A DNA stretch of 64,000 nt from the NCBI GenBank assembly GCA_016235555.1, contig JACRKC010000114.1:1-64000 (forward strand), given 5' to 3'. Source of the DNA: Verrucomicrobiota bacterium (GTDB taxonomy: Bacteria; Verrucomicrobiota; Verrucomicrobiia; Opitutales; Opitutaceae). Positions 1-64,000 of the stretch are shown piece by piece. Under the pieces are notes generated by a model. The model saw only the letters and a list, made by a program, of their open reading frames with translations. It was not told the origin of the DNA and did not search any database. A program made the position numbers and the translations under genes. How positions within the stretch are numbered: position 1 is the stretch's first letter; every line of letters begins with the position of its first letter.

Positions 1-130
1 CCGCGGGCCGTCCTCGGCGTCTCGCCGAGGATTTCGGAGGTGTCGGCGAGACGCCGGCACCAGCACCCGAGACGGGTGCGCTCCCCGAACCACCGAACTC
101 TTTGTCACCCTATTTCGCGAGGCTCAGTAA
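1..130 (-). mobile_element. Family-1 dispersed element, truncated by window edge
   Basis: This is the reverse complement of most of the element at 47471-47653, with only a handful of mismatches over 130 bases. It ends at CTCAGTAA and contains several internal hairpins, for example GCACCCG paired with CGGGTGC. No protein is encoded. The other end lies outside the window. Confidence 0.8.
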
Positions 131-227
131 TGGGTTACTTTGCGTTTTACCTGAATGTGCGGCGCCGCGTGACGCTGGAACGTCAAAGATGGCAGCGAGC
201 AACAGTCGAAAAGCGGGGCCACGTATT
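131..227. other. Intergenic, nothing recognised
   Basis: Short spacer between two repeat elements, somewhat less GC-rich than the genes. No gene, RNA or clear hairpin was recognised. Confidence 0.5.
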
Positions 228-360
228 GTGCGTCCAGGGCGCATCTCACTTTCTTGCCCTGCAAAGGGGCGCTTTTCCAAGCGCCCAAACTCGGCGGTTG
301 AAACCGCCGCTCCTTCGCCCTTTCCGGACTGCAAAAAACTGAGATGCACCCGTGCGTCCA
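228..360. mobile_element. Family-3 MITE-like element with 9-bp target duplication
   Basis: The element spans 237-351 (115 bp) and has 21-bp terminal inverted repeats matching at 18 positions; the ends read GGGCGCATCTCA and TGAGATGCACCC. It is flanked immediately on both sides by GTGCGTCCA (228-236 and 352-360), the direct repeat expected of transposition. It carries inner hairpins and no coding capacity. A second copy lies inverted at 43111-43227. Confidence 0.8.
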
Positions 361-397
361 CTTTCCCTCAAGCAGGTCTTGCGTTTCGCCGGTTTAG

Positions 398-411
398 TGT
401 TCACCTGAACA
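398..411 (+). promoter_or_regulatory. LexA box upstream of lexA
   Basis: TGTTCACCTGAACA is a palindrome of the form TGTTC-N4-GAACA, the LexA motif described for Verrucomicrobia. It extends to GTGTTCA paired with TGAACAC and ends four bases before the lexA ATG, so LexA bound here would block its own gene. The same layout recurs at 3210-3223. Confidence 0.85.
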
Positions 412-415
412 CATC

Positions 416-1033
416 ATGCCGCCTGAACTCACCGCCCGTCAGCAGCAGGTCCTCGATTTCATCCAAGTCCACCAGCGCCAGCACGGCGTGGCCCCATCGC
501 TCCGCGAGATTCAGGCCCACTTTGGTCTCGCCAGCCCGTTTGGCATCCAGCGCCACATCGCCGCCCTCACCAAGAAGGGCGCGCTCCACCGCCTCGCGGG
601 CAAGGCTCGCGGCCTCCTTCACCCCGCCCACCACCCCGGCAAGAACCCCCTCGTCCGCATCCCGCTCTATGGTGTGATTCCCGCCGGACTGCCCACCGCC
701 GCCGAACAGGAGCCGGACAGTTATGTGTCGGTCGATGCCGCGTCGCTCGGTGTGCGGGCCAATGCCCGCCTCTTCGCCCTCCGCGTGCGGGGCGATTCCA
801 TGATCGGCGCCAACATCGCCGATCACGACATCGTCTTCCTCACGCCGCGCGAACCGCATCCTGGCGACATCGTGGCGGCACTCATCGACGGTGAGTCCAC
901 GCTCAAACGATTTCTCATCCAACGCAGCCGCGCCTTCCTCCGCGCCGAGAATCCCCGCTACCCCGACCTTCTGCCCGCCACCGAACTCATCATCCAGGGC
1001 GTGATGATCGGACTCCTTCGCACGGCGAGGTGA
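416..1033 (+). CDS. lexA: LexA repressor
   Basis: SOS transcriptional repressor, 205 residues, the usual LexA length. The N-terminal part (about 1-65) is a winged helix: LTARQQQVLDFI followed by PSLREIQAHFGL. The C-terminal S24 peptidase half has the catalytic serine in GDSM (about residue 126) and the lysine in STLKRF (about 162). An Ala-Gly pair in VIPAGLP (about 85-91) is the likely self-cleavage site used when RecA filaments form. A LexA box sits directly upstream, implying autoregulation. The gene is followed after 31 bases by imuA and probably heads the mutagenesis cassette. No Shine-Dalgarno sequence precedes the ATG; the operator occupies that space. Confidence 0.93.
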   Translation: MPPELTARQQQVLDFIQVHQRQHGVAPSLREIQAHFGLASPFGIQRHIAALTKKGALHRLAGKARGLLHPAHHPGKNPLVRIPLYGVIPAGLPTAAEQEPDSYVSVDAASLGVRANARLFALRVRGDSMIGANIADHDIVFLTPREPHPGDIVAALIDGESTLKRFLIQRSRAFLRAENPRYPDLLPATELIIQGVMIGLLRTAR

Positions 1034-1064
1034 ACGCCACGCCGCCGTCGCTCATCCCCATGCC

Positions 1065-1709
1065 ATGTCCGTCGCGACCGAAAAACTCGCGAAGCTCCGG
1101 CGTCAGCTCGCCGAGCGTTTCCCATCCGCTCCGCGGATATCCGGTCGCACCCTGCCCACCGGGCTCGCCACCATCGATCACCCCACCGGCGGCCTGCCGC
1201 TCGGCGCCGTCACCGAATTTGTCTGCGCCGCGCCCAGTTGCGGCGGCCAGCTGCTGATCGGCCAGCTGCTCGCGGCCACGCGCGCCCAGCGCATCCGCGC
1301 CGCGCTCGTCGACGCTGCGGACGCGTTTGATCCGTCGTCGTCGCCGCCCGACCTGCTCGTGCATCTCGTGTGGGTGCGCTGCACCCCCGCCACCGCGCTG
1401 TCTGCCGCCGATCTACTCGCCCGCGATGCCAACCTCGGTCTCGTCATCCTCGATCTCCGTCGTGGCGCCGAAGCCGAGCTCCGCCGCACGCCGTCCACCA
1501 CCTGGTATCGCCTCCAACGCGCCGTCGAACCCGCCGATCTCGCGCTGGTTGTGCTCACCCCGCAGCCCGCCGTGCCCAGCGCCCAGCTCCGCTTCATGTT
1601 GAGCAGGTCACACCCCGCCGCCGCACTCACCACCGAACGCCCTGCGCTCGCCACCGCCCTTTCCCCGGCCCTCCAACGCCAGCGTCTCCAAGTCGCTCTC
1701 GCCGGTTAA
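1065..1709 (+). CDS. imuA: ImuA-like RecA-fold accessory protein
   Basis: Accessory protein of translesion synthesis, 214 residues. The opening KLAKLRRQLAERFP and the GLPLGAVTEF segment match the ImuA/SulA-like RecA-fold family that accompanies imuB and dnaE2. The position of a RecA Walker A motif reads CAAPSCGGQLL, without the lysine, so ATP binding is doubtful; this is common in ImuA proteins. The C-terminus is rich in Arg and Leu (QRQRLQVALAG). It lies 31 bases after lexA and 42 bases before imuB, consistent with one SOS transcript. The assignment rests on family features and synteny. Confidence 0.82.
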   Translation: MSVATEKLAKLRRQLAERFPSAPRISGRTLPTGLATIDHPTGGLPLGAVTEFVCAAPSCGGQLLIGQLLAATRAQRIRAALVDAADAFDPSSSPPDLLVHLVWVRCTPATALSAADLLARDANLGLVILDLRRGAEAELRRTPSTTWYRLQRAVEPADLALVVLTPQPAVPSAQLRFMLSRSHPAAALTTERPALATALSPALQRQRLQVALAG

Positions 1710-1751
1710 TCCAGTCCGCCTTCGTTCGCGTTCGGCATTCGATGCTTCCTC

Positions 1752-3209
1752 ATGTTCGCCGTCCTCCACGTCGCCGACTTCGCCCTCTGCGCCGTCCTGC
1801 GCACCGCGCCTGACGCCCACGGCACAGCCGCCGCGCTTTTCGCCGGCGTCGGAAAAAAATCCACCATCCTCGCCGCGACACCCGCCGCCCGGACCGCTGG
1901 CGTCGAGATTGGCATGACCGCCCCACAGGCCGTCGCCCGGTGCCCCGCGCTCCTCATCCGCAGTCCCAGCGCCACCGCCGAGGCCGAGTCACGCGCTGCG
2001 CTGCTCGCCCTCGGTTTCACGCTTTCCCCCTCGATCGAGGACACCGCGCCCGGCATCTGCACCATCGATCTCCGCGGCCTTCCCCGGGATAAATACGCGC
2101 CCGCCACTCACACCGCGATCAGCGAACTCGCCCGCCTGGGCCTGCCCGCCACCGCCGGCATCGCCCGCACTCCGCTGCTCGCCCTTTACGCCGCCCGCGC
2201 CACCGCCTCGGTTCTTTTCGTCGACGCCGAAAAAAACTTCCTCGCCCCGCTCCCGCTCGCCACCGCCGATCCCTCGCCCGGCCTCGCCCCCGTCCTCGCG
2301 GACTGGGGCCTGCGCACGCTCGGCGATCTCACGGCCTTGCCCCGCGACGAAATCGTCCGCCGCTTCGGGGCCGAGGGGCTCGCCCTCTGGCAACGCGCCA
2401 CCGGCGGTGCGCCCCGGCCGTTGCGACCCGTCACACCGTCCCCCACCTTCGGCGCCGGGCTCGAATTCGAAAACGAAATCGAGACCCTCGAGCCGCTGCT
2501 CTTCGTCCTCCGCCGTTTTCTCGACCGCCTCACGCTCGAACTGGCCGCCGCGCAACTCGTCGCCGCCGAGATCGAACTCGCGTTTCGCCTCGAGGATGAC
2601 ACCCGCCACACCCGCCGTTTCCGCCTCCCCGAGCCCACGGCCGACGCCGACATCCTGCTCCGCGCCCTGCACACCCATCTCGAATCGCTGCAAACCGCCG
2701 CCGCGATCCGCACCGTGCAACTCCGCCTCGTCCCCACGCGCCCGCTCGTCCGGCAGCAAGGTCTCTTCGAAACCGGCCTCCGCGATCCCCACGGCTTCGC
2801 CGAGACCCTCGCGCGCCTCGTCGCCCTCCTCGGCCCCGAACACGTCGGCACGCCGCAACTCGAAACCACGCACCGCCCCGACGCCGTGAAGCTCACTCCG
2901 CCGCTCGCCGTCGTGCCGCCACCGGCTCCGCCGCCGCTGCACGCCCCCCTTGGCCTGCCGCTGCATCGCTTTCGTCCGCCCGTGCCCGCACATGTCGAAT
3001 TCACCGGCGGCCAGCCGACCTATCTTTGGTCGGAGCGCGTGCACGGCGAGATTGCCTTCCACTCACCGGCCTACCGCAGTTCGGGCGATTGGTGGCAGGC
3101 TGACCGCGCCTGGTCCCGCACCGAGTGGGACATCGCCCTCGCCCTCGGCGGCGTTTATCGCCTGCTCCTTGTCCGCCAAGCTTACTTCGTTGAGGGAGAG
3201 TATGGTTAG
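1752..3209 (+). CDS. imuB: ImuB, catalytically inactive Y-family polymerase
   Basis: Y-family DNA polymerase homologue of the ImuB type, 485 residues. In the imuA-imuB-dnaE2 mutasome ImuB is the adaptor that brings DnaE2 to the beta clamp. The N-terminal strand LHVADFAL replaces the two-aspartate motif of active Y polymerases, and SPSIEDTAPG stands where active enzymes have S-x-D-E, so catalytic residues are missing as expected for ImuB. Helix-hairpin-helix-like and little-finger regions follow (about 180-380). The C-terminus carries GDWW and WSRTEWDIAL, typical of this subfamily. Its TAG stop forms the first bases of the second LexA-box region. Confidence 0.9.
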   Translation: MFAVLHVADFALCAVLRTAPDAHGTAAALFAGVGKKSTILAATPAARTAGVEIGMTAPQAVARCPALLIRSPSATAEAESRAALLALGFTLSPSIEDTAPGICTIDLRGLPRDKYAPATHTAISELARLGLPATAGIARTPLLALYAARATASVLFVDAEKNFLAPLPLATADPSPGLAPVLADWGLRTLGDLTALPRDEIVRRFGAEGLALWQRATGGAPRPLRPVTPSPTFGAGLEFENEIETLEPLLFVLRRFLDRLTLELAAAQLVAAEIELAFRLEDDTRHTRRFRLPEPTADADILLRALHTHLESLQTAAAIRTVQLRLVPTRPLVRQQGLFETGLRDPHGFAETLARLVALLGPEHVGTPQLETTHRPDAVKLTPPLAVVPPPAPPPLHAPLGLPLHRFRPPVPAHVEFTGGQPTYLWSERVHGEIAFHSPAYRSSGDWWQADRAWSRTEWDIALALGGVYRLLLVRQAYFVEGEYG

Positions 3210-3223
3210 TGTTTTTTTGAACA
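3210..3223 (+). promoter_or_regulatory. LexA box upstream of the phosphoesterase-dnaE2 unit
   Basis: TGTTTTTTTGAACA matches TGTTC-N4-GAACA with one mismatch and lies inside the wider palindrome AGTGTT...AACACT (3208-3225). The context TAGTGTT-N5-GAACAC is shared exactly with the box before lexA. It follows the imuB stop at once and lies 18 bases before the next start, so the downstream genes probably have their own SOS promoter. Confidence 0.75.
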
Positions 3224-3241
3224 CTTGACGATGAATGCGCA

Positions 3242-3919
3242 ATGCGTTCGCTTCGAAGCATGCGCCCCTACTTGCCTTCGCAGATCTCGCCGCAGGTGCC
3301 TGTAATTACCGAACAGTGCGAATCACGCGATCCCTGCCTGCCAGGCTTCGAGGATATCATCTGTGATTCCGAACCCTCCCCGGACATCAACGATTTTCTC
3401 GCGTTGCGTCTCGATCCCCCTACGGCGCACCTCGTCGGCGAACGCCTGCCTCAGTTTTGTGGACGCTGCTACAGCCACGACCGCCTGGTTAGGCCAGAAA
3501 ATCTGCATGTGAGTCTGCATGGGTTTGGTCCCTGCCTGACAGGGTCCAGGTTTATGCATGCGTCAGTCCTTGCTGCCGCCGCGTCCATCGCATCAGCCCC
3601 CTTTGTGGTCACGTTCGATCATGCCACGAGCTTCGATGTGAAGCGCTTTAAGAAACCGTTCGTCCTGCGTGGCTATGATGGCGTGACCGCATTGGGCGCC
3701 TTCCATCAGCAATTGGGCACCGCGCTCAAACGACGCGGGTTACAACGCTTTGTCCGAAGCAATTTCACGCCCCACCTCACCTTGCTCTATTCGCCCAAAA
3801 TCCGTGCGGAACTTCCCGTAGAACAAGTCAGCTGGACCGTGCGGGAATTTGCCCTGCTGCGGAGCATTGTGGGACAATCACGCCAAGTTGAACTCGCACG
3901 CTGGCCACTCCGGGGCTGA
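3242..3919 (+). CDS. 2H phosphoesterase (2'-5' RNA ligase / ThpR family)
   Basis: Member of the 2H phosphoesterase superfamily, 225 residues. The two signature motifs are visible: HVSLHGFG (about residues 86-93) and HLTLLYSP (about 177-184). Relatives hydrolyse 2',3'-cyclic phosphates at RNA ends or join RNA halves. It is longer than typical ThpR proteins because of about 45 extra N-terminal residues before the core. It sits inside the SOS cassette behind its own LexA box, so it may be damage-inducible. Its base composition is visibly less GC-rich and its codons less biased than those of imuB and dnaE2, which suggests later acquisition. The substrate cannot be told from sequence. Confidence 0.8.
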   Translation: MRSLRSMRPYLPSQISPQVPVITEQCESRDPCLPGFEDIICDSEPSPDINDFLALRLDPPTAHLVGERLPQFCGRCYSHDRLVRPENLHVSLHGFGPCLTGSRFMHASVLAAAASIASAPFVVTFDHATSFDVKRFKKPFVLRGYDGVTALGAFHQQLGTALKRRGLQRFVRSNFTPHLTLLYSPKIRAELPVEQVSWTVREFALLRSIVGQSRQVELARWPLRG

Positions 3920-3985
3920 AATCACGCCTCCGCGAGCGCCGTGTGGAGGCGGCTCGTTTTCTTCCGCAATCTGGCGAGATTATCC

Positions 3986-6900
3986 GTGGACACCTACATC
4001 GAACTCCACGCGCGCAGCGCCTTTAGTTTCCTGCGCGGCGGATCCTCCCCCGAAGCCGTCGTCGCGGCGGCGAACAAGGCGCACCTGCCGGCCGTCGCGC
4101 TGCTTGATCGCGACGGCCTTTATGGCGCTCCCCGCTTCTACGGCGGCGCCCAAGAGCTGGATTTCTCGGTCCGCCCCCGCGTCGGCGCGGAGCTCACGAT
4201 GGAAGACGGCAGTGTCGTTCCGCTGCTCGTGGCCGACCGCACCGGCTACCAGAACCTCTGCCAGCTCATCACCGAGGCGAAACTCGTCGACCGCCCGCCT
4301 CATGTCGTCCGCCTCGCGCGAGACGGAACGCCAAATCCTCCCGACGCTCACGAGCGGGGCTGCGCGCCCGATCCCCGCGACCGCAAACGCCCGTGTTTCG
4401 CCACGTGGGACGAACTTGCCCGCTTCAGCGACGGCCTCATCGCACTGACCGGTGATGAGGAGGGCCCCGTGCGCCGCGCCTGGCGCACCACCGGCTCCGC
4501 CACCGCCGGCGCCGCGCTCGAAAAGCTGACCGCGATCTTCGGCCGCGATTCCGACCCGGCGAGCGCCCGGCTCTTCGTCGAACTCCAGCGTCACCGCCTC
4601 CGCGGCGAGGATCGCGAAGTCGATTTCCTGCGCGACCTCGCCGCCGCTCACGGCCTCCCCCTCCTCGCCACGGGCGGCGTGAACTATGCCAGCCCCGGGC
4701 ATCGCCTGGTCGCCGATGTGTTCACCTGCCTCCGCGCGCACACGACCCTTGATGCCGCCGGCCGGCTTTTGTCCGCCAACGACGAACGCCACATCCAATC
4801 CGCCGCCGCGATGCGGCCGCGCTTCGCCGATCTGCCCGCCGCGATCGAAAACACCGTGCGCCTCGAATCGCGCCTCGCGTTCACGCTCGAAAATCTTGGT
4901 TACGAATTCCCCGTCTTTCCCACGCCCGCCGGCGTGACCATGGATCAGCTGCTCCGCGAACGCACCTTCGCCGCCGCCCCCGCACGCATCGGCGGCCCGG
5001 TCACGACCGAACTCAACGCGCAGCTGAATCGCGAACTCGAACTCATCGCCCGGCTCAAGTTCTCGGGCTATTTTCTCATCGTTTGGGACATCTGCCGCTG
5101 GGCGCGCGAACAAAACATCCTCGTGCAGGGCCGGGGCAGCGCCGCCAACAGCGCCGTCTGCTTCGTGCTCGGCATCACCGCGGTCAACCCGCTCACGCAC
5201 CGCCTCCTGTTTGAACGCTTTCTGAACGACAGCCGCGTCGGTCGCGACGGCCGGCCCTCCTGGCCGGACATCGATCTCGATTTCCCGAGCGGCGAGCGGC
5301 GCGAGCGCGTCATCCAGCAGGTCTACGCCCGCTACGGCCGGCGCGGCGCGGCGATGACCGCCAACGTCATCACCTACCGCGGCCGCAGCACGATCCGCGA
5401 AATCGGCAAAGTGCTCGGCTTCGGCGACGATGCGCTGGATCGCTGCTCGAGTCTTTTTGCCCACGGCGATTTCCCCGAAACCCTGGGCTTGCAGGAGCAG
5501 TTGCGCATCTCCGGCATCGCCGCGCAGCACCCGCGCGCCGAGGCCATGGTGCGGTTGAACCACGCCATCCAGGGCCTGCCGCGCCACCTCGGCCAGCACT
5601 CCGGCGGCATGGTGATCTGCCAGGGCCAGCTCGACCACGTCGTGCCGCTCGAGCCCGCCACCATGCCCGACCGCAGCGTCTGCCAGTGGGACAAGGAGGA
5701 CTGCGAAAACCTTGGCATCGTGAAGATCGACTTTCTCGGCCTTGGCATGATGGCCGTGCTGCAGGAGACGATCGAGCTGTGCGCGCGGCGGCCCGACGGC
5801 CCGCAGACCATGGACGCCATCCCGCCCGACGACCCCGAAACCTACGCCAAAATCCGCGCCGCCGACACCGTGGGCGTGTTTCAAATCGAAAGCCGCGCCC
5901 AGATGTCGACCCTCCCGCGGTTCAAACCCGTCGACCTCTATGATCTCGCGATCCAGGTCGCGATCATCCGCCCCGGTCCGATCACCGGCGACCTCGTCCA
6001 TCCGCTCATCCGCCGCCGCGATGGCCTCGAAGAGGTGGACTACCTCGATCCGAGCGTCGCGCATATCGTGGAGCCCATTCTACGGCGCACCATGGGGGTG
6101 ATCCTGTTTCAGGAACAGATGCTCGAGCTGTCGATGGCCCTCGCCAAATTCAACGGCGCCGAGGCGGAGGAGCTGCGCCGCGCGATGGGCTTCACGAAGA
6201 ATCCCGCGCGGATGGAGCAGGCCCTGGCCAGGCTCACCGCCGCTCTCCGCGCCCAGGGCCACAACGAAACCGTGGTCGGCAAAGTCGTGCGGGCGACCAC
6301 GTCTTTCGCCGCCTACGGTTTCCCCGAGTCGCACGCCATCGGCTTCGCCATGCTCGCCTACGCCAGCACGTGGCTGAAAGTCCACCGCCCCGCCGAATTC
6401 TTCGCCTGCCTGCTCAACAACCAGCCGATGGGGTTCTATTCCCCCGCCACGCTCATCCAGGACGGCCGCCGCCACGGCCTGAAGGCGAGTCCCGTCTGCG
6501 TCCAGCACTCCGACTGGAACTGCACGGTCGCGGGCGAGAAATCCATCCGCCTCGGCCTGCGCTACGTCAAAGGCCTCCGGGCGGCCGCCGCGCAGACGTT
6601 GCTCGCCGCCCGCGCCGAAAGACCCTTCGTCTCGCTCGACGATTTTCTCCGGCGCACAAATTTCTCGGCGACCGAGCGCCGCGCGCTCGCCGCCGTCGGC
6701 GCACTCCACGCTTTCTCGCCCCACCGCCGGGCGGCGCTCTGGGAGGTCGAGACGGCGTGGTCCGACGACGAGGATCTGTTCAAGCAATTCGCCGACGCCT
6801 ACCGCGACACCTCGCCACTCGCCCCGATGACGCCGGCCGAGCGCCTGGCCGCCGATTTCCGCGGCCTCGATCTCACGGTCGGCAGCCACCCGATGGCGAC

Positions 6901-7240
6901 GCTTCGTGCGCGTCTGCCCGATGTGTGGTGTGCCGCCGAGTTGGTGCATGCGCCCAAGGGCGCCCGCGTCACCATCGCCGGCTCGGTCATCTGCCGCCAG
7001 CGCCCCGGCACGGCGAAGGGTTTCGTCTTCATCAGTCTCGAGGACGAGACCGGCATCGCCAATGCCGTGGTCGTGCCCGCGCTGTTCGAATCCCTCCGGC
7101 TCGTCATCTCCCAGGAACCCGCCCTGCGCATCACCGGCCCGGTGCAGAACGTCGCCAACGTCATCCACGTCCGCGCCGAACACATCGCGCCCCTCCGCGC
7201 ATCCGATTTACCCGCCCAGGCGTCGCACGACTTTCGGTGA
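3986..7240 (+). CDS. dnaE2: Error-prone DNA polymerase III alpha subunit DnaE2
   Basis: C-family DNA polymerase used in SOS translesion synthesis, 1084 residues. It begins with a PHP domain (YIELHARSAFSFLRG) typical of DnaE2. The palm motif PDIDLDFPSG (about residues 427-436) carries the metal-binding aspartates. Helix-hairpin-helix and OB-fold domains follow toward the C-terminus (VTIAGSVICRQRPGTAKG). The GTG at 3986 was chosen because it places the PHP strand at the N-terminus as in relatives; an upstream GTG at 3941 would add 15 unlikely residues. It probably forms an SOS-inducible unit with the preceding phosphoesterase. Convergent with the operon ending at 7261. Confidence 0.93.
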   Translation: MDTYIELHARSAFSFLRGGSSPEAVVAAANKAHLPAVALLDRDGLYGAPRFYGGAQELDFSVRPRVGAELTMEDGSVVPLLVADRTGYQNLCQLITEAKLVDRPPHVVRLARDGTPNPPDAHERGCAPDPRDRKRPCFATWDELARFSDGLIALTGDEEGPVRRAWRTTGSATAGAALEKLTAIFGRDSDPASARLFVELQRHRLRGEDREVDFLRDLAAAHGLPLLATGGVNYASPGHRLVADVFTCLRAHTTLDAAGRLLSANDERHIQSAAAMRPRFADLPAAIENTVRLESRLAFTLENLGYEFPVFPTPAGVTMDQLLRERTFAAAPARIGGPVTTELNAQLNRELELIARLKFSGYFLIVWDICRWAREQNILVQGRGSAANSAVCFVLGITAVNPLTHRLLFERFLNDSRVGRDGRPSWPDIDLDFPSGERRERVIQQVYARYGRRGAAMTANVITYRGRSTIREIGKVLGFGDDALDRCSSLFAHGDFPETLGLQEQLRISGIAAQHPRAEAMVRLNHAIQGLPRHLGQHSGGMVICQGQLDHVVPLEPATMPDRSVCQWDKEDCENLGIVKIDFLGLGMMAVLQETIELCARRPDGPQTMDAIPPDDPETYAKIRAADTVGVFQIESRAQMSTLPRFKPVDLYDLAIQVAIIRPGPITGDLVHPLIRRRDGLEEVDYLDPSVAHIVEPILRRTMGVILFQEQMLELSMALAKFNGAEAEELRRAMGFTKNPARMEQALARLTAALRAQGHNETVVGKVVRATTSFAAYGFPESHAIGFAMLAYASTWLKVHRPAEFFACLLNNQPMGFYSPATLIQDGRRHGLKASPVCVQHSDWNCTVAGEKSIRLGLRYVKGLRAAAAQTLLAARAERPFVSLDDFLRRTNFSATERRALAAVGALHAFSPHRRAALWEVETAWSDDEDLFKQFADAYRDTSPLAPMTPAERLAADFRGLDLTVGSHPMATLRARLPDVWCAAELVHAPKGARVTIAGSVICRQRPGTAKGFVFISLEDETGIANAVVVPALFESLRLVISQEPALRITGPVQNVANVIHVRAEHIAPLRASDLPAQASHDFR

Positions 7241-7260
7241 GCCGCCCCGCCCGGCCGCAC

Positions 7261-8100
7261 TCACAGCGCCGGCCACCGCCAGTCCGGCACCAGCCCCGCC
7301 ATCAACTCCCGCAACGTCGCCGCCGAGCGCTCGACGGCCGAACGCAGGTCGGCCTTCACCGGCAACGCGCCGATCTCGAGGCCGCGGGAATCGAAATTGA
7401 GCTGCTCCACGCGGCGGCCATCCGGCGCCGTCGGTTCACCGCGGCGCTGCCGCAGTTCATGCAGCAACTGCAGATTCACCTCCGCCAGCTGGTGATGCAG
7501 CCAGCGTTGCGCGGCGATCAGTTCCCCCCGCTCGATCTTCTTTCGTGTCGAAACGTAATCGCATACGAAGCCCTCCGCCATGGCGAGGATCTCGGTATCA
7601 TCGAGCCGCGGTGGTGCGAACTTCGCCACTACTTGCGCGAAAAAGCCCCCCCATTCCCCGGCGCCGACCAGCACCCGGTGTCCCGCCTGCAATACGGCCG
7701 CCATCCCGCCCAACGCGATCCGCAGCCCGGCCATCCGGCGGGCGAGTCCCGCCGCCATCAGCCAGCGGACCAGCCGCATGCGCCATAAGGGCAGAATCAC
7801 CAGATCCAGTTCGCCATCCCGAAAGACCGCCGAAACCTTGGTGGCGGTTCCCAGCCGGCCCGTCCGCGCCACATACGCCAGCGGCTCGCCCAGGCCCAGC
7901 GCGCCGGTCCAGCGACGGTCGGAGAAAAGCCCCGGCGCCGCCGTCACGATCTGAAAGTCCCAGTCGGAAAACTCGTCCGCCGCGAACGCCGCGGCCTGCC
8001 CCTGGTGCACCCGCGATCCGATCAACACCAGCGCCCGCACCGCCGCCTCCGCCGCCGCCCAGCGTTCCACTGCCGCCCCGACTGCCGCGCCCCTCACCAT
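7261..8100 (-). CDS. ANT(6)-like nucleotidyltransferase domain protein
   Basis: Nucleotidyltransferase-fold protein, 279 residues, last gene of the overlapping minus-strand operon. The N-terminal half has the fold signature: ALVLIGSRV, then DEFSDWDFQIVT with the metal-binding Asp-x-Asp. A third acidic position is plausible in GELDLVILP. Overall organisation resembles the AadK/ANT(6) aminoglycoside adenylyltransferase family. The ATG at 8100 overlaps the upstream stop by seven bases; a GTG at 8097 is an alternative. Placement behind three sensor kinases is odd for a resistance gene, so a regulatory or metabolic nucleotidyl transfer is equally possible. The substrate is unknown. Confidence 0.7.
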   Translation of the reverse strand: MVRGAAVGAAVERWAAAEAAVRALVLIGSRVHQGQAAAFAADEFSDWDFQIVTAAPGLFSDRRWTGALGLGEPLAYVARTGRLGTATKVSAVFRDGELDLVILPLWRMRLVRWLMAAGLARRMAGLRIALGGMAAVLQAGHRVLVGAGEWGGFFAQVVAKFAPPRLDDTEILAMAEGFVCDYVSTRKKIERGELIAAQRWLHHQLAEVNLQLLHELRQRRGEPTAPDGRRVEQLNFDSRGLEIGALPVKADLRSAVERSAATLRELMAGLVPDWRWPAL

Positions 8101-9875
8101 TGCCGGATCGAAATCAGGATTTCCGTGCCCTCCATCCCCGGCCCGGCATGAATCTCGCCGTGGTGCAGCCGCAGGATCTCTTTCGCCAGGAAGACTCCGA
8201 GGCGGCCTTGATTCGGGATCGAGCCCTCGGCCGGCTCGGGCAGGATGCCCTCGAGTTCGAGCTGTCTGCCTTTCAACGACAGCAGCGCCGTCGTCTCGGC
8301 GCCGGTGCCCGTGGAGCGCACCTGCAGGGCCAGTTCGCGCGCCCCCAAGTCTCCGCGGTTCTCGGCGATCGAGGCGATCAGCGCCCGGAGCGCCACTTCG
8401 AGGTGTTTCCGGCAGGCATGGAGGACCACCGGATCCGGCCCGACTTCGACGCGCAGTCCCAAGGCATGTCCCATCTGCTGGGCGATCTCGCGCACGTCGC
8501 ACGCCGCCGGACTCGCCTCGTGCAGGCTTTGCATCAGGGCCACATGGTTGTTGAGCGCCTCGAGTTTGGCCACGTCGCTCTTCGCCGCCTCGAAGATCGC
8601 CGGTGGCAGCGGCTGGCCGGAGGGATTGAAACGCAGCGTCGCCAGCGAGACGAGCGCGTTGCCCAGTTCGTGATTCAGCGTGAGTGCGATCTCGCGCAAC
8701 AGCGCCAGGCGCTCCGCCCGCTGCCGCGCCACCGCATCATGCACCTCGCCACTCGCCTCCTGCCAGAAGGCCCAGACGCCGCCGGTCTCGGCAATCAACC
8801 CCGCCGCCGCGCGGAACGGTTGCGCCTCCGTCGGCGCCGCCCGGCCGACTTCGCGCGTGCGCCGCGCTTCTCCGATCAGGTCGCGCACGATCAGCGGCAC
8901 GTGCCGCGGGGCGTTTTCGTCCGGCCCCAGCACCAGCGTGCTCGGCAGGTATTTCGCGCCCAACGCCACTTGCTCGGACACGAGGTGCAGGCGCGAGATT
9001 TGCGCCGACTTGGTGAGCGCGTGGCGCAACAGCCGCGCGAAAAACACCGCCCGGCCGCGGTCCGCCTCATCGTAGGGCTCGCCATCGTCGCGCACGCCGA
9101 GCGCGATCAGACCGAGCAGCCGGCCGTTGTCATGCACCGGCACGAGCAGCCGCGCCCCCCATAGGGCCAGACGATTGCGCACCGCCAGCTCGGCGATCGG
9201 GTCGGCCGGGCCGTCCCAGTTCGTGCCATCGATCACCGCCGGATGATTCTCGAAAAAAAACACCAGGGGATCGTCGGACGGGAAAAACGACGTCCCGCGA
9301 TCCGCGCGGAACCCGTCCGGCTCCCGCAGGAAGAAGACCGCGTGCGAGGCCCGCAACAGGTGGCGCGACGCGCGCCGAAACTCGCCGAGCAGGCGGTCCC
9401 GCGCCTCCAGGTTCTCGATCGTGCCTTCGACAAAGTCCCACAAGTCGGCCGCGTCGGGCGTCGCCACCGGGCGGACGACCGGCCGCGTCTGCCCGGCCCG
9501 CCGGCCCCGCTCGACCATCAGGTCCAGCATCGATTGTTTTTCGGCCAGCTCTTCCACCAGCGGCAGCAGCTCGCGCAAGCGCGCCGCGCTCTCCTCATAC
9601 GACAGAAACACCCGGGCCCGGCCGGAGAGCTTCGCCTGCTCGAAGGGCAGGCTGCGCGGCTCGCCCACAAAAATCGTCGGGCAACGTGCCAGGCCCGGGG
9701 GCAGGGCCGGCTCCGCCACGGCATCCAGGATCACCACCGCGGCAAATCCCGGCGTCGTCCCGCCCGGCAGCAACTGCGCGCCCAGCCGCAGCGCCGTGCG
9801 ACCCGCCGGGAGCTGCCGCTCCCACGCGTCCGCCAGCGCGGCGTCATTCGTCGCTAAGATGACTGGGGTTGGCAT
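8094..9875 (-). CDS. GAF-domain histidine kinase with degenerate ATPase domain
   Basis: Cytoplasmic sensor, 593 residues. Residues 1-110 resemble a receiver fold without a clear phosphoacceptor pocket. Residues about 145-285 form a GAF domain (LLVPVHDNGRLLGLIALGV). A kinase dimerisation helix contains the likely phospho-accepting His402 in LTLNHELGNAL. The C-terminal part has the fold of a HATPase domain, but the D-x-G-x-G motif is absent (ALLSLKGRQL stands there) and the N-box is weak; only the last GTEILISI strand is well kept. It may therefore bind ATP poorly or act as a partner to the other kinases. It overlaps both neighbours. Confidence 0.75.
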   Translation of the reverse strand: MPTPVILATNDAALADAWERQLPAGRTALRLGAQLLPGGTTPGFAAVVILDAVAEPALPPGLARCPTIFVGEPRSLPFEQAKLSGRARVFLSYEESAARLRELLPLVEELAEKQSMLDLMVERGRRAGQTRPVVRPVATPDAADLWDFVEGTIENLEARDRLLGEFRRASRHLLRASHAVFFLREPDGFRADRGTSFFPSDDPLVFFFENHPAVIDGTNWDGPADPIAELAVRNRLALWGARLLVPVHDNGRLLGLIALGVRDDGEPYDEADRGRAVFFARLLRHALTKSAQISRLHLVSEQVALGAKYLPSTLVLGPDENAPRHVPLIVRDLIGEARRTREVGRAAPTEAQPFRAAAGLIAETGGVWAFWQEASGEVHDAVARQRAERLALLREIALTLNHELGNALVSLATLRFNPSGQPLPPAIFEAAKSDVAKLEALNNHVALMQSLHEASPAACDVREIAQQMGHALGLRVEVGPDPVVLHACRKHLEVALRALIASIAENRGDLGARELALQVRSTGTGAETTALLSLKGRQLELEGILPEPAEGSIPNQGRLGVFLAKEILRLHHGEIHAGPGMEGTEILISIRQW

Positions 9876-11845
9876 GGAAAGATGACGCGAAACGTCGCCC
9901 CGCTCCCGGTTCCCGCCGGATCGACAGAGATCGTCGCGTCGAGATTCGCCAGAATATCGCTGCAGATGGCAAGCCCAAGTCCGAACCCGGAGGACTTAGT
10001 AGTTTGAAACGGCTGGAAAAGACGCGGCCGAATATCCGGCGCGATGCCCGGGCCGCTGTCCGCCACCGCCATCTCAACCCCCGCCGGCACGTTGCGCGTC
10101 GCCACCTTCACCCAGCGCTCCCCGGCGTGCCCTTCGACCGCTTGGATCGCATTGAAGCAGAGGTTGAGCATCACCTGCTTCGCCGCCGAGGCATCCGTGT
10201 GCACGAGGTCTGGCTTGGCGGTGAAATCCGTCAGAAACGCGATGTTCTTGTCCGACGCCTTCGCCGCCACGAGATCGAGGCTGGCGCGAAGGACCGGATG
10301 CAATTCGACCTGCGTGGCCACATACGCGCGCGGCGAGGCGAGATCGAGCAACTGCTCGGTCAGCCGGTCGATCCGGTTCACTTCGTCGCCGATGAGCCGG
10401 AAAAACTTGGCGCGAAACGCCGCGTCGTGGTGGTGCTGCGGCAGCAGTTGCACGAACGTCTTGATCGTGACGAGCGGGTTGCGGATCTCGTGGGCCAGGC
10501 TGGCGCCGAGCAGGCCGACGGTCGCGAGCTGTTCGGTGTGCTGCACCTTCACCGCGAAATGCGCGCGCTCCAGCGCACTTTCCATGATCGAGGCGAGTTC
10601 GATCAGCTGGGTGACCTGCGGATAGGTGAACGGCCGGCGGTTGGCCGGGACTCCGACGCCGACGAGCGCCGTCAAGGTCGGCCCCTCCCCGATCACGATC
10701 ACGCCCAGCGCCCGCGCGGCCAGGAAACGCGCGACTTCCTCGCGGTCCGGCGATGACCGTTCCCGCGTGAGCCGTTCCGGCGTGGCCCAGCGCAGCTGCC
10801 GCATGGCCCGCAACAGCTTCGCCTCCATCTCCGGGGTCAGCCCGCTGCCCCGCAACTCACCCCGCTCGCCGCACAGGAGCAACACGTGATCAGCCTGCCC
10901 CCAGCCCTTCAAAATCGAGAGAAACTCCCGCTCGAGGTTCTCCACCTTCGCCTCGCGCCGCGCCGCTTCAAAGGCCGCCTGGCGCACCGCCGTCGCCTGC
11001 GGATAAAACTGAAACAACCGGTTGAGCCAGCCGTTCAGCTCGGCCGCAAACCACAGGGCCAGCGCCACTGTGCTGAGCAGCGCCACCGGCGCCGCCACGA
11101 GCGGCGACAACACCAGATCCAGCCCATACGCCACCGTTCCGACCAGTCCGACCAGCGAAAATTTCTGTGCCACCGCCAGCAGGATTTGCCGCGCATTGAA
11201 CACGCGGCTCGTCGTGATCGCGACGACCGTGCCCGAATAGAAAACGAGCACGGCCAGCGGATACAATTGCGTCACCCACGGCAGATCGGCGGCATTCCGC
11301 ACGACCACCAGCAGCATGATGGCCAGGCCCGTCGAACTCCCGCCCAGCAGGGTGATCTGAAGTTCCAGGCGCTTCACCCCGGTCGCAAGCCGCAGGTCAC
11401 GCAACGTCTGCCTGAGCAAAAAGCCATACAGCGCGGCCGAGCCGAGAATGAAACCCCACAGGCTGACATTCACCCCGTTGACCAGCCAGTTTGACGCCCG
11501 GCCAAAGCCGAGGAACGCGCTGGCCACGATCCAGCCGATCCCGCGTTTCAACATGACTGCGCCCGATTCCGAATCGTGGACGATCGCCTCCTTGATGAAC
11601 CAGATCGGCACGATGATCGCCGCCCCGGCGATGGCCGTCGCTTGCGCCCAGAACTGCCCGTCCACCCCGCCCTCGCGCACGCGATCGAGGCAGTAGAGCC
11701 AGACTGCGACGAACAGTGAGGCCGCAAAAAAGCCCCGGTTCACCAACCGCTCCGGGTTGGACCAAACGGCCGTGAAACCGACCGCCACGGCCACGAGCGC
11801 GACCACGACCGTCGCATTGAGCGCTATTTGCTGAGTAAGATGCAT
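9854..11845 (-). CDS. Polytopic membrane sensor histidine kinase
   Basis: Membrane-bound histidine kinase, 663 residues. Residues 1-270 contain about eight hydrophobic segments, a large membrane sensor module. A GAF-like region (about 305-430) follows, then the dimerisation helix with His452 in LAHEIRNPLVTIK. The ATPase domain is complete: NLCFNAIQAVEG (N-box), VADSGPGIAP (G1) and GFGLGLAICSDIL (G2). The ATG at 11845 was chosen because the first membrane segment starts there and it overlaps the ketosynthase-like stop by 22 bases; upstream in-frame sequence belongs to that gene. The sensed signal is unknown. Confidence 0.85.
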   Translation of the reverse strand: MHLTQQIALNATVVVALVAVAVGFTAVWSNPERLVNRGFFAASLFVAVWLYCLDRVREGGVDGQFWAQATAIAGAAIIVPIWFIKEAIVHDSESGAVMLKRGIGWIVASAFLGFGRASNWLVNGVNVSLWGFILGSAALYGFLLRQTLRDLRLATGVKRLELQITLLGGSSTGLAIMLLVVVRNAADLPWVTQLYPLAVLVFYSGTVVAITTSRVFNARQILLAVAQKFSLVGLVGTVAYGLDLVLSPLVAAPVALLSTVALALWFAAELNGWLNRLFQFYPQATAVRQAAFEAARREAKVENLEREFLSILKGWGQADHVLLLCGERGELRGSGLTPEMEAKLLRAMRQLRWATPERLTRERSSPDREEVARFLAARALGVIVIGEGPTLTALVGVGVPANRRPFTYPQVTQLIELASIMESALERAHFAVKVQHTEQLATVGLLGASLAHEIRNPLVTIKTFVQLLPQHHHDAAFRAKFFRLIGDEVNRIDRLTEQLLDLASPRAYVATQVELHPVLRASLDLVAAKASDKNIAFLTDFTAKPDLVHTDASAAKQVMLNLCFNAIQAVEGHAGERWVKVATRNVPAGVEMAVADSGPGIAPDIRPRLFQPFQTTKSSGFGLGLAICSDILANLDATISVDPAGTGSGATFRVIFPCQPQSS

Positions 11846-13026
11846 GCGTTGCTGCCGGACAGGCCGTGGGCGTTCACCAGCACGTTGGCGTGCGGCAGAT
11901 GTCGCACCCGGCCGGAGAGATTCAACCGGCAGGCGGGATCGGGATGCTCCCAATTCACCGTCGGCGGCATGAACTCGTGGCGCAATCCCAGCGCCGCACA
12001 ACCGACCTGGATCGCACCCGCGGCCCCCAGCGGATTGCCGATGGCCCCCTTGATCGAGGTCACGGGGATTTCCGGCAGGCGTGACGCGAAGAACTGGCCC
12101 AACACCGTCGCTTCGGCGGCGTCGATCAGCTTGTGCCCGGGTCCCCACGCGCTCACCGCCTCGATGTCGATCGGCCGCATGCAGGCATTACCCACCGCGA
12201 GTCGCATGGCCTCCAACATTCCGTCGCAGGAACTACCCATCGCGTCCGAGGCAAACGAATAGCCGTCGACATGCGCATACGCCGGACGCCCGACGTGCTC
12301 CGCTTCAAGCACCAGGATGCAGGCCCCCTCGCCGATCACCCCGGTGGTCCGCCACCGGTCGAACGGACGGCACTGCCGTTCCGGCTGTTCGGGATTGCCC
12401 GGTGCCAGACCCAGCATGCGCAGCTCGATCATGGGGTGGAGATGGAGGGGCGCCTCGGTGCCTCCGCAAATGGCGATATCGGCCTCGCCTTGCGCGATCA
12501 TTTCCGCCGCCCGCCCGATCGAATCAAGTCCCGCGCAGCAGGCGCTCTGAAACGACATGGCCCGCGTCACCCCGCCGATCGCCTCGCCCACGGTCGCTCC
12601 GATGCGGCTGACCATGGAACTGGTGACCGAGGTCGGCATCGCGCTCAAGGGCCCGGTGTCCACCACCGTTTCCATCGCCCGGTTGATCGCACCAAAATCC
12701 ATGAGCGTCGCGCCGATCATGATCAGCGCGGATCGCGATCGCAACGCTCCGAATGTATACCCGGCATCCTGCACCGCCAGTTGGGCCGCCGCCAGGGCGA
12801 ACTGGGTATGGCGCGCCATCCGCCGCGCATTCACGCCGGGCACGAATTTTTCCAGCTTGAAGCCCTTCACCTCCGCGCCGGCAAACGCGCCCGCCGCATC
12901 CGGAAACCGTTTGAGCGCCCCGACCCGGCTCACCGGCTCCTTGATCTGCCGCAGAAACTCGTCGGTCCCGATCCCCGCCGGCGTGACAAATCCGATGCCC
13001 GTGATCTTTACCCGGCGCCGCTTCAT
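11824..13026 (-). CDS. Ketosynthase-like protein lacking both catalytic histidines
   Basis: Thiolase-fold protein of the FabF/ketoacyl-ACP synthase type, 400 residues. Cys163 in FQSACCAG aligns with the catalytic cysteine, and GGTEAP, DRWRTTGVIGEGA and KGAIGNPLGAAGA keep the family framework. The two catalytic histidines are replaced: Trp294 in VSAWGPG (normally N-A-H-G-T) and Asn331 in GAIGNPLG (normally T-G-H-L-G). Normal decarboxylative condensation is therefore unlikely; acyl binding, acyl transfer or a chain-length-factor-like structural role are possible. It overlaps the upstream receiver-kinase by ATGA and the downstream membrane kinase by 22 bases, so it is probably a stoichiometric part of this signalling operon. 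No acyl carrier protein is nearby. Confidence 0.85.
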   Translation of the reverse strand: MKRRRVKITGIGFVTPAGIGTDEFLRQIKEPVSRVGALKRFPDAAGAFAGAEVKGFKLEKFVPGVNARRMARHTQFALAAAQLAVQDAGYTFGALRSRSALIMIGATLMDFGAINRAMETVVDTGPLSAMPTSVTSSMVSRIGATVGEAIGGVTRAMSFQSACCAGLDSIGRAAEMIAQGEADIAICGGTEAPLHLHPMIELRMLGLAPGNPEQPERQCRPFDRWRTTGVIGEGACILVLEAEHVGRPAYAHVDGYSFASDAMGSSCDGMLEAMRLAVGNACMRPIDIEAVSAWGPGHKLIDAAEATVLGQFFASRLPEIPVTSIKGAIGNPLGAAGAIQVGCAALGLRHEFMPPTVNWEHPDPACRLNLSGRVRHLPHANVLVNAHGLSGSNACILLSK

Positions 13027-14171
13027 CCCAGCGGAGCGGCGGGAAAGGCCATGCGCACCGTCGTGCCGACGTCCTCGGTCGACTCGACCTGGAACGTCGC
13101 ACCGTGCGTGCCGACCAGGTGCCGGCAGATGCTCAGGCCGAGGCCCGTGCCATTGGCCTTGGAGCTGAATCCGCCGTGCAGCGCCCGTCTGAGCCGTTCG
13201 CCGTCCATCCCTCCGCCATTGTCGGCGACGCTGATTTCAATTTTCTCCGCCGGCTGCGCGAGGCTGACCGTCACGCGGCTCGCCCCGGCTTCGAGGGCGT
13301 TCTTGAACAGGTTCTGGAAGACCCGCATGAGCTCGAACTTCGAGCCCCGCACCCACGCGGCGGGCAGCCCGCTGCACTCGATGGCGACGTTGCCAAAAAA
13401 GATCACCTGCCGCACCTCGTTCACGACCTGCACCAGATCGACCCGCGTGAACTCCGGCGCCTTCTTCGCCGCCATGCGCCAGTTTTCGGACAGATGGTGG
13501 CAATACTCGGCGGCCTTCTCCACCATGGCGGTGTAGTCGAGCAGCTTCTTGGCGGTATCGGGGTCGCGCTGCGCCAGCAGCCGGGCCTCGTCGGCGACGA
13601 GCGCGGAGTAACCGATCACCACCGTGAGCGGATTGTTGAGGTCGTGCACGAGTTCCACCGAAGCACGCGCCTGCCAGATCTGCGGCTCATTGCGTTCGAT
13701 CTCCCGCTTGAGGGCGGCATTGGCTTCGTGCTCTTCCACCACCGCCTGCGCCTGCGCGCGGCGCAGCCGCGTGGCCGCGGTCTGCTTCCGCACGGCTTCC
13801 ACCAACTCAGGGATGTCCGGCGGCTTGCGCAGATATTGGTTCGCCCCGTTCACCATCGCCTGCTGCGCCGTGAGCAGCGTGCCGTAGCCGGTGAGCATGA
13901 TCACCGAGACGTGCGGATCGATCTTGCGCAGTTCCTCGAGCGCCCGGATGCCGTCCATTTCCGGCATCCGGATGTCGAGCACGACGGCCGCAAATTTGCG
14001 GGACTTGATCTTCGCCAGCGCCTCTTTCGCCCGTTCGGCGGTTTCCACCGCGAACTCCGTGCCGAGACTGAAGGCGATGGATTCACGCGGGCCATACTCA
14101 TCGTCGACGACCAACACGGGCGCTTTTTCCGTGGAAGTGGCGGGCAGAACGGGGGAGTTTTCGGTCGGCAT
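13023..14171 (-). CDS. Receiver domain-histidine kinase
   Basis: First gene of the minus-strand operon, 382 residues. A receiver domain (about 18-130) contains the acidic pair in VVDDE, phosphoacceptor Asp66 in VVLDIRMPEMDG and Lys in LRKPP. A dimerisation helix follows with His176 in LVHDLNNPLTVV. The ATPase domain is complete: NLFKNALEAG, VADNGGGMDG and GTGLGLSICRHL. The domain order (receiver before kinase) suggests it takes phosphate from another kinase, possibly one of the two downstream, and tunes its own activity. The start is a single clear ATG. A 138-base divergent region separates it from rmuC. Confidence 0.88.
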   Translation of the reverse strand: MPTENSPVLPATSTEKAPVLVVDDEYGPRESIAFSLGTEFAVETAERAKEALAKIKSRKFAAVVLDIRMPEMDGIRALEELRKIDPHVSVIMLTGYGTLLTAQQAMVNGANQYLRKPPDIPELVEAVRKQTAATRLRRAQAQAVVEEHEANAALKREIERNEPQIWQARASVELVHDLNNPLTVVIGYSALVADEARLLAQRDPDTAKKLLDYTAMVEKAAEYCHHLSENWRMAAKKAPEFTRVDLVQVVNEVRQVIFFGNVAIECSGLPAAWVRGSKFELMRVFQNLFKNALEAGASRVTVSLAQPAEKIEISVADNGGGMDGERLRRALHGGFSSKANGTGLGLSICRHLVGTHGATFQVESTEDVGTTVRMAFPAAPLG

Positions 14172-14309
14172 GCGGATGACGGGGGCGCGAACGAGTCGAA
14201 GTTTCGAGTCCGGGCCGGGGAACAGGAGGGTGTTTGCAGGTCGCCTTTCCGGCTGTCAAGGCACGCATCCGGGATTGATTTGCACCAAGCCCACCCCGAC
14301 CATCTTTAC
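14172..14309. promoter_or_regulatory. Divergent intergenic region, sensor operon / rmuC
   Basis: 138 bases between two genes transcribed apart, which must hold promoters for both. No repeat, operator or strong sigma-70 hexamer could be picked out with confidence. Confidence 0.4.
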
Positions 14310-15602
14310 GTGACTTTTACCGTCGCACTCGTCTCCGCTCTGCTGGCCGGACTGCTCGTCTGGCTGTTTCTCCGCTCGCAAAACGCCGCCCTGGCCGAGC
14401 GGGCCCGGCTCCTCGGCGAGGAGCACGCCCGCCTCGCCGCGCGACTCGCCGAGACCGAGGCCCAGCGCTCCCGGCTCGAACGCGACCTCGCCACGACCCA
14501 GGCCGCCGCCGGGGAAAAACTCTCCGCCCTCACCGACGCCCACGAGCGGCTCAAGGCCGAGTTCAAGTCCCTTTCCGCCGATGCGCTCAGCCGCAACACC
14601 GACGAGTTCCTGAAGCTCGCCCGCGCCACTTTCGCCCAGCTCCACCAGCAATCGACCGGTGAACTCGAGAAGCGCCAGCAGGCCATCGACGCTCTCGTGA
14701 AGCCACTGCGCGAGTCGCTCGACAAGGTCGGGGCGAGCGTGGTCGAGATCGACAGGGCCCGCGCCGACGCCTACGGCCGCCTTTCGGAGCAGCTCAAGTC
14801 GCTCGGCGCCGCGCAGACGCAACTCCAGGCCGAGGCCGCCAAACTTTCCACCGCACTCCGCTCGACCACCACCGCCGGCACCTGGGGCGAGCTTCAGCTC
14901 CGCCGCGTGGTCGAACTCGCCGGCATGACCGGCTACTGCGATTTCGCCGAGCAGCAGGCCAGCGGCGCCCTGCGCGCCGATCTGGTCGTCCGTCTCCCCG
15001 GCGGCCAGCAGATCGTCGTCGACGCCAAGGCCCCGAACGAGGCCTTCCGCGAAGCCGCCAACGCTTCCGACGAATCCGTGCGCGCGGCCAAGCTCGCCGA
15101 CCACGCCGCGAAAGTCCGCGGCCACATCGACGCGCTCGGCGCGAAAAACTATTGGGAGCAGTTCCAGCCCTCTCCCGAGTTCGTCGTGTTGTTTTTGCCC
15201 GGCGACCAGTTCCTCGCCGGCGCGCTGCAGGCCGATCCCACCCTCATCGATCGCGCCATCGGCAAAAAAGTCCTGCTCGCCACGCCCGCCACGCTCATCG
15301 CCCTGCTCAAGGCCGCCGCGTATGGCTGGCGCCAGGAGGACGTCTCGAAAAACGCGCAAATCATCGCCGACCTCGGCCGCGTCCTCTACGACCGCATCAC
15401 CGGATTCGCCGACAACCTCGACAAAGTCGGCCGCGGTCTCGAGACCGCCAACAAGGCCTACAATGCCGCCGTCGGCTCGTTCGAGCAGACCCTCCTCCCC
15501 GGCGCCCGGAAATTTTCCGAACTCGGCGCCAAGGGCACCAAGCAACTCGCCGAGCCCGCCCCCGTGGAAACCACACCGCGCGACGTGCTCAAGCGCGCCT
15601 GA
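14310..15602 (+). CDS. rmuC: RmuC-family DNA recombination protein
   Basis: RmuC-type protein, 430 residues, anchored by one N-terminal transmembrane helix (ALVSALLAGLLVWLFL), followed by a long coiled coil (about 30-170) and a nuclease-like domain. Family signatures are clear: GTWGELQLRRVVELAGM, then IVVDAKAPNEAFREA with the restriction-nuclease-like D-x-K, and VLLATPATLIALL. E. coli RmuC limits rearrangements at inverted repeats, which is notable here because the region is rich in inverted repeats. The GTG at 14310 was chosen because it puts the membrane helix at the N-terminus. The start lacks an obvious Shine-Dalgarno. Confidence 0.88.
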   Translation: MTFTVALVSALLAGLLVWLFLRSQNAALAERARLLGEEHARLAARLAETEAQRSRLERDLATTQAAAGEKLSALTDAHERLKAEFKSLSADALSRNTDEFLKLARATFAQLHQQSTGELEKRQQAIDALVKPLRESLDKVGASVVEIDRARADAYGRLSEQLKSLGAAQTQLQAEAAKLSTALRSTTTAGTWGELQLRRVVELAGMTGYCDFAEQQASGALRADLVVRLPGGQQIVVDAKAPNEAFREAANASDESVRAAKLADHAAKVRGHIDALGAKNYWEQFQPSPEFVVLFLPGDQFLAGALQADPTLIDRAIGKKVLLATPATLIALLKAAAYGWRQEDVSKNAQIIADLGRVLYDRITGFADNLDKVGRGLETANKAYNAAVGSFEQTLLPGARKFSELGAKGTKQLAEPAPVETTPRDVLKRA

Positions 15603-15605
15603 GGC

Positions 15606-15956
15606 ATGCACGCATCGCTCCCCGGCACCTGGGAGATGATCCGGGCCGAGCAAAACGGCGAGCCGTCGCCCGACCTCGTCGCACTGCGCGTCGAACTCGA
15701 ACTGACTCCCGCCCACTACGTCGTCCGCTTCGCCGGCCGGATCGCCGACCGCGGCACCTGGCTGCCGGCCGGGGCGGGCGCGCTCCAATTGACCGGCACG
15801 GCCGGACCAAACGAAGGGCGCATCATCCCGTGCATCTTCCAACTGGCCGGCGATCGACTGCGGATTTGCTACGGTCTCGACGGCGCCGCGCCGGCCGCGT
15901 TTGCGACCGCCGCGGGCCAGTCCATCTATCTCGCCACCTACCGGCGCAAACGCTGA
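15606..15956 (+). CDS. TIGR03067-like small domain protein
   Basis: Small protein, 116 residues, starting three bases after the rmuC stop. The pattern LPGTWEMIRAEQNGEPSP near the start, a central GTW strand and the ending DRLRICYGLDG...YRRKR fit the TIGR03067 family, a lipocalin-like domain common in Planctomycetes and Verrucomicrobia. Its function is unknown. No signal peptide is visible. Coupling to rmuC by position does not itself indicate a shared role. Confidence 0.7.
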   Translation: MHASLPGTWEMIRAEQNGEPSPDLVALRVELELTPAHYVVRFAGRIADRGTWLPAGAGALQLTGTAGPNEGRIIPCIFQLAGDRLRICYGLDGAAPAAFATAAGQSIYLATYRRKR

Positions 15957-15977
15957 GCGGTTTCCGAATGCCCGGCT

Positions 15978-16046
15978 GTAGCGGCGGTCTGTGACCGCCG
16001 AACGAATCCCCTCGGCGCAACGTCGGCGGTCATAGACCGCCGCTAC
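15978..16046. repeat. GTAG-type REP pair (REPIN-like)
   Basis: Two inverted arms: GTAGCGGCGGTC at 15978 opens a hairpin ending GACCGCCG (16000), and CGGCGGTC at 16024 opens one ending GACCGCCGCTAC (16046). This is the classic layout of two REPs facing each other with GTAG at the outer ends. Confidence 0.8.
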
Positions 16047-16155
16047 AAATCGCTGACCTCAGTTTGAGTTGCAGCCCTGGCCAGCGCCCGCGTCTTTTCC
16101 GTTGCCCCGGGCCCGCCGCGGCGGCTGCGTGTGGGAGGTTTTCCCGACCGACGCC

Positions 16156-16974
16156 ATGCACCTTTCCGCTCTCTTCGTCTACCCCGTCAAAGGTCTGCGC
16201 GGCATCGCGCTCGATGCGGTCGCGCTCGATGCCCTCGGACCCGTTGGCGATCGCCGCTTCCTCGTCGTTGATGAAACCGGCCGCTTTCTCACGCAGCGTT
16301 CCCACGCTCGCATGGCCCTCGTCCACACGGCGCTCTCGGCCGACACCTTGACGCTCTCGGCCGGAGGCGCCGGTGCCGTGTCGGTCGGCCGCCCCGCGGA
16401 TGAATCGGCGCCGCTGCGCACGGTGAGCGTGTGGAAGAGCGCCGGGTTGCTGGCGGAAGATTGCGGCGATGCCACCGCCGCCTGGCTCAGTGATTTTCTC
16501 GCCGTGCCTTGCCGGCTGGTCCGCATTGGCCGGCAATTCACGCGCCCCGTCACCAAGCCCGCCGCCCACCCCGGCGACAACGTGACCTTCGCCGACGCCG
16601 TGCCTCTGCTCGTGATCAGCGAAGCCTCCCTCGCAGCGTTGAACGACCGCCTCGTCGCGCGTGGTGAAGATCCGGTGCCGATGGATCGCTTCCGGCCCAA
16701 CCTCGTCGTCACCGGCTGCCCGGCCCACGCGGAAGACGCGTGGCCGCGTTTTCGTCTCGGCGAAATCGTCTTCCGTTCCGCCGGCCCGTGCGCGCGCTGC
16801 GTCGTGACCACCACCGATCAGGCGACGGCCGAGCGGGGCGTCGAGCCGCTCCGCACCCTGGCCGCCTATCGCCGCGCCCCCGACGATCCCACCGACGTGA
16901 ATTTCGGCCAGAACCTCATCCACGAGACCAAACACGGCACGCTGCGCGTCGGCGACCGGATCGAGTTCCTATGA
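16156..16974 (+). CDS. MOSC domain protein (YcbX-like)
   Basis: MOSC-family protein, 272 residues. The N-terminal beta-barrel begins LSALFVYPVKGLRGI, with GDRRFLVVDETGRFLTQR typical of the MOSC-N domain. The C-terminal MOSC domain has DRFRPNLVVTG and the conserved cysteine in GPCARC. Relatives carry sulfur or bind molybdenum cofactor and reduce N-hydroxylated compounds (YcbX, mARC). The ATG at 16156 was chosen because homology begins there; a TTG at 16069 would add a low-quality 29-residue extension. The stop overlaps the next gene's ATG (ATGA), so it is translationally coupled to the acylase. Confidence 0.85.
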   Translation: MHLSALFVYPVKGLRGIALDAVALDALGPVGDRRFLVVDETGRFLTQRSHARMALVHTALSADTLTLSAGGAGAVSVGRPADESAPLRTVSVWKSAGLLAEDCGDATAAWLSDFLAVPCRLVRIGRQFTRPVTKPAAHPGDNVTFADAVPLLVISEASLAALNDRLVARGEDPVPMDRFRPNLVVTGCPAHAEDAWPRFRLGEIVFRSAGPCARCVVTTTDQATAERGVEPLRTLAAYRRAPDDPTDVNFGQNLIHETKHGTLRVGDRIEFL

Positions 16975-19109
16975 AACGCGCCCTTGCCCTCCTCGTTCTC
17001 CTCGCCGCCGTCGCTCCCGCGCGGGCCTACGATCTCACCCGCTGGCAGCAACACGCCGCCAACGTCACCATCATGCGCGACACCTGGGGCATCCCGCATG
17101 TGTTCGGCCGGACGGACGCCGATGCCGTGTTCGGTTTGCTCTACGCGCAGGCCGAGGACGATTTTCCGCGCATCGAATTGAACTACATCGACGCCCTGGG
17201 CCGCCGCGCGGAAGTCGAAGGCGAGGCCGAACTCTGGCGCGATCTGCGGATGAAGCTGTTCATCGATCCGGTGGACTTGCGGGCCAGATACGCCGGCTCC
17301 CCGCCGTGGTTGCGCGCCCTCATGGACGCGTGGGCCGACGGCCTGAACTACTTCCTGCACACGCACCCGCACGTGCAGCCGCGGCTCATCGCGCGTTTCG
17401 AACCGTGGATGGCGCTCTCGTTCACCGAGGGCAGCATCGGCGGCGACATCGAGTCGGTTTCGCTCCGCCGGTTGGAGGCTTTCTATGGCCGGCGCCCCGC
17501 GCGTGCGTTGAGTTGGTCGCGCGAGTCCGACCCGCCGGGCCGTGGCGCGGAGCCGGGTGGTTCCAATGGTTTCGCCATCGCCCCCGCGATCAGCGCTTCG
17601 GGGCACGCGCTGCTGATGATCAATCCGCACACCTCGTTCTACTTTCGTCCCGAGGTGCATGTCGTGAGCGAGGAGGGCCTCAACGCCTACGGCGCCGTCA
17701 CGTGGGGCCAGTTCTTCGTCTACCAGGGCTTCAACGACCGCTGCGGCTGGATGCACACCTCCAACGGCGCGGACGTGATCGACGAATATCTGGAAACCAT
17801 CGTCGAGAAGCCCGGCGGCTTCTTCTACCACTACGGCACCGAGGAACGGGCGCTCATCACCAAACCGATCGTCCTCCCTTACCGCTCCACCACCGCCACC
17901 CGCGAACGCACCGTCACCGCTTACTTCACGCCTCACGGTCCGGTCGTCCGCGAAGTCGACGGTCGCTGGGTCACGGTCCGGCTCATGCAGGACCCGGTCA
18001 ACGCGCTCATCCAATCCTACCAACGCACCAAAGCGCGCGGCTTCGCCGATTTCCGCCGGGTGATGGACCTGCGCACCAACACCTCCAACAACACCGTCTT
18101 CGCCGACACCGACGGCAACATCGCTTATTTCCACGGCAACTTCGTTCCCCGCCGCGATCCGAAATTCGATTGGACGCAACCCGTGAACGGCAGCGATCCC
18201 GCGACCGAGTGGCGCGGCCTGCACGACGTGAAGGAGATCATCCAGCTGCTCAATCCACCGAACGGCTGGATTCAAAACACCAACAACTGGCCGTTTTCCG
18301 CGGCCGGCCCGAACAGCCCCCGGCGCGAGGATTTCCCGGCCTACATGTGGACCAATCCCGAAAACGCCCGCGGCCGCAACGCCGTGCGCGTGCTCGATCG
18401 CCCGGCCGCGTGGACGCTCGATTCCCTCATCGCCGCCGCCTACGACAGCTATCTCGCCGCGTTCGAAACCCTCCTGCCCCCGCTTTTCGCCGCCTTCGAC
18501 GAACTGCCGGCCACGGCTCCACTGCGGCCGGTGCTCACGGAACCGATCGTGGCGCTGCGCGCATGGGATCGCCGCACCTCAAGCAGCTCCGTGCCGGCGG
18601 CGCTCGCGATCCTGTGGGCCCATGAAATCGCCGCCACTCCCGCGGCTGCCGCATCCGCCACGCCGGCGCAGCGGCTCGACGCCCTCCAGCGCGTCGTCGA
18701 ACGCCTCACGCGCGACTTCGGCACGTGGCAGACGCCCTGGGGCGAGATCAACCGCTTCCAGCGGCTCAGCGGCGATATCAATGCGGGATTCGACGACACC
18801 AAGCCGAGCCTCCCGATTCCCTTTGCCTCCGGCAACTGGGGTTCGCTCGCGGCATTCGGTGTCAGCGGACCGCCGCAAAAAACCAGGCGCATCTACGGCA
18901 ACCGCGGCAACAGCTTCGTCGCCGCCGTGGAGTTCGGCCCTCGTATCGTCGCCAAAAGCCTCCTCGCCGGCGGCAACAGCAACGACCCCGCGTCCCCGCA
19001 CTTCAACGACCAAGCCGAACGCTACGCCCGCGGCCAGTTCAAGGACGTGTGGTTCTACCGCTCAGACATCGAGCGCCATGCCGAACGCAGGTATCGGCCG
19101 GGCGAGTGA
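16971..19109 (+). CDS. Penicillin acylase-family Ntn-hydrolase
   Basis: Secreted amidohydrolase of the penicillin/acyl-homoserine-lactone acylase family, 712 residues. Residues 1-19 form a signal peptide ending ARA. The alpha-chain region includes VTIMRDTWGIPHVFG. The catalytic N-terminal serine of the beta chain is Ser198 in EPGGSNGFAIAP, exposed by autoproteolysis of the precursor after the preceding glycine. The beta chain has TNTSNNTVFADTDGNIAYFHGN, a family hallmark. Likely periplasmic substrates are N-acyl amides such as cyclic lipopeptides, homoserine lactones or beta-lactams; sequence does not say which. It overlaps the MOSC gene by four bases. Confidence 0.88.
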   Translation: MKRALALLVLLAAVAPARAYDLTRWQQHAANVTIMRDTWGIPHVFGRTDADAVFGLLYAQAEDDFPRIELNYIDALGRRAEVEGEAELWRDLRMKLFIDPVDLRARYAGSPPWLRALMDAWADGLNYFLHTHPHVQPRLIARFEPWMALSFTEGSIGGDIESVSLRRLEAFYGRRPARALSWSRESDPPGRGAEPGGSNGFAIAPAISASGHALLMINPHTSFYFRPEVHVVSEEGLNAYGAVTWGQFFVYQGFNDRCGWMHTSNGADVIDEYLETIVEKPGGFFYHYGTEERALITKPIVLPYRSTTATRERTVTAYFTPHGPVVREVDGRWVTVRLMQDPVNALIQSYQRTKARGFADFRRVMDLRTNTSNNTVFADTDGNIAYFHGNFVPRRDPKFDWTQPVNGSDPATEWRGLHDVKEIIQLLNPPNGWIQNTNNWPFSAAGPNSPRREDFPAYMWTNPENARGRNAVRVLDRPAAWTLDSLIAAAYDSYLAAFETLLPPLFAAFDELPATAPLRPVLTEPIVALRAWDRRTSSSSVPAALAILWAHEIAATPAAAASATPAQRLDALQRVVERLTRDFGTWQTPWGEINRFQRLSGDINAGFDDTKPSLPIPFASGNWGSLAAFGVSGPPQKTRRIYGNRGNSFVAAVEFGPRIVAKSLLAGGNSNDPASPHFNDQAERYARGQFKDVWFYRSDIERHAERRYRPGE

Positions 19110-19114
19110 TCGAG

Positions 19115-19214
19115 GTAGGGACGGCTCTCCGCGCCGTCCTGAGTTCCATTTCACATTCACGCCTTGGGCGTGCACTCCACCCGCCAACTCAGGACGTCTC
19201 GAGACGTCCCTGCC
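19115..19214. repeat. GTAG-type REP pair
   Basis: Left arm starts GTAGGGACGGC (19115) and folds with GCCGTCC; right arm starts AGGACGTCTC (19191) and ends GACGTCCCTGCC. The arms match the subfamily found inside the helicase gene at 31855-31936. Confidence 0.75.
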
Positions 19215-19237
19215 TAAAACGGCATGAAACGCCGACT

Positions 19238-19316
19238 GAGGTGGAGCGCGTTGCCCTCAACGCGCTTTCCGGGTGTGCGCCGTAGCCCGAGCGCGTTGAG
19301 GGCGACGCGCTCCACC
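19238..19316. repeat. Long inverted repeat
   Basis: Arms AGGTGGAGCGCGTTG and complement CGCGCTCCACCT face each other across about 79 bases, with an inner arm pair around CTCAACGCGC/GCGCGTTGAG. It may fold as a large hairpin and end transcription from both convergent genes. Confidence 0.7.
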
Positions 19317-19334
19317 TCGACTGCAAGTTTCCAC

Positions 19335-19727
19335 TCACTCAAAGCCCCCGCCTCGCCGGTTCGCCTTGATCCGCGCCCGGTGCTTCTTCGATTGAATCAT
19401 GCGGACCTTCTGGGCGTGAGACTTTTTCCGGTTCCGGCGGCGCTCCAGTTCGTGTGCATCGATGACCGCTTCGCTCGCCGCGCGCGCCCGCGTTTCCAGT
19501 TTTTCGCACAACTCCACCCACGCCCGCTCCCGATTCGCCGTCTGCAACCTCTCGTGCTGACATCGCACTTCGATTCCCGTCGGCCCGTGCCGCAGCCACA
19601 CCGTCGAGCTTGTCTTGTTGATTTTCTGTCCGCCCGGTCCCGAACCCCGCACAAAACGCTCCTCCACGTCCGCCAGTTGCACGCCGACGGCCGCCAGGCG
19701 TTCGACGATTTGGGCTGGTATGCGCAT
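19335..19727 (-). CDS. ArfB-like GGQ peptide chain release factor homologue
   Basis: Short release-factor-family protein, 130 residues, lacking the codon-recognition domain of RF1/RF2. The catalytic loop GSGPGGQKINKTSSTVWLRH (about 28-47) contains GGQ, which triggers hydrolysis of peptidyl-tRNA. The C-terminus is strongly basic (SKKHRARIKANRR), as in ArfB/ICT1 ribosome-rescue factors, whose tail enters the empty mRNA channel. It probably frees stalled ribosomes. The ATG at 19727 was chosen because the 29 residues added by the ATG at 19814 look like translated spacer DNA (simple CTCCC-rich sequence). Transcribed divergently from the Bat operon. Confidence 0.82.
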   Translation of the reverse strand: MRIPAQIVERLAAVGVQLADVEERFVRGSGPGGQKINKTSSTVWLRHGPTGIEVRCQHERLQTANRERAWVELCEKLETRARAASEAVIDAHELERRRNRKKSHAQKVRMIQSKKHRARIKANRRGGGFE

Positions 19728-19812
19728 GGGAGGCCGTTTTCTTGAGGGAAACTCTTTCCTCCTCAAAGAGTCAAACGCGCCTCCATCTTCCATCTCCCAC
19801 CTCCGCTCCCTC

Positions 19813-20775
19813 ATGCAATCAGGTCCCGCTTGGTCTCAGAAACTCCGTGCCGAAATCGGCAAGGCCGTCATCGGTCAGGATGCCGCCGTCGAGCGCATGC
19901 TCGTCGCCCTCCTCGCCAACGGCCACGTCCTCCTTGAGGGCATGCCCGGCCTCGCGAAGACGCTCCTCATCAAGTCCCTCGGCACCGCCCTCGGCGTGCA
20001 ATTCGAGCGCATCCAGTTCACCCCGGACCTCCTGCCGAGCGACGTGGTCGGCACGATGATTTTCCAGCCAAAGACCGGCGAATTCACCGCCCACCGCGGT
20101 CCGATCTTCGCCAACCTGGTCCTGGCCGACGAGATCAACCGCGCTCCCGCCAAAGTCCAATCCGCCCTCCTCGAAGCCATGCAGGAACGCCAGGTCACCA
20201 TCGGCGGGCAAACGCATCTGCTGCCGAAGCCGTTCTTCGTCATGGCCACGCAAAACCCCATCGAGCAGGAGGGCACCTACCCGCTGCCCGAGGCGCAGAC
20301 CGATCGTTTTCTTTTCAAGCTCATCGTCGGTTATCCCACCGCCGAGGAAGAATCATCGATGATGGGCCGCTGGGGCCAGGTCACGAAACAGCCCGCGCTC
20401 ACCCCCGTTTCCAGCGGTGAGGAACTGCTCGCGCTGCGTCACGAGGTCGATGCGATCCACCTCTCGCCGCAAGTGCAGGGCTACATCCTCTCGCTCGTGC
20501 GCGGCACCCGCGCGCTGGCGGAGAAAGGCGGCGGCGCCAAAACCTATCTCAGCTTCGGCGCCTCCCCCCGCGCCTCCCTCGCGCTCTACCAGGCCGGCCG
20601 CGCCCTCGCCTGGCTGCGCGGACAGGATTACCTCTCACCCGCTCTCGTCCAGGAACTCGCCCCCGACGTGCTCCGGCACCGCATCGGCCTCACCTACGAA
20701 GCCGAGGCCGAGGAAGTCACCACCGACAAAATCGTCGCCCAGGTGCTCGAACGCACGCCGGTGCCGAGCGCCTGA
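19813..20775 (+). CDS. MoxR-family AAA+ ATPase
   Basis: Chaperone-like AAA+ ATPase, 320 residues, first gene of the Bat operon. The Walker A motif is GMPGLAKT (residues 43-50), Walker B is LADEINRAP and sensor 1 is ATQNPIEQEGTYPLPEAQ. A C-terminal helical lid follows. MoxR proteins typically act with von Willebrand A proteins to assemble or activate envelope or metal-dependent complexes; here BatA and BatB follow. The ATG at 19813 is preceded by CTCCC-rich spacer with no Shine-Dalgarno. Confidence 0.9.
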   Translation: MQSGPAWSQKLRAEIGKAVIGQDAAVERMLVALLANGHVLLEGMPGLAKTLLIKSLGTALGVQFERIQFTPDLLPSDVVGTMIFQPKTGEFTAHRGPIFANLVLADEINRAPAKVQSALLEAMQERQVTIGGQTHLLPKPFFVMATQNPIEQEGTYPLPEAQTDRFLFKLIVGYPTAEEESSMMGRWGQVTKQPALTPVSSGEELLALRHEVDAIHLSPQVQGYILSLVRGTRALAEKGGGAKTYLSFGASPRASLALYQAGRALAWLRGQDYLSPALVQELAPDVLRHRIGLTYEAEAEEVTTDKIVAQVLERTPVPSA

Positions 20776-20785
20776 TCTTCCTCTT

Positions 20786-20867
20786 TCTCTTTATCCTTCT
20801 CTCCCCTTTGCGACCGGCGAGCTCCTGACGAAAGAGAAAGATAAAGGATAAGGAGAAAGATTTCCCT
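20786..20867. repeat. Purine/pyrimidine inverted repeat
   Basis: CTCTTTATCCTTCTC is mirrored by GATAAAGGATAAGGAGAAAG on the other side of a short GC spacer. It makes a long A/T-richer hairpin between moxR and the DUF58 gene. Origin unknown; it resembles a class of AT-richer inverted repeats seen again at 21782-21927. Confidence 0.7.
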
Positions 20868-20872
20868 GAACC

Positions 20873-21781
20873 ATGCCGCTGAAGATCGACACGTCGAACG
20901 CCAGGATCGACAACCCGCTCGCCCTGCTCCGGCAGCTCGAGTGGCGGGTGCGCCACGCCGTCGAAAACATCCTCAGTGGCGAATACCGCTCCGCGTTCCG
21001 CGGCCGCGGCATGGAGTTCGATCAGGTGGTCAAATACTCGTTTGGCGACGACGTGCGCGACATCGACTGGAACGTCACCGCGCGCCTCGGCGAGCCCTAC
21101 CGCAAGAAATTTGTCGAGGAGCGCGAGGTCACGCTGCTGCTCGTTTTCGAGGACTCACCGTCGCTCCACTTCGGCTCCGGCGCCCAATCGAAACGCGAAG
21201 CCCTCATGGAACTCGCCGGCCTCGTCATGCTGCTCGGCGCCGTCAATCGCGACCGCGTGGGCTTCGTCCACGCCTCGCCCGACGGCACGTTGGTGCGCGA
21301 ACCGGTCCGCGGCCGCGGCCAGATCCTGCATTCCGCCGCCACGCTCCTCGCCCGTCCCGCGCCCGATCCCACGGCCGGCCCCGTCGCGATGCCGTGGCGT
21401 TTCCTCTCCCGCGCCGCGCCGAAGCACAGCATTCTCCTCTGGCTCGGCGATTTCGCCCCGCGTCCCGAGCCCGAGGGCTGGCCGGTGCTGCGCCGCCGCT
21501 ATCAGACGATGGGCTTCCGCGTCGATGACCCGTGGGAACAGGCGCTGCCCACCGGCGAGAACTTCGCCGCCTACGATCCCACGGCCGGCCGCCTCGTCAC
21601 CCTCGAGGGCAGCGCCGCCGAGCGCGCGGCGCACGCCACGTGGAAACGCGAACGCGAGGACGCCTGGGAGTCGCTGTTCCCTGACCCGCTCAGCCGCCTC
21701 GTCGTCACCACCGAGCAAAACCGCCTCGAAGCCCTCGTGCGCTTCTTCCACGCGCGCATGAAACCCGGCTCACGCCGCTGA
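20873..21781 (+). CDS. DUF58 domain protein
   Basis: DUF58 protein, 302 residues, second gene of the Bat operon. The family signature is clear: VKYSFGDDVRDIDWNVTARLGEPYRKKFVEERE region (about 55-87), followed by a degenerate von Willebrand A-like fold (VTLLLVFEDSPSL). DUF58 genes nearly always sit between moxR and vWA genes and are thought to be partners of the ATPase. No membrane segment is visible. A GGAG run lies about 20 bases before the ATG, too far for a normal ribosome-binding site. Confidence 0.88.
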   Translation: MPLKIDTSNARIDNPLALLRQLEWRVRHAVENILSGEYRSAFRGRGMEFDQVVKYSFGDDVRDIDWNVTARLGEPYRKKFVEEREVTLLLVFEDSPSLHFGSGAQSKREALMELAGLVMLLGAVNRDRVGFVHASPDGTLVREPVRGRGQILHSAATLLARPAPDPTAGPVAMPWRFLSRAAPKHSILLWLGDFAPRPEPEGWPVLRRRYQTMGFRVDDPWEQALPTGENFAAYDPTAGRLVTLEGSAAERAAHATWKREREDAWESLFPDPLSRLVVTTEQNRLEALVRFFHARMKPGSRR

Positions 21782-21927
21782 CGCGCAAACCCCAAACACC
21801 AAATGTCCAAATTCCAAAAAAATCCCAGGCTTCAATATTCAATGCCGGCTGGCCCCGCGCGTTTTGAAGTTTTCGAGAATTTGGAATTTCTTTGGCGTTT
21901 GGGTTTTGGCGTTTGGGATTTTTCGTC
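21782..21927. repeat. AT-rich intergenic inverted repeat
   Basis: AAACACCAAATGTCCAAATT on the left is mirrored by AATTTGGAATTTC and GGCGTTTGGG runs on the right. The composition differs sharply from the surrounding GC-rich genes. Repeated GTTTGGG/CCCAAAC words suggest slippage growth. No gene. Confidence 0.7.
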
Positions 21928-22944
21928 ATGGGCCACCTGATTCTCAAAGACCCGCTCTGGCTCGCCGCCCTCCTCGCGCTCCCGCTCATCGTCTGGCTGC
22001 GCGGGCGTCGCAGTGTGCCGGTGCTGCTCGTGCCGTTCGCCGCGGCGTGGCACCGCCCGTCCCTCGCCGCGCCCTCGCGGTGGCCCGTGGCGCTCGCGCT
22101 CGGCGGCCTCGCCCTCCTCGTCGTCGCCCTCGCCCGGCCCCAACGCGTCGAAGACAAGCGCGAAGTCCGGTCCGAGGGCTACGACATCATGCTCGCGATC
22201 GATCTCTCGGGTTCGATGCTCTCCGAGGATTACGAACGCGGCGGTGAGCGCATCAACCGCCTCCAGGCCATCAAGCCCGTCATCCAGGCCTTCATCGAGA
22301 AGCGCACCAACGACCGCATCGGCGTCGTGCTCTTCTCCGGCCGCGCCTACACGATGGCCCCGCTCACCTTCGACCACGACTGGCTCGCGAAGCAGATCGA
22401 ACGCCTGAAAATCGGCCTCATCGAGGATGGCACCGCGATCGGCGACGGCCTCGGCGTCGCCCTCACGCGTCTCGAACAGGCCAAACGCGAGAGCGGCGGC
22501 AAACGTCAGGGCGCCTTCGTGGTCCTGCTCACCGATGGCGTGAACAACCGCGGTGCCCTCTCGCCCGAGCAGGCCACCGAACTCGCGAAGTCGCGCAGCG
22601 TCCCCGTCTACACGATCGGCGCCGGCAAGGACGGCTATGTGCCCTACCCCGTCGGCACCGACCGTTCCGGCCGCAAGGTCTACCGCACCGTCGTCTCCGA
22701 CCTCGACGAGGGCGCCTTGCGGGCGATGGCCGACGCGACCGGCGGCAAGTTCTTCCGCGCCGCCGATGTCGGCACGGCCGAGCGCGCCTTCAAGGAAATC
22801 GACCGCACTCAGAAGATCGAATTCCAGGCCAAGAGCTTTCTCATCACGACCGAGTTGTTCTGGTGGCTCGCCGCACCGGGGCTGGGCTGCCTCACGCTCG
22901 GCGCCCTGGTTTCGCGTCCCGTCTGGCGGAGGGAGGCGGCATGA
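21928..22944 (+). CDS. batA: BatA, von Willebrand A membrane protein
   Basis: Inner-membrane protein, 338 residues, with an N-terminal hydrophobic hairpin (LWLAALLALPLIVWL and WPVALALGGLALLVVALA), a von Willebrand A domain and a C-terminal transmembrane helix (LFWWLAAPGLGCLTLGALV). The metal-ion adhesion site is intact: DLSGSML (about residue 92). Bat proteins were linked to oxidative-stress tolerance in Bacteroides and Leptospira, though the mechanism is unsettled. The ATG at 21928 was chosen because the upstream extension is translated repeat. Expected to work with the MoxR and DUF58 proteins. Confidence 0.88.
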   Translation: MGHLILKDPLWLAALLALPLIVWLRGRRSVPVLLVPFAAAWHRPSLAAPSRWPVALALGGLALLVVALARPQRVEDKREVRSEGYDIMLAIDLSGSMLSEDYERGGERINRLQAIKPVIQAFIEKRTNDRIGVVLFSGRAYTMAPLTFDHDWLAKQIERLKIGLIEDGTAIGDGLGVALTRLEQAKRESGGKRQGAFVVLLTDGVNNRGALSPEQATELAKSRSVPVYTIGAGKDGYVPYPVGTDRSGRKVYRTVVSDLDEGALRAMADATGGKFFRAADVGTAERAFKEIDRTQKIEFQAKSFLITTELFWWLAAPGLGCLTLGALVSRPVWRREAA

Positions 22945-22986
22945 AAAACAACCAGGCTCCGGCAATCAGCGGCACGGCGTCGGAAG

Positions 22987-23040
22987 GTAGCGCCGGCATC
23001 TTGCCGGCGTTGATCGGAGCCGGCTGGAAGCCGACCCTAC
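22987..23040. repeat. GTAG-type REP pair
   Basis: GTAGCGCCGGCATC at 22987 folds with GCCGGCG; the right arm ends CCGACCCTAC (23040). It lies between batA and batB, followed by a short CTTGTGACTTGTCACTTC repeat (about 23096-23115). Confidence 0.7.
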
Positions 23041-23122
23041 TTTTCAAGCCGCCAACCGCCGGAGGCGCCCAATCGGCCAAGCTCGCCTACTCGCCACTTG
23101 TGACTTGTCACTTCTTGCACCG

Positions 23123-24997
23123 ATGAGCTTCCAGTGGCCCCACCTCTTCTGGCTCCTGTTGCTGCCCGCCGCGCTTCTCGCCTGGGAGTTGTCCCGCCGT
23201 CGCCGCGCGGCGGACTCCACCCATCCCAAGATTCTCCGCGCCGAAGCGGGGAGCGCCGAGTTGCGCCTCGCCGATTTTCGCACCGCCCCGTCCGTCGCCG
23301 CGTCGCGGCCGCGTTACTGGCTCTGCGCCGCCCTCGTCCTCGCCATCATCGCCCTCGCGCGCCCGCAGTGGGGCCGCATCGAGGAACCCGTCTTCGATCA
23401 GTCCCGCGAGATCCTCCTCGCGCTCGACCTCTCGCGCTCGATGCTCGCGCCCGACGTCAAGCCCACGCGCCTCGACCGTGCGAAACTCCTCATCACCTCC
23501 CTGCTCGAAAAACTCAGCGGCGAGCGCGTCGGCCTCGTGGTGTTCGCCGGCACGTCGTTTCTGCAATCCCCGCTCAGCGCCGACTACGAAATCCTCCGTG
23601 AGTTTCTGCCGGCGCTCAATCCCGAGTTCCTCCCGCAGGGCGGCTCCAACTACACCGCCCTGCTCAACGCCTCCACCGAGGCCTTCAGCGCCACCAATTC
23701 GGCCGATCGCTTCCTCATCATCCTGAGCGACGGCGAGGCGACCGAAGAGGGCTGGCGCGAGCGGATCGAGGAACTGAAAAAGAAGAACGTCCGCGTCATC
23801 GGCCTCGGCGTCGGCACCGCCGCCGGCGCGATGATCCCCGACAACGCGGGCGGCTTCGTGAAGGATGAACGCGGCGCCGTCGTCCTCTCCAAGCTCGAAA
23901 ACGCCACCCTGCAGGAACTCGCCCGCGCCACCAACGGCGCCTATCGCGACGCCTCGTCGTGGATCGACCTCGCGGCACTGGTGAAGGAAACGGTCGACGC
24001 CGGCCGCAAAGGCCAGTTCCTCGAGAAAAACACGGTGCGCCTCGTCGAGCGTTTCCAGTGGCCGCTCGCCTTTGCCGTTTGGTGCTTCCTGTTCAGCTTG
24101 TGCTACGAATTTCCGGTCCGCCCGCGCCCGCGCGCGATGGTGCTGCGCGCGCGGGAGGCAGGAGACCGGAGGCCGGAGGCGGGAAAACTCGCCGCCACCG
24201 CCGCCCTTCTGTTTTTCCTGGTTCCCGTCTCCAGCCTCCCGCCTCCGGCGCGCGCGGCGGAGGCCGCTCCGCCCGTCGCGCCCTCCGCCGCGCTGTCGAA
24301 GATCGTCGGCCGGGTCGCCGCCGCGTCTGCGCCGTCCGCCCGCGATTGGGCCGAACTTGCCCGCGAGACCGTCACGTGGGGCTCACGCATCCAGTCGGAG
24401 CGCCAACCCGTGCCCGAAGGTCCCGTGCGCGATGCGCTGTCGGCCGTTTCGCTGGGTCAGAGCCTCGACGCCAAAACCGCCGACTGGCCGAAGCTCCGCG
24501 AAGAACTCGAGACGCTGCTCGAAAAGAAGGACGACGAGAAAAAGGATGACCAGCAGCAGAAGCAGCAGGACAAGGACAAGCAGCAGAAGGATCAGGACAA
24601 CAAAAAGGAACAGTCCGATCAGCAGCAGAACCAGCAATCGAACCAGAATCAGGACGACAAGCCGGAGCAAGGCCAGCCGAAGGACCAGAAGTCCGACCAA
24701 AACGACAACACGCAGCAGAAGCAGTCCGACACCGACGACCGCAAACAGGGCGAATCCGCCTTCGGCGATATGAAGAAGCCCGAGCAACCGCCCGAGGAGC
24801 AACCGCCGGCGGAGACGCAGAAAGTGGGCGGCAACAAGGAGGAAAAGCAGGCCCAGGCCGAGCCGGCCGACCCATCGCTGGCCATTCCACTGCAGAAGCT
24901 GGAGCAAATCCGCAGTCAGGATTCTCCCGCCCGTCTCTTTCAGTTGATGGAGGGCGAACGGAAGCCCGACCAGAAAAAGCCCGGAAAAGATTGGTAA
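23123..24997 (+). CDS. batB: BatB-like vWA protein fused to a BatC-like low-complexity tail
   Basis: Membrane protein, 624 residues. The N-terminal half is BatB: two hydrophobic segments, a von Willebrand A domain with intact metal site DLSRSML (about residue 104) and a transmembrane helix near residue 320. Residues about 345-385 coincide with an imperfect inverted purine repeat in the DNA (24164-24258). The rest resembles the tail of BatC: a long Gln/Lys/Asp/Asn run (about 475-560) and the ending ARLFQLMEGERKPDQKKPGKDW. In Bacteroides and Leptospira BatB and BatC are separate, so this appears to be a fusion. The ATG at 23123 gives the expected N-terminus. Confidence 0.82.
   Translation: MSFQWPHLFWLLLLPAALLAWELSRRRRAADSTHPKILRAEAGSAELRLADFRTAPSVAASRPRYWLCAALVLAIIALARPQWGRIEEPVFDQSREILLALDLSRSMLAPDVKPTRLDRAKLLITSLLEKLSGERVGLVVFAGTSFLQSPLSADYEILREFLPALNPEFLPQGGSNYTALLNASTEAFSATNSADRFLIILSDGEATEEGWRERIEELKKKNVRVIGLGVGTAAGAMIPDNAGGFVKDERGAVVLSKLENATLQELARATNGAYRDASSWIDLAALVKETVDAGRKGQFLEKNTVRLVERFQWPLAFAVWCFLFSLCYEFPVRPRPRAMVLRAREAGDRRPEAGKLAATAALLFFLVPVSSLPPPARAAEAAPPVAPSAALSKIVGRVAAASAPSARDWAELARETVTWGSRIQSERQPVPEGPVRDALSAVSLGQSLDAKTADWPKLREELETLLEKKDDEKKDDQQQKQQDKDKQQKDQDNKKEQSDQQQNQQSNQNQDDKPEQGQPKDQKSDQNDNTQQKQSDTDDRKQGESAFGDMKKPEQPPEEQPPAETQKVGGNKEEKQAQAEPADPSLAIPLQKLEQIRSQDSPARLFQLMEGERKPDQKKPGKDW
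24164..24258. repeat. Inverted purine repeat inside batB
   Basis: GGCAGGAGACCGGAGGCCGG on the left is mirrored by CCGTCTCCAGCCTCCCGCC on the right. It is read in frame as a linker (REAGDRRPEAGK ... VSSLPPPARA) between the BatB part and the BatC-like tail. Confidence 0.6.
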
Positions 24998-25002
24998 CCC
25001 GC

Positions 25003-27516
25003 ATGCGCTCCACCCTTGCAGCTCTCCTGCTCTTTTGCGCCACGCTCGCCGCCGCGCGCGCCCAATCCGTCCGCTGGGAGGCCTCCGACTCCGGCTCCAG
25101 CGCGTTCCAGCTCATCTTCGACGACTGCGCGCCCGACGGCGCTCCCGAGTTGCCCGCCGTGTCCGGCCTGACTTTCCGCAAGATCGGCGAAAGCAGCAGC
25201 ACCAACATCATCAATTTCGACGTCCGGCGCTCGATCATCCATACCTACCTCGTCAGTTCGCGCCAGAATGCGCCGATCCAGATCCCGCCGTTCACCGTGA
25301 AGACCAACCGCGGGGTCCTGCGCGTGGCCGCGTTCAATGCCGCGGCCCCCGCCGCCTCGGCCGCTTCGGTGGCGGGTGCCCGTCTGATTCCCGAACGCCC
25401 CACCGTGTGGGCCGGCGAGGTCTTCGGTCTCGTCTACGAACTCAACGCCGCCAGCCGCGCCAATCCGCAGATCTCCCCCAACTTCGAGTGGAACTCGGCC
25501 CCGCTCACCATCGAGGATTGGTCCAAACCCGAGGTCACCGAGGATCCCGTCGGCGGCGAGCGCCGCGCCCGCGTCACCTACCGCACCCGCGCCTCGGCCC
25601 GCACGCCCAACACCGTCAAACTCGAAGCGGCGACTCACCTCATCAACATCCAGACCGGCACCGTCGGTTTCGGCTTCTTCACCCAGTCCCGGATGGAACC
25701 CGTGTCGGTCACCTCCGATCAGCCGGTGATCACGGTGCGCCCGCTGCCCGCCGGTGCGCCCGCCGGCTTCGCCGGCGCGGTCGGCGAGTTCGAACTCGTT
25801 TCGGAAATCGTTCCGGAAAATGCCGGCGTCGGCGAACCGATCACGTGGACCCTCGAACTCAAGGGCACCGGCAATTGGCCGGACATCGCCGGCCTGCCCT
25901 CGCGCGAGGTGTCCAAGGATTTTCAAGTCGTCCAGCCCAAGGCCCGCCGCACTCCCACCGACAACAAGCTCTTCGATGTCGTGCTGGCCGAGGATGTCGT
26001 CCTCGTGCCCACCAAACCCGGCAACTACCCGCTCGGGCCGGTGAGTTTCACTTACTTCGACCCGAAAAGCGGCACCTACAAGACGAAGAAAACCGAAGCC
26101 AAGACGTGCCGCATCGCGGCGCCCGCTGCGCCGAAACTAAACCTCACGGTCGCTCCGTCCGCCACCGCTCCCGCGGCCGAGACGCCACCCGCTCCCGCCG
26201 CCGCACCTGCTGGGCCGACTCCGGCGCAGATTGAAAATCTCAAGACGAAATCGCCCGTGCCGCCCGCCGGCCTCCCCCGCGATCCCCTGCCCGGCTCGGC
26301 GATCGCCGCCCCACCGCTTCCCGTGCGCACCTGGCTGGCTTGGATCGTCGCGCCACTCGCGTTGCCCGCGCTCGTTTGGGCCTGGCTCGCCGTTCGCCGC
26401 GCTCAGACCACCGACCCGCTTCGCCCGCGCCGTGAAGCCCGCCAGCGACTCGCCCGCACGCTCGCCCAGCTCCGCTCCGGCCCGCTCTCGCCGCAATTGC
26501 TCCTCGCGTGGCAGCGCGACGCCGCGGTGCTGTGGCAACTCCACCACGCCGCCCCGCCCCCCTCCGCCACGGGTGATGCAGGTTGGTCGGCGCTCTGGGC
26601 CGAGTGCGACCGCGCGCTCTACAGCAGCCGCACGGAACTTCCCTCGGACTGGGTCGCGCGCGCCGACGCGGCGCTCGCGGCCAGGCCCGTCGCTGGCTTC
26701 AATCCGCTCCGCGCTCTCCTCCCTCGCAACCTTTTCCCCTTCGCCGCCGCGATCGCCGCCTTGCTGCTCATCCCGTGCTCGATTTTGCTCGCGGCCGCCG
26801 CCGCCACCAACGCGGCGGACGGTCACGCGCTCTACCGCCGCGGCGATTTTGCCGGCGCCGAAAAATCCTGGCGCGCCGCCACCCTCGCCGCCCCGACCAA
26901 CTGGATCGCACGCTACAATCTCTCCCTCGCGTTGGCTCAACAGGAACGCCCGGCCGAGTCCGCCGCCCACGCCGCGGCGGCCTTTGTGCAGCAGCCCGGC
27001 TCGCCCGCCACGCGCTGGCACCTCGTGCTTGCCAGCGAAAAGGCGGCGTTTGTCCCGGCCGGCCTTGGCGCATTCCTCTCACCCGACGCCCATCATGCCC
27101 TCGCCCGGCAGGCGTCGCCCGCCGTCTGGCAGTATGCCGCCGTCGCCGCCTCCGCGCTCGTCGCCCTCGCCCTGTGCACGCTCCTCCTCGGCGCCTACGG
27201 CCGGCGCCAGCGGCTCACCACCTGGCTGGCCGGGTCGGCCATCGTGGCAGCCGTCGTCGGTGGAGCGATTTCCGGTTGGAGCTGGCAGACTTTCGGCACG
27301 ACCGGCGATCCGCGCGCCGTCGTCGTCACGCGCGCCGGCACCCTGCGCTCGATTCCGACCGAAGCCGACACCGCGCAAAAAACCACGCCCGTCACCGCTG
27401 GCAGCGTCGCCCTCGCCGTCACCACGTTTCTCGATGGCCGCTGGACCAAGCTCCAATTCGACAACGGCCAGACCGGCTGGGTGCGCTCCGCCGAATTGGT
27501 CGGGCTCTGGCGCTAA
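25003..27516 (+). CDS. batD: BatD protein fused to a BatE-like TPR-SH3 tail
   Basis: Exported membrane protein, 837 residues. It begins with a signal peptide (LAALLLFCATLAAARA), followed by the BatD immunoglobulin-like repeats (VNAASRANPQISPNF and VGEPITWTLELKGTGNWPDI regions). A transmembrane helix lies near residue 445 (WLAWIVAPLALPALVWAWL). The C-terminal third has membrane helices, a TPR segment (HALYRRGDFAGAEKSWRAA) and a bacterial SH3 domain (GSVALAVTTFLDGRWTKLQF). BatE of other bacteria is a TPR plus SH3 protein, so this is probably a BatD-BatE fusion. It starts five bases after batB. Confidence 0.85.
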   Translation: MRSTLAALLLFCATLAAARAQSVRWEASDSGSSAFQLIFDDCAPDGAPELPAVSGLTFRKIGESSSTNIINFDVRRSIIHTYLVSSRQNAPIQIPPFTVKTNRGVLRVAAFNAAAPAASAASVAGARLIPERPTVWAGEVFGLVYELNAASRANPQISPNFEWNSAPLTIEDWSKPEVTEDPVGGERRARVTYRTRASARTPNTVKLEAATHLINIQTGTVGFGFFTQSRMEPVSVTSDQPVITVRPLPAGAPAGFAGAVGEFELVSEIVPENAGVGEPITWTLELKGTGNWPDIAGLPSREVSKDFQVVQPKARRTPTDNKLFDVVLAEDVVLVPTKPGNYPLGPVSFTYFDPKSGTYKTKKTEAKTCRIAAPAAPKLNLTVAPSATAPAAETPPAPAAAPAGPTPAQIENLKTKSPVPPAGLPRDPLPGSAIAAPPLPVRTWLAWIVAPLALPALVWAWLAVRRAQTTDPLRPRREARQRLARTLAQLRSGPLSPQLLLAWQRDAAVLWQLHHAAPPPSATGDAGWSALWAECDRALYSSRTELPSDWVARADAALAARPVAGFNPLRALLPRNLFPFAAAIAALLLIPCSILLAAAAATNAADGHALYRRGDFAGAEKSWRAATLAAPTNWIARYNLSLALAQQERPAESAAHAAAAFVQQPGSPATRWHLVLASEKAAFVPAGLGAFLSPDAHHALARQASPAVWQYAAVAASALVALALCTLLLGAYGRRQRLTTWLAGSAIVAAVVGGAISGWSWQTFGTTGDPRAVVVTRAGTLRSIPTEADTAQKTTPVTAGSVALAVTTFLDGRWTKLQFDNGQTGWVRSAELVGLWR

Positions 27517-27541
27517 ACTCCGCCGTTTCGCTGCGCGACAG

Positions 27542-27607
27542 GCAGGAGCCTGCTTGCAGGCGATTCGAAAACCGCCGAGACTCCATCGCCTGCAAGCCGG
27601 CTCCTAC
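27542..27607. repeat. REP pair (GCAG / CTAC ends)
   Basis: GCAGGAGCCTGCTTGCAGGC at 27542 is answered by GCCTGCAAGCCGGCTCCTAC ending at 27607. The left end reads GCAG instead of GTAG. It ends four bases before the next ATG. Confidence 0.75.
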
Positions 27608-27611
27608 CTCT

Positions 27612-28250
27612 ATGAAACGACTCCTGCTTTTTGTTGCCCTGCCCATCGCCGCGCTCGCGGCCGACTCGAAACCCGCCGCCGAGGTCCTGCTCTTCAACGG
27701 CGAGTCGCTCGCCGGCTGGAAACAGACCGCGTTTGATACGCAGAAGGAGGTGAAGGTGGAGCCCAACTTTCGCGACGGCCGCGCCGCGATCGTCATTCCC
27801 GCCACCGACTACCTTTGCGGCATCAACTGGCAGGACGAATCCCGCCTGCCCCGCACCAATTACGAGATCAGCTTGGAAGCCATGCGCGTCGAGGGCAGCG
27901 ACTTCTTCTGCGGGCTCACCTTTCCGGTGGCCCGGTCCGCCTGCACGCTGATCGTCGGCGGCTGGGGCGGCATGCTGGTCGGGCTGTCGAGCGTTGACGG
28001 CAACGACGCCTCGGAAAACGAGACCACCACCGGCCTCGAATTCAAGAAGGACCGCTGGTATCGCATCCGCGTCCGCGTGACCGACGAAAAGATCGAGGCC
28101 TGGATCGACCAGGAGCGGTTCATCGATCTCGAAACCACGAATCGCCGCATCAGCCTCCGCTACGGCGACATCAAGCTTTCCCTCCCGCTCGGCATCGCGA
28201 CCTACCAGACCAAGGCCGCGATCCGCGACATCCAGTTGCGCCGCCTCTGA
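27612..28250 (+). CDS. DUF1080-like secreted protein
   Basis: Exported protein, 212 residues, with a signal peptide (LLLFVALPIAALAA). The motif VLLFNGESLAGWKQ just after it is the hallmark of DUF1080 (3-keto-disaccharide hydrolase-like) proteins, and the concanavalin-like beta-sandwich pattern continues (FKKDRWYRIRVRVTDEKIEAWID). Such proteins are abundant in Verrucomicrobia and Planctomycetes and are thought to act on or bind carbohydrates. Catalytic residues could not be assigned by eye. Confidence 0.78.
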   Translation: MKRLLLFVALPIAALAADSKPAAEVLLFNGESLAGWKQTAFDTQKEVKVEPNFRDGRAAIVIPATDYLCGINWQDESRLPRTNYEISLEAMRVEGSDFFCGLTFPVARSACTLIVGGWGGMLVGLSSVDGNDASENETTTGLEFKKDRWYRIRVRVTDEKIEAWIDQERFIDLETTNRRISLRYGDIKLSLPLGIATYQTKAAIRDIQLRRL

Positions 28251-28271
28251 GCCGGAAGTGTGCAGTCGGCA

Positions 28272-28416
28272 GTAGCAGCCGACGTGAGGAGGCTGGAGCA
28301 AGGTGAGTCGCGTCAACCCGCCTCGTTACCTCGGCAGCTACGACGTTTCGCGCTTCAACCGCACGTTTCCGGCTGAGCGGGCGTCGAAAAGGTAGGGCCC
28401 GACCTCCGGGCGGGTC
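28272..28416. repeat. Two GTAG palindromes in a convergent gap
   Basis: A pair with arms GTAGCAGCCGACG (28272) and CTCGGCAGCTAC (ends 28341), then a single hairpin GTAGGGCCCGACCTC (28392) closing with GGGCGGGTC (28416). They lie between genes that converge and could end transcription from both. Confidence 0.65.
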
Positions 28417-28429
28417 GAACGCCGTCGGG

Positions 28430-29173
28430 TCAAAGCAACCGCGTCAGCGCAGTTCGTCCCGCCTCGCTCGCCAACACATAGACGTGGGCGGCGTCGGTCC
28501 ACGACGCGACGCCCATCTTGCCGTGCTGGGCGAAAACCGGCTCCGCCGCCGCCAGCGCCGGGAAATCCCCGCGCCGCCCGACATAACAATGGAACCAGTG
28601 CCCGTCGCGCTTGAAGCACACTTCCAGCACCTCGCGGCCGCCGACCGACAGCGTGCGGCAACCCGTATCGCGCAGCGCAGCGAAATTCACCGGCAGCGCC
28701 GCGCCAGCCAGCCGCCGGGTCGGCTCCGCCATCGCGCGCTGCAATTCCGCCGCCGCCGCCCCGTGGCCGCCGTGCATCAGGTGGCGTTCGGTGTCCTTGG
28801 CCGCAAACGCCACCAAGTCTCCACTCGCGGCCGAAATCCGCCACGGCCACCACCACGCCATCCCGCCCAGCCCCAGCAGCATCGCCGCCGCCGCGGCCAC
28901 CAGCCACGACGGCACCCGCCGCACCCGGCGCGGCTGCGGCGGCTGGCTGATCCGACCGCCCGCCAGAATCGCGTCGCGCAAACCCGGCGGCGGCGTCACT
29001 TCGCTCAGCTTCACCGCGACCGCCGCCGCGTGCGCTTGCTCCCGCGCCAGCCATGCGACAAGCGCCGGATCGCGCTTCGCTTCCGCCAGCGCGGCCACCA
29101 TCGGCGGATCGCCGGCATCCGCACCGTTCGGCCGGCAGGCCTCCAGCACGAATTTTGTCTCCTGGTTGGTCAT
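28430..29173 (-). CDS. Anti-sigma factor (predicted)
   Basis: Single-pass membrane protein, 247 residues, encoded directly after an ECF sigma factor with an ATGA overlap, which is the usual anti-sigma position. A cytoplasmic N-terminal part (about 1-85) precedes one transmembrane helix (SWLVAAAAAMLLGLGGMAWWW, about 88-108) and an external domain (about 110-247). No zinc-binding H-x3-C-x2-C motif is present, so it is not a ZAS-type anti-sigma. The role is inferred from position and topology, not from sequence similarity. Confidence 0.7.
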   Translation of the reverse strand: MTNQETKFVLEACRPNGADAGDPPMVAALAEAKRDPALVAWLAREQAHAAAVAVKLSEVTPPPGLRDAILAGGRISQPPQPRRVRRVPSWLVAAAAAMLLGLGGMAWWWPWRISAASGDLVAFAAKDTERHLMHGGHGAAAAELQRAMAEPTRRLAGAALPVNFAALRDTGCRTLSVGGREVLEVCFKRDGHWFHCYVGRRGDFPALAAAEPVFAQHGKMGVASWTDAAHVYVLASEAGRTALTRLL

Positions 29174-29721
29174 GCTTGTTTTCCTCCTCGGGCGCCGGGA
29201 AACGGAATCACTTTCGATCGCGCCAGATTTTCCTCGCGCGCCAGCGCCGCTCGCAGCTGCGCCTTCCCGCGCGACAGCCGCGACATCACCGTCCCGATCG
29301 GCACGTCGAGCGCCTCGGCGATTTCGATATACGACAGGTCCTGCAAATAAAACAGCGTCAGCGGCGCCCGAAACACCTCGTCCACCGACTGCAACGCCGC
29401 GAGCACTGTCACCGCATCGAGCCGCGCCACGCGGTCCACGTCCTCCGCCGCGATGTCCTGCTCCCCGGGCGGCAGATCCTCGATCGAAGTCGCGCGCGCG
29501 TCGCGCCGGCGCCCGCGCAGGAACTCGCGATAGAGCGTCGTAAAGAGCCACGATTTCGCCTTCGCTGCCTCCCGCAGCGCCGCCCCCTTCGTCGCCCAAA
29601 TGTAGAACGTCTGCTGCACCAGATCGCACGCATCCGCCTCCCTGCGCGCGAGGCTGAGCGCAAAGCGGTAGAGCGACGCGTAGTGCGCGTCCACCAGCTG
29701 CGTGAAAGCCTCGTTGCTCAT
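29170..29721 (-). CDS. ECF RNA polymerase sigma factor
   Basis: Extracytoplasmic-function sigma factor, 183 residues. Region 2 spans FTQLVDAHYASLYRFALSLA to AKSWLFTTLYREFLRG, including DLVQQTFYIWAT. Region 4 has LFYLQDLSYIEIAEALDVPIGTVMSRLSRGK, a clear helix-turn-helix. The ATG at 29721 places region 2 at the N-terminus; the longer reading frame adds 26 unlikely residues. It is followed by the predicted anti-sigma factor in overlapping frame. Its regulon cannot be read from this window. Confidence 0.9.
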   Translation of the reverse strand: MSNEAFTQLVDAHYASLYRFALSLARREADACDLVQQTFYIWATKGAALREAAKAKSWLFTTLYREFLRGRRRDARATSIEDLPPGEQDIAAEDVDRVARLDAVTVLAALQSVDEVFRAPLTLFYLQDLSYIEIAEALDVPIGTVMSRLSRGKAQLRAALAREENLARSKVIPFPGARGGKQA

Positions 29722-29988
29722 CGTTCGTTTTTCAGAGTTGCGCCAGCCCGTGGTTATTCCCGGATTTCTCGCGCTCCTGCAACCATGCTCCGCCTCCACC
29801 TATACACAGCGTCAGAAGTCGCCGACCGAGATTGGCCATCGCCTAGCGGCGGGCGCCCCTGCCCGCCGACTCTGACGCATGGGGACCGGCCGGCAGGGAC
29901 GCCTGCCACCACACCGCGACTTCTCACGCCTTGTGTAGTTTGTCATTGCGAGGCCTGCCGTGGCCGGCCGTGGCAATCCATCTGATTC
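29722..29988. repeat. Divergent gap with palindromic repeats
   Basis: The gap holds an inverted pair: CTAGCGGCGGGCG (about 29852) folding with CGCCGAC, and CGGCCGGCAGGGACGCC (about 29890). A second block, TTTGTCATTGCGAGGCC ... CCGTGGCAATCCATCT (29939-29979), matches a repeat word known from many bacteria. Promoters for the sigma factor and helicase must also be here. Confidence 0.6.
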
Positions 29989-32463
29989 ATGCTCCGCCTC
30001 CACCTCCCGCCCAACCTCGCCGCCGCCGCCGCGCGCGATGCGATTCCGCTCCGGGTGGAGCTGAAGCTCTCCTCCGGCGTTGTGCCGCCCGAACTGCTGC
30101 CCGCACTCGTCCTGCTCCAACGCTGGTGCGGCGGCCTCCCGCCCAACTTCATCCAGCTCACCCGCGCGCAACTTCGCGACCTCGCCACGGCCGCCGGCAG
30201 CCAGCCCCTCTTCGTCGAAAACGGCCAGCCCACCGCCTGGCACCACGAAGCCCTCCTCGCCACCCCACCGTCCCATCCCTCCCGCTCTGCCCCGCCGCCC
30301 CTTCCTTCACTGCAAACCGAAAACCGAAAATCAAAAATCGAAAATCCCAAGTCCGCCCCCGCCCCCCTCGCAGTCGACGGCAGCGAACAATACCTCGCCC
30401 TCACGCTCCCCTCCCGCGAGCACCCGCTCTACAGCGCCGCCCTCGCCCTCGTGAAGGAAAACGGTTTCGTGCTCGAACCCTCCAACCGCAAATGGTGGCT
30501 CCGCGACCGCCACAAGGCCCTCAACTTCCTCGCCGCCCACCTCACCCGCCTGCGCACGAGCTTCGACGCTGACTTCACCCCCAACTTCGAACGCAACACC
30601 GCCCACCTCCGCACCGCCGAGCTCGCCACCACCGTGGAAAACGCCGGCGGCGGCGACTTCGCCGTCACCATCGGCCTCCGCGCGGGCACTGCCGACGATT
30701 CCACGCTGCGTGCCGCCGTGGCCGGCAATCGCGGCTACCTCGAATCCGACGGCAAGGTCTTCCTCTTCGACGCCTCCCAGTTGGAAAAACTCGCCACCGC
30801 CCAGCGCGCCCTCGCCGGCGATCCGACCACCGTCCTTTCACCGCGCCGCACGCAACGCGTGACTTCCGCCCGCGTCGCCGAAGCCCAGGAAATCCTCGAA
30901 CAACTCTCGCCCCACTACGCCGCGCCGGAATCGTGGCGCACGCGCGGCAGCGCCCTTAAGAACCTCTCCGCCCTGGCCCCCGCGCCCGTGCCCGCCGCGC
31001 TCGACGCCCAGCTCCGCCCTTATCAACGCCTCGGCGCCGCCTGGCTCTGGCACCTCCACCGCCACGACCTAGCCGGCATCCTCGCCGACGAAATGGGCCT
31101 CGGCAAAACCCTCCAAGCGCTTGCACTCATTTCCTCTCTCAACTCTCAACCCTCGGCCCTCAACTCACCACGACCTTCGCTCGTGGTGTGCCCCGCCTCC
31201 CTCCTGGAAAATTGGCGCCGCGAAGCCGCCCGCTTCGCCCCGCAGCTCCGCACCTTCGTCCACCACGCCGACCACCGCCTCGCCGCCCCCGCCGATTTCG
31301 CCGCCTGCGATCTCGTCATCACCAGCTACGGCACGCTCACGCGCGACCAGTCGCTTTTCATGGCGGTCGAGTTCGCCTGCGCCATCGCCGACGAAGCCCA
31401 GCACATCAAGAACCGCCGCTCGCAAAACGCCGCCGCCCTCCGCGCCCTGCGTGCCCGCACCCGCTTCCTCCTCACCGGCACCCCGCTCGAAAACTCCCTC
31501 GACGATCTCCGCTCGCTCTTCGAGTTCCTCCTCCCCGGCTACCTCACGCGCGTCCCGACCGGCCTCCGCGGCGAAGAACGCGCCTGGTTCGACCAACGCC
31601 TCCGCGCCCAGACCGCGCCCTACATTCTCCGCCGCACCAAACGCGCCGTCGCCCCCGAGCTCCCCGCAAAACTCGAGCAAACCCTCTGGTGCGAACTCAC
31701 GCCCGCCCAAGCCGCGCTCTACCGCGAAACCCAGGAACGCTCCGAACGTGAACTCTTCGACCTCGAGGCCAGCGGCGCCAGCGAGGCAAAGCTCAAGTTC
31801 GCCGCGCTCACCCAACTCCTCCGCCTCCGCCAGATCTGCTGCGATCCGCGGTTGGTAGGGTCGGCTCTCCGAGCCGACCTGGGTTCCAACGAAAATCGCG
31901 ACTCAAACTCAGGACGCCTCGGAGAAGCGTCCCTACCTTTCCCCGACTCCACCAAACTCGCCGCCTTCCACGAACTCCTCGCCGAAGCCGTCGACGACGG
32001 CCACCGCGTGCTCGTGTTCTCGCAGTTCACCTCGCTGCTCGCTCTCCTCCGCACCGACCTCGACGAACAAGCAATCGCATACTGCTACCTCGACGGCTCC
32101 ATGCCCGCCCGCACCCGCCAGGCCGAGGTCGATCGCTTTCAGTCCTCCGACGAGATCCCGCTCTTTCTCCTCTCGCTCAAGGCCGGCGGCACCGGCCTCA
32201 ACCTCACCGGCGCCGACACCGTCATTCACTACGACCCGTGGTGGAATCCCGCCGCCGAGGCCCAGGCCACCGACCGCGCCCACCGCATCGGCCAGACGCG
32301 CACCGTCACGAGCTACAAACTCATCGCCTCCGGCACCGTCGAAGAAAAAGTCCTCGCGCTCCAAACCGAAAAACGCGCCCTGCTCGCCGATATCTTCGAA
32401 GCCAGCGACGCCGCCTCCGCAAAACTTTCCCTCGCCGACTTGAAGTCGCTCCTGCAAAAGTAG
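29989..32463 (+). CDS. SNF2-family helicase with in-frame repeat insertions
   Basis: Swi2/Snf2 DNA translocase, 824 residues. The N-terminal 300 residues are of unknown function. The motor is complete: Walker A DEMGLGKTLQAL (about residue 370), DEAQHIKN (about 467), and C-terminal motifs GGTGLNLTGADTVIHYDPWWNPAAE and HRIGQTRTVTSYKLI. Three stretches look like inserted DNA read in frame: residues about 105-122 (TENRKSKIENPKS), about 380-395 (SSLNSQPSALNSP) and about 622-649, the last being a full GTAG REP pair. All lie between conserved motifs, so the protein probably still works. GTG of the cytochrome gene follows closely. Confidence 0.88.
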   Translation: MLRLHLPPNLAAAAARDAIPLRVELKLSSGVVPPELLPALVLLQRWCGGLPPNFIQLTRAQLRDLATAAGSQPLFVENGQPTAWHHEALLATPPSHPSRSAPPPLPSLQTENRKSKIENPKSAPAPLAVDGSEQYLALTLPSREHPLYSAALALVKENGFVLEPSNRKWWLRDRHKALNFLAAHLTRLRTSFDADFTPNFERNTAHLRTAELATTVENAGGGDFAVTIGLRAGTADDSTLRAAVAGNRGYLESDGKVFLFDASQLEKLATAQRALAGDPTTVLSPRRTQRVTSARVAEAQEILEQLSPHYAAPESWRTRGSALKNLSALAPAPVPAALDAQLRPYQRLGAAWLWHLHRHDLAGILADEMGLGKTLQALALISSLNSQPSALNSPRPSLVVCPASLLENWRREAARFAPQLRTFVHHADHRLAAPADFAACDLVITSYGTLTRDQSLFMAVEFACAIADEAQHIKNRRSQNAAALRALRARTRFLLTGTPLENSLDDLRSLFEFLLPGYLTRVPTGLRGEERAWFDQRLRAQTAPYILRRTKRAVAPELPAKLEQTLWCELTPAQAALYRETQERSERELFDLEASGASEAKLKFAALTQLLRLRQICCDPRLVGSALRADLGSNENRDSNSGRLGEASLPFPDSTKLAAFHELLAEAVDDGHRVLVFSQFTSLLALLRTDLDEQAIAYCYLDGSMPARTRQAEVDRFQSSDEIPLFLLSLKAGGTGLNLTGADTVIHYDPWWNPAAEAQATDRAHRIGQTRTVTSYKLIASGTVEEKVLALQTEKRALLADIFEASDAASAKLSLADLKSLLQK
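31855..31936. repeat. GTAG REP pair inside the helicase gene
   Basis: GTAGGGTCGGCTCTCCGAGC opens a hairpin closing GCCGACC, and GGACGCCTCGGAGAAGCG leads to GTCCCTAC at 31936. The arms belong to the same subfamily as 19115-19214. It is translated in frame between LRQICCDPRL and STKLAAFHELL. Confidence 0.85.
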
Positions 32464-32469
32464 TCGGTC

Positions 32470-34740
32470 GTGCGATTTCGTTTCATCCTTCACCTCGCGC
32501 TCGCCAGCGGCCTCATGCTCACCGGCTGCAAACCCCGCCCGGTCAAGACCACCGTCCGGCAAACGGTCGCCGAGGCCCTCGACCAGACCTCCGCCTCGTG
32601 CGAACGCTGCCACAAGGAGATCCACGCCGCGTGGTCCAGGACCGATCACGCTCTCGCCAATCACAAAATCGACGCCCGCGACCGCGCCGCCTTCACCGTC
32701 GCCAAACTCATCGCCGACGGCGGCTCCCGTTTCGAACTCGCCTGGCAGGACGACAAGCCGCTGATGACCGAGCTGCGCAAAGACCTTCCGCCCAACCGCC
32801 ACGAGCCCGACCTCATCCTCGGTCACAAACCGCTCTGGCAGCCCCTCATCCCCGCGAAGGGCGGCCGCTGGCAGCCCGCCGACCTCGCCTTCGATCCTGC
32901 GAAAAAAGAATGGTTCAACGTCTTCGGCCAGGAAAACCGCCAGCACGGCGAATGGGGCCATTGGACCGGCCGCGGCATGAATTGGAACTCCATGTGCGCC
33001 CACTGCCACATGACGGGCTACGACAAGAAATACGATCCCGCCACCGACACCTTCGCGTCCAAGTGGGTCGAGCACGGCATCGGCTGCATCCAATGCCACG
33101 GGGCCATGCCCAACGAGCACAAGTCGCTCCCGCCCGACGCCAAGCGCCCCGCCGGCGCGCCGCCCACTGAACTCTTCCGCACCGACCGCACGAAGATGAT
33201 GCACACCTGCGCACCGTGCCACGCGCGCAACGAACTGCTCACCGGAAAATTTCAGCCCGGCGACAGCTACCACGACCACTACCGCATCACGCTCCCCGTC
33301 GAGCCCAACGTCTACTACCCCGACGGCCAGCAGCGCGACGAAGACTTCAACTGGACCTCCGTCCTCATCAGCCGCATGGGCCACGCCGGTGTCACCTGCT
33401 TCGACTGCCACGACCCGCACACGACCAAGACCATTCTCCCCGCCACCGACAACAACCTCTGCATGCGTTGTCACAGCAATCCGTCCAACCCCGCCTTTCC
33501 CAAAGCCCCCGTCATCGACCCGCTCGCCCACTCGCGCCACAAGCCCGACAGCACCGGCAACCAGTGCGTCACCTGCCACATGCCGACGACCAACTACATG
33601 GTGCGCGCCCCGCGCCACGATCACGGCTGGCTCAAACCCGATCCGCTGCTCACGAAGGAACTCGGCATCCCCAACGCCTGCAACCGCTGCCACACCGACC
33701 AGACCACCGAGTGGGCCATCGACTTCGCGAATCAATGGTATGGCTCGAAACTCGACTCCCACCAACGCGCCCGAGCCCGCGCCATGGCCGCCGCGCAAGC
33801 GCGCCAGCCCGGCGCCGTGAGCGCCGTCCTCGCCGTCCTGAAAATGGAAGACGTGCCCGCATGGCGCGCCACGTTGCTCGAAGTCATCGCCCCCTTCCTC
33901 GACATCCCACCCGAGAGTAGTGGACGAGCCGTCCCGGCTCGTGCGTCCGCCAACGACTCCCCCTCCGCCCAAATCCTCGCCACCGCCCGCGAATCTCTCT
34001 CCGCCAAAGACCCGCTCGAACGCTCCGCCGCCGTCCGCCTCCTCGCCAGCCACGCGCCTTCGCAGGATTTGCTCCGCCCCCTCCTCCGCGACCCCGTCCG
34101 TCTCGTGCGTCTCGACGCCGCCTGGGCGTTGTCCACGACACTCGCCGCCGGCTCGCCCGAGCGCGCCGAACTCGACGCCTACATGTCGCTCTCGCTCGAC
34201 CAACCCTCCGGCCGCCTGCGGCTCGGCCAGGATCTCGCGAATCGCAACCGCCTCCCCGAGGCGCAAAGGGAAATGGAAACCGCCGTCGAATGGGATCCGT
34301 TCTCGCCCGGCATTCGTGACGCGCTTGGCTTTGTGCTCAACGCCCGCGGCTACTCTCTGCAAGCCGCTGCTCAATTCTACCGCGCCGCGCAGCTCCAGCC
34401 GGCCGACGCCCAGTCCGCCTACCGTGCCGCCCTCTCCTTCGCCGAGGCCGGCCGCCTCCCCGACGCCGAGGTCGCCTTCCGCCTCGCCGTCGAACGCGAC
34501 CCGCGTTTCGACCGCGCGTGGTATAACCTCGGGTTGCTCCTCGCGCAGACCAACCGCCTGCCCGACGCGATCACCGCGCTGAAGAAAGCCGAATCGCTCA
34601 ACGCCACCTCGGCCGACTACCCCTACGCGCTCGCGACCGTCCTCCTTCGTTCCGGCGACCGCGACGCCGCCCTCGCCGCCGCCCGCCGCACGCTCGCCCT
34701 CGACCCGAACCACGCCCAAGCGCGCGAACTCCTCCGGTAG
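32470..34740 (+). CDS. Octaheme cytochrome c-TPR lipoprotein
   Basis: Exported electron-transfer protein, 756 residues, starting at GTG. A lipobox (LMLTGC) follows a short signal sequence, so it is probably a lipoprotein. Eight heme-binding C-x-x-C-H motifs are present: CERCH, CAHCH, CIQCH, CAPCH, CFDCH, CMRCH, CVTCH and CNRCH, all in the first 430 residues. HEAT-like and TPR repeats fill the rest (AWYNLGLLLAQTNRLPDAITAL). This multiheme-TPR architecture is common in Verrucomicrobia and Planctomycetes, usually without known function. A GTAG palindrome is translated at about residues 483-493. The final CGG TAG overlaps the GTAG of a downstream repeat. Confidence 0.88.
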   Translation: MRFRFILHLALASGLMLTGCKPRPVKTTVRQTVAEALDQTSASCERCHKEIHAAWSRTDHALANHKIDARDRAAFTVAKLIADGGSRFELAWQDDKPLMTELRKDLPPNRHEPDLILGHKPLWQPLIPAKGGRWQPADLAFDPAKKEWFNVFGQENRQHGEWGHWTGRGMNWNSMCAHCHMTGYDKKYDPATDTFASKWVEHGIGCIQCHGAMPNEHKSLPPDAKRPAGAPPTELFRTDRTKMMHTCAPCHARNELLTGKFQPGDSYHDHYRITLPVEPNVYYPDGQQRDEDFNWTSVLISRMGHAGVTCFDCHDPHTTKTILPATDNNLCMRCHSNPSNPAFPKAPVIDPLAHSRHKPDSTGNQCVTCHMPTTNYMVRAPRHDHGWLKPDPLLTKELGIPNACNRCHTDQTTEWAIDFANQWYGSKLDSHQRARARAMAAAQARQPGAVSAVLAVLKMEDVPAWRATLLEVIAPFLDIPPESSGRAVPARASANDSPSAQILATARESLSAKDPLERSAAVRLLASHAPSQDLLRPLLRDPVRLVRLDAAWALSTTLAAGSPERAELDAYMSLSLDQPSGRLRLGQDLANRNRLPEAQREMETAVEWDPFSPGIRDALGFVLNARGYSLQAAAQFYRAAQLQPADAQSAYRAALSFAEAGRLPDAEVAFRLAVERDPRFDRAWYNLGLLLAQTNRLPDAITALKKAESLNATSADYPYALATVLLRSGDRDAALAAARRTLALDPNHAQARELLR
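33917..33948. repeat. GTAG palindrome inside the cytochrome gene
   Basis: GTAGTGGACGAGCCG folds with CGGCTCGTGCGTCC. It is read in frame as SGRAVPARASAND in a linker between the heme and TPR regions. The core resembles the intergenic palindromes at 40963 and 43970. Confidence 0.8.
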
Positions 34741-34830
34741 CCGCGAGCGCCAGCGAGGGAATCAGGCTCCCGTAGCCGCGAGCGTCAGCGAAGGAGTTAG
34801 CCGCCCCCCCCCCCGTAGCCGCGAGCGGGA
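34737..34830. repeat. Three tandem GTAGCCGCGAGCG repeats
   Basis: GTAGCCGCGAGCG begins at 34737, 34772 and 34815; the first two continue CAGCGA-type sequence, and a run of eleven or more C lies before the third. The first copy's TAG is the stop codon of the cytochrome gene. Confidence 0.75.
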
Positions 34831-34833
34831 CAG

Positions 34834-34967
34834 ACCGTGTGAGAACGGGACGGTGGTAGCGGAAAGCGTGAGCTTTTCGCCCGAACGCGGGCCAAATCCC
34901 ACGAAAACCTCACGGTTTCCGCTACACTTCGCGCGGCTGAACGAATGCCGCCGGGTTTTCACCCAGT
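34834..34967 (-). mobile_element. Family-2 MITE-like element, second copy
   Basis: 134 bp with imperfect 13-bp terminal inverted repeats (ACCGTGTGAGAAC and GTTTTCACCCAGT) and a strong inner palindrome from GTAGCGGAAAGCGTGAGC to CACGGTTTCCGCTAC. It is the reverse complement of the element at 46121-46253 and nearly the same length. No clear target duplication remains. Confidence 0.75.
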
Positions 34968-35057
34968 CTGGTGAGCGAGTGGCCGATCCGCTTGCCAAGA
35001 TTTCGCTTGGTAATCCGCCCCTTTCGTGTGTTTCGTGCTCCTTTCCTTCCTCCCACC
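34968..35057. other. Intergenic, probable promoter of the next gene
   Basis: About 90 bases without repeats before the small hypothetical gene. It contains a short inverted word CCAAGATTTCGCTTGG. No sigma-70 boxes could be assigned. Confidence 0.35.
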
Positions 35058-35495
35058 ATGCCGAAAATCGACGTCAACAAGGTCGCCGAAATCCTGAAAA
35101 AAAATCAGATCGATCCCGCCCTCCTCCGGAAGGTGGTCGAGGAGATGAATCTCGCCGTGCAGCCCGAGGGCGGCGACGAGGAGAAGCCCCCCGCGATCAA
35201 GAAACAGTTCGTCATCCTCGTGAGCGACCCCGACGGCCTCATGCCCAAACGCGACCTCGTCGGCTGGGTGCTCCAGATTCCCGAGAGCGAAAGCCCGGCC
35301 ACCACGCAGGACCGGATTTTCCGCACGACCTACGATTTCAACACGACCAAGAAGGGCCGCCTCCTTCCCGCGAAAACCGTCGGTGAATCGCTCGAAGCCA
35401 TCCCCGCCAAATTTTTCAAAGAGGCCGATGTCTGGGTGAAGACGAAGACCCCCGTGCTCGTCCTCAAGACCGACAACGAAATTCCGAAGGAGTAG
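35058..35495 (+). CDS. Hypothetical protein
   Basis: Soluble protein, 145 residues, not recognised. The N-terminal third is helical (DVNKVAEILKKNQIDPALLRKVVEEMNLAV), followed by an acidic hinge (EGGDEEKPP) and a beta-rich part (KQFVILVSDPDGLMPKRDLVGWVLQIPESE, then WVKTKTPVLVLKTDNEIPKE). No signal peptide, cysteine or metal-binding pattern is visible. It stands alone between a repeat array and a convergent gene. The stop TAG is part of a GTAG hairpin. Confidence 0.75.
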   Translation: MPKIDVNKVAEILKKNQIDPALLRKVVEEMNLAVQPEGGDEEKPPAIKKQFVILVSDPDGLMPKRDLVGWVLQIPESESPATTQDRIFRTTYDFNTTKKGRLLPAKTVGESLEAIPAKFFKEADVWVKTKTPVLVLKTDNEIPKE

Positions 35496-35515
35496 GTTTT
35501 CGCTCTGCGAAAACC
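35492..35515. terminator. GTAG hairpin at gene end, likely terminator
   Basis: GTAG is followed by GGTTTTCGC, loop TCT, and GCGAAAACC, a perfect nine-base-pair stem. It begins within the stop codon of the upstream gene. There is no long T-run, so termination strength is uncertain. Confidence 0.6.
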
Positions 35516-35520
35516 TAATG

Positions 35521-36351
35521 TTAGGATTTTGGCACCGCCAAAATCCTCACCTCGAAAATCTTCGGCCACAGCTTCCCGGTGATGAACAGCCGGTCAGCCG
35601 CCGCGTCGTAGGCGATTCCGTTGAGCACCGCTTCCTCGCTGCCCCGCCCCGATTGCGCCACGATCGCGGCGCAATCGATCACGCCGCGCACCTGCCCGCT
35701 CGCCGGATCGATGCGCACGATGCGGTCCGTGTGCCAGACGTTCGCAAAGATCTCGCCGTTGATCCACTCGAGTTCGTTCAACTCGGCCACCGCCTTGCCG
35801 CTCTCCGTCACCTCGATCGTCCGCGTCACCTTGAACGTCGCCGGATCGAGGAACCGGATGCGACTCGTGCCATCGCTCAGGATCAGGCTGCGGCCGTCGG
35901 TTGCGAGCCCCCAGCCCTCGCCGTCGTAGGCAAACTCCTTTTCGAGCCGGAAAGTGTCCGCATCGTAGACGAACCCTTTGCCGCCCTGCCACGTGAGCTG
36001 ATAAGCCCGGTCGCCGATCACGGCGAGACCCTCCGCAAAATACTCGCGCGCCACGTCGATGCGCTTCACCACGCGACCGGTCTTGAGTTCGACCTCGCGC
36101 AACGACGAGCGCCCGTTGAGCCCCGTGCTCTCCAGCAGGCCGCCGTTGCGCCACACGAGCCCCTGCGTGAACGCCCCCGCGTCGTGCGGCCAGGTCGCCA
36201 CCACCACGCACGTGTAGCGCGCGACCGCCCCCGCGGCTGCCGCGGCCGGCAGCACCGGCACGCTGACGGATTTTTCCGTCGCGGATCTTGCACAGCCGGC
36301 CAGCCCCAGCGCCGCCGCCAGCGCCATCGCGACACGCCACCCGTGTCCCAC
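35521..36351 (-). CDS. Glutaminyl-peptide cyclotransferase, lipoprotein
   Basis: Beta-propeller glutamine cyclotransferase of the plant/bacterial type, 276 residues. It makes N-terminal pyroglutamate on exported peptides. The family pattern is clear: FTQGLVWRNGGLLESTGLNGRSSLREVEL, later ELEWINGEIFANVWHTDRIVRIDP and LNGIAYDAAADRLFITGKLWPKIFEV. The GTG at 36351 gives a lipoprotein signal (GHGWRVAMALAAALGLAGC); the longer frame to 36525 runs through an inverted repeat and is unlikely to be translated. A hairpin at 35523-35547 lies in its last codons and may act as a terminator for the convergent pair. Confidence 0.85.
   Translation of the reverse strand: MGHGWRVAMALAAALGLAGCARSATEKSVSVPVLPAAAAAGAVARYTCVVVATWPHDAGAFTQGLVWRNGGLLESTGLNGRSSLREVELKTGRVVKRIDVAREYFAEGLAVIGDRAYQLTWQGGKGFVYDADTFRLEKEFAYDGEGWGLATDGRSLILSDGTSRIRFLDPATFKVTRTIEVTESGKAVAELNELEWINGEIFANVWHTDRIVRIDPASGQVRGVIDCAAIVAQSGRGSEEAVLNGIAYDAAADRLFITGKLWPKIFEVRILAVPKS
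35523..35547. terminator. Hairpin at convergent gene ends
   Basis: AGGATTTTGGC and GCCAAAATCCT form an eleven-base stem around a three-base loop, inside the last codons of the minus-strand cyclotransferase. With the hairpin at 35492 it could block transcription from either side. Confidence 0.55.
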
Positions 36352-36377
36352 CTTCTGGTCCCGCGGCCGCCCCGCAA

Positions 36378-36458
36378 GGTGGGCCGGGCGCTCCGCGCAC
36401 GGCCAGATCGCTTCGATTCCCGCACGCCGTTGGCCGTCCACGGAGTGGCCGGCCCACC
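36378..36458. repeat. Inverted repeat upstream of the cyclotransferase
   Basis: GGTGGGCCGGGCGCTCCGCG (36378) is mirrored by CGGAGTGGCCGGCCCACC (ends 36458) around a spacer. It is organised like the GTAG pairs but with GGTG ends. Confidence 0.65.
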
Positions 36459-36574
36459 TCTCGGACCTCGACCGGAAAGCAGTCTGCGCCACCTCGATCT
36501 GCGAATGCAGATTTGCGTTTTTCACCGCGGCATTGGGTAATCACCCTCTCTCGCAACTCAACCACTCTCTCATC

Positions 36575-37708
36575 TTGGCCGCGAAAATCCCTCCGCTCCT
36601 CTACGCCGACACCGAACGCAGCGCCGACGCCCTCTATTTCGGCCGCGTGGGCGTGCCCGATCCGTTCATCGCCTTTGGCCTGCGTGGCAAAAAATACGCG
36701 GTCGTCAGCGCGCTCGAGTTCGGTCGCGTGCGCAAGACCTCCGATTTCGACGTCGTCCTTCCGCTCGAAAAATACCTCCAGCGCGCCCGCGAACTGTGGC
36801 CGCAGCGCAAGCCCGCCGCCGCCGAGGTGATTTACCTGCTCGCGAAGGATTTCCGGCAGACGCGTTTCGTCGTGCCGGAGGATTTTCCGGCCGGTGTGTT
36901 CGACAAACTCTACGAACTCGGCCTCGACGTCTCGGTCGCCGACGGCGCCTTGTTCCCCGAGCGCGAGATCAAGACGCCGCGCGAAGCCGCCGCCATCCGC
37001 GAGGGCAACCGCCTCAGCGCGCTCGGCTTCGCCGCCGCCGAGCGCATCCTGCGCGCGAGCAAGATCCGCGGCCGCGCGCTCCTCCACCGCGGCCAGACCG
37101 TCACGAGCGAGATGCTCAAGTTCGCCATCGAGGTCGCCATCCTCGAGGCCGGCGGCGTCTCGGCCAACACCATCGTCGCCGGCGGCGACCAGGCCTGCGA
37201 TCCCCACGAACGCGGCGCTGGCCCGCTCCGCCCGCACGAGTTGATCATCGTCGATATTTTTCCACGCGTCACCGCGACGGGCTACCACGGCGACATGACG
37301 CGCACCTTCCTCCGTGGCCGCGCCAGCGATGCACAAAAGAAACTCGTCGCCGCCGTCCGCGCCGCCCAACTCGGCGCGATCAAGATGATCCGCACCCGCG
37401 TCAACGGTCGCGCCGTGCACCTCCAGTGCGTCGAGACTTTCAAGTCGCACGGCTTTGAGACGAAGCACACCGCCCAGGGCTCCGTCGGATTCTTCCACGG
37501 CACCGGCCACGGCCTCGGCCTCGCCGTGCACGAACCGCCGCGCATGAGCCCGACGATCGACTACCCGCTCAAAAAAGGCTCGGTCGTCACGGTCGAGCCC
37601 GGCCTGTATTATCCCGGCCTCGGTGGCTGCCGCATCGAGGACGTCGTGCAGGTCACTGCGGCCCGGCCCAAGTTGCTGTCCGATTACCACTACACGTGGG
37701 AATTGTGA
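36575..37708 (+). CDS. M24-family metallopeptidase (Xaa-Pro aminopeptidase-like)
   Basis: Pita-bread-fold peptidase, 377 residues, with an N-terminal creatinase-like domain (about 1-150) and a C-terminal catalytic domain. The dinuclear metal site is visible: the Asp pair in VDIFPRVTATGYHGDMTRTF region, His in HGTGHGLGLAVHE, Glu in TVEPGLYYPGLGG and Glu in GCRIEDVV. The likely role is cytoplasmic removal of residues before proline. TTG at 36575 is the best start because homology begins with AAKIPPLLYAD; it is followed by hldA after 33 bases, though a shared function is not evident. Confidence 0.85.
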   Translation: MAAKIPPLLYADTERSADALYFGRVGVPDPFIAFGLRGKKYAVVSALEFGRVRKTSDFDVVLPLEKYLQRARELWPQRKPAAAEVIYLLAKDFRQTRFVVPEDFPAGVFDKLYELGLDVSVADGALFPEREIKTPREAAAIREGNRLSALGFAAAERILRASKIRGRALLHRGQTVTSEMLKFAIEVAILEAGGVSANTIVAGGDQACDPHERGAGPLRPHELIIVDIFPRVTATGYHGDMTRTFLRGRASDAQKKLVAAVRAAQLGAIKMIRTRVNGRAVHLQCVETFKSHGFETKHTAQGSVGFFHGTGHGLGLAVHEPPRMSPTIDYPLKKGSVVTVEPGLYYPGLGGCRIEDVVQVTAARPKLLSDYHYTWEL

Positions 37709-37741
37709 CGCTTCACGCCCGCATCGACCTTTCTTTTTCCC

Positions 37742-38731
37742 ATGTCCATCGCTCCCCGCCAGCTCGGTCCGCTTCTGAAAAAAATCGCCGGCCTCCGCGT
37801 TCTCGTCGTCGGCGACTTGATGCTCGATCGCTACATCTGGGGCGACGCCACGCGCATCTCCCCCGAGGCACCCGTGCCCGTGATCGACATCCACAAGGAA
37901 ACGTGGACCGCCGGCGGCGCGGGCAACGTCGCACTCAACATCGCCTCGCTCGGCGCCCGGTGCAGCGTCGCCGGTTACATCGGCACCGATGAGGCCGGCA
38001 AACGCCTCACCGTCGCGTTGGCCGGGAAGAAAATCACCGCCCTCGCCACCCCCGGCTCCGCGCAGACCATCATGAAGACGCGCGTGATGGTGCAGCATCA
38101 ACAACTGTGCCGCCTCGACCGCGAATCACCGCCCGACGCCTATCGCATCGATGCCACGGCCGCCGAGGCCCTGCTGGCGAAAGCGATCAAAGCGTGCGAC
38201 GCCGTGGTCTTGTCAGATTACGCCAAGGGCATTCTCAGCAACGAACTGGTTGACCGCGTGACCGCCCTCGCCCGCGCCGCCGGAAAATTTGTCGCCCTCG
38301 ACCCGAAGCCGAAGCGCAAACTCGCTTTTCACGGGCTCGACCTCATCACGCCGAACAAAAGCGAATCCCTCCAACTCGCCGGCCTCGATTCGCCGCCGCA
38401 CACGCCATTCCCTGCCGCCGAAGTCTGCGCCCGCCTCCATGAGCGTTACGCCACCAAGCACCTCGTCGTCACCCTCGGCGGCGACGGCATGCTGCTCAGC
38501 TCCGGAGGCCGGATTCTCAATACGATCCCGACCGCCGCCCGCGAAGTCTACGACGTGTCCGGCGCCGGTGACACCGCGCTCGCCGCCCTCGTGCTCGCGC
38601 TCGCCGCCGGTGCGACGCTTGAGACCGCCGCCCACTTCGCCAACGCCGCCGCCGGCGTCGTCGTCGGCAAGCTCGGCACCGCGACCGTCACGCCCGCCGA
38701 ACTCAAGGCCTACGTCGCGCACGAATCATGA
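37742..38731 (+). CDS. hldA: D-glycero-beta-D-manno-heptose-7-phosphate kinase
   Basis: PfkB-family sugar kinase, 329 residues, matching the kinase half of HldE (RfaE domain I). Key features are VVGDLMLDRYIWGDATRISPEAP near the N-terminus, TWTAGGAGNVALN, and the catalytic YDVSGAGDTALAAL (about 273-286) with the general-base Asp. It phosphorylates heptose-7-phosphate to the 1,7-bisphosphate for LPS inner core. The adenylyltransferase half is absent, so a separate hldC must lie elsewhere. It overlaps gmhB by ATGA, its pathway successor. Confidence 0.9.
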   Translation: MSIAPRQLGPLLKKIAGLRVLVVGDLMLDRYIWGDATRISPEAPVPVIDIHKETWTAGGAGNVALNIASLGARCSVAGYIGTDEAGKRLTVALAGKKITALATPGSAQTIMKTRVMVQHQQLCRLDRESPPDAYRIDATAAEALLAKAIKACDAVVLSDYAKGILSNELVDRVTALARAAGKFVALDPKPKRKLAFHGLDLITPNKSESLQLAGLDSPPHTPFPAAEVCARLHERYATKHLVVTLGGDGMLLSSGGRILNTIPTAAREVYDVSGAGDTALAALVLALAAGATLETAAHFANAAAGVVVGKLGTATVTPAELKAYVAHES

Positions 38732-39258
38732 GCAAAGCGCTCTTCCTCGATCGCGACGGCACGCTCATCATCGACAAAGTCTACCTCGCCGATCCCGCCG
38801 GCGTGGAGTTGTTTCCCGGCACCGCCGCCGCCCTCCGCCGCGCGCGCGACCTCGGCTACCAGCTGTTTCTCTTCACCAACCAATCCGGCATCGGCCGCGG
38901 TTACCACACGATCGAGGACACCCACCGGGTAAACGCGCGCATGGAAGAGCTGCTCGACCTGCCCCGCCCGATCTTTGCCGAGATTTGCATCGCCCCCGAA
39001 GCACCGGGCCAGCCGGCCGTCTATCGCAAACCCTCGCCACGCTTCATCCTCGAACGCATCGCCGCGCACCACCTCGACCCGGCGCAGTGCTGGATGGTCG
39101 GCGACTCCGCCGCCGACATCGGCGCCGGCCTCGCTGCCAAAATCAACGTCGCCGCCCTCCGCACCGGCAAAGTCGATCCGCTCACCCTGCCCGAGGTCGC
39201 CGCGCAGCGCGTGCCCGTCTTCGAGAATCTCGCCGCCTTTGCGGCGACCCTGACGTAG
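38728..39258 (+). CDS. gmhB: D-glycero-beta-D-manno-heptose-1,7-bisphosphate phosphatase
   Basis: HAD-superfamily phosphatase, 176 residues, removing the 7-phosphate in heptose-LPS synthesis. The nucleophile motif is FLDRDGTLI (Asp8, Asp10), motif II is LFTNQSG, motif III is YRKPSPRF and motif IV is MVGDSAADI. Most GmhB proteins bind zinc through a C-P-H-x-P-type loop with several cysteines; here the loop reads CIAPEAPGQPAVYRKP with a single cysteine, so the zinc site seems lost. The TAG stop is the TAG of a GTAG palindrome. Confidence 0.88.
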   Translation: MSKALFLDRDGTLIIDKVYLADPAGVELFPGTAAALRRARDLGYQLFLFTNQSGIGRGYHTIEDTHRVNARMEELLDLPRPIFAEICIAPEAPGQPAVYRKPSPRFILERIAAHHLDPAQCWMVGDSAADIGAGLAAKINVAALRTGKVDPLTLPEVAAQRVPVFENLAAFAATLT

Positions 39259-39277
39259 GTCGGGCTTTACGCCCGAC
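39255..39277. repeat. GTAG palindrome overlapping the gmhB stop
   Basis: GTAG followed by GTCGGGC, loop TTTAC, GCCCGAC. The stem is perfect. The same 23 bases recur exactly at 42366-42388. Confidence 0.85.
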
Positions 39278-39287
39278 ACTCTGCCCC

Positions 39288-40187
39288 ATGCCCGAACTCG
39301 CCGAGGCCGAATTCTATCGCCTACGCTGGCACCTCGCCGCCCGCGGCCGGAAAATCATCCGCGCCCTCACGCACGACCGCGCCAAGATCTTCCGCGGCAT
39401 CGATCCCGCTGCCGTTCGTCGCGCGCTCGCCGGCACGCGCTTCGTCTACTCCGAGGCCCGCGCCAAGCAGATGCTCTTCCGCTTCAGCAGTGGCTCTTGG
39501 ATCGGCGTGCACCTTGGCATGAGCGGGGAGTTGCGCGCCGAGCCCGCCGGTTACCTCCCGCAGAAACACGATCACTTCGTGCTCGTGACGGCGAAACACA
39601 CGCTCGTCTTCAAAGATCCGCGGATGTTCGGCCGCGTGCAGTTTCACCGTGGCGACGAACCGCCGCCGTGGTGGACGCACATCGCGCCCGCCATCACGTC
39701 GGAGGCTTTCACGCTCGAAGCCGTCGCCGTATTTCTGCGGCGCCGCGCCCGCGCCCCGATCAAGGCCGTGCTGCTCATGCAGGAGCGCTTCCCCGGCATC
39801 GGCAACTGGATGGCCGACGAAATCCTCTGGCGCTCCGCCATCCATCCGAAGCGCCCCGCCGGATCGCTCACACCGGCGGAAACCCGCACGCTCTGGCGCG
39901 AATGCCGCCGCGTCTGCACGCTCGCACTCGAAACCATCGCCGGCCATGGCGGTAAACTGCCGCCCGACCTCAACGTCCACATTCCGCGCACGTGGCTGTT
40001 CTGGCACCGCTGGGAAGACGGCGGCATCTGCCCGCGCACGAAGCAGCCGCTTGAACGCGCGGAAATCGGCGGTCGCACCACGTGCTGGTCGCCCGCCCGA
40101 CAGAAGCTCTCCAGTAGGGCGGTGCTTCAGCCCGCACTCGGCCGCTTCCCTGCGCGGACTAAAGCCCCGCGCCACCGCCGACCATGA
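39288..40187 (+). CDS. Fpg/Nei-family DNA glycosylase with repeat-derived C-terminus
   Basis: Formamidopyrimidine-DNA glycosylase/endonuclease VIII family, 299 residues, for excision of oxidised bases. Pro2 and Glu3 in [10 protein letters not shown] are the catalytic N-terminus; the KQMLFRF lysine, HLGMSGEL and helix-two-turn-helix [15 protein letters not shown] (about 165-180) follow. The zinc finger is degenerate: [20 protein letters not shown] keeps two of four cysteines. The last 25 residues (from about [11 protein letters not shown]) are translated from a GTAG palindrome at 40114, in a frame where its TAG is not read as stop. The stop overlaps the tlyA start (ATGA). Confidence 0.85.
40114..40178. 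repeat. GTAG palindrome forming a coding tail
   Basis: GTAGGGCGGTGCTTCAGCCC at 40114 closes with GCAC at 40137; a second arm (GCGCGGACTAAAGCCCCGC) follows. It is read in frame as the glycosylase C-terminus. Related copies are at 49632 and 50128. Confidence 0.75.
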
Positions 40188-40948
40188 GCGCCGCGAAAAA
40201 ACTCCGACTCGACGAACTCCTCGTCGCCCGCGGTCTCGCCGAATCGCGGGCGCAGGCGAAAGCGCTCATCATGAGCGGCCGCGTCCTCCGTGGCACCGAG
40301 CGACTCGACAAACCCGGCAAGGAATTTCCCGCGGATCTCGAGCTCGCGATCGAGCAGCCGCCGCGCTTCGTCTCCCGCGGCGGTGAAAAGCTTGCCGCCG
40401 CCCTCGCCCACTTCGCCCTCGATTTGCGCGGTGCCAACGTGCTCGACGTCGGCGCGTCGACCGGCGGTTTCACCGACTGCGCACTCCAAGCCGGCGCAGC
40501 CGCTGTCGTGTGCGTCGATGTCGGCCGCGCCCAGTTGCATGCCAGGCTCCGCGCCGACCCGCGCGTGACCAATCTCGAAAAGATCAATGCCCGCCACCTC
40601 ACCGCCGCCGATCTCCCGCGCGCCGACTTCGACGCCATTGTGATGGACCTCTCCTTCATCTCGCTCACCGCCGTGCTGCCGGCCGTCTGGCCGCTGCTGC
40701 GCGCCAGCGGCGTGCTGGTCGCGCTCGTGAAGCCGCAATTTGAAGCCGGCAAGGCCGAGGTCGACAAAGGTCGCGGCGTCATCCGCGATCCCGCGGTGCA
40801 GGACGCCGTGCTCGCCCGCGTGCGCGATTTCGCCGTCACCGACCTGCCCGGCGCCACGCTCATTGGCACGATGGATTCGCCCATTACCGGCGCCGACGGC
40901 AACCGCGAGTTCCTGCTCGCCCTGCGCAAGCCCGTGGCCGCGGCATAG
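40184..40948 (+). CDS. tlyA: TlyA-family rRNA 2'-O-methyltransferase
   Basis: S4-domain methyltransferase of the TlyA/hemolysin A type, 254 residues. The N-terminal S4 RNA-binding domain is [20 protein letters not shown] (about 6-25). The SAM-binding FtsJ-like domain contains [16 protein letters not shown] and [14 protein letters not shown], with VKPQFEAGK after it. Family members methylate cytidine 2'-hydroxyls in 16S and 23S rRNA, affecting capreomycin sensitivity. It overlaps the glycosylase gene by four bases. Confidence 0.9.
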
Positions 40949-41086
40949 CACGCTGCCATGTCGTGGACGAGGCGTCCCGCCTCGTATTTTTTGCAGCGAA
41001 CACGCAGAAGCCCGCCGCCGCGACGCAAGGTCCACGCTCCAAATTTTGCGCATTGTTTCCGCCCGCGCCGCGTCTACTTTCACCGC
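40949..41086. repeat. Gap with GTGG palindrome
   Basis: GTGGACGAGGCGTCCCGCCT at 40963 extends to CGT (40985), a palindrome identical in reverse complement to 43970-43992. The remaining 100 bases hold no recognised feature apart from the presumed promoter of the next gene. Confidence 0.7.
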
Positions 41087-42031
41087 ATGGCCACCTCGAT
41101 CACCCCGTCTGCGACGCAGTCGCGCCGTCGCTTCCTCCAAGTTTCCGCCGCGGTCCCCGCGGCCGTCGTTGCGCAGAGCCTCCTGCCCGCCGGCCTCGCC
41201 TCGACCGCCCGCGCCGCCGAGTCCGCACCCGCCGCGCCCAGGAAATATCCGATCGGCATCGAGCTCTACGCAGTCCGCGGCGAACTAACAAAGGATCTTC
41301 CCGGCACCCTGCGCCGCATCGCAAAGATGGGTTACGAAGTCGTCGAGTTCTACTCGCCGTATTTCCAGTGGAAATTCCCCTACGCCAAGGAAGTCCGCGC
41401 CCTGCTCGACGATCTCGGGCTGCGCTGCTACTCGACCCACAACGGCTTCGCGTCGCTCACGCCCGGCGAGACGATGAGCCGCGCCATCGAGCTCAACCAG
41501 ATCCTCGGCACGCGCAAGATCGTCATGGCCTCGCCGCCGCCCAACACCCGCAACGCCGAGGATTGGAAACGCGTCTGCGGCCAACTCACGACCGCCGTCG
41601 AAACGCTCAAGCCCCACGGTCTCACCTGCGGCTTCCACAATCACCGCGTCGAATGGGCCAAGGATGCCGCCAGCGGCCAGCGCCTCATGGACATCATCGC
41701 CGCCAACACGCCGCCCGAGTTCGTGCTCCAGCTCGACGTCGGCACCTGCCTCGAGGCCGGCGAAGATCCCGTCGCGTGGATCAAGGCGAATCCCGGCCGC
41801 ATCAAGAGTGTCCATTTGAAGGACTGGGCCCCCGGCAAGAAGGAGGAGGAAAAAGCCTACCGCGTGCTCTTCGGCGAGGGCGTCGCCCCGTGGAAGGAAC
41901 TTGTCGCCGCCGTCGAGGCGGTGGGCGGCGTGGAGTTTTACCTGCTCGAGCAGGAAGGCAGCCGCTTCTCCGAATTCGAAACCGCGGAACGCAGCATCGC
42001 GCTGTGGAAGAAATTCCGCGCAGGCGCCTGA
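41087..42031 (+). CDS. Tat-exported sugar phosphate isomerase/epimerase-like protein
   Basis: TIM-barrel protein of the xylose isomerase-like superfamily, 314 residues. A twin-arginine signal (SRRRFLQVSAAVPAAVVAQSL) directs export, common in PVC bacteria. Metal-ligand positions are plausible: Glu in VVEFYSPY, His in GFHNHRVEW, Asp in LQLDVGTC, His in VHLKDW and Glu in LLEQEGSR. Relatives isomerise or epimerise sugars, often in catabolism of plant sugars or inositol-like compounds. The ATG at 41087 begins the signal sequence. It is followed 19 bases later by a small gene. Confidence 0.85.
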   Translation: MATSITPSATQSRRRFLQVSAAVPAAVVAQSLLPAGLASTARAAESAPAAPRKYPIGIELYAVRGELTKDLPGTLRRIAKMGYEVVEFYSPYFQWKFPYAKEVRALLDDLGLRCYSTHNGFASLTPGETMSRAIELNQILGTRKIVMASPPPNTRNAEDWKRVCGQLTTAVETLKPHGLTCGFHNHRVEWAKDAASGQRLMDIIAANTPPEFVLQLDVGTCLEAGEDPVAWIKANPGRIKSVHLKDWAPGKKEEEKAYRVLFGEGVAPWKELVAAVEAVGGVEFYLLEQEGSRFSEFETAERSIALWKKFRAGA

Positions 42032-42050
42032 GCCGCCCTCACTCCACGCG

Positions 42051-42338
42051 ATGAAGAAGACTTTCGCCCTCACCGCGCCCGGCAAGGACCCCGCGCGCGT
42101 GCGCGACCAGATCCGCCACGAGGTCAACAAATACTTCGGCCGGCAGAACCGCAAAGCGCCGCCCACCGGTTTCGATTACTGGACCTTCGAGTGCAAAGTC
42201 GGCGCGACGCCGGCCGACGCCGCGCCCACGCCGCAGAAGGAAATCGGTCGCGCCATCGACGCCGCAGCCGCGGCGGGCGCGACCGAAATCTACATCGCAA
42301 TCGTCGCCACACCGCAGCGCCGGCGGTTCTCCGGGTAG
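42051..42338 (+). CDS. DUF6172-like small protein
   Basis: Small cytoplasmic protein, 95 residues. The pattern MKKTFALTAPGKDPARVRDQ, then HEVNKYFGRQNRKAPP, FDYWTFECKVG and EIYIAIVATP fits a family I recall as DUF6172, of unknown function. It follows the sugar isomerase closely and may be cotranscribed. The TAG stop lies in a GTAG that begins an imperfect palindrome (GGACGGTC ... ACTGTCG). Confidence 0.7.
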   Translation: MKKTFALTAPGKDPARVRDQIRHEVNKYFGRQNRKAPPTGFDYWTFECKVGATPADAAPTPQKEIGRAIDAAAAAGATEIYIAIVATPQRRRFSG

Positions 42339-42365
42339 GACGGTCTCGCGATACTGTCGCCCTGT

Positions 42366-42442
42366 GTAGGTCGGGCTTTACGCCCGACGCAGGCCCGCCG
42401 CGGCGGATGTCGGCGATAAACGGCCGATAAACCCCGACCTAC
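42366..42442. repeat. GTAG REP pair
   Basis: The left arm is identical to 39255-39277 (GTAGGTCGGGC, loop, GCCCGAC). The right arm ends ACCCCGACCTAC at 42442. Confidence 0.8.
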
Positions 42443-42497
42443 GGGGCAGTCGCGCCTGCGTTTCAAATCGAACAACCAGGATCGCGGTTGTCGCCGG

Positions 42498-43051
42498 CTA
42501 CTTCGCCGCGAGCGCCGCCTCGATCGCCTTGACGACCTTGGGCGAGTCCGGGGCGTCGCCCGAACCGAACCGCGCCACGATCGTGCCGTCGCGACCGACG
42601 AGAAATTTTCCGAAGTTCCACTTGATGTCGCCGGGAAACGGCGAGCTCTTGCCCGCGAGCGCCGCGTAAAGCGGATGCCGCTTCGCGCCGTTGACGTCGA
42701 TCTTGTCGAACATCGGAAACGTCACGTGAACTTGCTGGAGCAGAAATTCTTGATCTCGGCGTTGGTGCCGGGCTCCTGGCCGCCGAATTGATTGCACGGA
42801 AAACCGAGCACGGTGAGACCCTGCGCCTCGTATTTTGCGAAGAGCGCCTGCAGGCCCGTATATTGCGGCGTGTAGCCGCATTCGGACGCGACGTTCACGA
42901 TGAGGAGCACGCGCCCTCGGTGGGGCGCGAGCGTGGCGGCCTTGCCGTCGATATCCTTGACGGCGATTTCGTAGAGCGATTCGGCGCGCGCAGTCATCAG
43001 CGAAAGCAACATCACGACGGCGAAGGTGGCGGGGCGGAGCGGGAAACGCAT
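42498..43051 (-). pseudogene. Glutathione peroxidase, frameshifted
   Basis: Exported thiol/glutathione peroxidase-family gene in two frames. The first frame (start ATG 43051) has a signal peptide ([19 protein letters not shown]), the peroxidatic cysteine in [15 protein letters not shown] and [12 protein letters not shown], and then hits TGA after SSKFT. The second frame continues exactly where expected: [25 protein letters not shown] and the normal C-terminus. One base is missing near 42724-42730: TTC ACG TGA would read TTC AAC GTG ACG if one A were restored. Either a recent inactivating deletion or a sequencing error; the rest is intact. Confidence 0.85.
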
Positions 43052-43110
43052 GGCGCCACAACGGCCCGCGCCGCGCGGGTTGTCAACCGCCCCGGACGGG
43101 CTCCGGCTCA

Positions 43111-43227
43111 CGGTCGCTTCTCAATTTCGTGCAGTCCGGTGAGAGCGACGGAGCGGCGGTTTTCAACCGCCGGGCTTGGGCGCTTGGAAAAGCGCCCCTC
43201 CCCAGCGCAAGAAAGCGATCTGCTCCC
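43111..43227 (-). mobile_element. Family-3 MITE-like element, second copy
   Basis: Reverse-complement relative of 237-351, sharing the core GGCGGTT..AACCGCC hairpin and the GGGCGCTTGGAAAAGCGCCC hairpin. The ends are more diverged (CGGTCGCTTCTCA and GCGATCTGCTCCC) and no convincing target duplication flanks it. It abuts the 3' end of the next gene. Confidence 0.75.
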
Positions 43228-43231
43228 TCGC

Positions 43232-43879
43232 TCACTTCAATCGAAAGCCGAGCGCGTCGAGTTCTTTCAGATGAAACGGCGCGCTCGCCAGCAGCTCCTG
43301 CAATTTGTCCAGCGCCGCGGCCATCGTCGGCGTGTCGCACAGCGCCATGCCATCGTCACTGTCGTGGAGATGCACAGCCCACGCCGCGTCCGCGGCAGCC
43401 GTGAGCTGCAGCACCGAGCCATAGAGGTAATTTCCCGGCAGCCCCACGTGCGGGCCCGTGCCCGGCACGAGAAAGAGCGAATGCACCGGATCGTGCGCGA
43501 GCATCCCGCCATGCTTGCGATGGTGCGCCGGCCGCCCCGCCACGAGCAAACGCAGGCTCTCGGCCTTCGCGTGCAAGCCCGCCGGCAGCGACGCCACATA
43601 GCGGTCGAAAATCTTTGCGTTGGGCTCCAGCGCCTCGGCGGCGATCCGGCCGCCGATGAGCGCGTCGAGATTGTCCGCCTGAAACGCCGGCAGCCGCGTC
43701 AGCGAGCGCACCGTGACATGGCCGTCCTTGTGGTTCGCGTTGTGGTAGACCTGATGCGACGCGTAGAGGCGCCCGAGCGCATCCTGATACGAAGGCGTGT
43801 TGGGCACGGCACCTACCGGGCTGTGCTCGATCATCTCGAGGACTGTTTCGTCGAACTGCGCGTGGGGGTTGAGCGACAT
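43232..43879 (-). CDS. Hypothetical protein
   Basis: Soluble protein, 215 residues, not recognised. It has many histidines (HQVYHNANHKDGHV, AHHRKHGGMLAHDPVH, HLHDSDDG) that could bind metal, and no signal peptide or membrane segment. The final 35 residues are helical (TMAAALDKLQELLASAPFHLKELDAL). Codon bias matches the neighbours, so it is probably a real gene. Its end lies against a MITE-like element. No function is proposed. Confidence 0.7.
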   Translation of the reverse strand: MSLNPHAQFDETVLEMIEHSPVGAVPNTPSYQDALGRLYASHQVYHNANHKDGHVTVRSLTRLPAFQADNLDALIGGRIAAEALEPNAKIFDRYVASLPAGLHAKAESLRLLVAGRPAHHRKHGGMLAHDPVHSLFLVPGTGPHVGLPGNYLYGSVLQLTAAADAAWAVHLHDSDDGMALCDTPTMAAALDKLQELLASAPFHLKELDALGFRLK

Positions 43880-43969
43880 CGCCCGGCACTCAAACGATCG
43901 CGCGCTCCCAACACGAGATTCATCTCACCCGCGCCCGTCCGCCGGGCGCATCTTACTTTTCTGCAATCG

Positions 43970-44015
43970 ACGAGGCGGGACGCCTCGTCCACGTGGCTGA
44001 GGTGTCCCGCCTCAG
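43970..44015. repeat. Two adjacent GTGG-type palindromes
   Basis: 43970-43992 is the exact reverse complement of 40963-40985. The adjoining GTGGCTGAGGTG...CCGCCTCAG (43993-44015) is a variant in the opposite orientation. Placed between two minus-strand genes. Confidence 0.8.
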
Positions 44016-44047
44016 TCAGAAAGTGAGCTGCCCGCCAGCCGCCACGC

Positions 44048-44806
44048 TCAACCGCGCCCCAGATAAGGCATCTGCGCTGCCATGACCGTCATCGTCGGCA
44101 CGGTCACGCTGAGCGGCAGGTTTGCCAGGTAGAGCACGGCGTCCGCCACGTGCCGCACATCCATCGTCGGCTCGGCGGCGATCGTGCCATTGGCCTGCGG
44201 CACCCCGGTTTTCATCCGGCTCGCGAGCGGGGTGTCGGCGTTGCCGATGTCGATCTGGCAAACCGCGATGCCGAACGCCCGGCCGTCGAGCCCCAGCGAC
44301 TTCGTGAGTCCGGTCACCGCATGCTTCGTCGCCGTGTAAGGCGCCGAATTCGGCCGCGGCACGTGCGCGGAAATCGACCCGTTGTTGATGATGCGGCCGC
44401 CGCGCGGCGTCTGCTGCTTCATCAACCGAAATGCCTCCTGTGCGCACAAAAATACGCCCGTGAGATTCGTATCGACGACCGCGCGCCACTGCTCGAACGA
44501 CAATTCCTCCACCGGCACGCCCGGCGCGCTTACGCCGGCGTTGTTGAACAACACGTCGAGCCGCCCCCATCGCTCCTTGGTGCGCGCGAACAGCGCCCGC
44601 ACGCTCGCGGGATCGGTCACGTCCGTCGGCACGGCGAGCCAGCGTTCAGCCAGCGCGCCCGACTCGCGTCCCGTCGCGTCGAGCGCGTCAGGCCGCCGTC
44701 CCGCGAGCACGACCGCGTAGCCCGCGCCGAGCAGCGCCTGGGCGCACGCGCGACCGATGCCCGAGCCGGCTCCCGTGACGACCGCGACCTTGGGTGGGGT
44801 TTCCAT
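44048..44806 (-). CDS. Short-chain dehydrogenase/reductase
   Basis: Classical SDR oxidoreductase, 252 residues. The cofactor motif is [14 protein letters not shown] (about 9-22), followed by NNAGVSAPG and the catalytic Ser-Tyr-Lys in [23 protein letters not shown]. An arginine-rich beta2 end (LAGRRPDAL) favours NADP(H). The ATG at 44806 gives the standard SDR start; the longer frame adds 44 unrelated residues. Substrate unknown. Divergent from the esterase at 44933. Confidence 0.9.
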
Positions 44807-44932
44807 GCCCGGAGTCTGCGGCGCGCCCTCCGGGACTGCCGAGTCAATTTCCGCTCGAACTGTTTGAATGAAAAACCAGGTGCGTTTCCGCGCGTCATCG
44901 AGTTTGATCCCGCTACCCCGTCCTCCCCAGCC

Positions 44933-46090
44933 ATGCACTCATCTCGCCTCACCACCGCCTTCCGCCGTCTCGTCGCGTTCGCTCCGGTTCTTCTCGGCGC
45001 TACAATCTTCGCCCAGACTCCGGCCGCACCTCCGCCTGCTACTCCCCCCGCCGCCGCCGGACGCGGCGGACCACAACCCACCGTCGTCTCCCCCGAAATC
45101 GCCGCCGACGGCAAGGTCACCTTCCGCCTCCGTGCTCCCAATGCCAAAACCGTCACCGCCTCCGGCCAGTTCCAGCGCGGCCCGGCCAACCTGACTAAGG
45201 ACGACAGCGGCGTCTGGAGCGTCACCGTCGGCCCCGTGCCCGCCGGCGTCTACGAATACACCTTTAACGTCGATGGCGTCGGCATGATCGATCCCGGCAA
45301 CCGCGACATCAAACCGATGCGCGCCCCGCGCACGAGCATCCTCGAGATCCCCGGTAATCCGCCGCTGCTCACCGATTTTCAGAGCGTGCCGCACGGCAAG
45401 GTGACGCTGCACTGGTATCAATCGAAGTCCCTCAACCGCCGCCGCCCGATGCAGGTCTACACCCCGCCCGGCTACGACGCCGATCCGACCGCGCGCTTTC
45501 CGACGATGTATCTCTTCCACGGCTCCGGCGACAACGAGGCCACGTGGGTCGCCCACGGCAAGGCCCACTGGATCCTCGACAACCTCATCGCCCAAAAACG
45601 CGCCCAGCCCATGATCGTCGTCATGCTTGACGGCCACGCCGTGGTCGGTGGCGGCGGCGCCCGAGCCAGCAACACGCCCGCGTTCGAACGCGATCTCCTC
45701 GAAGACGCGATGCCGCTCGTCGCCGCAAACTACCGCACACGCGAGAATGCCGCGAGCCGTGCCATCATCGGCCTCTCCATGGGCGGCGGCCAGTCGCTCA
45801 CGATCGGGTTGAAGCACGCCGACAAGTTCGCCTGGGTCGGCGGCATGAGCAGCGCCGCCGGCAACGCCAGCTCGCTCATCGGCGACCCCGCCGCGCTCAA
45901 CCGACAACTCAAGCTCCTCTGGATCGCCTGCGGCAAAGACGATCAGCTCATCGCCGCCAACCGCACGTTCTCCGCCGCCCTCACCACCGCTGGCGTGAAA
46001 CACGAATTCGCCGAAACCGAGGGCAATCACAGCTGGCCCGTCTGGCGCGGCTACCTAGCCGACTTCGCGCCGAAGATTTTCAAAAACTAA
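44933..46090 (+). CDS. Secreted esterase, enterochelin esterase-like
   Basis: Exported alpha/beta hydrolase, 385 residues. A signal peptide ([16 protein letters not shown]) precedes a Pro/Ala linker and an early-set immunoglobulin-like domain ([18 protein letters not shown], about 60-140), then the esterase domain. The nucleophile is Ser in GLSMGGGQS (about residue 282), and the catalytic His is in EGNHSWPVW. This layout is common in feruloyl or acetyl-xylan esterases of carbohydrate-degrading bacteria. A second esterase follows after the repeat region. Confidence 0.85.
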
Positions 46091-46092
46091 CC

Positions 46093-46272
46093 GTAGCCCG
46101 CTTGTCCCGGCTCTCACGAGACTGTGTGAAAACCTGGCGCCTTCGTTCATCCGCGCGAAGCGTAGCGGAAACCGTGAGGTTTTCGTTGGATTGCACCCGC
46201 ATTTGGGCGAAAAGCTCACGCTTTCCGCTACAACCGCCACGTTTTCACACTGTCTCTCACGAGCCGGGCTAC
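46093..46272. repeat. GTAG palindrome split by a MITE-like element
   Basis: The outer palindrome starts GTAGCCCG (46093) and ends CCGGGCTAC (46272). Its hairpin CCCGGCTC-TCAC-GAGCCGGG is interrupted: CTCTCACGAG occurs at 46111-46120 and again at 46254-46263, on both sides of the inserted element. Removing 143 bases restores the hairpin exactly. Confidence 0.85.
46121..46253 (+). mobile_element. Family-2 MITE-like element with 10-bp target duplication
   Basis: 133 bp with 13-bp terminal inverted repeats matching at 12 positions (ACTGTGTGAAAAC and GTTTTCACACTGT) and an inner palindrome GTAGCGGAAACCGTGAGG ... CTCACGCTTTCCGCTAC. Flanked directly by CTCTCACGAG on both sides. No coding capacity; needs a transposase from elsewhere. 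The relative at 34834-34967 is inverted. Confidence 0.88.
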
Positions 46273-46278
46273 ACCGCC

Positions 46279-46305
46279 GTAGCGCGCTTCGTAAGAAGCG
46301 GGACC
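46279..46305. repeat. Single GTAG palindrome
   Basis: GTAGCGCGCTTCGTAAGAAG closes with CGGGACC just downstream of the split palindrome and 43 bases before the next ATG. Confidence 0.65.
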
Positions 46306-46347
46306 AGTGAGCCCCGCCCACCGCCCAATCGTCCCAACCTTCCCGTC

Positions 46348-47451
46348 ATGCTCCGCCGCCCATTTCTCTCCGTCTCCCTGTCTCTCCTTCTCCCCGTCCT
46401 AGCTGCTCCGCTCGTGGCCGCCGATGGTCCTCCGGCGTCCGTCCCGGCCGCGGATGCCGCGAAGAAAAAAGCCAAGGCCCCGCCCCGCCCCCTCGCCGAG
46501 AAACCTTCCCCCGCGCATACCACCGACGGCGTCGAATTCACCATCGGCCCCGACTACACGTGGGCGCCCGAGCTCAAAGTCCGTGCCGGGGCCCCGACGG
46601 GCACGATCCACGATTTCACGATGAACTCCGAGGACAGCAAAATCTACCCCGGCATCGCACGCGGCCAGACCGGCGTCGTTCCCTACAAGCGCCGCGTCAC
46701 CGTCTACCTCCCCGCCGGCTACCAGGCCGGCACGCCCTCGCCTGTCATCATCGGCCAGGACGGCAACTATCGCGACTTCCTGCCGACCGTCCTCGACAAC
46801 ATGATTCACGACAAACGCCTTCCCGCGATGATCGCCGTGATGATCAATTCCGGCGGCGGCGATTCGCTCGGCAGCCAGCGGGGGCTCGAATACGACACCG
46901 TCTCCGGCGTCTACGCCAACTTCATCGAAACCGAAGTCCTCCCGCGCATCGAGAAGGACTACCACGTGAAGTTCACGAAAGACCCCGACGCCCGCGCCAC
47001 GCTCGGCGGCAGCTCCGGCGCCGCGGCCGCATTCACCATGGCGTGGTTTCGTCCCGACCTCTACCACCGGGTGCTCTCCTACTCCGGCACCTACGTGAAC
47101 CAGCAGTCGCCGCTCAACCTCAGCGCCCCGCGCGACCAATGGGTCTATCAACCCGATTCGCCCCGCGGCGCGTGGGAGTATCATGCAAAGTTCATCCCCG
47201 AGAGCCCCCGCAAACCGATCAAGATCTGGCTCCACGTGAGCGACGAGGACAACGGCTACACCCGCGACGAAGCCTCGCTCCACAACTGGGTGCTCGCCAA
47301 CCAACGCATGGCCACCGCGCTGAAGGCGAAGGGCTACACCTACCGCTACGTGTTCTCGAAAGCCTCCGGCCACACCGACGGCCGCGTGATCCGCCAGACC
47401 CTCCCGGGTGCGCTCGAATGGCTCTGGTCCGATTATAAACTGACACCCTGA
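46348..47451 (+). CDS. Secreted esterase, enterochelin esterase-like (second)
   Basis: Exported alpha/beta hydrolase, 367 residues, with a signal peptide (LSVSLSLLLPVLAAPLVAA) and a Lys/Ala/Pro linker. The esterase domain has RRVTVYLPAGYQAG, ATLGGSSGAAAAFTMAW with the nucleophile Ser, and FSKASGHTDGRV with the catalytic His. Unlike the preceding esterase it lacks a clear immunoglobulin-like domain. The two are similar in type but not close duplicates. The natural substrate is probably an ester on a plant or microbial polysaccharide or a phenolic conjugate; this is inference. Confidence 0.83.
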   Translation: MLRRPFLSVSLSLLLPVLAAPLVAADGPPASVPAADAAKKKAKAPPRPLAEKPSPAHTTDGVEFTIGPDYTWAPELKVRAGAPTGTIHDFTMNSEDSKIYPGIARGQTGVVPYKRRVTVYLPAGYQAGTPSPVIIGQDGNYRDFLPTVLDNMIHDKRLPAMIAVMINSGGGDSLGSQRGLEYDTVSGVYANFIETEVLPRIEKDYHVKFTKDPDARATLGGSSGAAAAFTMAWFRPDLYHRVLSYSGTYVNQQSPLNLSAPRDQWVYQPDSPRGAWEYHAKFIPESPRKPIKIWLHVSDEDNGYTRDEASLHNWVLANQRMATALKAKGYTYRYVFSKASGHTDGRVIRQTLPGALEWLWSDYKLTP

Positions 47452-47470
47452 GTCGGTATCCAGCAGATCT

Positions 47471-47653
47471 TACTGAGCCTCGCCAAAAAGGGTGACAAAG
47501 AGTTCGGTGGTTCGGGGAGCGCACCCGTCTCGGGTGCTGGTGCCGGCGTTTCGCCGACACCTCCGAAATCCGCGGCGAGACGCCGAGGACGGCCCGCGGG
47601 ACGCGGGCGCTCCCCGAACCACCGCGTGTCACTCAATTGCGCGAGCCTCAGTA
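47471..47653 (+). mobile_element. Family-1 dispersed element, complete copy
   Basis: 183 bp with 13-bp ends matching at 12 positions (TACTGAGCCTCGC and GCGAGCCTCAGTA) and an inner perfect 18-bp inverted pair (47505-47522 and 47607-47624). Inner hairpins are GCACCCG/CGGGTGC and GGCGTCTCGCCG-type. It has no coding capacity. The truncated inverted copy at 1-130 shows it is dispersed. Confidence 0.8.
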
Positions 47654-47807
47654 GAGGCTGTCATGCATTTTTGTCCGAAAAGACGGACGGACTCCGAGGT
47701 AGGGCAGGTCTGTGACCTGCCCTTTCACGCGGTGAGTGCTTGCCGGGCAGGTCACAGACCCGCCCTACGCCCAGCCACCGCTCCGCGCAAAGTTCATGAC
47801 AGGCTCT
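47653..47807. repeat. Nested inverted repeats
   Basis: An outer pair, AGAGGCTGTCATGCATTTT (47653) and AAAGTTCATGACAGGCTCT (47789), encloses a GTAG REP pair: GTAGGGCAGGTCTGTGACCT at 47699 and GGGCAGGTC...GCCCTAC ending at 47768. One may have inserted into the other. Confidence 0.75.
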
Positions 47808-48000
47808 AGCCGGCAAGATTCAGTCCTCAGCGGTATGGCACAAGTCTGCTCGAAGACACCCCGCGTGCTGTCCGCGCGATGGTCAACGTGCGAGGCCGGA
47901 ACGCCGCGCATCGTAGCCGTCGGTGCCGATGAAATTTTCACGCGCCGGCCCGTCGCGAATCGGCATTGACGCCTCCGCTCGCTCCGGTAGCCACGCACCG
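47808..48000. other. Intergenic, probable promoter region
   Basis: About 190 bases before the cytochrome gene with no repeat or gene recognised; a start codon at 47923 in frame is not favoured because the added residues do not form a signal peptide. Confidence 0.4.
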
Positions 48001-49620
48001 ATGTTCCCCCGCCCTTTCGCCGCGCTCGCGGCGGTCATTGCGTGCAACGCCGCCGTGGTTGCGGCCGATTCCTCGGCGGAGCGAGGCGCCGCGGCCTTTG
48101 TCGTCACCTGCGCCGCCTGCCATCAGGCCAACGGCGAAGGCGTGCGCGGCATCTTCCCGCCGCTCGCGAGCTCCGACTACCTCATGGCTGACAAGGAGCG
48201 CTCCATCCGCATCGCGCTCCAGGGCACGAGCGGCACGCTCGTCGTCAACGGCATCGAATACCAAGGCGTGATGCCGCAGCTCCCGGGCCTCGACGACGAC
48301 AAGGTCGCCGACATCCTCACCTACGTGCGGGCTTCGTGGGGCAACAACGGCGGCCCGGTCACGTCCGCCGAGGTCAAAGCCGTCCGCGAGAAACTCGCCG
48401 CGGTCGACCCCAACAAAGCCGATCCGTTCGAGCCGCTGCCGAAACCGCCCGCTGGTTTCGCGCTGCGCGATGTCGTGCACTCCCCCGTGCACTTCGTCCG
48501 GCTCGCCACCATGCCCGGCGTCCCGTGGATTCTCGCCGTCAGCAACAACGGCGACCTCTACCGGCTCGAGCCCGACACGGGCAATCTCGCGCGCATCCTC
48601 GCTCTCAAGGACTATTACGCCGACACCGCCGCCGGCAACGTCGACCTCCTCGGCATGACGATCGATTCGCAGCGGCGGCTCTACCTCGTCACCAACCAGC
48701 GTGTCGCCGAACGCCCGTGGCACGTGAACCGTGTGATCATTTTTCGCTCCGAGCCGCTCGACGTCACTGGCGTGCCGGGAAAGATGCGCGCGTGGCTGCG
48801 CACGAGTTATCCCTGGGGCAACAACTACTACAACCACGGCGTCTGCCACATCGCCGAAGGCCCCGACGGAATGATCTACGTCAGTAGCGGCGCCCGCACC
48901 GACGGCGGCGAAGTCGACGGCGGCATTTTCAAAAACGAATCGATCTACTGGAAAGGCAGCGAAACCGAACTCACCGCCGGCATCTGGTGCCTCGACCCCG
49001 CCAAGGACTCGCCCGAGATCGAGATGTTCGCCCGCGGCATCCGCAATGCCTGGAGCTTCCAGTGGAACGATCGCGGCGAACTCTTCAGTGTGAGCAACGG
49101 CCCCGACGCCGACATGCCCGAGGAACTCGACTTCGTCGAACGCGGCAAGCACTACGGCTTCCCCTACCAATATTCTGATCGCGATGATCGACCCTATCCT
49201 TCGGCTCCACCCGCACCGGCCGGTGTGCCGTTGATCAAGGCCGTCCGGAGTTTCGGCCCCGCCGGCGGTGGCTCCGCCGAAAAGCCGCTCGCGACCTTCC
49301 ATCCGCACTCCTCGCCGGCCGGCATGATTTTCTGCGGACCCGATTGGCCCGCCGCGCTACGCGGCAAATTTCTGATGGGACGTTTCGGCAACTTCATCAA
49401 AGACCCCGACGTCGGCAACGACCTCCTCGCCCTCGACATCCGCCGCAACTCCGCCGGCGTGCACGAGGTGCGCGCAGAGACATTTCTCGCCCCACTGGCC
49501 CGCCCACTCGACCTGCTCCAAGTCGGTAAGAAACTCTACATCCTCGAATACACCCGCCCCATCGGCACGAAGACCGGCCGCCCCAACAACCCCGGCCGCA
49601 TCCTCGAACTGAGTTGGTGA
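48001..49620 (+). CDS. Cytochrome c-fused sugar (PQQ-type) dehydrogenase
   Basis: Exported oxidoreductase, 539 residues. A signal peptide (FAALAAVIACNAAVVAA) is followed by a class I cytochrome c domain with CAACHQANGEGVRGIFPPL (about 36-54) and the Met ligand likely in YQGVMPQLPG. The rest is a six-bladed propeller of the glucose/sorbosone dehydrogenase type (FARGIRNAWSFQWNDRGELF, then DMPEELDFVERGKHYGFPY). It probably oxidises sugars or their derivatives in the periplasm and passes electrons to the heme. The downstream lactonase could act on the lactone product, though separated by a large repeat block. Confidence 0.85.
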   Translation: MFPRPFAALAAVIACNAAVVAADSSAERGAAAFVVTCAACHQANGEGVRGIFPPLASSDYLMADKERSIRIALQGTSGTLVVNGIEYQGVMPQLPGLDDDKVADILTYVRASWGNNGGPVTSAEVKAVREKLAAVDPNKADPFEPLPKPPAGFALRDVVHSPVHFVRLATMPGVPWILAVSNNGDLYRLEPDTGNLARILALKDYYADTAAGNVDLLGMTIDSQRRLYLVTNQRVAERPWHVNRVIIFRSEPLDVTGVPGKMRAWLRTSYPWGNNYYNHGVCHIAEGPDGMIYVSSGARTDGGEVDGGIFKNESIYWKGSETELTAGIWCLDPAKDSPEIEMFARGIRNAWSFQWNDRGELFSVSNGPDADMPEELDFVERGKHYGFPYQYSDRDDRPYPSAPPAPAGVPLIKAVRSFGPAGGGSAEKPLATFHPHSSPAGMIFCGPDWPAALRGKFLMGRFGNFIKDPDVGNDLLALDIRRNSAGVHEVRAETFLAPLARPLDLLQVGKKLYILEYTRPIGTKTGRPNNPGRILELSW

Positions 49621-49631
49621 CGCCGAAAAAA

Positions 49632-49655
49632 GTAGTGCGGTGCGTCAGCCCGCAC
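49632..49655. repeat. GTAG palindrome, left partner of a distant arm
   Basis: GTAGTGCGGTGCGTCAGCCC closing GCAC. Its inverted partner lies at 50128-50149 (GCGGGCTGAAGCACCGCG, TTAC end), about 480 bases away, as if the pair had been pushed apart by insertion. Confidence 0.7.
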
Positions 49656-49734
49656 GCCGAGCAACCGAAAATACCGACCACGGACTACCAGGCGCGGCGA
49701 ACCCGCCACCCAAGTTTGGATCAAGGCATTTTTC

Positions 49735-50115
49735 ACCGCAGATAACGCGGATATCACGGATAAATCTGGATTCCGCAATTGAACCGCAGAGATCGCAAAG
49801 CACGCAGAGAGAAAAAACTCTTTGGCGGCACATCATCCCCATTCACCCGCGAGGTGAACGCCGCATGACCAGCACGAGCAACCGGCGAGGCTCTCTTTGC
49901 GTCCTTCGCGCTCTTTGTGGTTAATTCCAACTGCGCTTTCTCGGATAAAGGCACGCATAGCCCCGGCCATCCGCGTAATCTGCGGTGAAACGGATTGGAA
50001 ATCTTCGTCGCAACACGGGCACATGTTCAGGGACAGCGAACGCATGAATGTGGATCGAGCCTCGCTGGACCGTGTTTTATCCGTGTTCATCGGTGTAATC
50101 TGTGGTCCACTGCCT
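49735..50115. repeat. Block of widespread intergenic repeat words
   Basis: No gene. The block consists of imperfect repeats such as CACCGCAGATAACGCGGA, ACCGCAGAGATCGCAAAG, CTCTTTGTGGTTAATTCC, CCGTGTTCATCGGTGTAATC and TGCGGTGAAACGG, in both orientations. Such sequences recur between genes in many PVC and deltaproteobacterial genomes. They are much less GC-rich than the surroundings. Function unknown. Confidence 0.7.
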
Positions 50116-50127
50116 TGGTTACCCGGC

Positions 50128-50149
50128 GCGGGCTGAAGCACCGCGTTAC
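50128..50149. repeat. Inverted partner of the palindrome at 49632
   Basis: GCGGGCTGAAGCACCGCG followed by TTAC, the reverse complement of the 49632 and 40114 palindromes with a GTAA-type end. Confidence 0.7.
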
Positions 50150-50171
50150 GCCAAATCATCATATCCCGCCC

Positions 50172-51317
50172 ATGCGCCTCCGCATCACCTTCGCCCTCAT
50201 GCTCGCCTCCGGCCTCGCCACTGCCGCGGCCCCGACAGAATTCCACGTCTACTTCGGCACCTACTCCAAGGCTCCCAGCAAAGGCATCTATCGCGCGCGC
50301 TTCAACGCCGCCACTGGCGCACTCGTCCCGGTCGAACTCGCCGCCGAGATGAAAGATCCGTCCTTCCTCGCGCTGCACCCCAACGGCCGATTCCTCTACG
50401 CGATCGAGGAGAGCAGCGACCCGAAGCGCACGCCCGGCCGCGGCGTCAGCGCCTACGCCATCGACGCAAAGTCCGGCGCGCTCACCTTGCTCAACACCCA
50501 GAGCGTCGGCAGCCCCGGCCCGTGCCACCTCACCGTCGATCGCAACGCGAGATGCGTCCTCATCGCCAACTACGGCGGCGGCAGCGTCGCCGCGATCGCG
50601 CTGCTGCCGGATGGCAAACTCGGCGCCCTCGGCTCCGTCCTCCAGCACACCGGCTCGAGCGTCAACGCCGCCCGCCAGAAGGCCCCGCACGCCCACGGCA
50701 TCTACCTCTCACCCGACAACCGCTTCGCCCTCGTCCCAGACCTCGGCCTCGACCGCGTGCTCGTCTACCGCCTCGACGCCGCGAAAGCCACTCTGACCGC
50801 CCACGATCCCGCCGGGGCCGCGCTTCCACCCGGCAGCGGCCCGCGCCACCTCGCGTTTTCGCCCGACGGCAAATTCGTCTACGTGATCAACGAACTGCTC
50901 TGCACGATGGCCGTGTTCAAGTGGGATGCCGCGAAAGGCACGCTCACCGACGTGCAGAACGTCTCCACCCTGCCCGCCGACGAGCCCTTCAGGCCCGCCT
51001 ACAGCACCGCCGAAGTCTTCGCCCACCCGAGCGGCAAATTCCTCTACGGCTCCAACCGCGGCCATCACTCCATCGCCGTCTTCGCAATCGACCGCGCCAG
51101 CGGCAAACTCACGCAGATTCAAAATCAGTCCACCCTCGGCAAGACCCCGCGCAACTTCGCCCTCGACCCCACGGGCACGTGGCTGCTCGCCGAAAACCAA
51201 GACTCGGGCAACGTCGCGGTCTTCAAAATCGACGCCGCGACTGGCAAGCTCACTCCCACCGGCCCCCTCGCCGAGGTGGCGTTTCCGGTGAGCGCGGTGT
51301 TTGTTCCCAGGCGGTAA
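50172..51317 (+). CDS. Exported lactonase, 6-phosphogluconolactonase-like propeller
   Basis: Seven-bladed propeller of the lactonase family (PF10282 type), 381 residues, with a signal peptide (LRITFALMLASGLATAAA). Family patterns are YFGTYSKAPSKGIYRARF, EMKDPSFLALHPNGRFLYAIEE, APHAHGIYLSPDNRFALVPDLG, GSGPRHLAFSPDGKFVYVINEL and GKTPRNFALDPTGTWLLAENQDS. E. coli Pgl of this type hydrolyses 6-phosphogluconolactone in the cytoplasm; the exported form here more likely opens lactones formed by periplasmic sugar oxidation. Confidence 0.87.
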   Translation: MRLRITFALMLASGLATAAAPTEFHVYFGTYSKAPSKGIYRARFNAATGALVPVELAAEMKDPSFLALHPNGRFLYAIEESSDPKRTPGRGVSAYAIDAKSGALTLLNTQSVGSPGPCHLTVDRNARCVLIANYGGGSVAAIALLPDGKLGALGSVLQHTGSSVNAARQKAPHAHGIYLSPDNRFALVPDLGLDRVLVYRLDAAKATLTAHDPAGAALPPGSGPRHLAFSPDGKFVYVINELLCTMAVFKWDAAKGTLTDVQNVSTLPADEPFRPAYSTAEVFAHPSGKFLYGSNRGHHSIAVFAIDRASGKLTQIQNQSTLGKTPRNFALDPTGTWLLAENQDSGNVAVFKIDAATGKLTPTGPLAEVAFPVSAVFVPRR

Positions 51318-51360
51318 CCGCAGTCATCCCGATCAAAAATCGCTGCTCCCACAGATGCAG

Positions 51361-54300
51361 CTACTTGCCGGAAAAAATCTGCCCCAGACACACACCCACT
51401 GAATCCACCGTGCCGGGTTTCTCGAGCACTGCCGCGACCCCCAACCGATCCAATTCCGCCTGCGGAGTGGCGCCCGGATGTCCGGTTACAAGCACGACTG
51501 GCAGCTCAGGGCGCACTTCGCGCAGATGCGCCGCAAGTTCCAGCCCGGTCAGCGCGGGCATGGAGATGTCCAACACCGCCGCATCGAATTCACCGGGTGA
51601 CTCCAGAAAAAGCGAAAGCGCCACCACCGGATCGGATAGCGCCGTCACCCGATAGCCGAGGTGGGAGAGCAGTTGCTGCCCGAGCGCGGTAAGCGCCTCT
51701 TCATCGTCGACGAGCAGAATGTGCTCACCTTGGCCGCGCCGCACGTCTGACGCAGCTGCGGCCGCCGGCGGCGCGAGGGTTTCAAGTGCGGGAAAATACA
51801 GCTGAAACGTCGCGCCTGCCCCGGGTGCGCTCTCGACCGTGACGGAGCCCTCGTGGCTGCGCATGATTCCATGGACCGCCGCCAGCCCGAGCCCGGAACC
51901 ATCGCCGGGCGCCTTCGTGGTGAAGAACGGCTCGAAGATGCGTTCGACCACGGCCGTGGTCATGCCGGGTCCGTTGTCAACCACACTGAGCACTGCATAC
52001 CGCCCGGCGCGCAGCCCGGGATGGGCGTGCGCAAAATCAAAGTCGATTTCCCGGGACTCGACCTTGATCGCAATGAATCCCTGGCGCCCACCGATCGCCT
52101 GCCGGGCATTGGTGCAAAGGTTCAGCAGCACCTGCTGCACTTGCGTGGCATTGGCGAGCACGGCGGGCGAGTCCGGTGGCAACACAAGGCGCAGTTCGAT
52201 CGAGGCGGGCACCACCGGACGCAGGAGTCGGACGGTGTCTCGCACCACCGCCACGAGGGAAACGATCGCGCGGTCCTGCGGCTGCAGCCGGCTGAACGTC
52301 AGCAACTGCCGCACGAGATCCGACGCGCGTCGCGCCGCGATCGCAATCTCCCGCGCGCACTCCTTCGCGGTGGGACCGTCGGGCTCGGCGGCTTCCGCCA
52401 GCTGCGCATAGCCGAGGATGCCGGTGAGAATGTTGTTGAAATCGTGGGCGATGCCGCCGGCAAGCGTGCCCACGGCCTCGAGCTTCTGCGCCTGGCGTAA
52501 TTGGGCTTCGAGCCGCGCATGCGCCTCTTTCGCCCGCCGTGCCGCCGTGACATCGCGGAAACTGACCACGCGGCCCACCGGCCGGCCATCGAGGAGTTGC
52601 GGCCGGGAGTAACGCTCGTAGACGCGGCCATCCTTGAACCGGATCTCGTCCTGGCGCTCAACCATCGGCTCGCTCATGAGGCGGCGCACCCCTGCGATGA
52701 CACCATCGGGATCGATGACCTCGTGGGAGACGAGTTGCCACGCGTCGAACATCGTCGCCGGGAACGGCACGATTTCCGCCAAGCGCCACAGCTGGACCGC
52801 CAACCGGTTGTGGGCCATGATGCGACCCTCAAGATCGATGACGAGAATGCCGTCGGCAGTCGATTCGAGCGTGGCCTGCATGCGCGAGAGCGAATGGTCC
52901 CGCGCCGCTTCGATGCGCCGGCGCTCGGTGATGTCACGGAGGATCGCCGTGAAAAAGACTCCCTCCGGCAGATGCAGGCGACTGATCGAAGCCTCGGCCG
53001 GAAAGAGCGAGCCATCCTTGCGGCGCCCTTCAATCGGGCGTCGGCCCGACATGGCGCGCGACACGTCGGTGCCCGCACCGAAGGCCGCCACATGGGCGGC
53101 GTGTGCCGCCGCGTGCTGCGCGGGCAGCAGCAGGGCAAGCGGCTGACCGATCGCCTCCCCGGCGCTGTAGCCGAAGGTTCTTTCCGCGCCGCGGTTGAAC
53201 AGCACCATCCGGCCCGTGCCGTCGATGGTGATGATAGCCTCCTCGGCGAGGGTGAGGATGCCGGCAAGCCGGGCTTCGGAAGCTTTGAGCGCGGCGACGG
53301 AACGGACCTGCCCGGTCACGTCGCGGAAGCTACACACCCGGCCGGTCACCTGCGTGCCGTTGAGCTGCGGGCGGGTGAGCCGCTCGAAAATGCGTCCGTC
53401 TTTCAGCTCGAATCGATCATGCGAGACAAAGTTCGGATCGGCGTCGATGGCGGCGGTGCGGGTGCGCGCGGCGCTGGAATCCTTCATGCGCGCGAACATC
53501 TGCTCGCGCAAGGCCCGTCCGTCCGCCGGGTCCGCCGCCGGCAACCCAAAACCCCACATCTCGAGCAGGCGGTGGTTGTGGTGCAGGAGGCGGCACCCGC
53601 GATCGATGGCCATGATACCGTCTGTCGTCGAATCCAACGTGGCGCTGAGTGCGGCCGCCGCCTGCGTGAGTGCGGCGTGCAGCTGTTCGCGTTCGGTGAT
53701 GTCTTGCACCGTGCCGAACATGCGCACCGGGTCGCCGGCAGGCGTGCGGCTGACCGTCGCTCGTTCGTGCAGGACGCGTTCGGTGCCGTCGCGACGCACG
53801 ATGCGGTGAATCAAGTCGAACGGAACATACTGCGTGAGCGTGGCGTCGACGGCGGCATGCACCCGAGTGCGGTCCGCCGGGTGGACCAATTCATAGAAGG
53901 CCTCAAGGTTGGGTTCGATTTCTCCCGGCTCGAATCCAAAGATGCGAAACACCTCTTCGGACCAGACGATGCGTCCGTCCTGGAAGCCGTGATCCCAGTG
54001 CCCCAGCAGCGCGATGCGTTCGGCTTCCTGTAGCCGGGCCGCGTCGAGCGCCGGCGCGATCTCCCCTGAGGGAGGCAACGTGGAATGCTGCCCGATGATC
54101 GCGATGCGCGTCAGGCGTCCAGCCTCGTTCAAAGGAATGAGCGTTGTCGCCATGACGACCGGCGGCCCCGCGGTCACCGGGGCGCGGAGTTCGCAGCGCA
54201 CCGTTTCGCCGCCCTGCGCGCGGCGGAGGGCGGCGGTGGCCTGGGCACGCACAGTCTCGTGGCCGGCAAACCAGTGCGCCGCGGCGAACTCCCGCTCAAT

Positions 54301-54447
54301 CACCTCGGCGCGCGCGACACCGACGGCGGCGAGAAACGCATCGTCCGCCTCCAGCACGACTCCGTCGGCCGAGAGCAGAGCATAGAAGCTCAACTGCGTA
54401 TGATCAGGTGAACGGACACCGGGAAGAATGGGCGTGTGCAGCGACAT
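51361..54447 (-). CDS. Multi-PAS hybrid histidine kinase with receiver
   Basis: Large cytoplasmic sensor kinase, 1028 residues from ATG 54447 (an ATG at 54465 would add six). Several PAS/PAC units occupy the first 620 residues (for example FGFEPGEIEPNLEAFYELVHP and FGYSAGEAIGQPLALLLPA). The dimerisation helix is LAGGIAHDFNNILTGILGYA, the ATPase domain has NLCTNARQAIGG, VVDNGPGMTT and GSGLGLAAVHGIM, and a C-terminal receiver has VDDEEAL and AAVLDISMPALTGLE. No membrane segment. It is the last of four sensory genes on this strand, so its input may overlap theirs. Confidence 0.9.
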   Translation of the reverse strand: MSLHTPILPGVRSPDHTQLSFYALLSADGVVLEADDAFLAAVGVARAEVIEREFAAAHWFAGHETVRAQATAALRRAQGGETVRCELRAPVTAGPPVVMATTLIPLNEAGRLTRIAIIGQHSTLPPSGEIAPALDAARLQEAERIALLGHWDHGFQDGRIVWSEEVFRIFGFEPGEIEPNLEAFYELVHPADRTRVHAAVDATLTQYVPFDLIHRIVRRDGTERVLHERATVSRTPAGDPVRMFGTVQDITEREQLHAALTQAAAALSATLDSTTDGIMAIDRGCRLLHHNHRLLEMWGFGLPAADPADGRALREQMFARMKDSSAARTRTAAIDADPNFVSHDRFELKDGRIFERLTRPQLNGTQVTGRVCSFRDVTGQVRSVAALKASEARLAGILTLAEEAIITIDGTGRMVLFNRGAERTFGYSAGEAIGQPLALLLPAQHAAAHAAHVAAFGAGTDVSRAMSGRRPIEGRRKDGSLFPAEASISRLHLPEGVFFTAILRDITERRRIEAARDHSLSRMQATLESTADGILVIDLEGRIMAHNRLAVQLWRLAEIVPFPATMFDAWQLVSHEVIDPDGVIAGVRRLMSEPMVERQDEIRFKDGRVYERYSRPQLLDGRPVGRVVSFRDVTAARRAKEAHARLEAQLRQAQKLEAVGTLAGGIAHDFNNILTGILGYAQLAEAAEPDGPTAKECAREIAIAARRASDLVRQLLTFSRLQPQDRAIVSLVAVVRDTVRLLRPVVPASIELRLVLPPDSPAVLANATQVQQVLLNLCTNARQAIGGRQGFIAIKVESREIDFDFAHAHPGLRAGRYAVLSVVDNGPGMTTAVVERIFEPFFTTKAPGDGSGLGLAAVHGIMRSHEGSVTVESAPGAGATFQLYFPALETLAPPAAAAASDVRRGQGEHILLVDDEEALTALGQQLLSHLGYRVTALSDPVVALSLFLESPGEFDAAVLDISMPALTGLELAAHLREVRPELPVVLVTGHPGATPQAELDRLGVAAVLEKPGTVDSVGVCLGQIFSGK

Positions 54448-54523
54448 AAACGTGCAGGGTGGCACACTACTGCCAGGACAGAGTCATTTGGGTGGGTAGG
54501 AAACTGGATTGAAGCCCGGGCAG

Positions 54524-56872
54524 TTAACTGCCGGTCGCATGCCTTTGAGTCGAGCCGAATGGCTGCGGCACGACTGTGGTGACGTCCGGACGGTTGTCCG
54601 CCAACCTTTCCGACCCCCGCGAGGCGACAGCGCCGCGGTAGGCGACGGCAGCTCGCTCGATCACGGTGCGGAGTTCGGCGAGGCGGGCTGGTTTCGGAAG
54701 AAAATCGTCCATCCCCGCCTGCTCGCAGGCGAGTCGGTCTTCGCAGCTCACATTGGCCGTCATCGCGACGATGAAGGCGCGGGCGCCGCCGAGAGACTCA
54801 TGGCGGCGGAGGCGCCGCGTCGTTTCGAGACCGTCGAGGCGCGGCATCTGCATGTCCATCAGCACGAGATCGAAATTCATGCGCAAGGCGACCTCCAGTG
54901 CCTCGTCGCCATCGGCCACGGCGGTAGGATGGTAGCCGAAGCGCTCGAGCATGCTGGTGGTGACGAGGCGATTAACCGGATTGTCGTCGGCGAGCAGCAC
55001 GCGCAGCGGCAGGCGGTGGGCGAGTTCGCGATCAACGCCGGAAGCCGGTGTCCGGGCCGTGCCGGCGGCGCCGGTGTCGAGCGTGTTCGCGACCGCGGCG
55101 CGCAGGATGGTGCGCTTGACCGGCTTGTGGAGCACGCCGGCGAACAACGCACGCGCCTCCGGCGGCAGCGCCGTGCCGGCCGAGCTGAGCAGCAGCAGGG
55201 GCGGCGGTGTGCCGGGCAGGGCGCGGATTTTTTGCGCGAGTTCGACGCCGTCCATCTCCGGCATGTGCAGATCGAGTAGCGCGAGATCGCAGGGTTCACC
55301 CTGGGCGAGCGTCGCGAGCGCCGCGCGTGGCGAGGCGCACGGGACGGCCAACGCGCCCCAGCGCTCGATCTGGTGCAGCAGGATGCGGCGGTTGGTGGCG
55401 TTGTCGTCCACGACGAGCAGCCGCCGGCCTGCGAGCGTAAGCGGCGCGGGTCCGGGGTCCCTCCGCGACGGCGCCGGGATCGCGAAACTCGCCGTGAACG
55501 AAAAGGTCGCGCCCGCGCCGGGTCGGCTCGTGACCCAGATGCGGCCGCCCATCATCTCCACGAGCGAGCGGCTAATCGCCAGGCCGAGACCCGTGCCGCC
55601 GTAGCGGCGCGTGATCGAGTTGTCCGCTTGAGTGAACGGCTGGAAGAGTCTCGCTTGCTGCTCGGCGGTGAGACCCACGCCGGTGTCGCGGATATCGAAT
55701 TGCAGCTCTACCCGCGCAGCCGTGAATGCGACCGCCCGCGCATGCACGATCACCTCGCCGGTATCGGTGAACTTGATCGCGTTGCCCGCGAGGTTGAGCA
55801 GCACTTGCCGCAGCCGGGTGACGTCGCCCGCCAGATCGTCCGGCACGGTCTCGTCGACTTCGGTCACGAGATCGAGCCGCTTCTGAGCGGCACGCGTGCC
55901 GAGCAGATCGGCCACGGTCTCGACGCATGGGCGCAACGCGAACGGCGCCTGCTCCAGCGCGAGGTGGCCGGCCTCGATCTTGGAAAGGTCGAGGATGTCG
56001 TTGATGACGGCGAGCAGAGCATCGCCGCTGCCGCGGATGGTTTCGGCGAATTCGCGCTGCTCGGCGTTGAGCGGCGTGTCCAGCATCAGATCGGCGAGAC
56101 CCACGACGGCGTTCATCGGGGTGCGGATTTCGTGGCTCATGGTCGCGAGGAAGACGCTCTTGGCGCGCGTCGCGGCCTCCGCCTGCTCCTTCGCGGCGGC
56201 GAGTTCGGCCTCGAAGCGGCGTTGCACCGTGACATCCCGCACCACGGCTACGAGTGTGACTTCACCTTCGGCCCCGGCCCTCGCGATGGAAACGTCCACG
56301 GGAATCTCCCGGCCATCCTTGGTCCATCCGGCGAGCCCACCACGCTGGCCCATGAGGCGCGCAGAGGCCGCACCATCACGAAAGGAGCGCAGGTAATCGT
56401 CATGCCGTTCAGCCACGCGCGGCGGCAAGAGTATCCGGAGCGGTTGACCAAGAACTTCGGCGGCTGTGTAGCCAAAGATTTTTTCGGCGCCGGGGTTGAA
56501 GGCGAGGATGCGCCCGTCCGCGTCGGTAACGACGATGCCGTCGACGGTCGCGTCAAATATGGCGCCGAGGCGCGCGGCCTGCTGCTGGCGGTCGGCCGCC
56601 TCGATCCGGCGGGCAAGATCGCGCGTGAGCCACCACAACAGCGGGCTGGCGAGCAGGGTGAGCAAGGCGGCGTCGAGCGCGGCCTCCTGCCAGGGCGGTA
56701 ATTTCGGAAAGCACGCGAGCAGAAACATGGCCGCAAACTCGGCGAGGGCCACGATGCCGAGCACGGCGACCGCCGTGGACCACCGCGGCCGGGGGCCGGC
56801 AAGTTGCCGCCCGAGCGTGCGCAGGTGTGCCACCGGGCAGGTGGCACGGGGAGCGGATGCGGTCGGCATCAT
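54524..56872 (-). CDS. Membrane hybrid histidine kinase with two receivers
   Basis: Hybrid kinase, 782 residues. Two hydrophobic segments (AVAVLGIVALAEFAAMFLLAC and ALDAALLTLLASPLLWWL) anchor it. A PAS domain follows (IFDATVDGIVVTDADGRI), then the dimerisation helix with His in ATMSHEIRTPMNAVVGL, an ATPase domain (NLAGNAIKFTDTG, IRDTGVGL, GTGLGLAISRSL) and two receivers (VVDDNATNRR with LALLDLHMPEMDG; LLADDNPVNR with LVLMDMQMPRLDG). This is the BarA-like arrangement without a phosphotransfer domain. The ATG at 56872 was chosen because upstream sequence belongs to the chemoreceptor gene end. Confidence 0.9.
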   Translation of the reverse strand: MMPTASAPRATCPVAHLRTLGRQLAGPRPRWSTAVAVLGIVALAEFAAMFLLACFPKLPPWQEAALDAALLTLLASPLLWWLTRDLARRIEAADRQQQAARLGAIFDATVDGIVVTDADGRILAFNPGAEKIFGYTAAEVLGQPLRILLPPRVAERHDDYLRSFRDGAASARLMGQRGGLAGWTKDGREIPVDVSIARAGAEGEVTLVAVVRDVTVQRRFEAELAAAKEQAEAATRAKSVFLATMSHEIRTPMNAVVGLADLMLDTPLNAEQREFAETIRGSGDALLAVINDILDLSKIEAGHLALEQAPFALRPCVETVADLLGTRAAQKRLDLVTEVDETVPDDLAGDVTRLRQVLLNLAGNAIKFTDTGEVIVHARAVAFTAARVELQFDIRDTGVGLTAEQQARLFQPFTQADNSITRRYGGTGLGLAISRSLVEMMGGRIWVTSRPGAGATFSFTASFAIPAPSRRDPGPAPLTLAGRRLLVVDDNATNRRILLHQIERWGALAVPCASPRAALATLAQGEPCDLALLDLHMPEMDGVELAQKIRALPGTPPPLLLLSSAGTALPPEARALFAGVLHKPVKRTILRAAVANTLDTGAAGTARTPASGVDRELAHRLPLRVLLADDNPVNRLVTTSMLERFGYHPTAVADGDEALEVALRMNFDLVLMDMQMPRLDGLETTRRLRRHESLGGARAFIVAMTANVSCEDRLACEQAGMDDFLPKPARLAELRTVIERAAVAYRGAVASRGSERLADNRPDVTTVVPQPFGSTQRHATGS

Positions 56873-56909
56873 GTGGAGCCTGGCGGAAGCCCGGAGTGAG
56901 TCCGCCGGT

Positions 56910-58532
56910 TCAGCTGTTGCCGAAAAAATCCTCGTTACCGCCGCGGCGGATGATGGCAGCAGGGACGATGCGCGGGGCTTGGCCGCGGGCGTGAAGCAAA
57001 AGTTTTTCTTTCCCAAGCGTCTGCATCACCGGCGCTGGGTCGGCAGGCGGGAAGCCTGGGGCCGCCGCCACCGGAGCGACCTCGGTGGAGTGCTCGGCAT
57101 CGCCATTCGCGCGGCCGACGAGCTTCTGCAACTCGGAGACTGCGTCCTTGAGCACATTGGATTGAGCGTTGAGCTCCTCCGCGGCTGCGGCGCTCTCCTC
57201 AGCGGTCGCGGCATTCGCCTGCGTGACCTGATCCATCTGGTGGACGGCGGTGTTCACCTGCCCGATACCCTGGCTCTGCTCGCCGGTGGCTTTCGCAATC
57301 TCAGCGACGACGGAGTCGAGCTGACGCACGCGGTCCTGAATGGTGGCGAAACTCTTCGCCACCTCGGCGCTGATTTGGGCGCCCAGCTGGCTCTTGGCGA
57401 CGGAGTCGTCGATCTTCACGGCGGACTCCCTGGCGGCGGCGGCGCAGCGTTGGGCGAGCGCACGCACTTCCTCGGCGACGACGGCGAAACCGGCGCCTGC
57501 CTCGCCCGCACGGGCGGCCTCGACGGCGGCGTTGAGCGCGAGGATATTGGTCTGGAATGCGATTTCGTCGATGGCCTTGAGAATTTTGGCGATGTCGGCG
57601 CTGGCGGTCTTGATGGCGTCCATGGCCGCGACCATCGCCTGCATCTGCTCCGCACCGGCGTCGGCCACCTGGCGGGTTTGTCCGGCGGCCGTCCTGGCCT
57701 GCGTCGCACTGTCGGAGTTACGCTTGGTTGCGGCAAAAAGTTCCACCAGCGAGGCGCTTGTTTCTTGGAGCGAGGCCGCCTGCTCGCTCGATCCCTCGGC
57801 CAGCGTCTGGGCCGAGGCAGACACCTGGCCCGCCGCAGCCGCGACCTGGTCGGAGCCATCGCGCAGGGTCTGCGCCAGCAGCCGGAGGGCACGGTTGACA
57901 CTGACGGTAATCCCAATGGCGAAGCCGATGCCCAGCACGAGGGCGACGAGCGTGGCGGTGCTGATGATCGAGCTGGCAAGGGCCAGCGTGCCCCCGCTCG
58001 CGGCTCCGGCCTTCACGCCATAGTCGGCGTTCGCCTGGAACAGCTCATCACATTCCCTCTGGAATGCGACATAGGCGGGGCGGAGGGTGTGCTTCAGGTA
58101 AGCGGCCGCCTCGTCGGACTTATCCTCGCGGCTGAGCGCGAGCAGCGGTCCGCGGGCCTTGATGTAGGCGGCGCGCGCTGCGCCCATCCCTGCGAATTGC
58201 CTCCGATCCTCGGGCCGGGAGATGGTGACCTCGTATTCCTTCAGGTATTTCTCATTGTCGTTTCTGAGCTCGTCGATCCGAGCCTCGAAGGCCTTCTTCT
58301 CGTCCGGGCTTTTGGCTAGAACGTGGCGCAACACGGCGATCTGGATTTCGCTGGCGACCCCCTTGATCTTCGCGCTGGCGCTCGTGCCGGGCAGGGCGTC
58401 GTCGAGAATGTCGCGTTGGCGGGCCTTGATTTGCTGGAGAAGATAGTGCGTCGTGCCGGCCGTGCCGGCGAAGAGAACGAGAACGAGGGCAAAGCCGAGG
58501 ATGACTCGCTTGCCGACAGTGAGTGAGTGCAT
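56910..58532 (-). CDS. Methyl-accepting chemotaxis protein
   Basis: Chemoreceptor, 540 residues, with an N-terminal transmembrane helix ([18 protein letters not shown]), a four-helix periplasmic sensor (about 35-185), a second helix ([19 protein letters not shown]) and a long signalling coiled coil. The hairpin tip is [20 protein letters not shown] and [16 protein letters not shown]. No CheR-binding pentapeptide ends the protein (NEDFFGNS). The ATG at 58532 gives the expected start. No che genes lie in the window, so its pathway is encoded elsewhere. Confidence 0.9.
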
Positions 58533-58741
58533 GGGGAACGGAACTAACGATTCGGTTTTTGGGTGGGGAACTGGCAGTCGCACCGCACGGGCGGACTCGC
58601 ATTGCTCCCCTGCTTTCAGGCCGGACACCTGACCGAAGGAGGCGGCCACACCGATGACGGCGTGCCACAACACATCCGGGTTATCGGTGCAACCGGCGGA
58701 TCACTTAAGAGTTTTTTTCGCCCGGACCGCTTCCCCAACCA
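58533..58741. other. Intergenic between two sensory genes
   Basis: 209 bases with no repeat, hairpin or gene recognised. Likely contains the chemoreceptor promoter. Confidence 0.4.
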
Positions 58742-60190
58742 TCAGCTCCGGGCGGATTCCACCAGAGTCTGGAGCCTCCGCCGCAAGTCTCCCAACTCCG
58801 CCGAGCGGAAGCTGCGCTTCGTCTTCTCCAGCACCGCAACCGCGCCCGCGAGCGCTTCGGCCTGCTCGCGCACCGTGGCGACCAGCCGCCGCAGCCGTTC
58901 GTCCTGCAACTGCCGCTCGGTGATATCCTGCACCGTGCCCATCGATCGCAGCGGGCGTCCCTCCGTATCGTAACTCGTGACGCCGCGCTCGCGCACAAAC
59001 TTAATCCGCCCATCGGGCAGCAGGAGCCGGTGCACGAAATTGTAGGGCTGCCGCGCCTGCACCGAGGTCGTGTAAGAGTCGTCGACCGCGGACCGGTCCT
59101 CGGGATGGACGAGAGCGAGGAAAGCCTCGTAGGAGGCGCCGAAACGCGCGGCATCTATTTCGAAGATGCGAAACACTTCGTCAGACCACACGAGCCAGCC
59201 GGTCGTCAGATCGAGTTCCCAACCGCCGAGGTGCGCGAGCCGCTGCGCCTCGTTGAGCCGGCTTTCACTGGCGCGCAGGGCATCGAGCGCGCGAAAGCGC
59301 TCCATCTCCACCGCCAGCCGCTGCCCCGCGGACCGCAACAAGGCCTGCTCCTCCGCCGTAAACAAGCGCGGCCGGTCGTGCAGCAGGCAGACCACGGCAA
59401 GCACCTCCCCGCGGGTGCTCACCGCCGGGAAACCGCAATAGGCCTCGGCATGGTGCAGCCGCAGAAACTCCGCCGCCGGGAAGCGCTCCGCCACGCGATC
59501 ATAGACCTGCACCTCGCGGCTAATGTGCACCATTGCGCACGGCGTTATCTCCAAGGCGCAGCCGCCGGCGTCGGTCCGGACGTCGCCTGCGATATTGACG
59601 GCCCGGAAGCGGAGGGACTCGCCCTCAATCTCGGACAGGCACACCACCCGCACGCCGAACAACTCACCCAGCGCACGGACGGTGCGCGCGAATACCTCCT
59701 CGCGCCCGCTGCCGAGCACGAGGCTGAGTTCCGCCATTCGATTCAGGCGCGGCGCCAGCGCCGCCGCCTGCTCCTCGGCCGCCTTGCGGGCAGTAATATC
59801 GGTGCGAATCGAAACATAACGCTGCGGCCGGCCGTCGGTGCCGGGGAAGGGCACGATCGTCGTGGCGACCCAGTAATACGAGCCGTCCTTCGCACGATTC
59901 TTGATTTCACCCCGCCATACCTGACCGCGGCCGATCGTCGACCACAGGTCACGGAAGAACTCGGGCGGGTGGTGCGTCGAGTTGATGAGGCGGTGATCCT
60001 GCCCCACCAGCTCTTCGATCGCGTAACCGGAGATGGCGCAGAATTTCTCATTCGCATAGGTGATCCGTCCCTGCGCATCGGTGATCGCCACGATCGCATG
60101 CTCGTCGAGCGCTGTCTTGAAGTCACGCAGCTCCTGCGCAAGGCAGAGCGTCTGCTGTTGCTCAGCGGTGAGTTTCACCTGGGCGGTCAT
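58742..60190 (-). CDS. PAS-GAF-PAS sensor without output domain
   Basis: Cytoplasmic protein, 482 residues. The first PAS (about 20-140) is of the Aer/redox type: [20 protein letters not shown], then [19 protein letters not shown] and [20 protein letters not shown] domain follows (about 155-300; [21 protein letters not shown]), then a second PAS (about 315-430; [20 protein letters not shown]). The last 50 residues are a coiled coil ([20 protein letters not shown]). No kinase, cyclase or methyl-accepting region is present, so it may sense and pass a signal by contact with the adjacent chemoreceptor or kinases. Confidence 0.83.
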
Positions 60191-60426
60191 GGGAACGCGT
60201 CACGCCAGCACGGGAAACTTGCGCGACGGAAGTCAGTGAAGAAGTAAAATTTGACCCCGACGGCAACAGAAACCTTCCAGTGGTCTCGAACTTGCCCCGT
60301 TCATCGTGTGGCGGTTGTGTGCGAGCTTGGTCCGTGTCAATCCTTCCCGCCGGTTCAGGACTTTCACCGAAACCTCGGCGGGCAGAGACGCCCGCCGCTG
60401 CTACATCGCGCATATCCTCTCGCTGT
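60191..60426. other. Gap with one GTAG palindrome
   Basis: The gap between two minus-strand genes is mostly featureless. A palindrome CGGCGGGCAGAGACG ... CCGCCGCTGCTAC (60376-60404) reads GTAG on the minus strand. The promoter of the PAS-GAF-PAS gene should also be here. Confidence 0.6.
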
Positions 60427-62277
60427 TCAGCGTTTCTGAAACGCTCCCGGCGCGTAGGCATCGCGCTTTGGCCAGCCGAGCGCCTGCCGCACGTCGTCCG
60501 GCACCGCCGACTTCACGGTCCAATCTCCCGTCAACTCGTAGCGTTGCAGTTCGGGGCTGCGCAGCACGGCGCCCAACTCAGCGGACACGGTGCGGCTCGC
60601 GCGCTCGAAGTCCGGGAACATCACCCGGAGCGCCTCCACGGTCTGAAACGCCGCCGGACTGCCGTCCCCTTTGGCCGGAGCCCACGCCACCAGCGTGCGA
60701 CCTGAGGGGTCGCCGGCGCGCACATAGAAATTGTAATCGAGCGCGGCGACCTGCGGGGTCGTCAACTTCGTGCGCAGCGTCGACGCCTGGCCGAGGGTGA
60801 GCAGTGGCCGCGACATGCGCGCATCGGCCATCAGCAGGTTGCCGACGAAGACATGGCCCTCCCGCTGGTCGACGTCCGGCCCCGTCGTGATGTGCCAGCC
60901 GAAATGGTCACCACCGCTGCCGCGCTCGTTGCGCTCGACCAGCGCGGGAGCATTGAGAAACGTGTTGTGGTAAATCCGCGCCTCCCGGGCGTTGAGAATA
61001 CGGATGCCGTTCTGGCAATTTGCGAAAACATTCCCCGCGCAAATCACCCCGCGCGAGATCTCGAAAAAGAGCCCGTCGAGGCAGCCATCGATCCAGTTGT
61101 TGACGAACACGCCGTCGAGGTTGCCGACGTCATACCAGATGCCGTTGGAGTTAGGGTTGTCGTGGACGAGATTGTCGCGGCAAACGACGCGCCTCGTCTG
61201 GTTGAAAATCTTCACCGCCGCCGGATAGTAGCCCGTGAGCTTCTCGACGTTGTTCCGCGCGATGATGTTCTTCTCGATCACGCAGTCCGACGAGGCGATG
61301 ATGTAGATGCCCTCGGTGCTCGTGTCGCTGACGAGACAGTGGCGGATCACCAGCTGGTCGCCGCGAAAGTAGCCGGTGACACGCGAACAGTGCGTGATTG
61401 CGCAGTGTTCGAGGAGCGTGCCGACCACTTCCTTGCCGAAGGTCGCGGGGTCGGCGAGACCAACGGGATCGTCGGTCGGCTCCTCGCTGGGCGGCACCGA
61501 GCCGCGTTTCCCCTCCACCTCGAGGGCGCGATAGGCGTATTGGGTGAACGTGATCCCGCGGATGGCCGGGCCTTTGTGGTCGGCCGGTTTGCCGTTGGCC
61601 GGTTTGCCGGTGATGATCAGGGCGCTGTCGCGGGCGGTGATCTCGACGAGGTGGCCGGCCGGATTGTTTTTCAGGTAAACGTAGCGGGCCTCGTAATCGA
61701 TGTAGTAGGTGCCGTCAGTGAGTTCACCCTCCCAGCCGGCCGATTGGAGCGGGCGGCCGTCGAGGAAGACCATGTCGTTGTTGAAACGGTGGAGCGGCGT
61801 GCGCATTCCCTCGCGGTTGCGCTGCCACCACTCCCGCGGTTTGCACGGAAAAAGCGTCGACCACTTCGTGCGGTAGATGCCGTCACGCAGGGTTTCCCAT
61901 TTTTCCGCGACCAAGGTGCCCTTGAGCACCGGCTTCTCGTCCCGATACGGCTGGAGCGAAATACCTTGGTTCAACACGAGGCCGCCTGTGCGATAGGTGC
62001 CGCCGCGCAGGATGATCGCGTCGCCCGTCACGACGCGCGCGATCGCCGATTCGAGCGTCGTCGGCTGAGCCAACGCGGCACCCGGTGCCTCCGCCTGCCC
62101 ATCCGGAGCGACGTAATAGACGTGCGCAGCGCCCGCCGGCACCTCGTAGGTCACCGCCAGCGGCCCGTAGGGGCCACCCGACGGCTGTGCCTGCACTGCA
62201 CTAACGCTGACGAATGCCGAGAACAAAGCGCTAGCCACGAGACTCGGACGAAACGAACGCAAGAAGGTGCGCAGCAT
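60427..62277 (-). CDS. Secreted right-handed beta-helix protein
   Basis: Exported protein, 616 residues, with a signal peptide (FLRSFRPSLVASALFSAFVSVSAVQA). The pattern IARVVTGDAIILRGGTYRTGGLVLNQGISL resembles DUF1565/pectate-lyase-like N-terminal caps. Central parallel beta-helix coils are evident (CVIEKNIIARNNVE, RRVVCRDNLVHDNPNSNGIWY, GVICAGNVFANCQNGIRIL, ARIYHNTFLNAPALVE). Such proteins in Verrucomicrobia often bind or cleave polysaccharides; no catalytic triad could be assigned. The ATG at 62277 starts the signal peptide. A larger frame upstream is spurious. Confidence 0.82.
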   Translation of the reverse strand: MLRTFLRSFRPSLVASALFSAFVSVSAVQAQPSGGPYGPLAVTYEVPAGAAHVYYVAPDGQAEAPGAALAQPTTLESAIARVVTGDAIILRGGTYRTGGLVLNQGISLQPYRDEKPVLKGTLVAEKWETLRDGIYRTKWSTLFPCKPREWWQRNREGMRTPLHRFNNDMVFLDGRPLQSAGWEGELTDGTYYIDYEARYVYLKNNPAGHLVEITARDSALIITGKPANGKPADHKGPAIRGITFTQYAYRALEVEGKRGSVPPSEEPTDDPVGLADPATFGKEVVGTLLEHCAITHCSRVTGYFRGDQLVIRHCLVSDTSTEGIYIIASSDCVIEKNIIARNNVEKLTGYYPAAVKIFNQTRRVVCRDNLVHDNPNSNGIWYDVGNLDGVFVNNWIDGCLDGLFFEISRGVICAGNVFANCQNGIRILNAREARIYHNTFLNAPALVERNERGSGGDHFGWHITTGPDVDQREGHVFVGNLLMADARMSRPLLTLGQASTLRTKLTTPQVAALDYNFYVRAGDPSGRTLVAWAPAKGDGSPAAFQTVEALRVMFPDFERASRTVSAELGAVLRSPELQRYELTGDWTVKSAVPDDVRQALGWPKRDAYAPGAFQKR

Positions 62278-62502
62278 GGTGGGGTCGGGACCGGCACTCA
62301 CGGTGCCAACAATTTTGACCAAAACGACTACGTCCAGGCTTCGCGCCGGCCAACGGAGATCACGCTCTAACGCTAGACATGACAATCTCCGAGACAGAGC
62401 CGCACCGTTTTCTGTTTGCCCTCCTCCCGCCGCTCGCGTTTTCCCTTCCCGGCAACAGGGGGTTCGCATCGCGCGGCTTCGGTTGCCGCAACCAACCGCA
62501 CC
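62278..62502. promoter_or_regulatory. Divergent intergenic region, beta-helix gene / purA
   Basis: 225 bases that must carry promoters for both genes. A moderately AT-richer stretch (CAACAATTTTGACCAAAACG) lies near the beta-helix start. No repeat and no confident operator. Confidence 0.4.
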
Positions 62503-64000
62503 ATGTCCCTGCTTCCGTTTACCAGCCAGCTCATCGCCGACGTCGGAATTTCCCTGGGCGACGAGGGCAAAGGCCGGCTCATCCCTGAGGTCGCCGACGA
62601 ACTCCGTGGCACCGCCTCCCCCGTCTCCGTGGTGCTCAAGGTCAACGGCGGCGCCAACTCCGGCCATACTGCCGGCGGCATCAAGCTCAACCTCCTCCCT
62701 GCCGGTGTCGTCGTCCGGGACGCCGCGCACTTGTGCGTCGGCAGCGGCGTCGTCGCGGATCCGCGCAAAATCTGGTGGGAGACGCGGCCGCTCGAGAAGA
62801 AAGGCTACGCTATTCTTCCCCGCCTCGTGATCGACGAACGCACGCTCGTCTCCGATCTCACGCACCGGCTGCTCGACCTTTCGTGGGAGGATTACCGCGT
62901 CAACGTCCTCGCCGAGGAACCGCGCGGCTCGACCGGCCGCGGCATCACGCCCGCCTACCTCGACGAAGTCGGCCAGCAGCAGATCACGTTTTCCGATTTC
63001 CTCGCCGGCCCGAACTACTTCGCCCGCAAACTCGCGCAGCGCGCCGACCGCGCCTGCCGCACGATCCAGCACGTGTGCCGCGTGAGCCCCGCGACGTGGA
63101 ACGCGTTTTTCGAAAAGCTCACCGCCGCCGAGCTGCGCGCCAACGCCGAGGCCATCGAACTCGGCGTGTTTGCCAGGGACGAGTTTGACTTCCTGCGTTT
63201 CCGCGGCGCCGCGCCGTTCACGCTCAATCTCGAAGCGCTCACCGCGGTCTACTGGGCCGCCGGCACGGCGCTCGCGCAAAACATCGGCGAGGTGCGCGAA
63301 CTCATCCTCCGCGAGCTGCACGCCGGCCGCACCATCATCGGCGAGTTCGGCCAGGCCTACTGGCTCGACAAACGCCACGGCTTCTCGCCCAACGTCACCG
63401 CGTCGCACACCTACACGCCGGAATTTTTCGAGAGCGCCGGCATCCCCGTGCAGCGCATCCACACGTTCGGCGTGGCCAAGGCCTACGACACCAAAGTCGG
63501 CACGCACACCTTCCTCACGCAGATGGACGACGCGCATCCGCTCGCCGCCAAGCTCAAGCAAATCGAGTTCGGCACGAGCACCGGCCGCCAGCGCATGGTC
63601 GGCTGGTATGACGCCGTGGAGAAAGGCGACGCCCTCCGCTACGGCGGCTTTCAGGACGTGATGATCAACAAATCCGACGCCCTCACCCACAGCGGCGAGT
63701 GGCGCGGCGACTTGCTCATCTGCACCGCCTATCAGGACGCCGCGGGAAAAATCTACCACCACGTCCCGCGCAACGAAGCCGTGCGGAAGACCCTGCGGCC
63801 CGTCTATTCGAAACACGCCGGCTGGCCGGAAGACATCTCGCAGATCCGCTGCTTCGCCTCGCTACCGAAAAACGCGCAGCGTTACGTCGCCGCCATGATG
63901 AAAGCCACGCTCGACGTCGCCTACGAAGGCGCCCCGTGGCCGCCCGCCGACAAGCTCCCGAACCTCCGCTACCTCGGCGTCGGCCCCGAGCCTTCGCAGA
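62503..64000 (+). CDS. purA: Adenylosuccinate synthetase, divergent (partial)
   Basis: GTP-dependent enzyme of AMP synthesis from IMP; the frame is open to the window end, 499 residues seen, already longer than the usual 430 or so. Family motifs are [14 protein letters not shown] (P-loop-like, about 14-27), [29 protein letters not shown] (about 145-160), [17 protein letters not shown] and [15 protein letters not shown]. Extra sequence between the motifs explains the length. Relatives of this longer type occur in some Verrucomicrobia and phages (PurZ-like variants differ in the N-terminal motif). Start ATG is preceded by no Shine-Dalgarno. Confidence 0.85.

Follow-up and report, generated by a model that had tools for sequence, protein, structure and literature searches.

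A probable non-autonomous IS1182-family element joined at the loops of REP hairpins in a Verrucomicrobiota genome

Introduction

Hairpins as targets of IS1182-family elements and REPs as targets of insertion sequences are both known already. In Staphylococcus, IS1272 of this family inserts at inverted repeats, which it replaces, and no duplication results (Wan, 2017; PMC5678879). In the sections of that paper on targeting, duplication of the loop appears only as the hypothetical pathway c of a model figure, and Siguier et al. are cited on the targeting of palindromes by IS1182-family elements. TnSha1 insertions are always in hairpins, part of which is deleted (PMC4923244). IS1182 is also listed among the families over-represented between convergent genes (PMC9208149), which would fit terminators as targets. 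REPs are described as transposition hot spots for ISPpu9, ISPpu10 and IS1397 (PMC1525189); the words "IS1182" and "duplication" are absent from the main text of that paper. GTAG REPs, abundant in Opitutus terrae (PMC3733652), and REPINs (PMC3116915) are characterized by the GTAG tag, a small palindrome and inverted pairs that form one hairpin.

Here we describe a locus in a stretch of 64,000 nucleotides (the window; contig JACRKC010000114.1, positions 1 to 64,000) from the draft assembly of a Verrucomicrobiota bacterium (8.03 Mb, 140 contigs, 98.63% complete). Positions 46118–46256 very probably represent a non-autonomous IS1182-family element (MITE), joined at the tip of a REP hairpin with the loop duplicated. 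With IS1272 and TnSha1 it shares inverted-repeat or hairpin targets, but for those elements the sections on target sites (PMC5678879, PMC4923244) report no duplication, and the hairpin is replaced or partly deleted. With the insertion sequences of PMC1525189 it shares REP targets, the element being a MITE here. The features of GTAG REPs and REPINs listed above are present as well, but at this locus one such repeat hosts the MITE and another is carried by it, neither being the mobile unit.

Results

The element in the window

The first-pass annotation of this DNA had described a 133-bp element (46121–46253) with ends matching at 12 of 13 positions, flanked by the direct repeat CTCTCACGAG at 46111–46120 and 46254–46263. 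All of this was confirmed in the sequence. Removal of the element and one repeat leaves CCCGGCTC-TCAC-GAGCCGGG, the perfect hairpin that the annotation had reconstructed, and this exact empty form was found, on either strand, at five other places of the genome (C13:3680, C19:175150, C31:69738, C54:38591, C70:59343).

Alignment of the copies across the genome moves the boundaries outward: by family boundaries the MITE is 139 bp long and lies at 46118–46256 on the plus strand. Its 16-bp terminal inverted repeats are GAGACTGTGTGAAAAC at 46118–46133 (plus strand; the family form is CAGACTGTGTGAAAAC) and, in minus orientation at 46241–46256, a sequence that reads GTTTTCACACTGTCTC on the plus strand. 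Comparison of the flanks places the two copies of the loop TCAC at 46114–46117 and 46257–46260. The halves of the host stem, both on the minus strand, are CCCGGCTC at 46106–46113, identified by reading the sequence and by the empty-hairpin matches, and GAGCCGGG with CTAC, the minus-strand GTAG head, at 46261–46272. The annotation had put GTAG and CTAC at the two ends of the hairpin. This is true of CTAC (46269–46272), which abuts the right stem, but GTAG (46093–46096) is separated from the left stem by 9 nt, which makes a single minus-strand REP (GTAG-stem-loop-stem) the best reading of the host, in place of a symmetrically tagged hairpin.

The MITE lies between a stop codon (46088–46090) and the next gene on the same strand, which likely starts with the ATG at 46348. 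It has no transposase gene of its own, its 139 bp being crossed by two mechanical ORFs only. It folds with −43 kcal/mol, compared with a mean of −20.9 for shuffled sequences (z −7.2; none of 200 shuffles reached it). An Rfam search of 45900–46500 gave no match. The window contains a second MITE copy at 34831–34970 (minus strand) inside a GTAGCCGCGAGC-type REP; its flanks, GGGA (34827–34830) and GTGA (34971–34974), are equal at three of four bases.

Copies in the genome and the inner GTAG palindrome

A search of the assembly with the MITE gave 53 matches. Of these, 38 (E <= 4e-21) represent the element itself, in some cases without one of its ends; the remaining matches are shadows of its palindrome or inner palindromes alone. 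One further locus with the same ends and a different interior (L031) was added by pattern search, which gives an alignment of 39 rows, with L066 and L067 excluded as inner palindromes alone. With one mismatch allowed, 24+24 end matches were found in this genome, compared with 1+1 for the reversed pattern. The annotation would have been undermined if no other copy had flanking duplications, but other copies do have them.

In a scan of 372 genomes of the order, this one included, six had end matches: 18+17 in this genome and one in each of the other five. Of the loci with end matches in other genomes of the order, four (L086, L087, L119, L120) are single ends, and at L118 a second end, with four mismatches, starts 110 bp on. 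Since only this genome has the ends in number, the MITE family most likely came from outside. As a separate observation, the right flanks of two copies, L010 (G000:C51 after 30541) and L027 (G000:C52 after 13508), hold the same other repeat over 170 bp (91.8% identity).

Inside the MITE, positions 46162–46231 form a REPIN-like inverted GTAG...CTAC pair of 70 bp. In total, seven such pairs were revealed in the window, two in the MITE copies and five others of 69–82 bp with different stems (15978–16046, 28272–28341, 31855–31936, 42366–42442 and 47699–47768), while ten base-shuffled versions contained 0–2. Two inverted GTAG-tagged arms that make one hairpin are the structure of a REPIN, and this core is found outside the MITE too: palindromes related to it occur without the MITE in this genome (L066, L067) and among the matches in other genomes of the family (L074–L084). 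GTAG palindromes therefore take both roles here, one being the host and another the cargo. The pair at L066 (1201–1260; G000:C99 ~25967–26031) is of the inner MITE type and lies in frame in an ORF of 762 aa, which we read as resembling a UvrD-type helicase; REPs inside repair genes are described for Opitutus terrae (PMC3733652).

The inner pair, together with the related palindromes outside the MITE, would also suit an element derived from a REP pair by elaboration and mobilized by a RAYT that acts on the inner GTAG palindrome, with the outer ends incidental. We consider this very unlikely, as the outer ends exist without the inner pair, both at L031 and, in many bacteria, on elements of MITE size or full length, and the repeat unit stops at the outer ends, with a duplication.

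Length of the target duplication

Over ten flanking bases, the left and right flanks agree in 22, 14, 7, 29, 26, 26, 27, 13, 15 and 25 of the 39 rows. Agreement is highest at the middle four positions; the outermost two also score fairly high, as C and G are favored there by host and element alike. Positions 4–7 hold a perfect 4-mer in 18 of 39 rows (2000 partner shuffles: mean 5.91, maximum 12), and a perfect 10-mer is seen in two, the window copy (L001) and L006 (mean 0.14, maximum 2). Thus, the target duplication of the family is 4 bp, and in the window copy it consists of the host loop, TCAC.

The annotation had claimed a duplication of 10 bp next to 13-bp ends, which would imply a different DDE family. 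Ten of ten bases are indeed identical in the window copy and in L006, but such a repeat is confined to these 2 of 39 copies. The bases beside the ACTG end are CAG in 22/39 rows and GAG in 10/39; at the opposite end they are CTG in 29/39 and CTC in 3/39. Being largely independent of the host arm, CAG...CTG is therefore part of the element, and the window repeat looks 10 bp long because GAG...CTC happens to extend the host stem. Together with the lack of repeats of 6 bp or more at elements with the same ends elsewhere (see below), this leaves the longer duplication with hardly any probability.

The duplicated sequence is not always GTGA or TCAC. Among the 12 rows without either of them on either side, five duplicate uncommon 4-mers (TGGC, TGCG, GGGA, GTCA, TGAA), and L031 has its own loop, TGAA, at both flanks. 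A perfect 4-mer is absent from 21 of 39 rows, six of which match at three of four positions; in L024 and L064 the loop is inverted, not repeated, and L014 is similar with one mismatch. At its outermost position the left end carries C in 27 of the 39 rows, T in one and, in excess, G in 11. Many hosts also have G as the base that follows the loop, so the duplication may extend to 5 or 6 bp in some copies.

Host REPs and the question of unit copying

The host hairpin has the features of a GTAG REP, namely a GTAG head, a small palindrome and many copies. Host arms differ between MITE copies: a simple string rule sorted the 39 rows into 14 with CCC-type arms, 14 with GTAGCCGCGAGC...GCGAGTGG arms and 11 with neither. 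Empty hosts of the first kind (CCCGSCTC hairpins, pattern CCCGSCTCNNNNGAGSCGGG) were found with up to one mismatch at 20 places, 13 of them exact (reversed control: 3 with up to one mismatch). For empty GTAGCCGCGAGC-type hosts 188 strand-wise matches were obtained with up to two mismatches (control: 0), and among the matches listed, GCCA (the complement of TGGC) and GTCA occur at the place of the loop in empty REPs of this second type. In CCC-type hosts the duplicated 4-mer forms the apical loop. Hosts of the GCGAGC type make imperfect hairpins; we read the 4-mer of GTAGCCGCGAGC-type hosts as standing where such a hairpin would have its loop, which the folding program supports in part. The claim that the MITE entered an older GTAG palindrome is supported.

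The relation between MITE and host leaves room for a different history, in which the REP and MITE block of ~180 bp was copied as one unit, either by a RAYT acting on its GTAG ends or through duplication of a larger repeat, the flanking repeats being inherited from few old insertions. In its favor, a diagnostic base that defines MITE subtypes tracks the host REP type (13:1 vs. 2:12, p 7e-5, in 28 of 39 rows; L031 is counted among the 12, and L069, which lacks one end, is the single row). Besides, in a comparison of alignments of at least 45 bp, seven GCGAGC-type copies (L012, L013, L014, L017, L020, L025, L064) shared 45–85 bp including the REP, reaching or nearly reaching the element, and the genome contains ten matches to Y1_Tnp, the RAYT-type domain, none of them so far tied to this type of REP. 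However, CCC-type hosts differ in their arms and in loop orientation, and what they share at the edge is REP-sized (46 and 48 bp; L001/L002 and L006/L005); longer stretches that CCC-type rows have in common are found at a greater distance and resemble other repeats. Within a locus, the left and the right copy of the loop agree beyond shuffled partners, and both orientations occur in GCGAGC-type hosts. We consider copying of the block as a whole to be unlikely, and read the history as one of many insertions, in which a larger repeat was also copied to some extent in one branch. The sharing around the seven GCGAGC-type REPs suggests such a larger repeat, with REP, MITE and inner palindrome inside it.

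Same ends in other bacteria and the transposase

Scanning genome contigs for CAGACTGTGTGAAAAC gave at least 116 stretches, and 80 of them were analyzed. With three mismatches allowed in the second end, these contained 33 end pairs within 2.5 kb, 32 of them with usable flanks. Among the matches listed, the same ends are found on MITE-sized and on full-length elements in many bacteria, the latter being 1.5–1.7 kb long. Nine ORFs between such ends were scanned. Six (L134, L152, L123, L166, L190, L191) pass the cut-off of the NCBIfam IS1182 model (270 bits) with 386.6–462.6 bits, two are below it (L173, a 325-aa piece, 229.7 bits; L159, 138 aa, 29.8 bits), and the ORF of L169 had no match in the family scan. 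Thus, the ends of the MITE match those of full-length IS1182 elements of other bacteria. A tblastn search of plasmids with the L134 transposase led to features named IS1182, ISPpu20 and ISPmo1, and ISPpu20 has the same 16-bp ends with one mismatch in each.

The duplications are of the same kind as well: perfect 4-bp repeats flank 17 of the 32 outside pairs, compared with 18 of 39 rows in this genome, and ISPpu20-like elements have 4 or 5 bp. None of the 32 pairs has a repeat of 6 bp or more. Two outside loci may be mentioned separately. In L169, from a Nitrospirota MAG, several copies of the ends stand side by side, one inserted beside the end of another; in L136 (4325–4811), from an Akkermansia muciniphila MAG, a 487-bp element with the same ends sits at the tip of a GCGGCC hairpin and is flanked by a TGAA duplication.

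An autonomous partner in the same assembly is usual for a MITE, though not strictly required; no IS1182 transposase above the cut-off was found in this one. The IS1182 model gave four weak matches, the best of 60.8 bits, and had matches in 6 of 14 control genomes. The L134 transposase protein had no match in this genome, an empty answer that shows little in a search of this type. Hence, of the annotation's proposal that a DDE transposase with matching ends acts from elsewhere in the genome, the enzyme type is probable, IS1182 being indicated by the ends in other bacteria, while the location did not find support. The helper was most likely lost, left unassembled or carried on a plasmid.

Several candidates were rejected. 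The DDE_Tnp_1 loci of this genome (L114–L117) and four of its ten Y1_Tnp loci (L070–L073) have no MITE end within four mismatches of 16. Nine loci of relatives matching the IS1182 model (L237–L243, L247, L250) have no end with fewer than four mismatches of 15; in L237 there is a facing end pair at four mismatches of 15 (GAGACTGTCGGGAAA). MITEPsy1 also makes 4-bp duplications but has other ends (PMC3189936).

Hairpin tips as targets

We then compared insertion sites with random 44-base sites for a stem of at least 6 at the right place. Such stems were found in 5 of 17 outside pairs with a perfect 4-mer and in 6 of all 32, compared with 56 of 4800 random sites, and in 5 of 18 perfect-4-mer rows and 13 of all 39 rows of this genome, compared with 65 of 4500. 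For the perfect 4-mers the enrichment has p values of 1.5e-6 (outside) and 5.7e-6 (this genome), the sites of each set being partly interdependent; the stem at the outside locus L169, which lacks a repeat, consists of the end of another element. A folding program gave a weak signal outside (8/17 vs. a background of 542/1597) and a moderate one at the sites of this genome (13/18 vs. 414/1200).

Clearer cases came from plasmids, where 13 copies were considered and hairpins were sought only where the repeat had at least three bases. L262 has no right end, and L263, L268 and L272 are at the same sites as L260, L261 and L271; these four were left out. Six of the nine remaining copies (L260, L261, L264, L266, L267, L269) are ISPpu20-like, being 66–84% identical to the L134 transposase. 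Together with L134 and L152 they make eight distinct full-length sites, and all eight are hairpin tips with stems of 8–13 and duplications of 4–5 bp. In our reading, seven of the eight have A and T tracts, like an intrinsic terminator.

With L136, L145 and L199 added, eleven sites have stems of at least 6. A loop of four bases goes with a duplication of 4 bp in four of four sites; a loop of five with 5 bp in three of four sites and 4 bp in the other; and three-base loops with duplications of 4, 4 and 5 bp. The duplication is exactly the loop in 7 of the 11. Six loci with similar ends (L123, L166, L190, L265, L270, L271) have 4-bp duplications (GGTC, TGGC, GGCC) and stems of 4 at most; L265, L270 and L271 are 44–45% identical to the L134 transposase. 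An end of this type alone is therefore no proof of tip targeting, and the helper of the MITE may have belonged to either group.

Discussion

Among the closest described counterparts of the MITE are ISPpu20 and similar IS1182-family elements of Pseudomonas, which like it have the 16-bp ends (one mismatch each) and a loop duplicated at a hairpin tip. They differ from it in being full-length with a transposase, in using mostly terminator-like hairpins and in duplicating 4 or 5 bp. In the literature searched, which did not extend to subscription papers or ISfinder, no report of loop duplication by IS1182, or of IS1182 MITEs in REPs, was found.

The following course of events can be suggested. An IS1182 DDE transposase, once present in the genome or supplied from outside, would pair the two 16-bp ends, and the element would be joined across the tip of the target hairpin, which may be an extruded cruciform or a single strand. 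Staggered joining around the loop would then lead to its duplication by repair. REPs would have offered suitable targets, being small and abundant hairpins whose loops have four bases. The MITE presumably had its inner GTAG pair before it spread. The nesting thus gives an order: the host REP, the MITE with its inner pair, and insertion at the REP tip.

In this case a single nested structure combines MITEs with REPs and REP pairs. Copying of the loop is a useful clue to target choice: as the loop is duplicated both in a genome with 39 copies and in clean Pseudomonas plasmid copies, the positions at which the hairpin is cut can be read from the sequence. This leads to a simple prediction, that the length of the duplication follows the length of the loop. 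In a broader view, which we hold to be slightly more likely than not, the branch of IS1182 comprising ISPpu20-like elements and such MITEs would select its targets by the shape of the DNA, with cuts placed around the loop of the hairpin. Four-base loops would then give duplications of 4 bp and five-base loops usually of 5 bp, and at three-base loops the duplication would slightly exceed the loop. If so, this branch would duplicate the loop where its counterpart IS1272 replaces the hairpin, which would explain why REPs and terminators alike are colonized.
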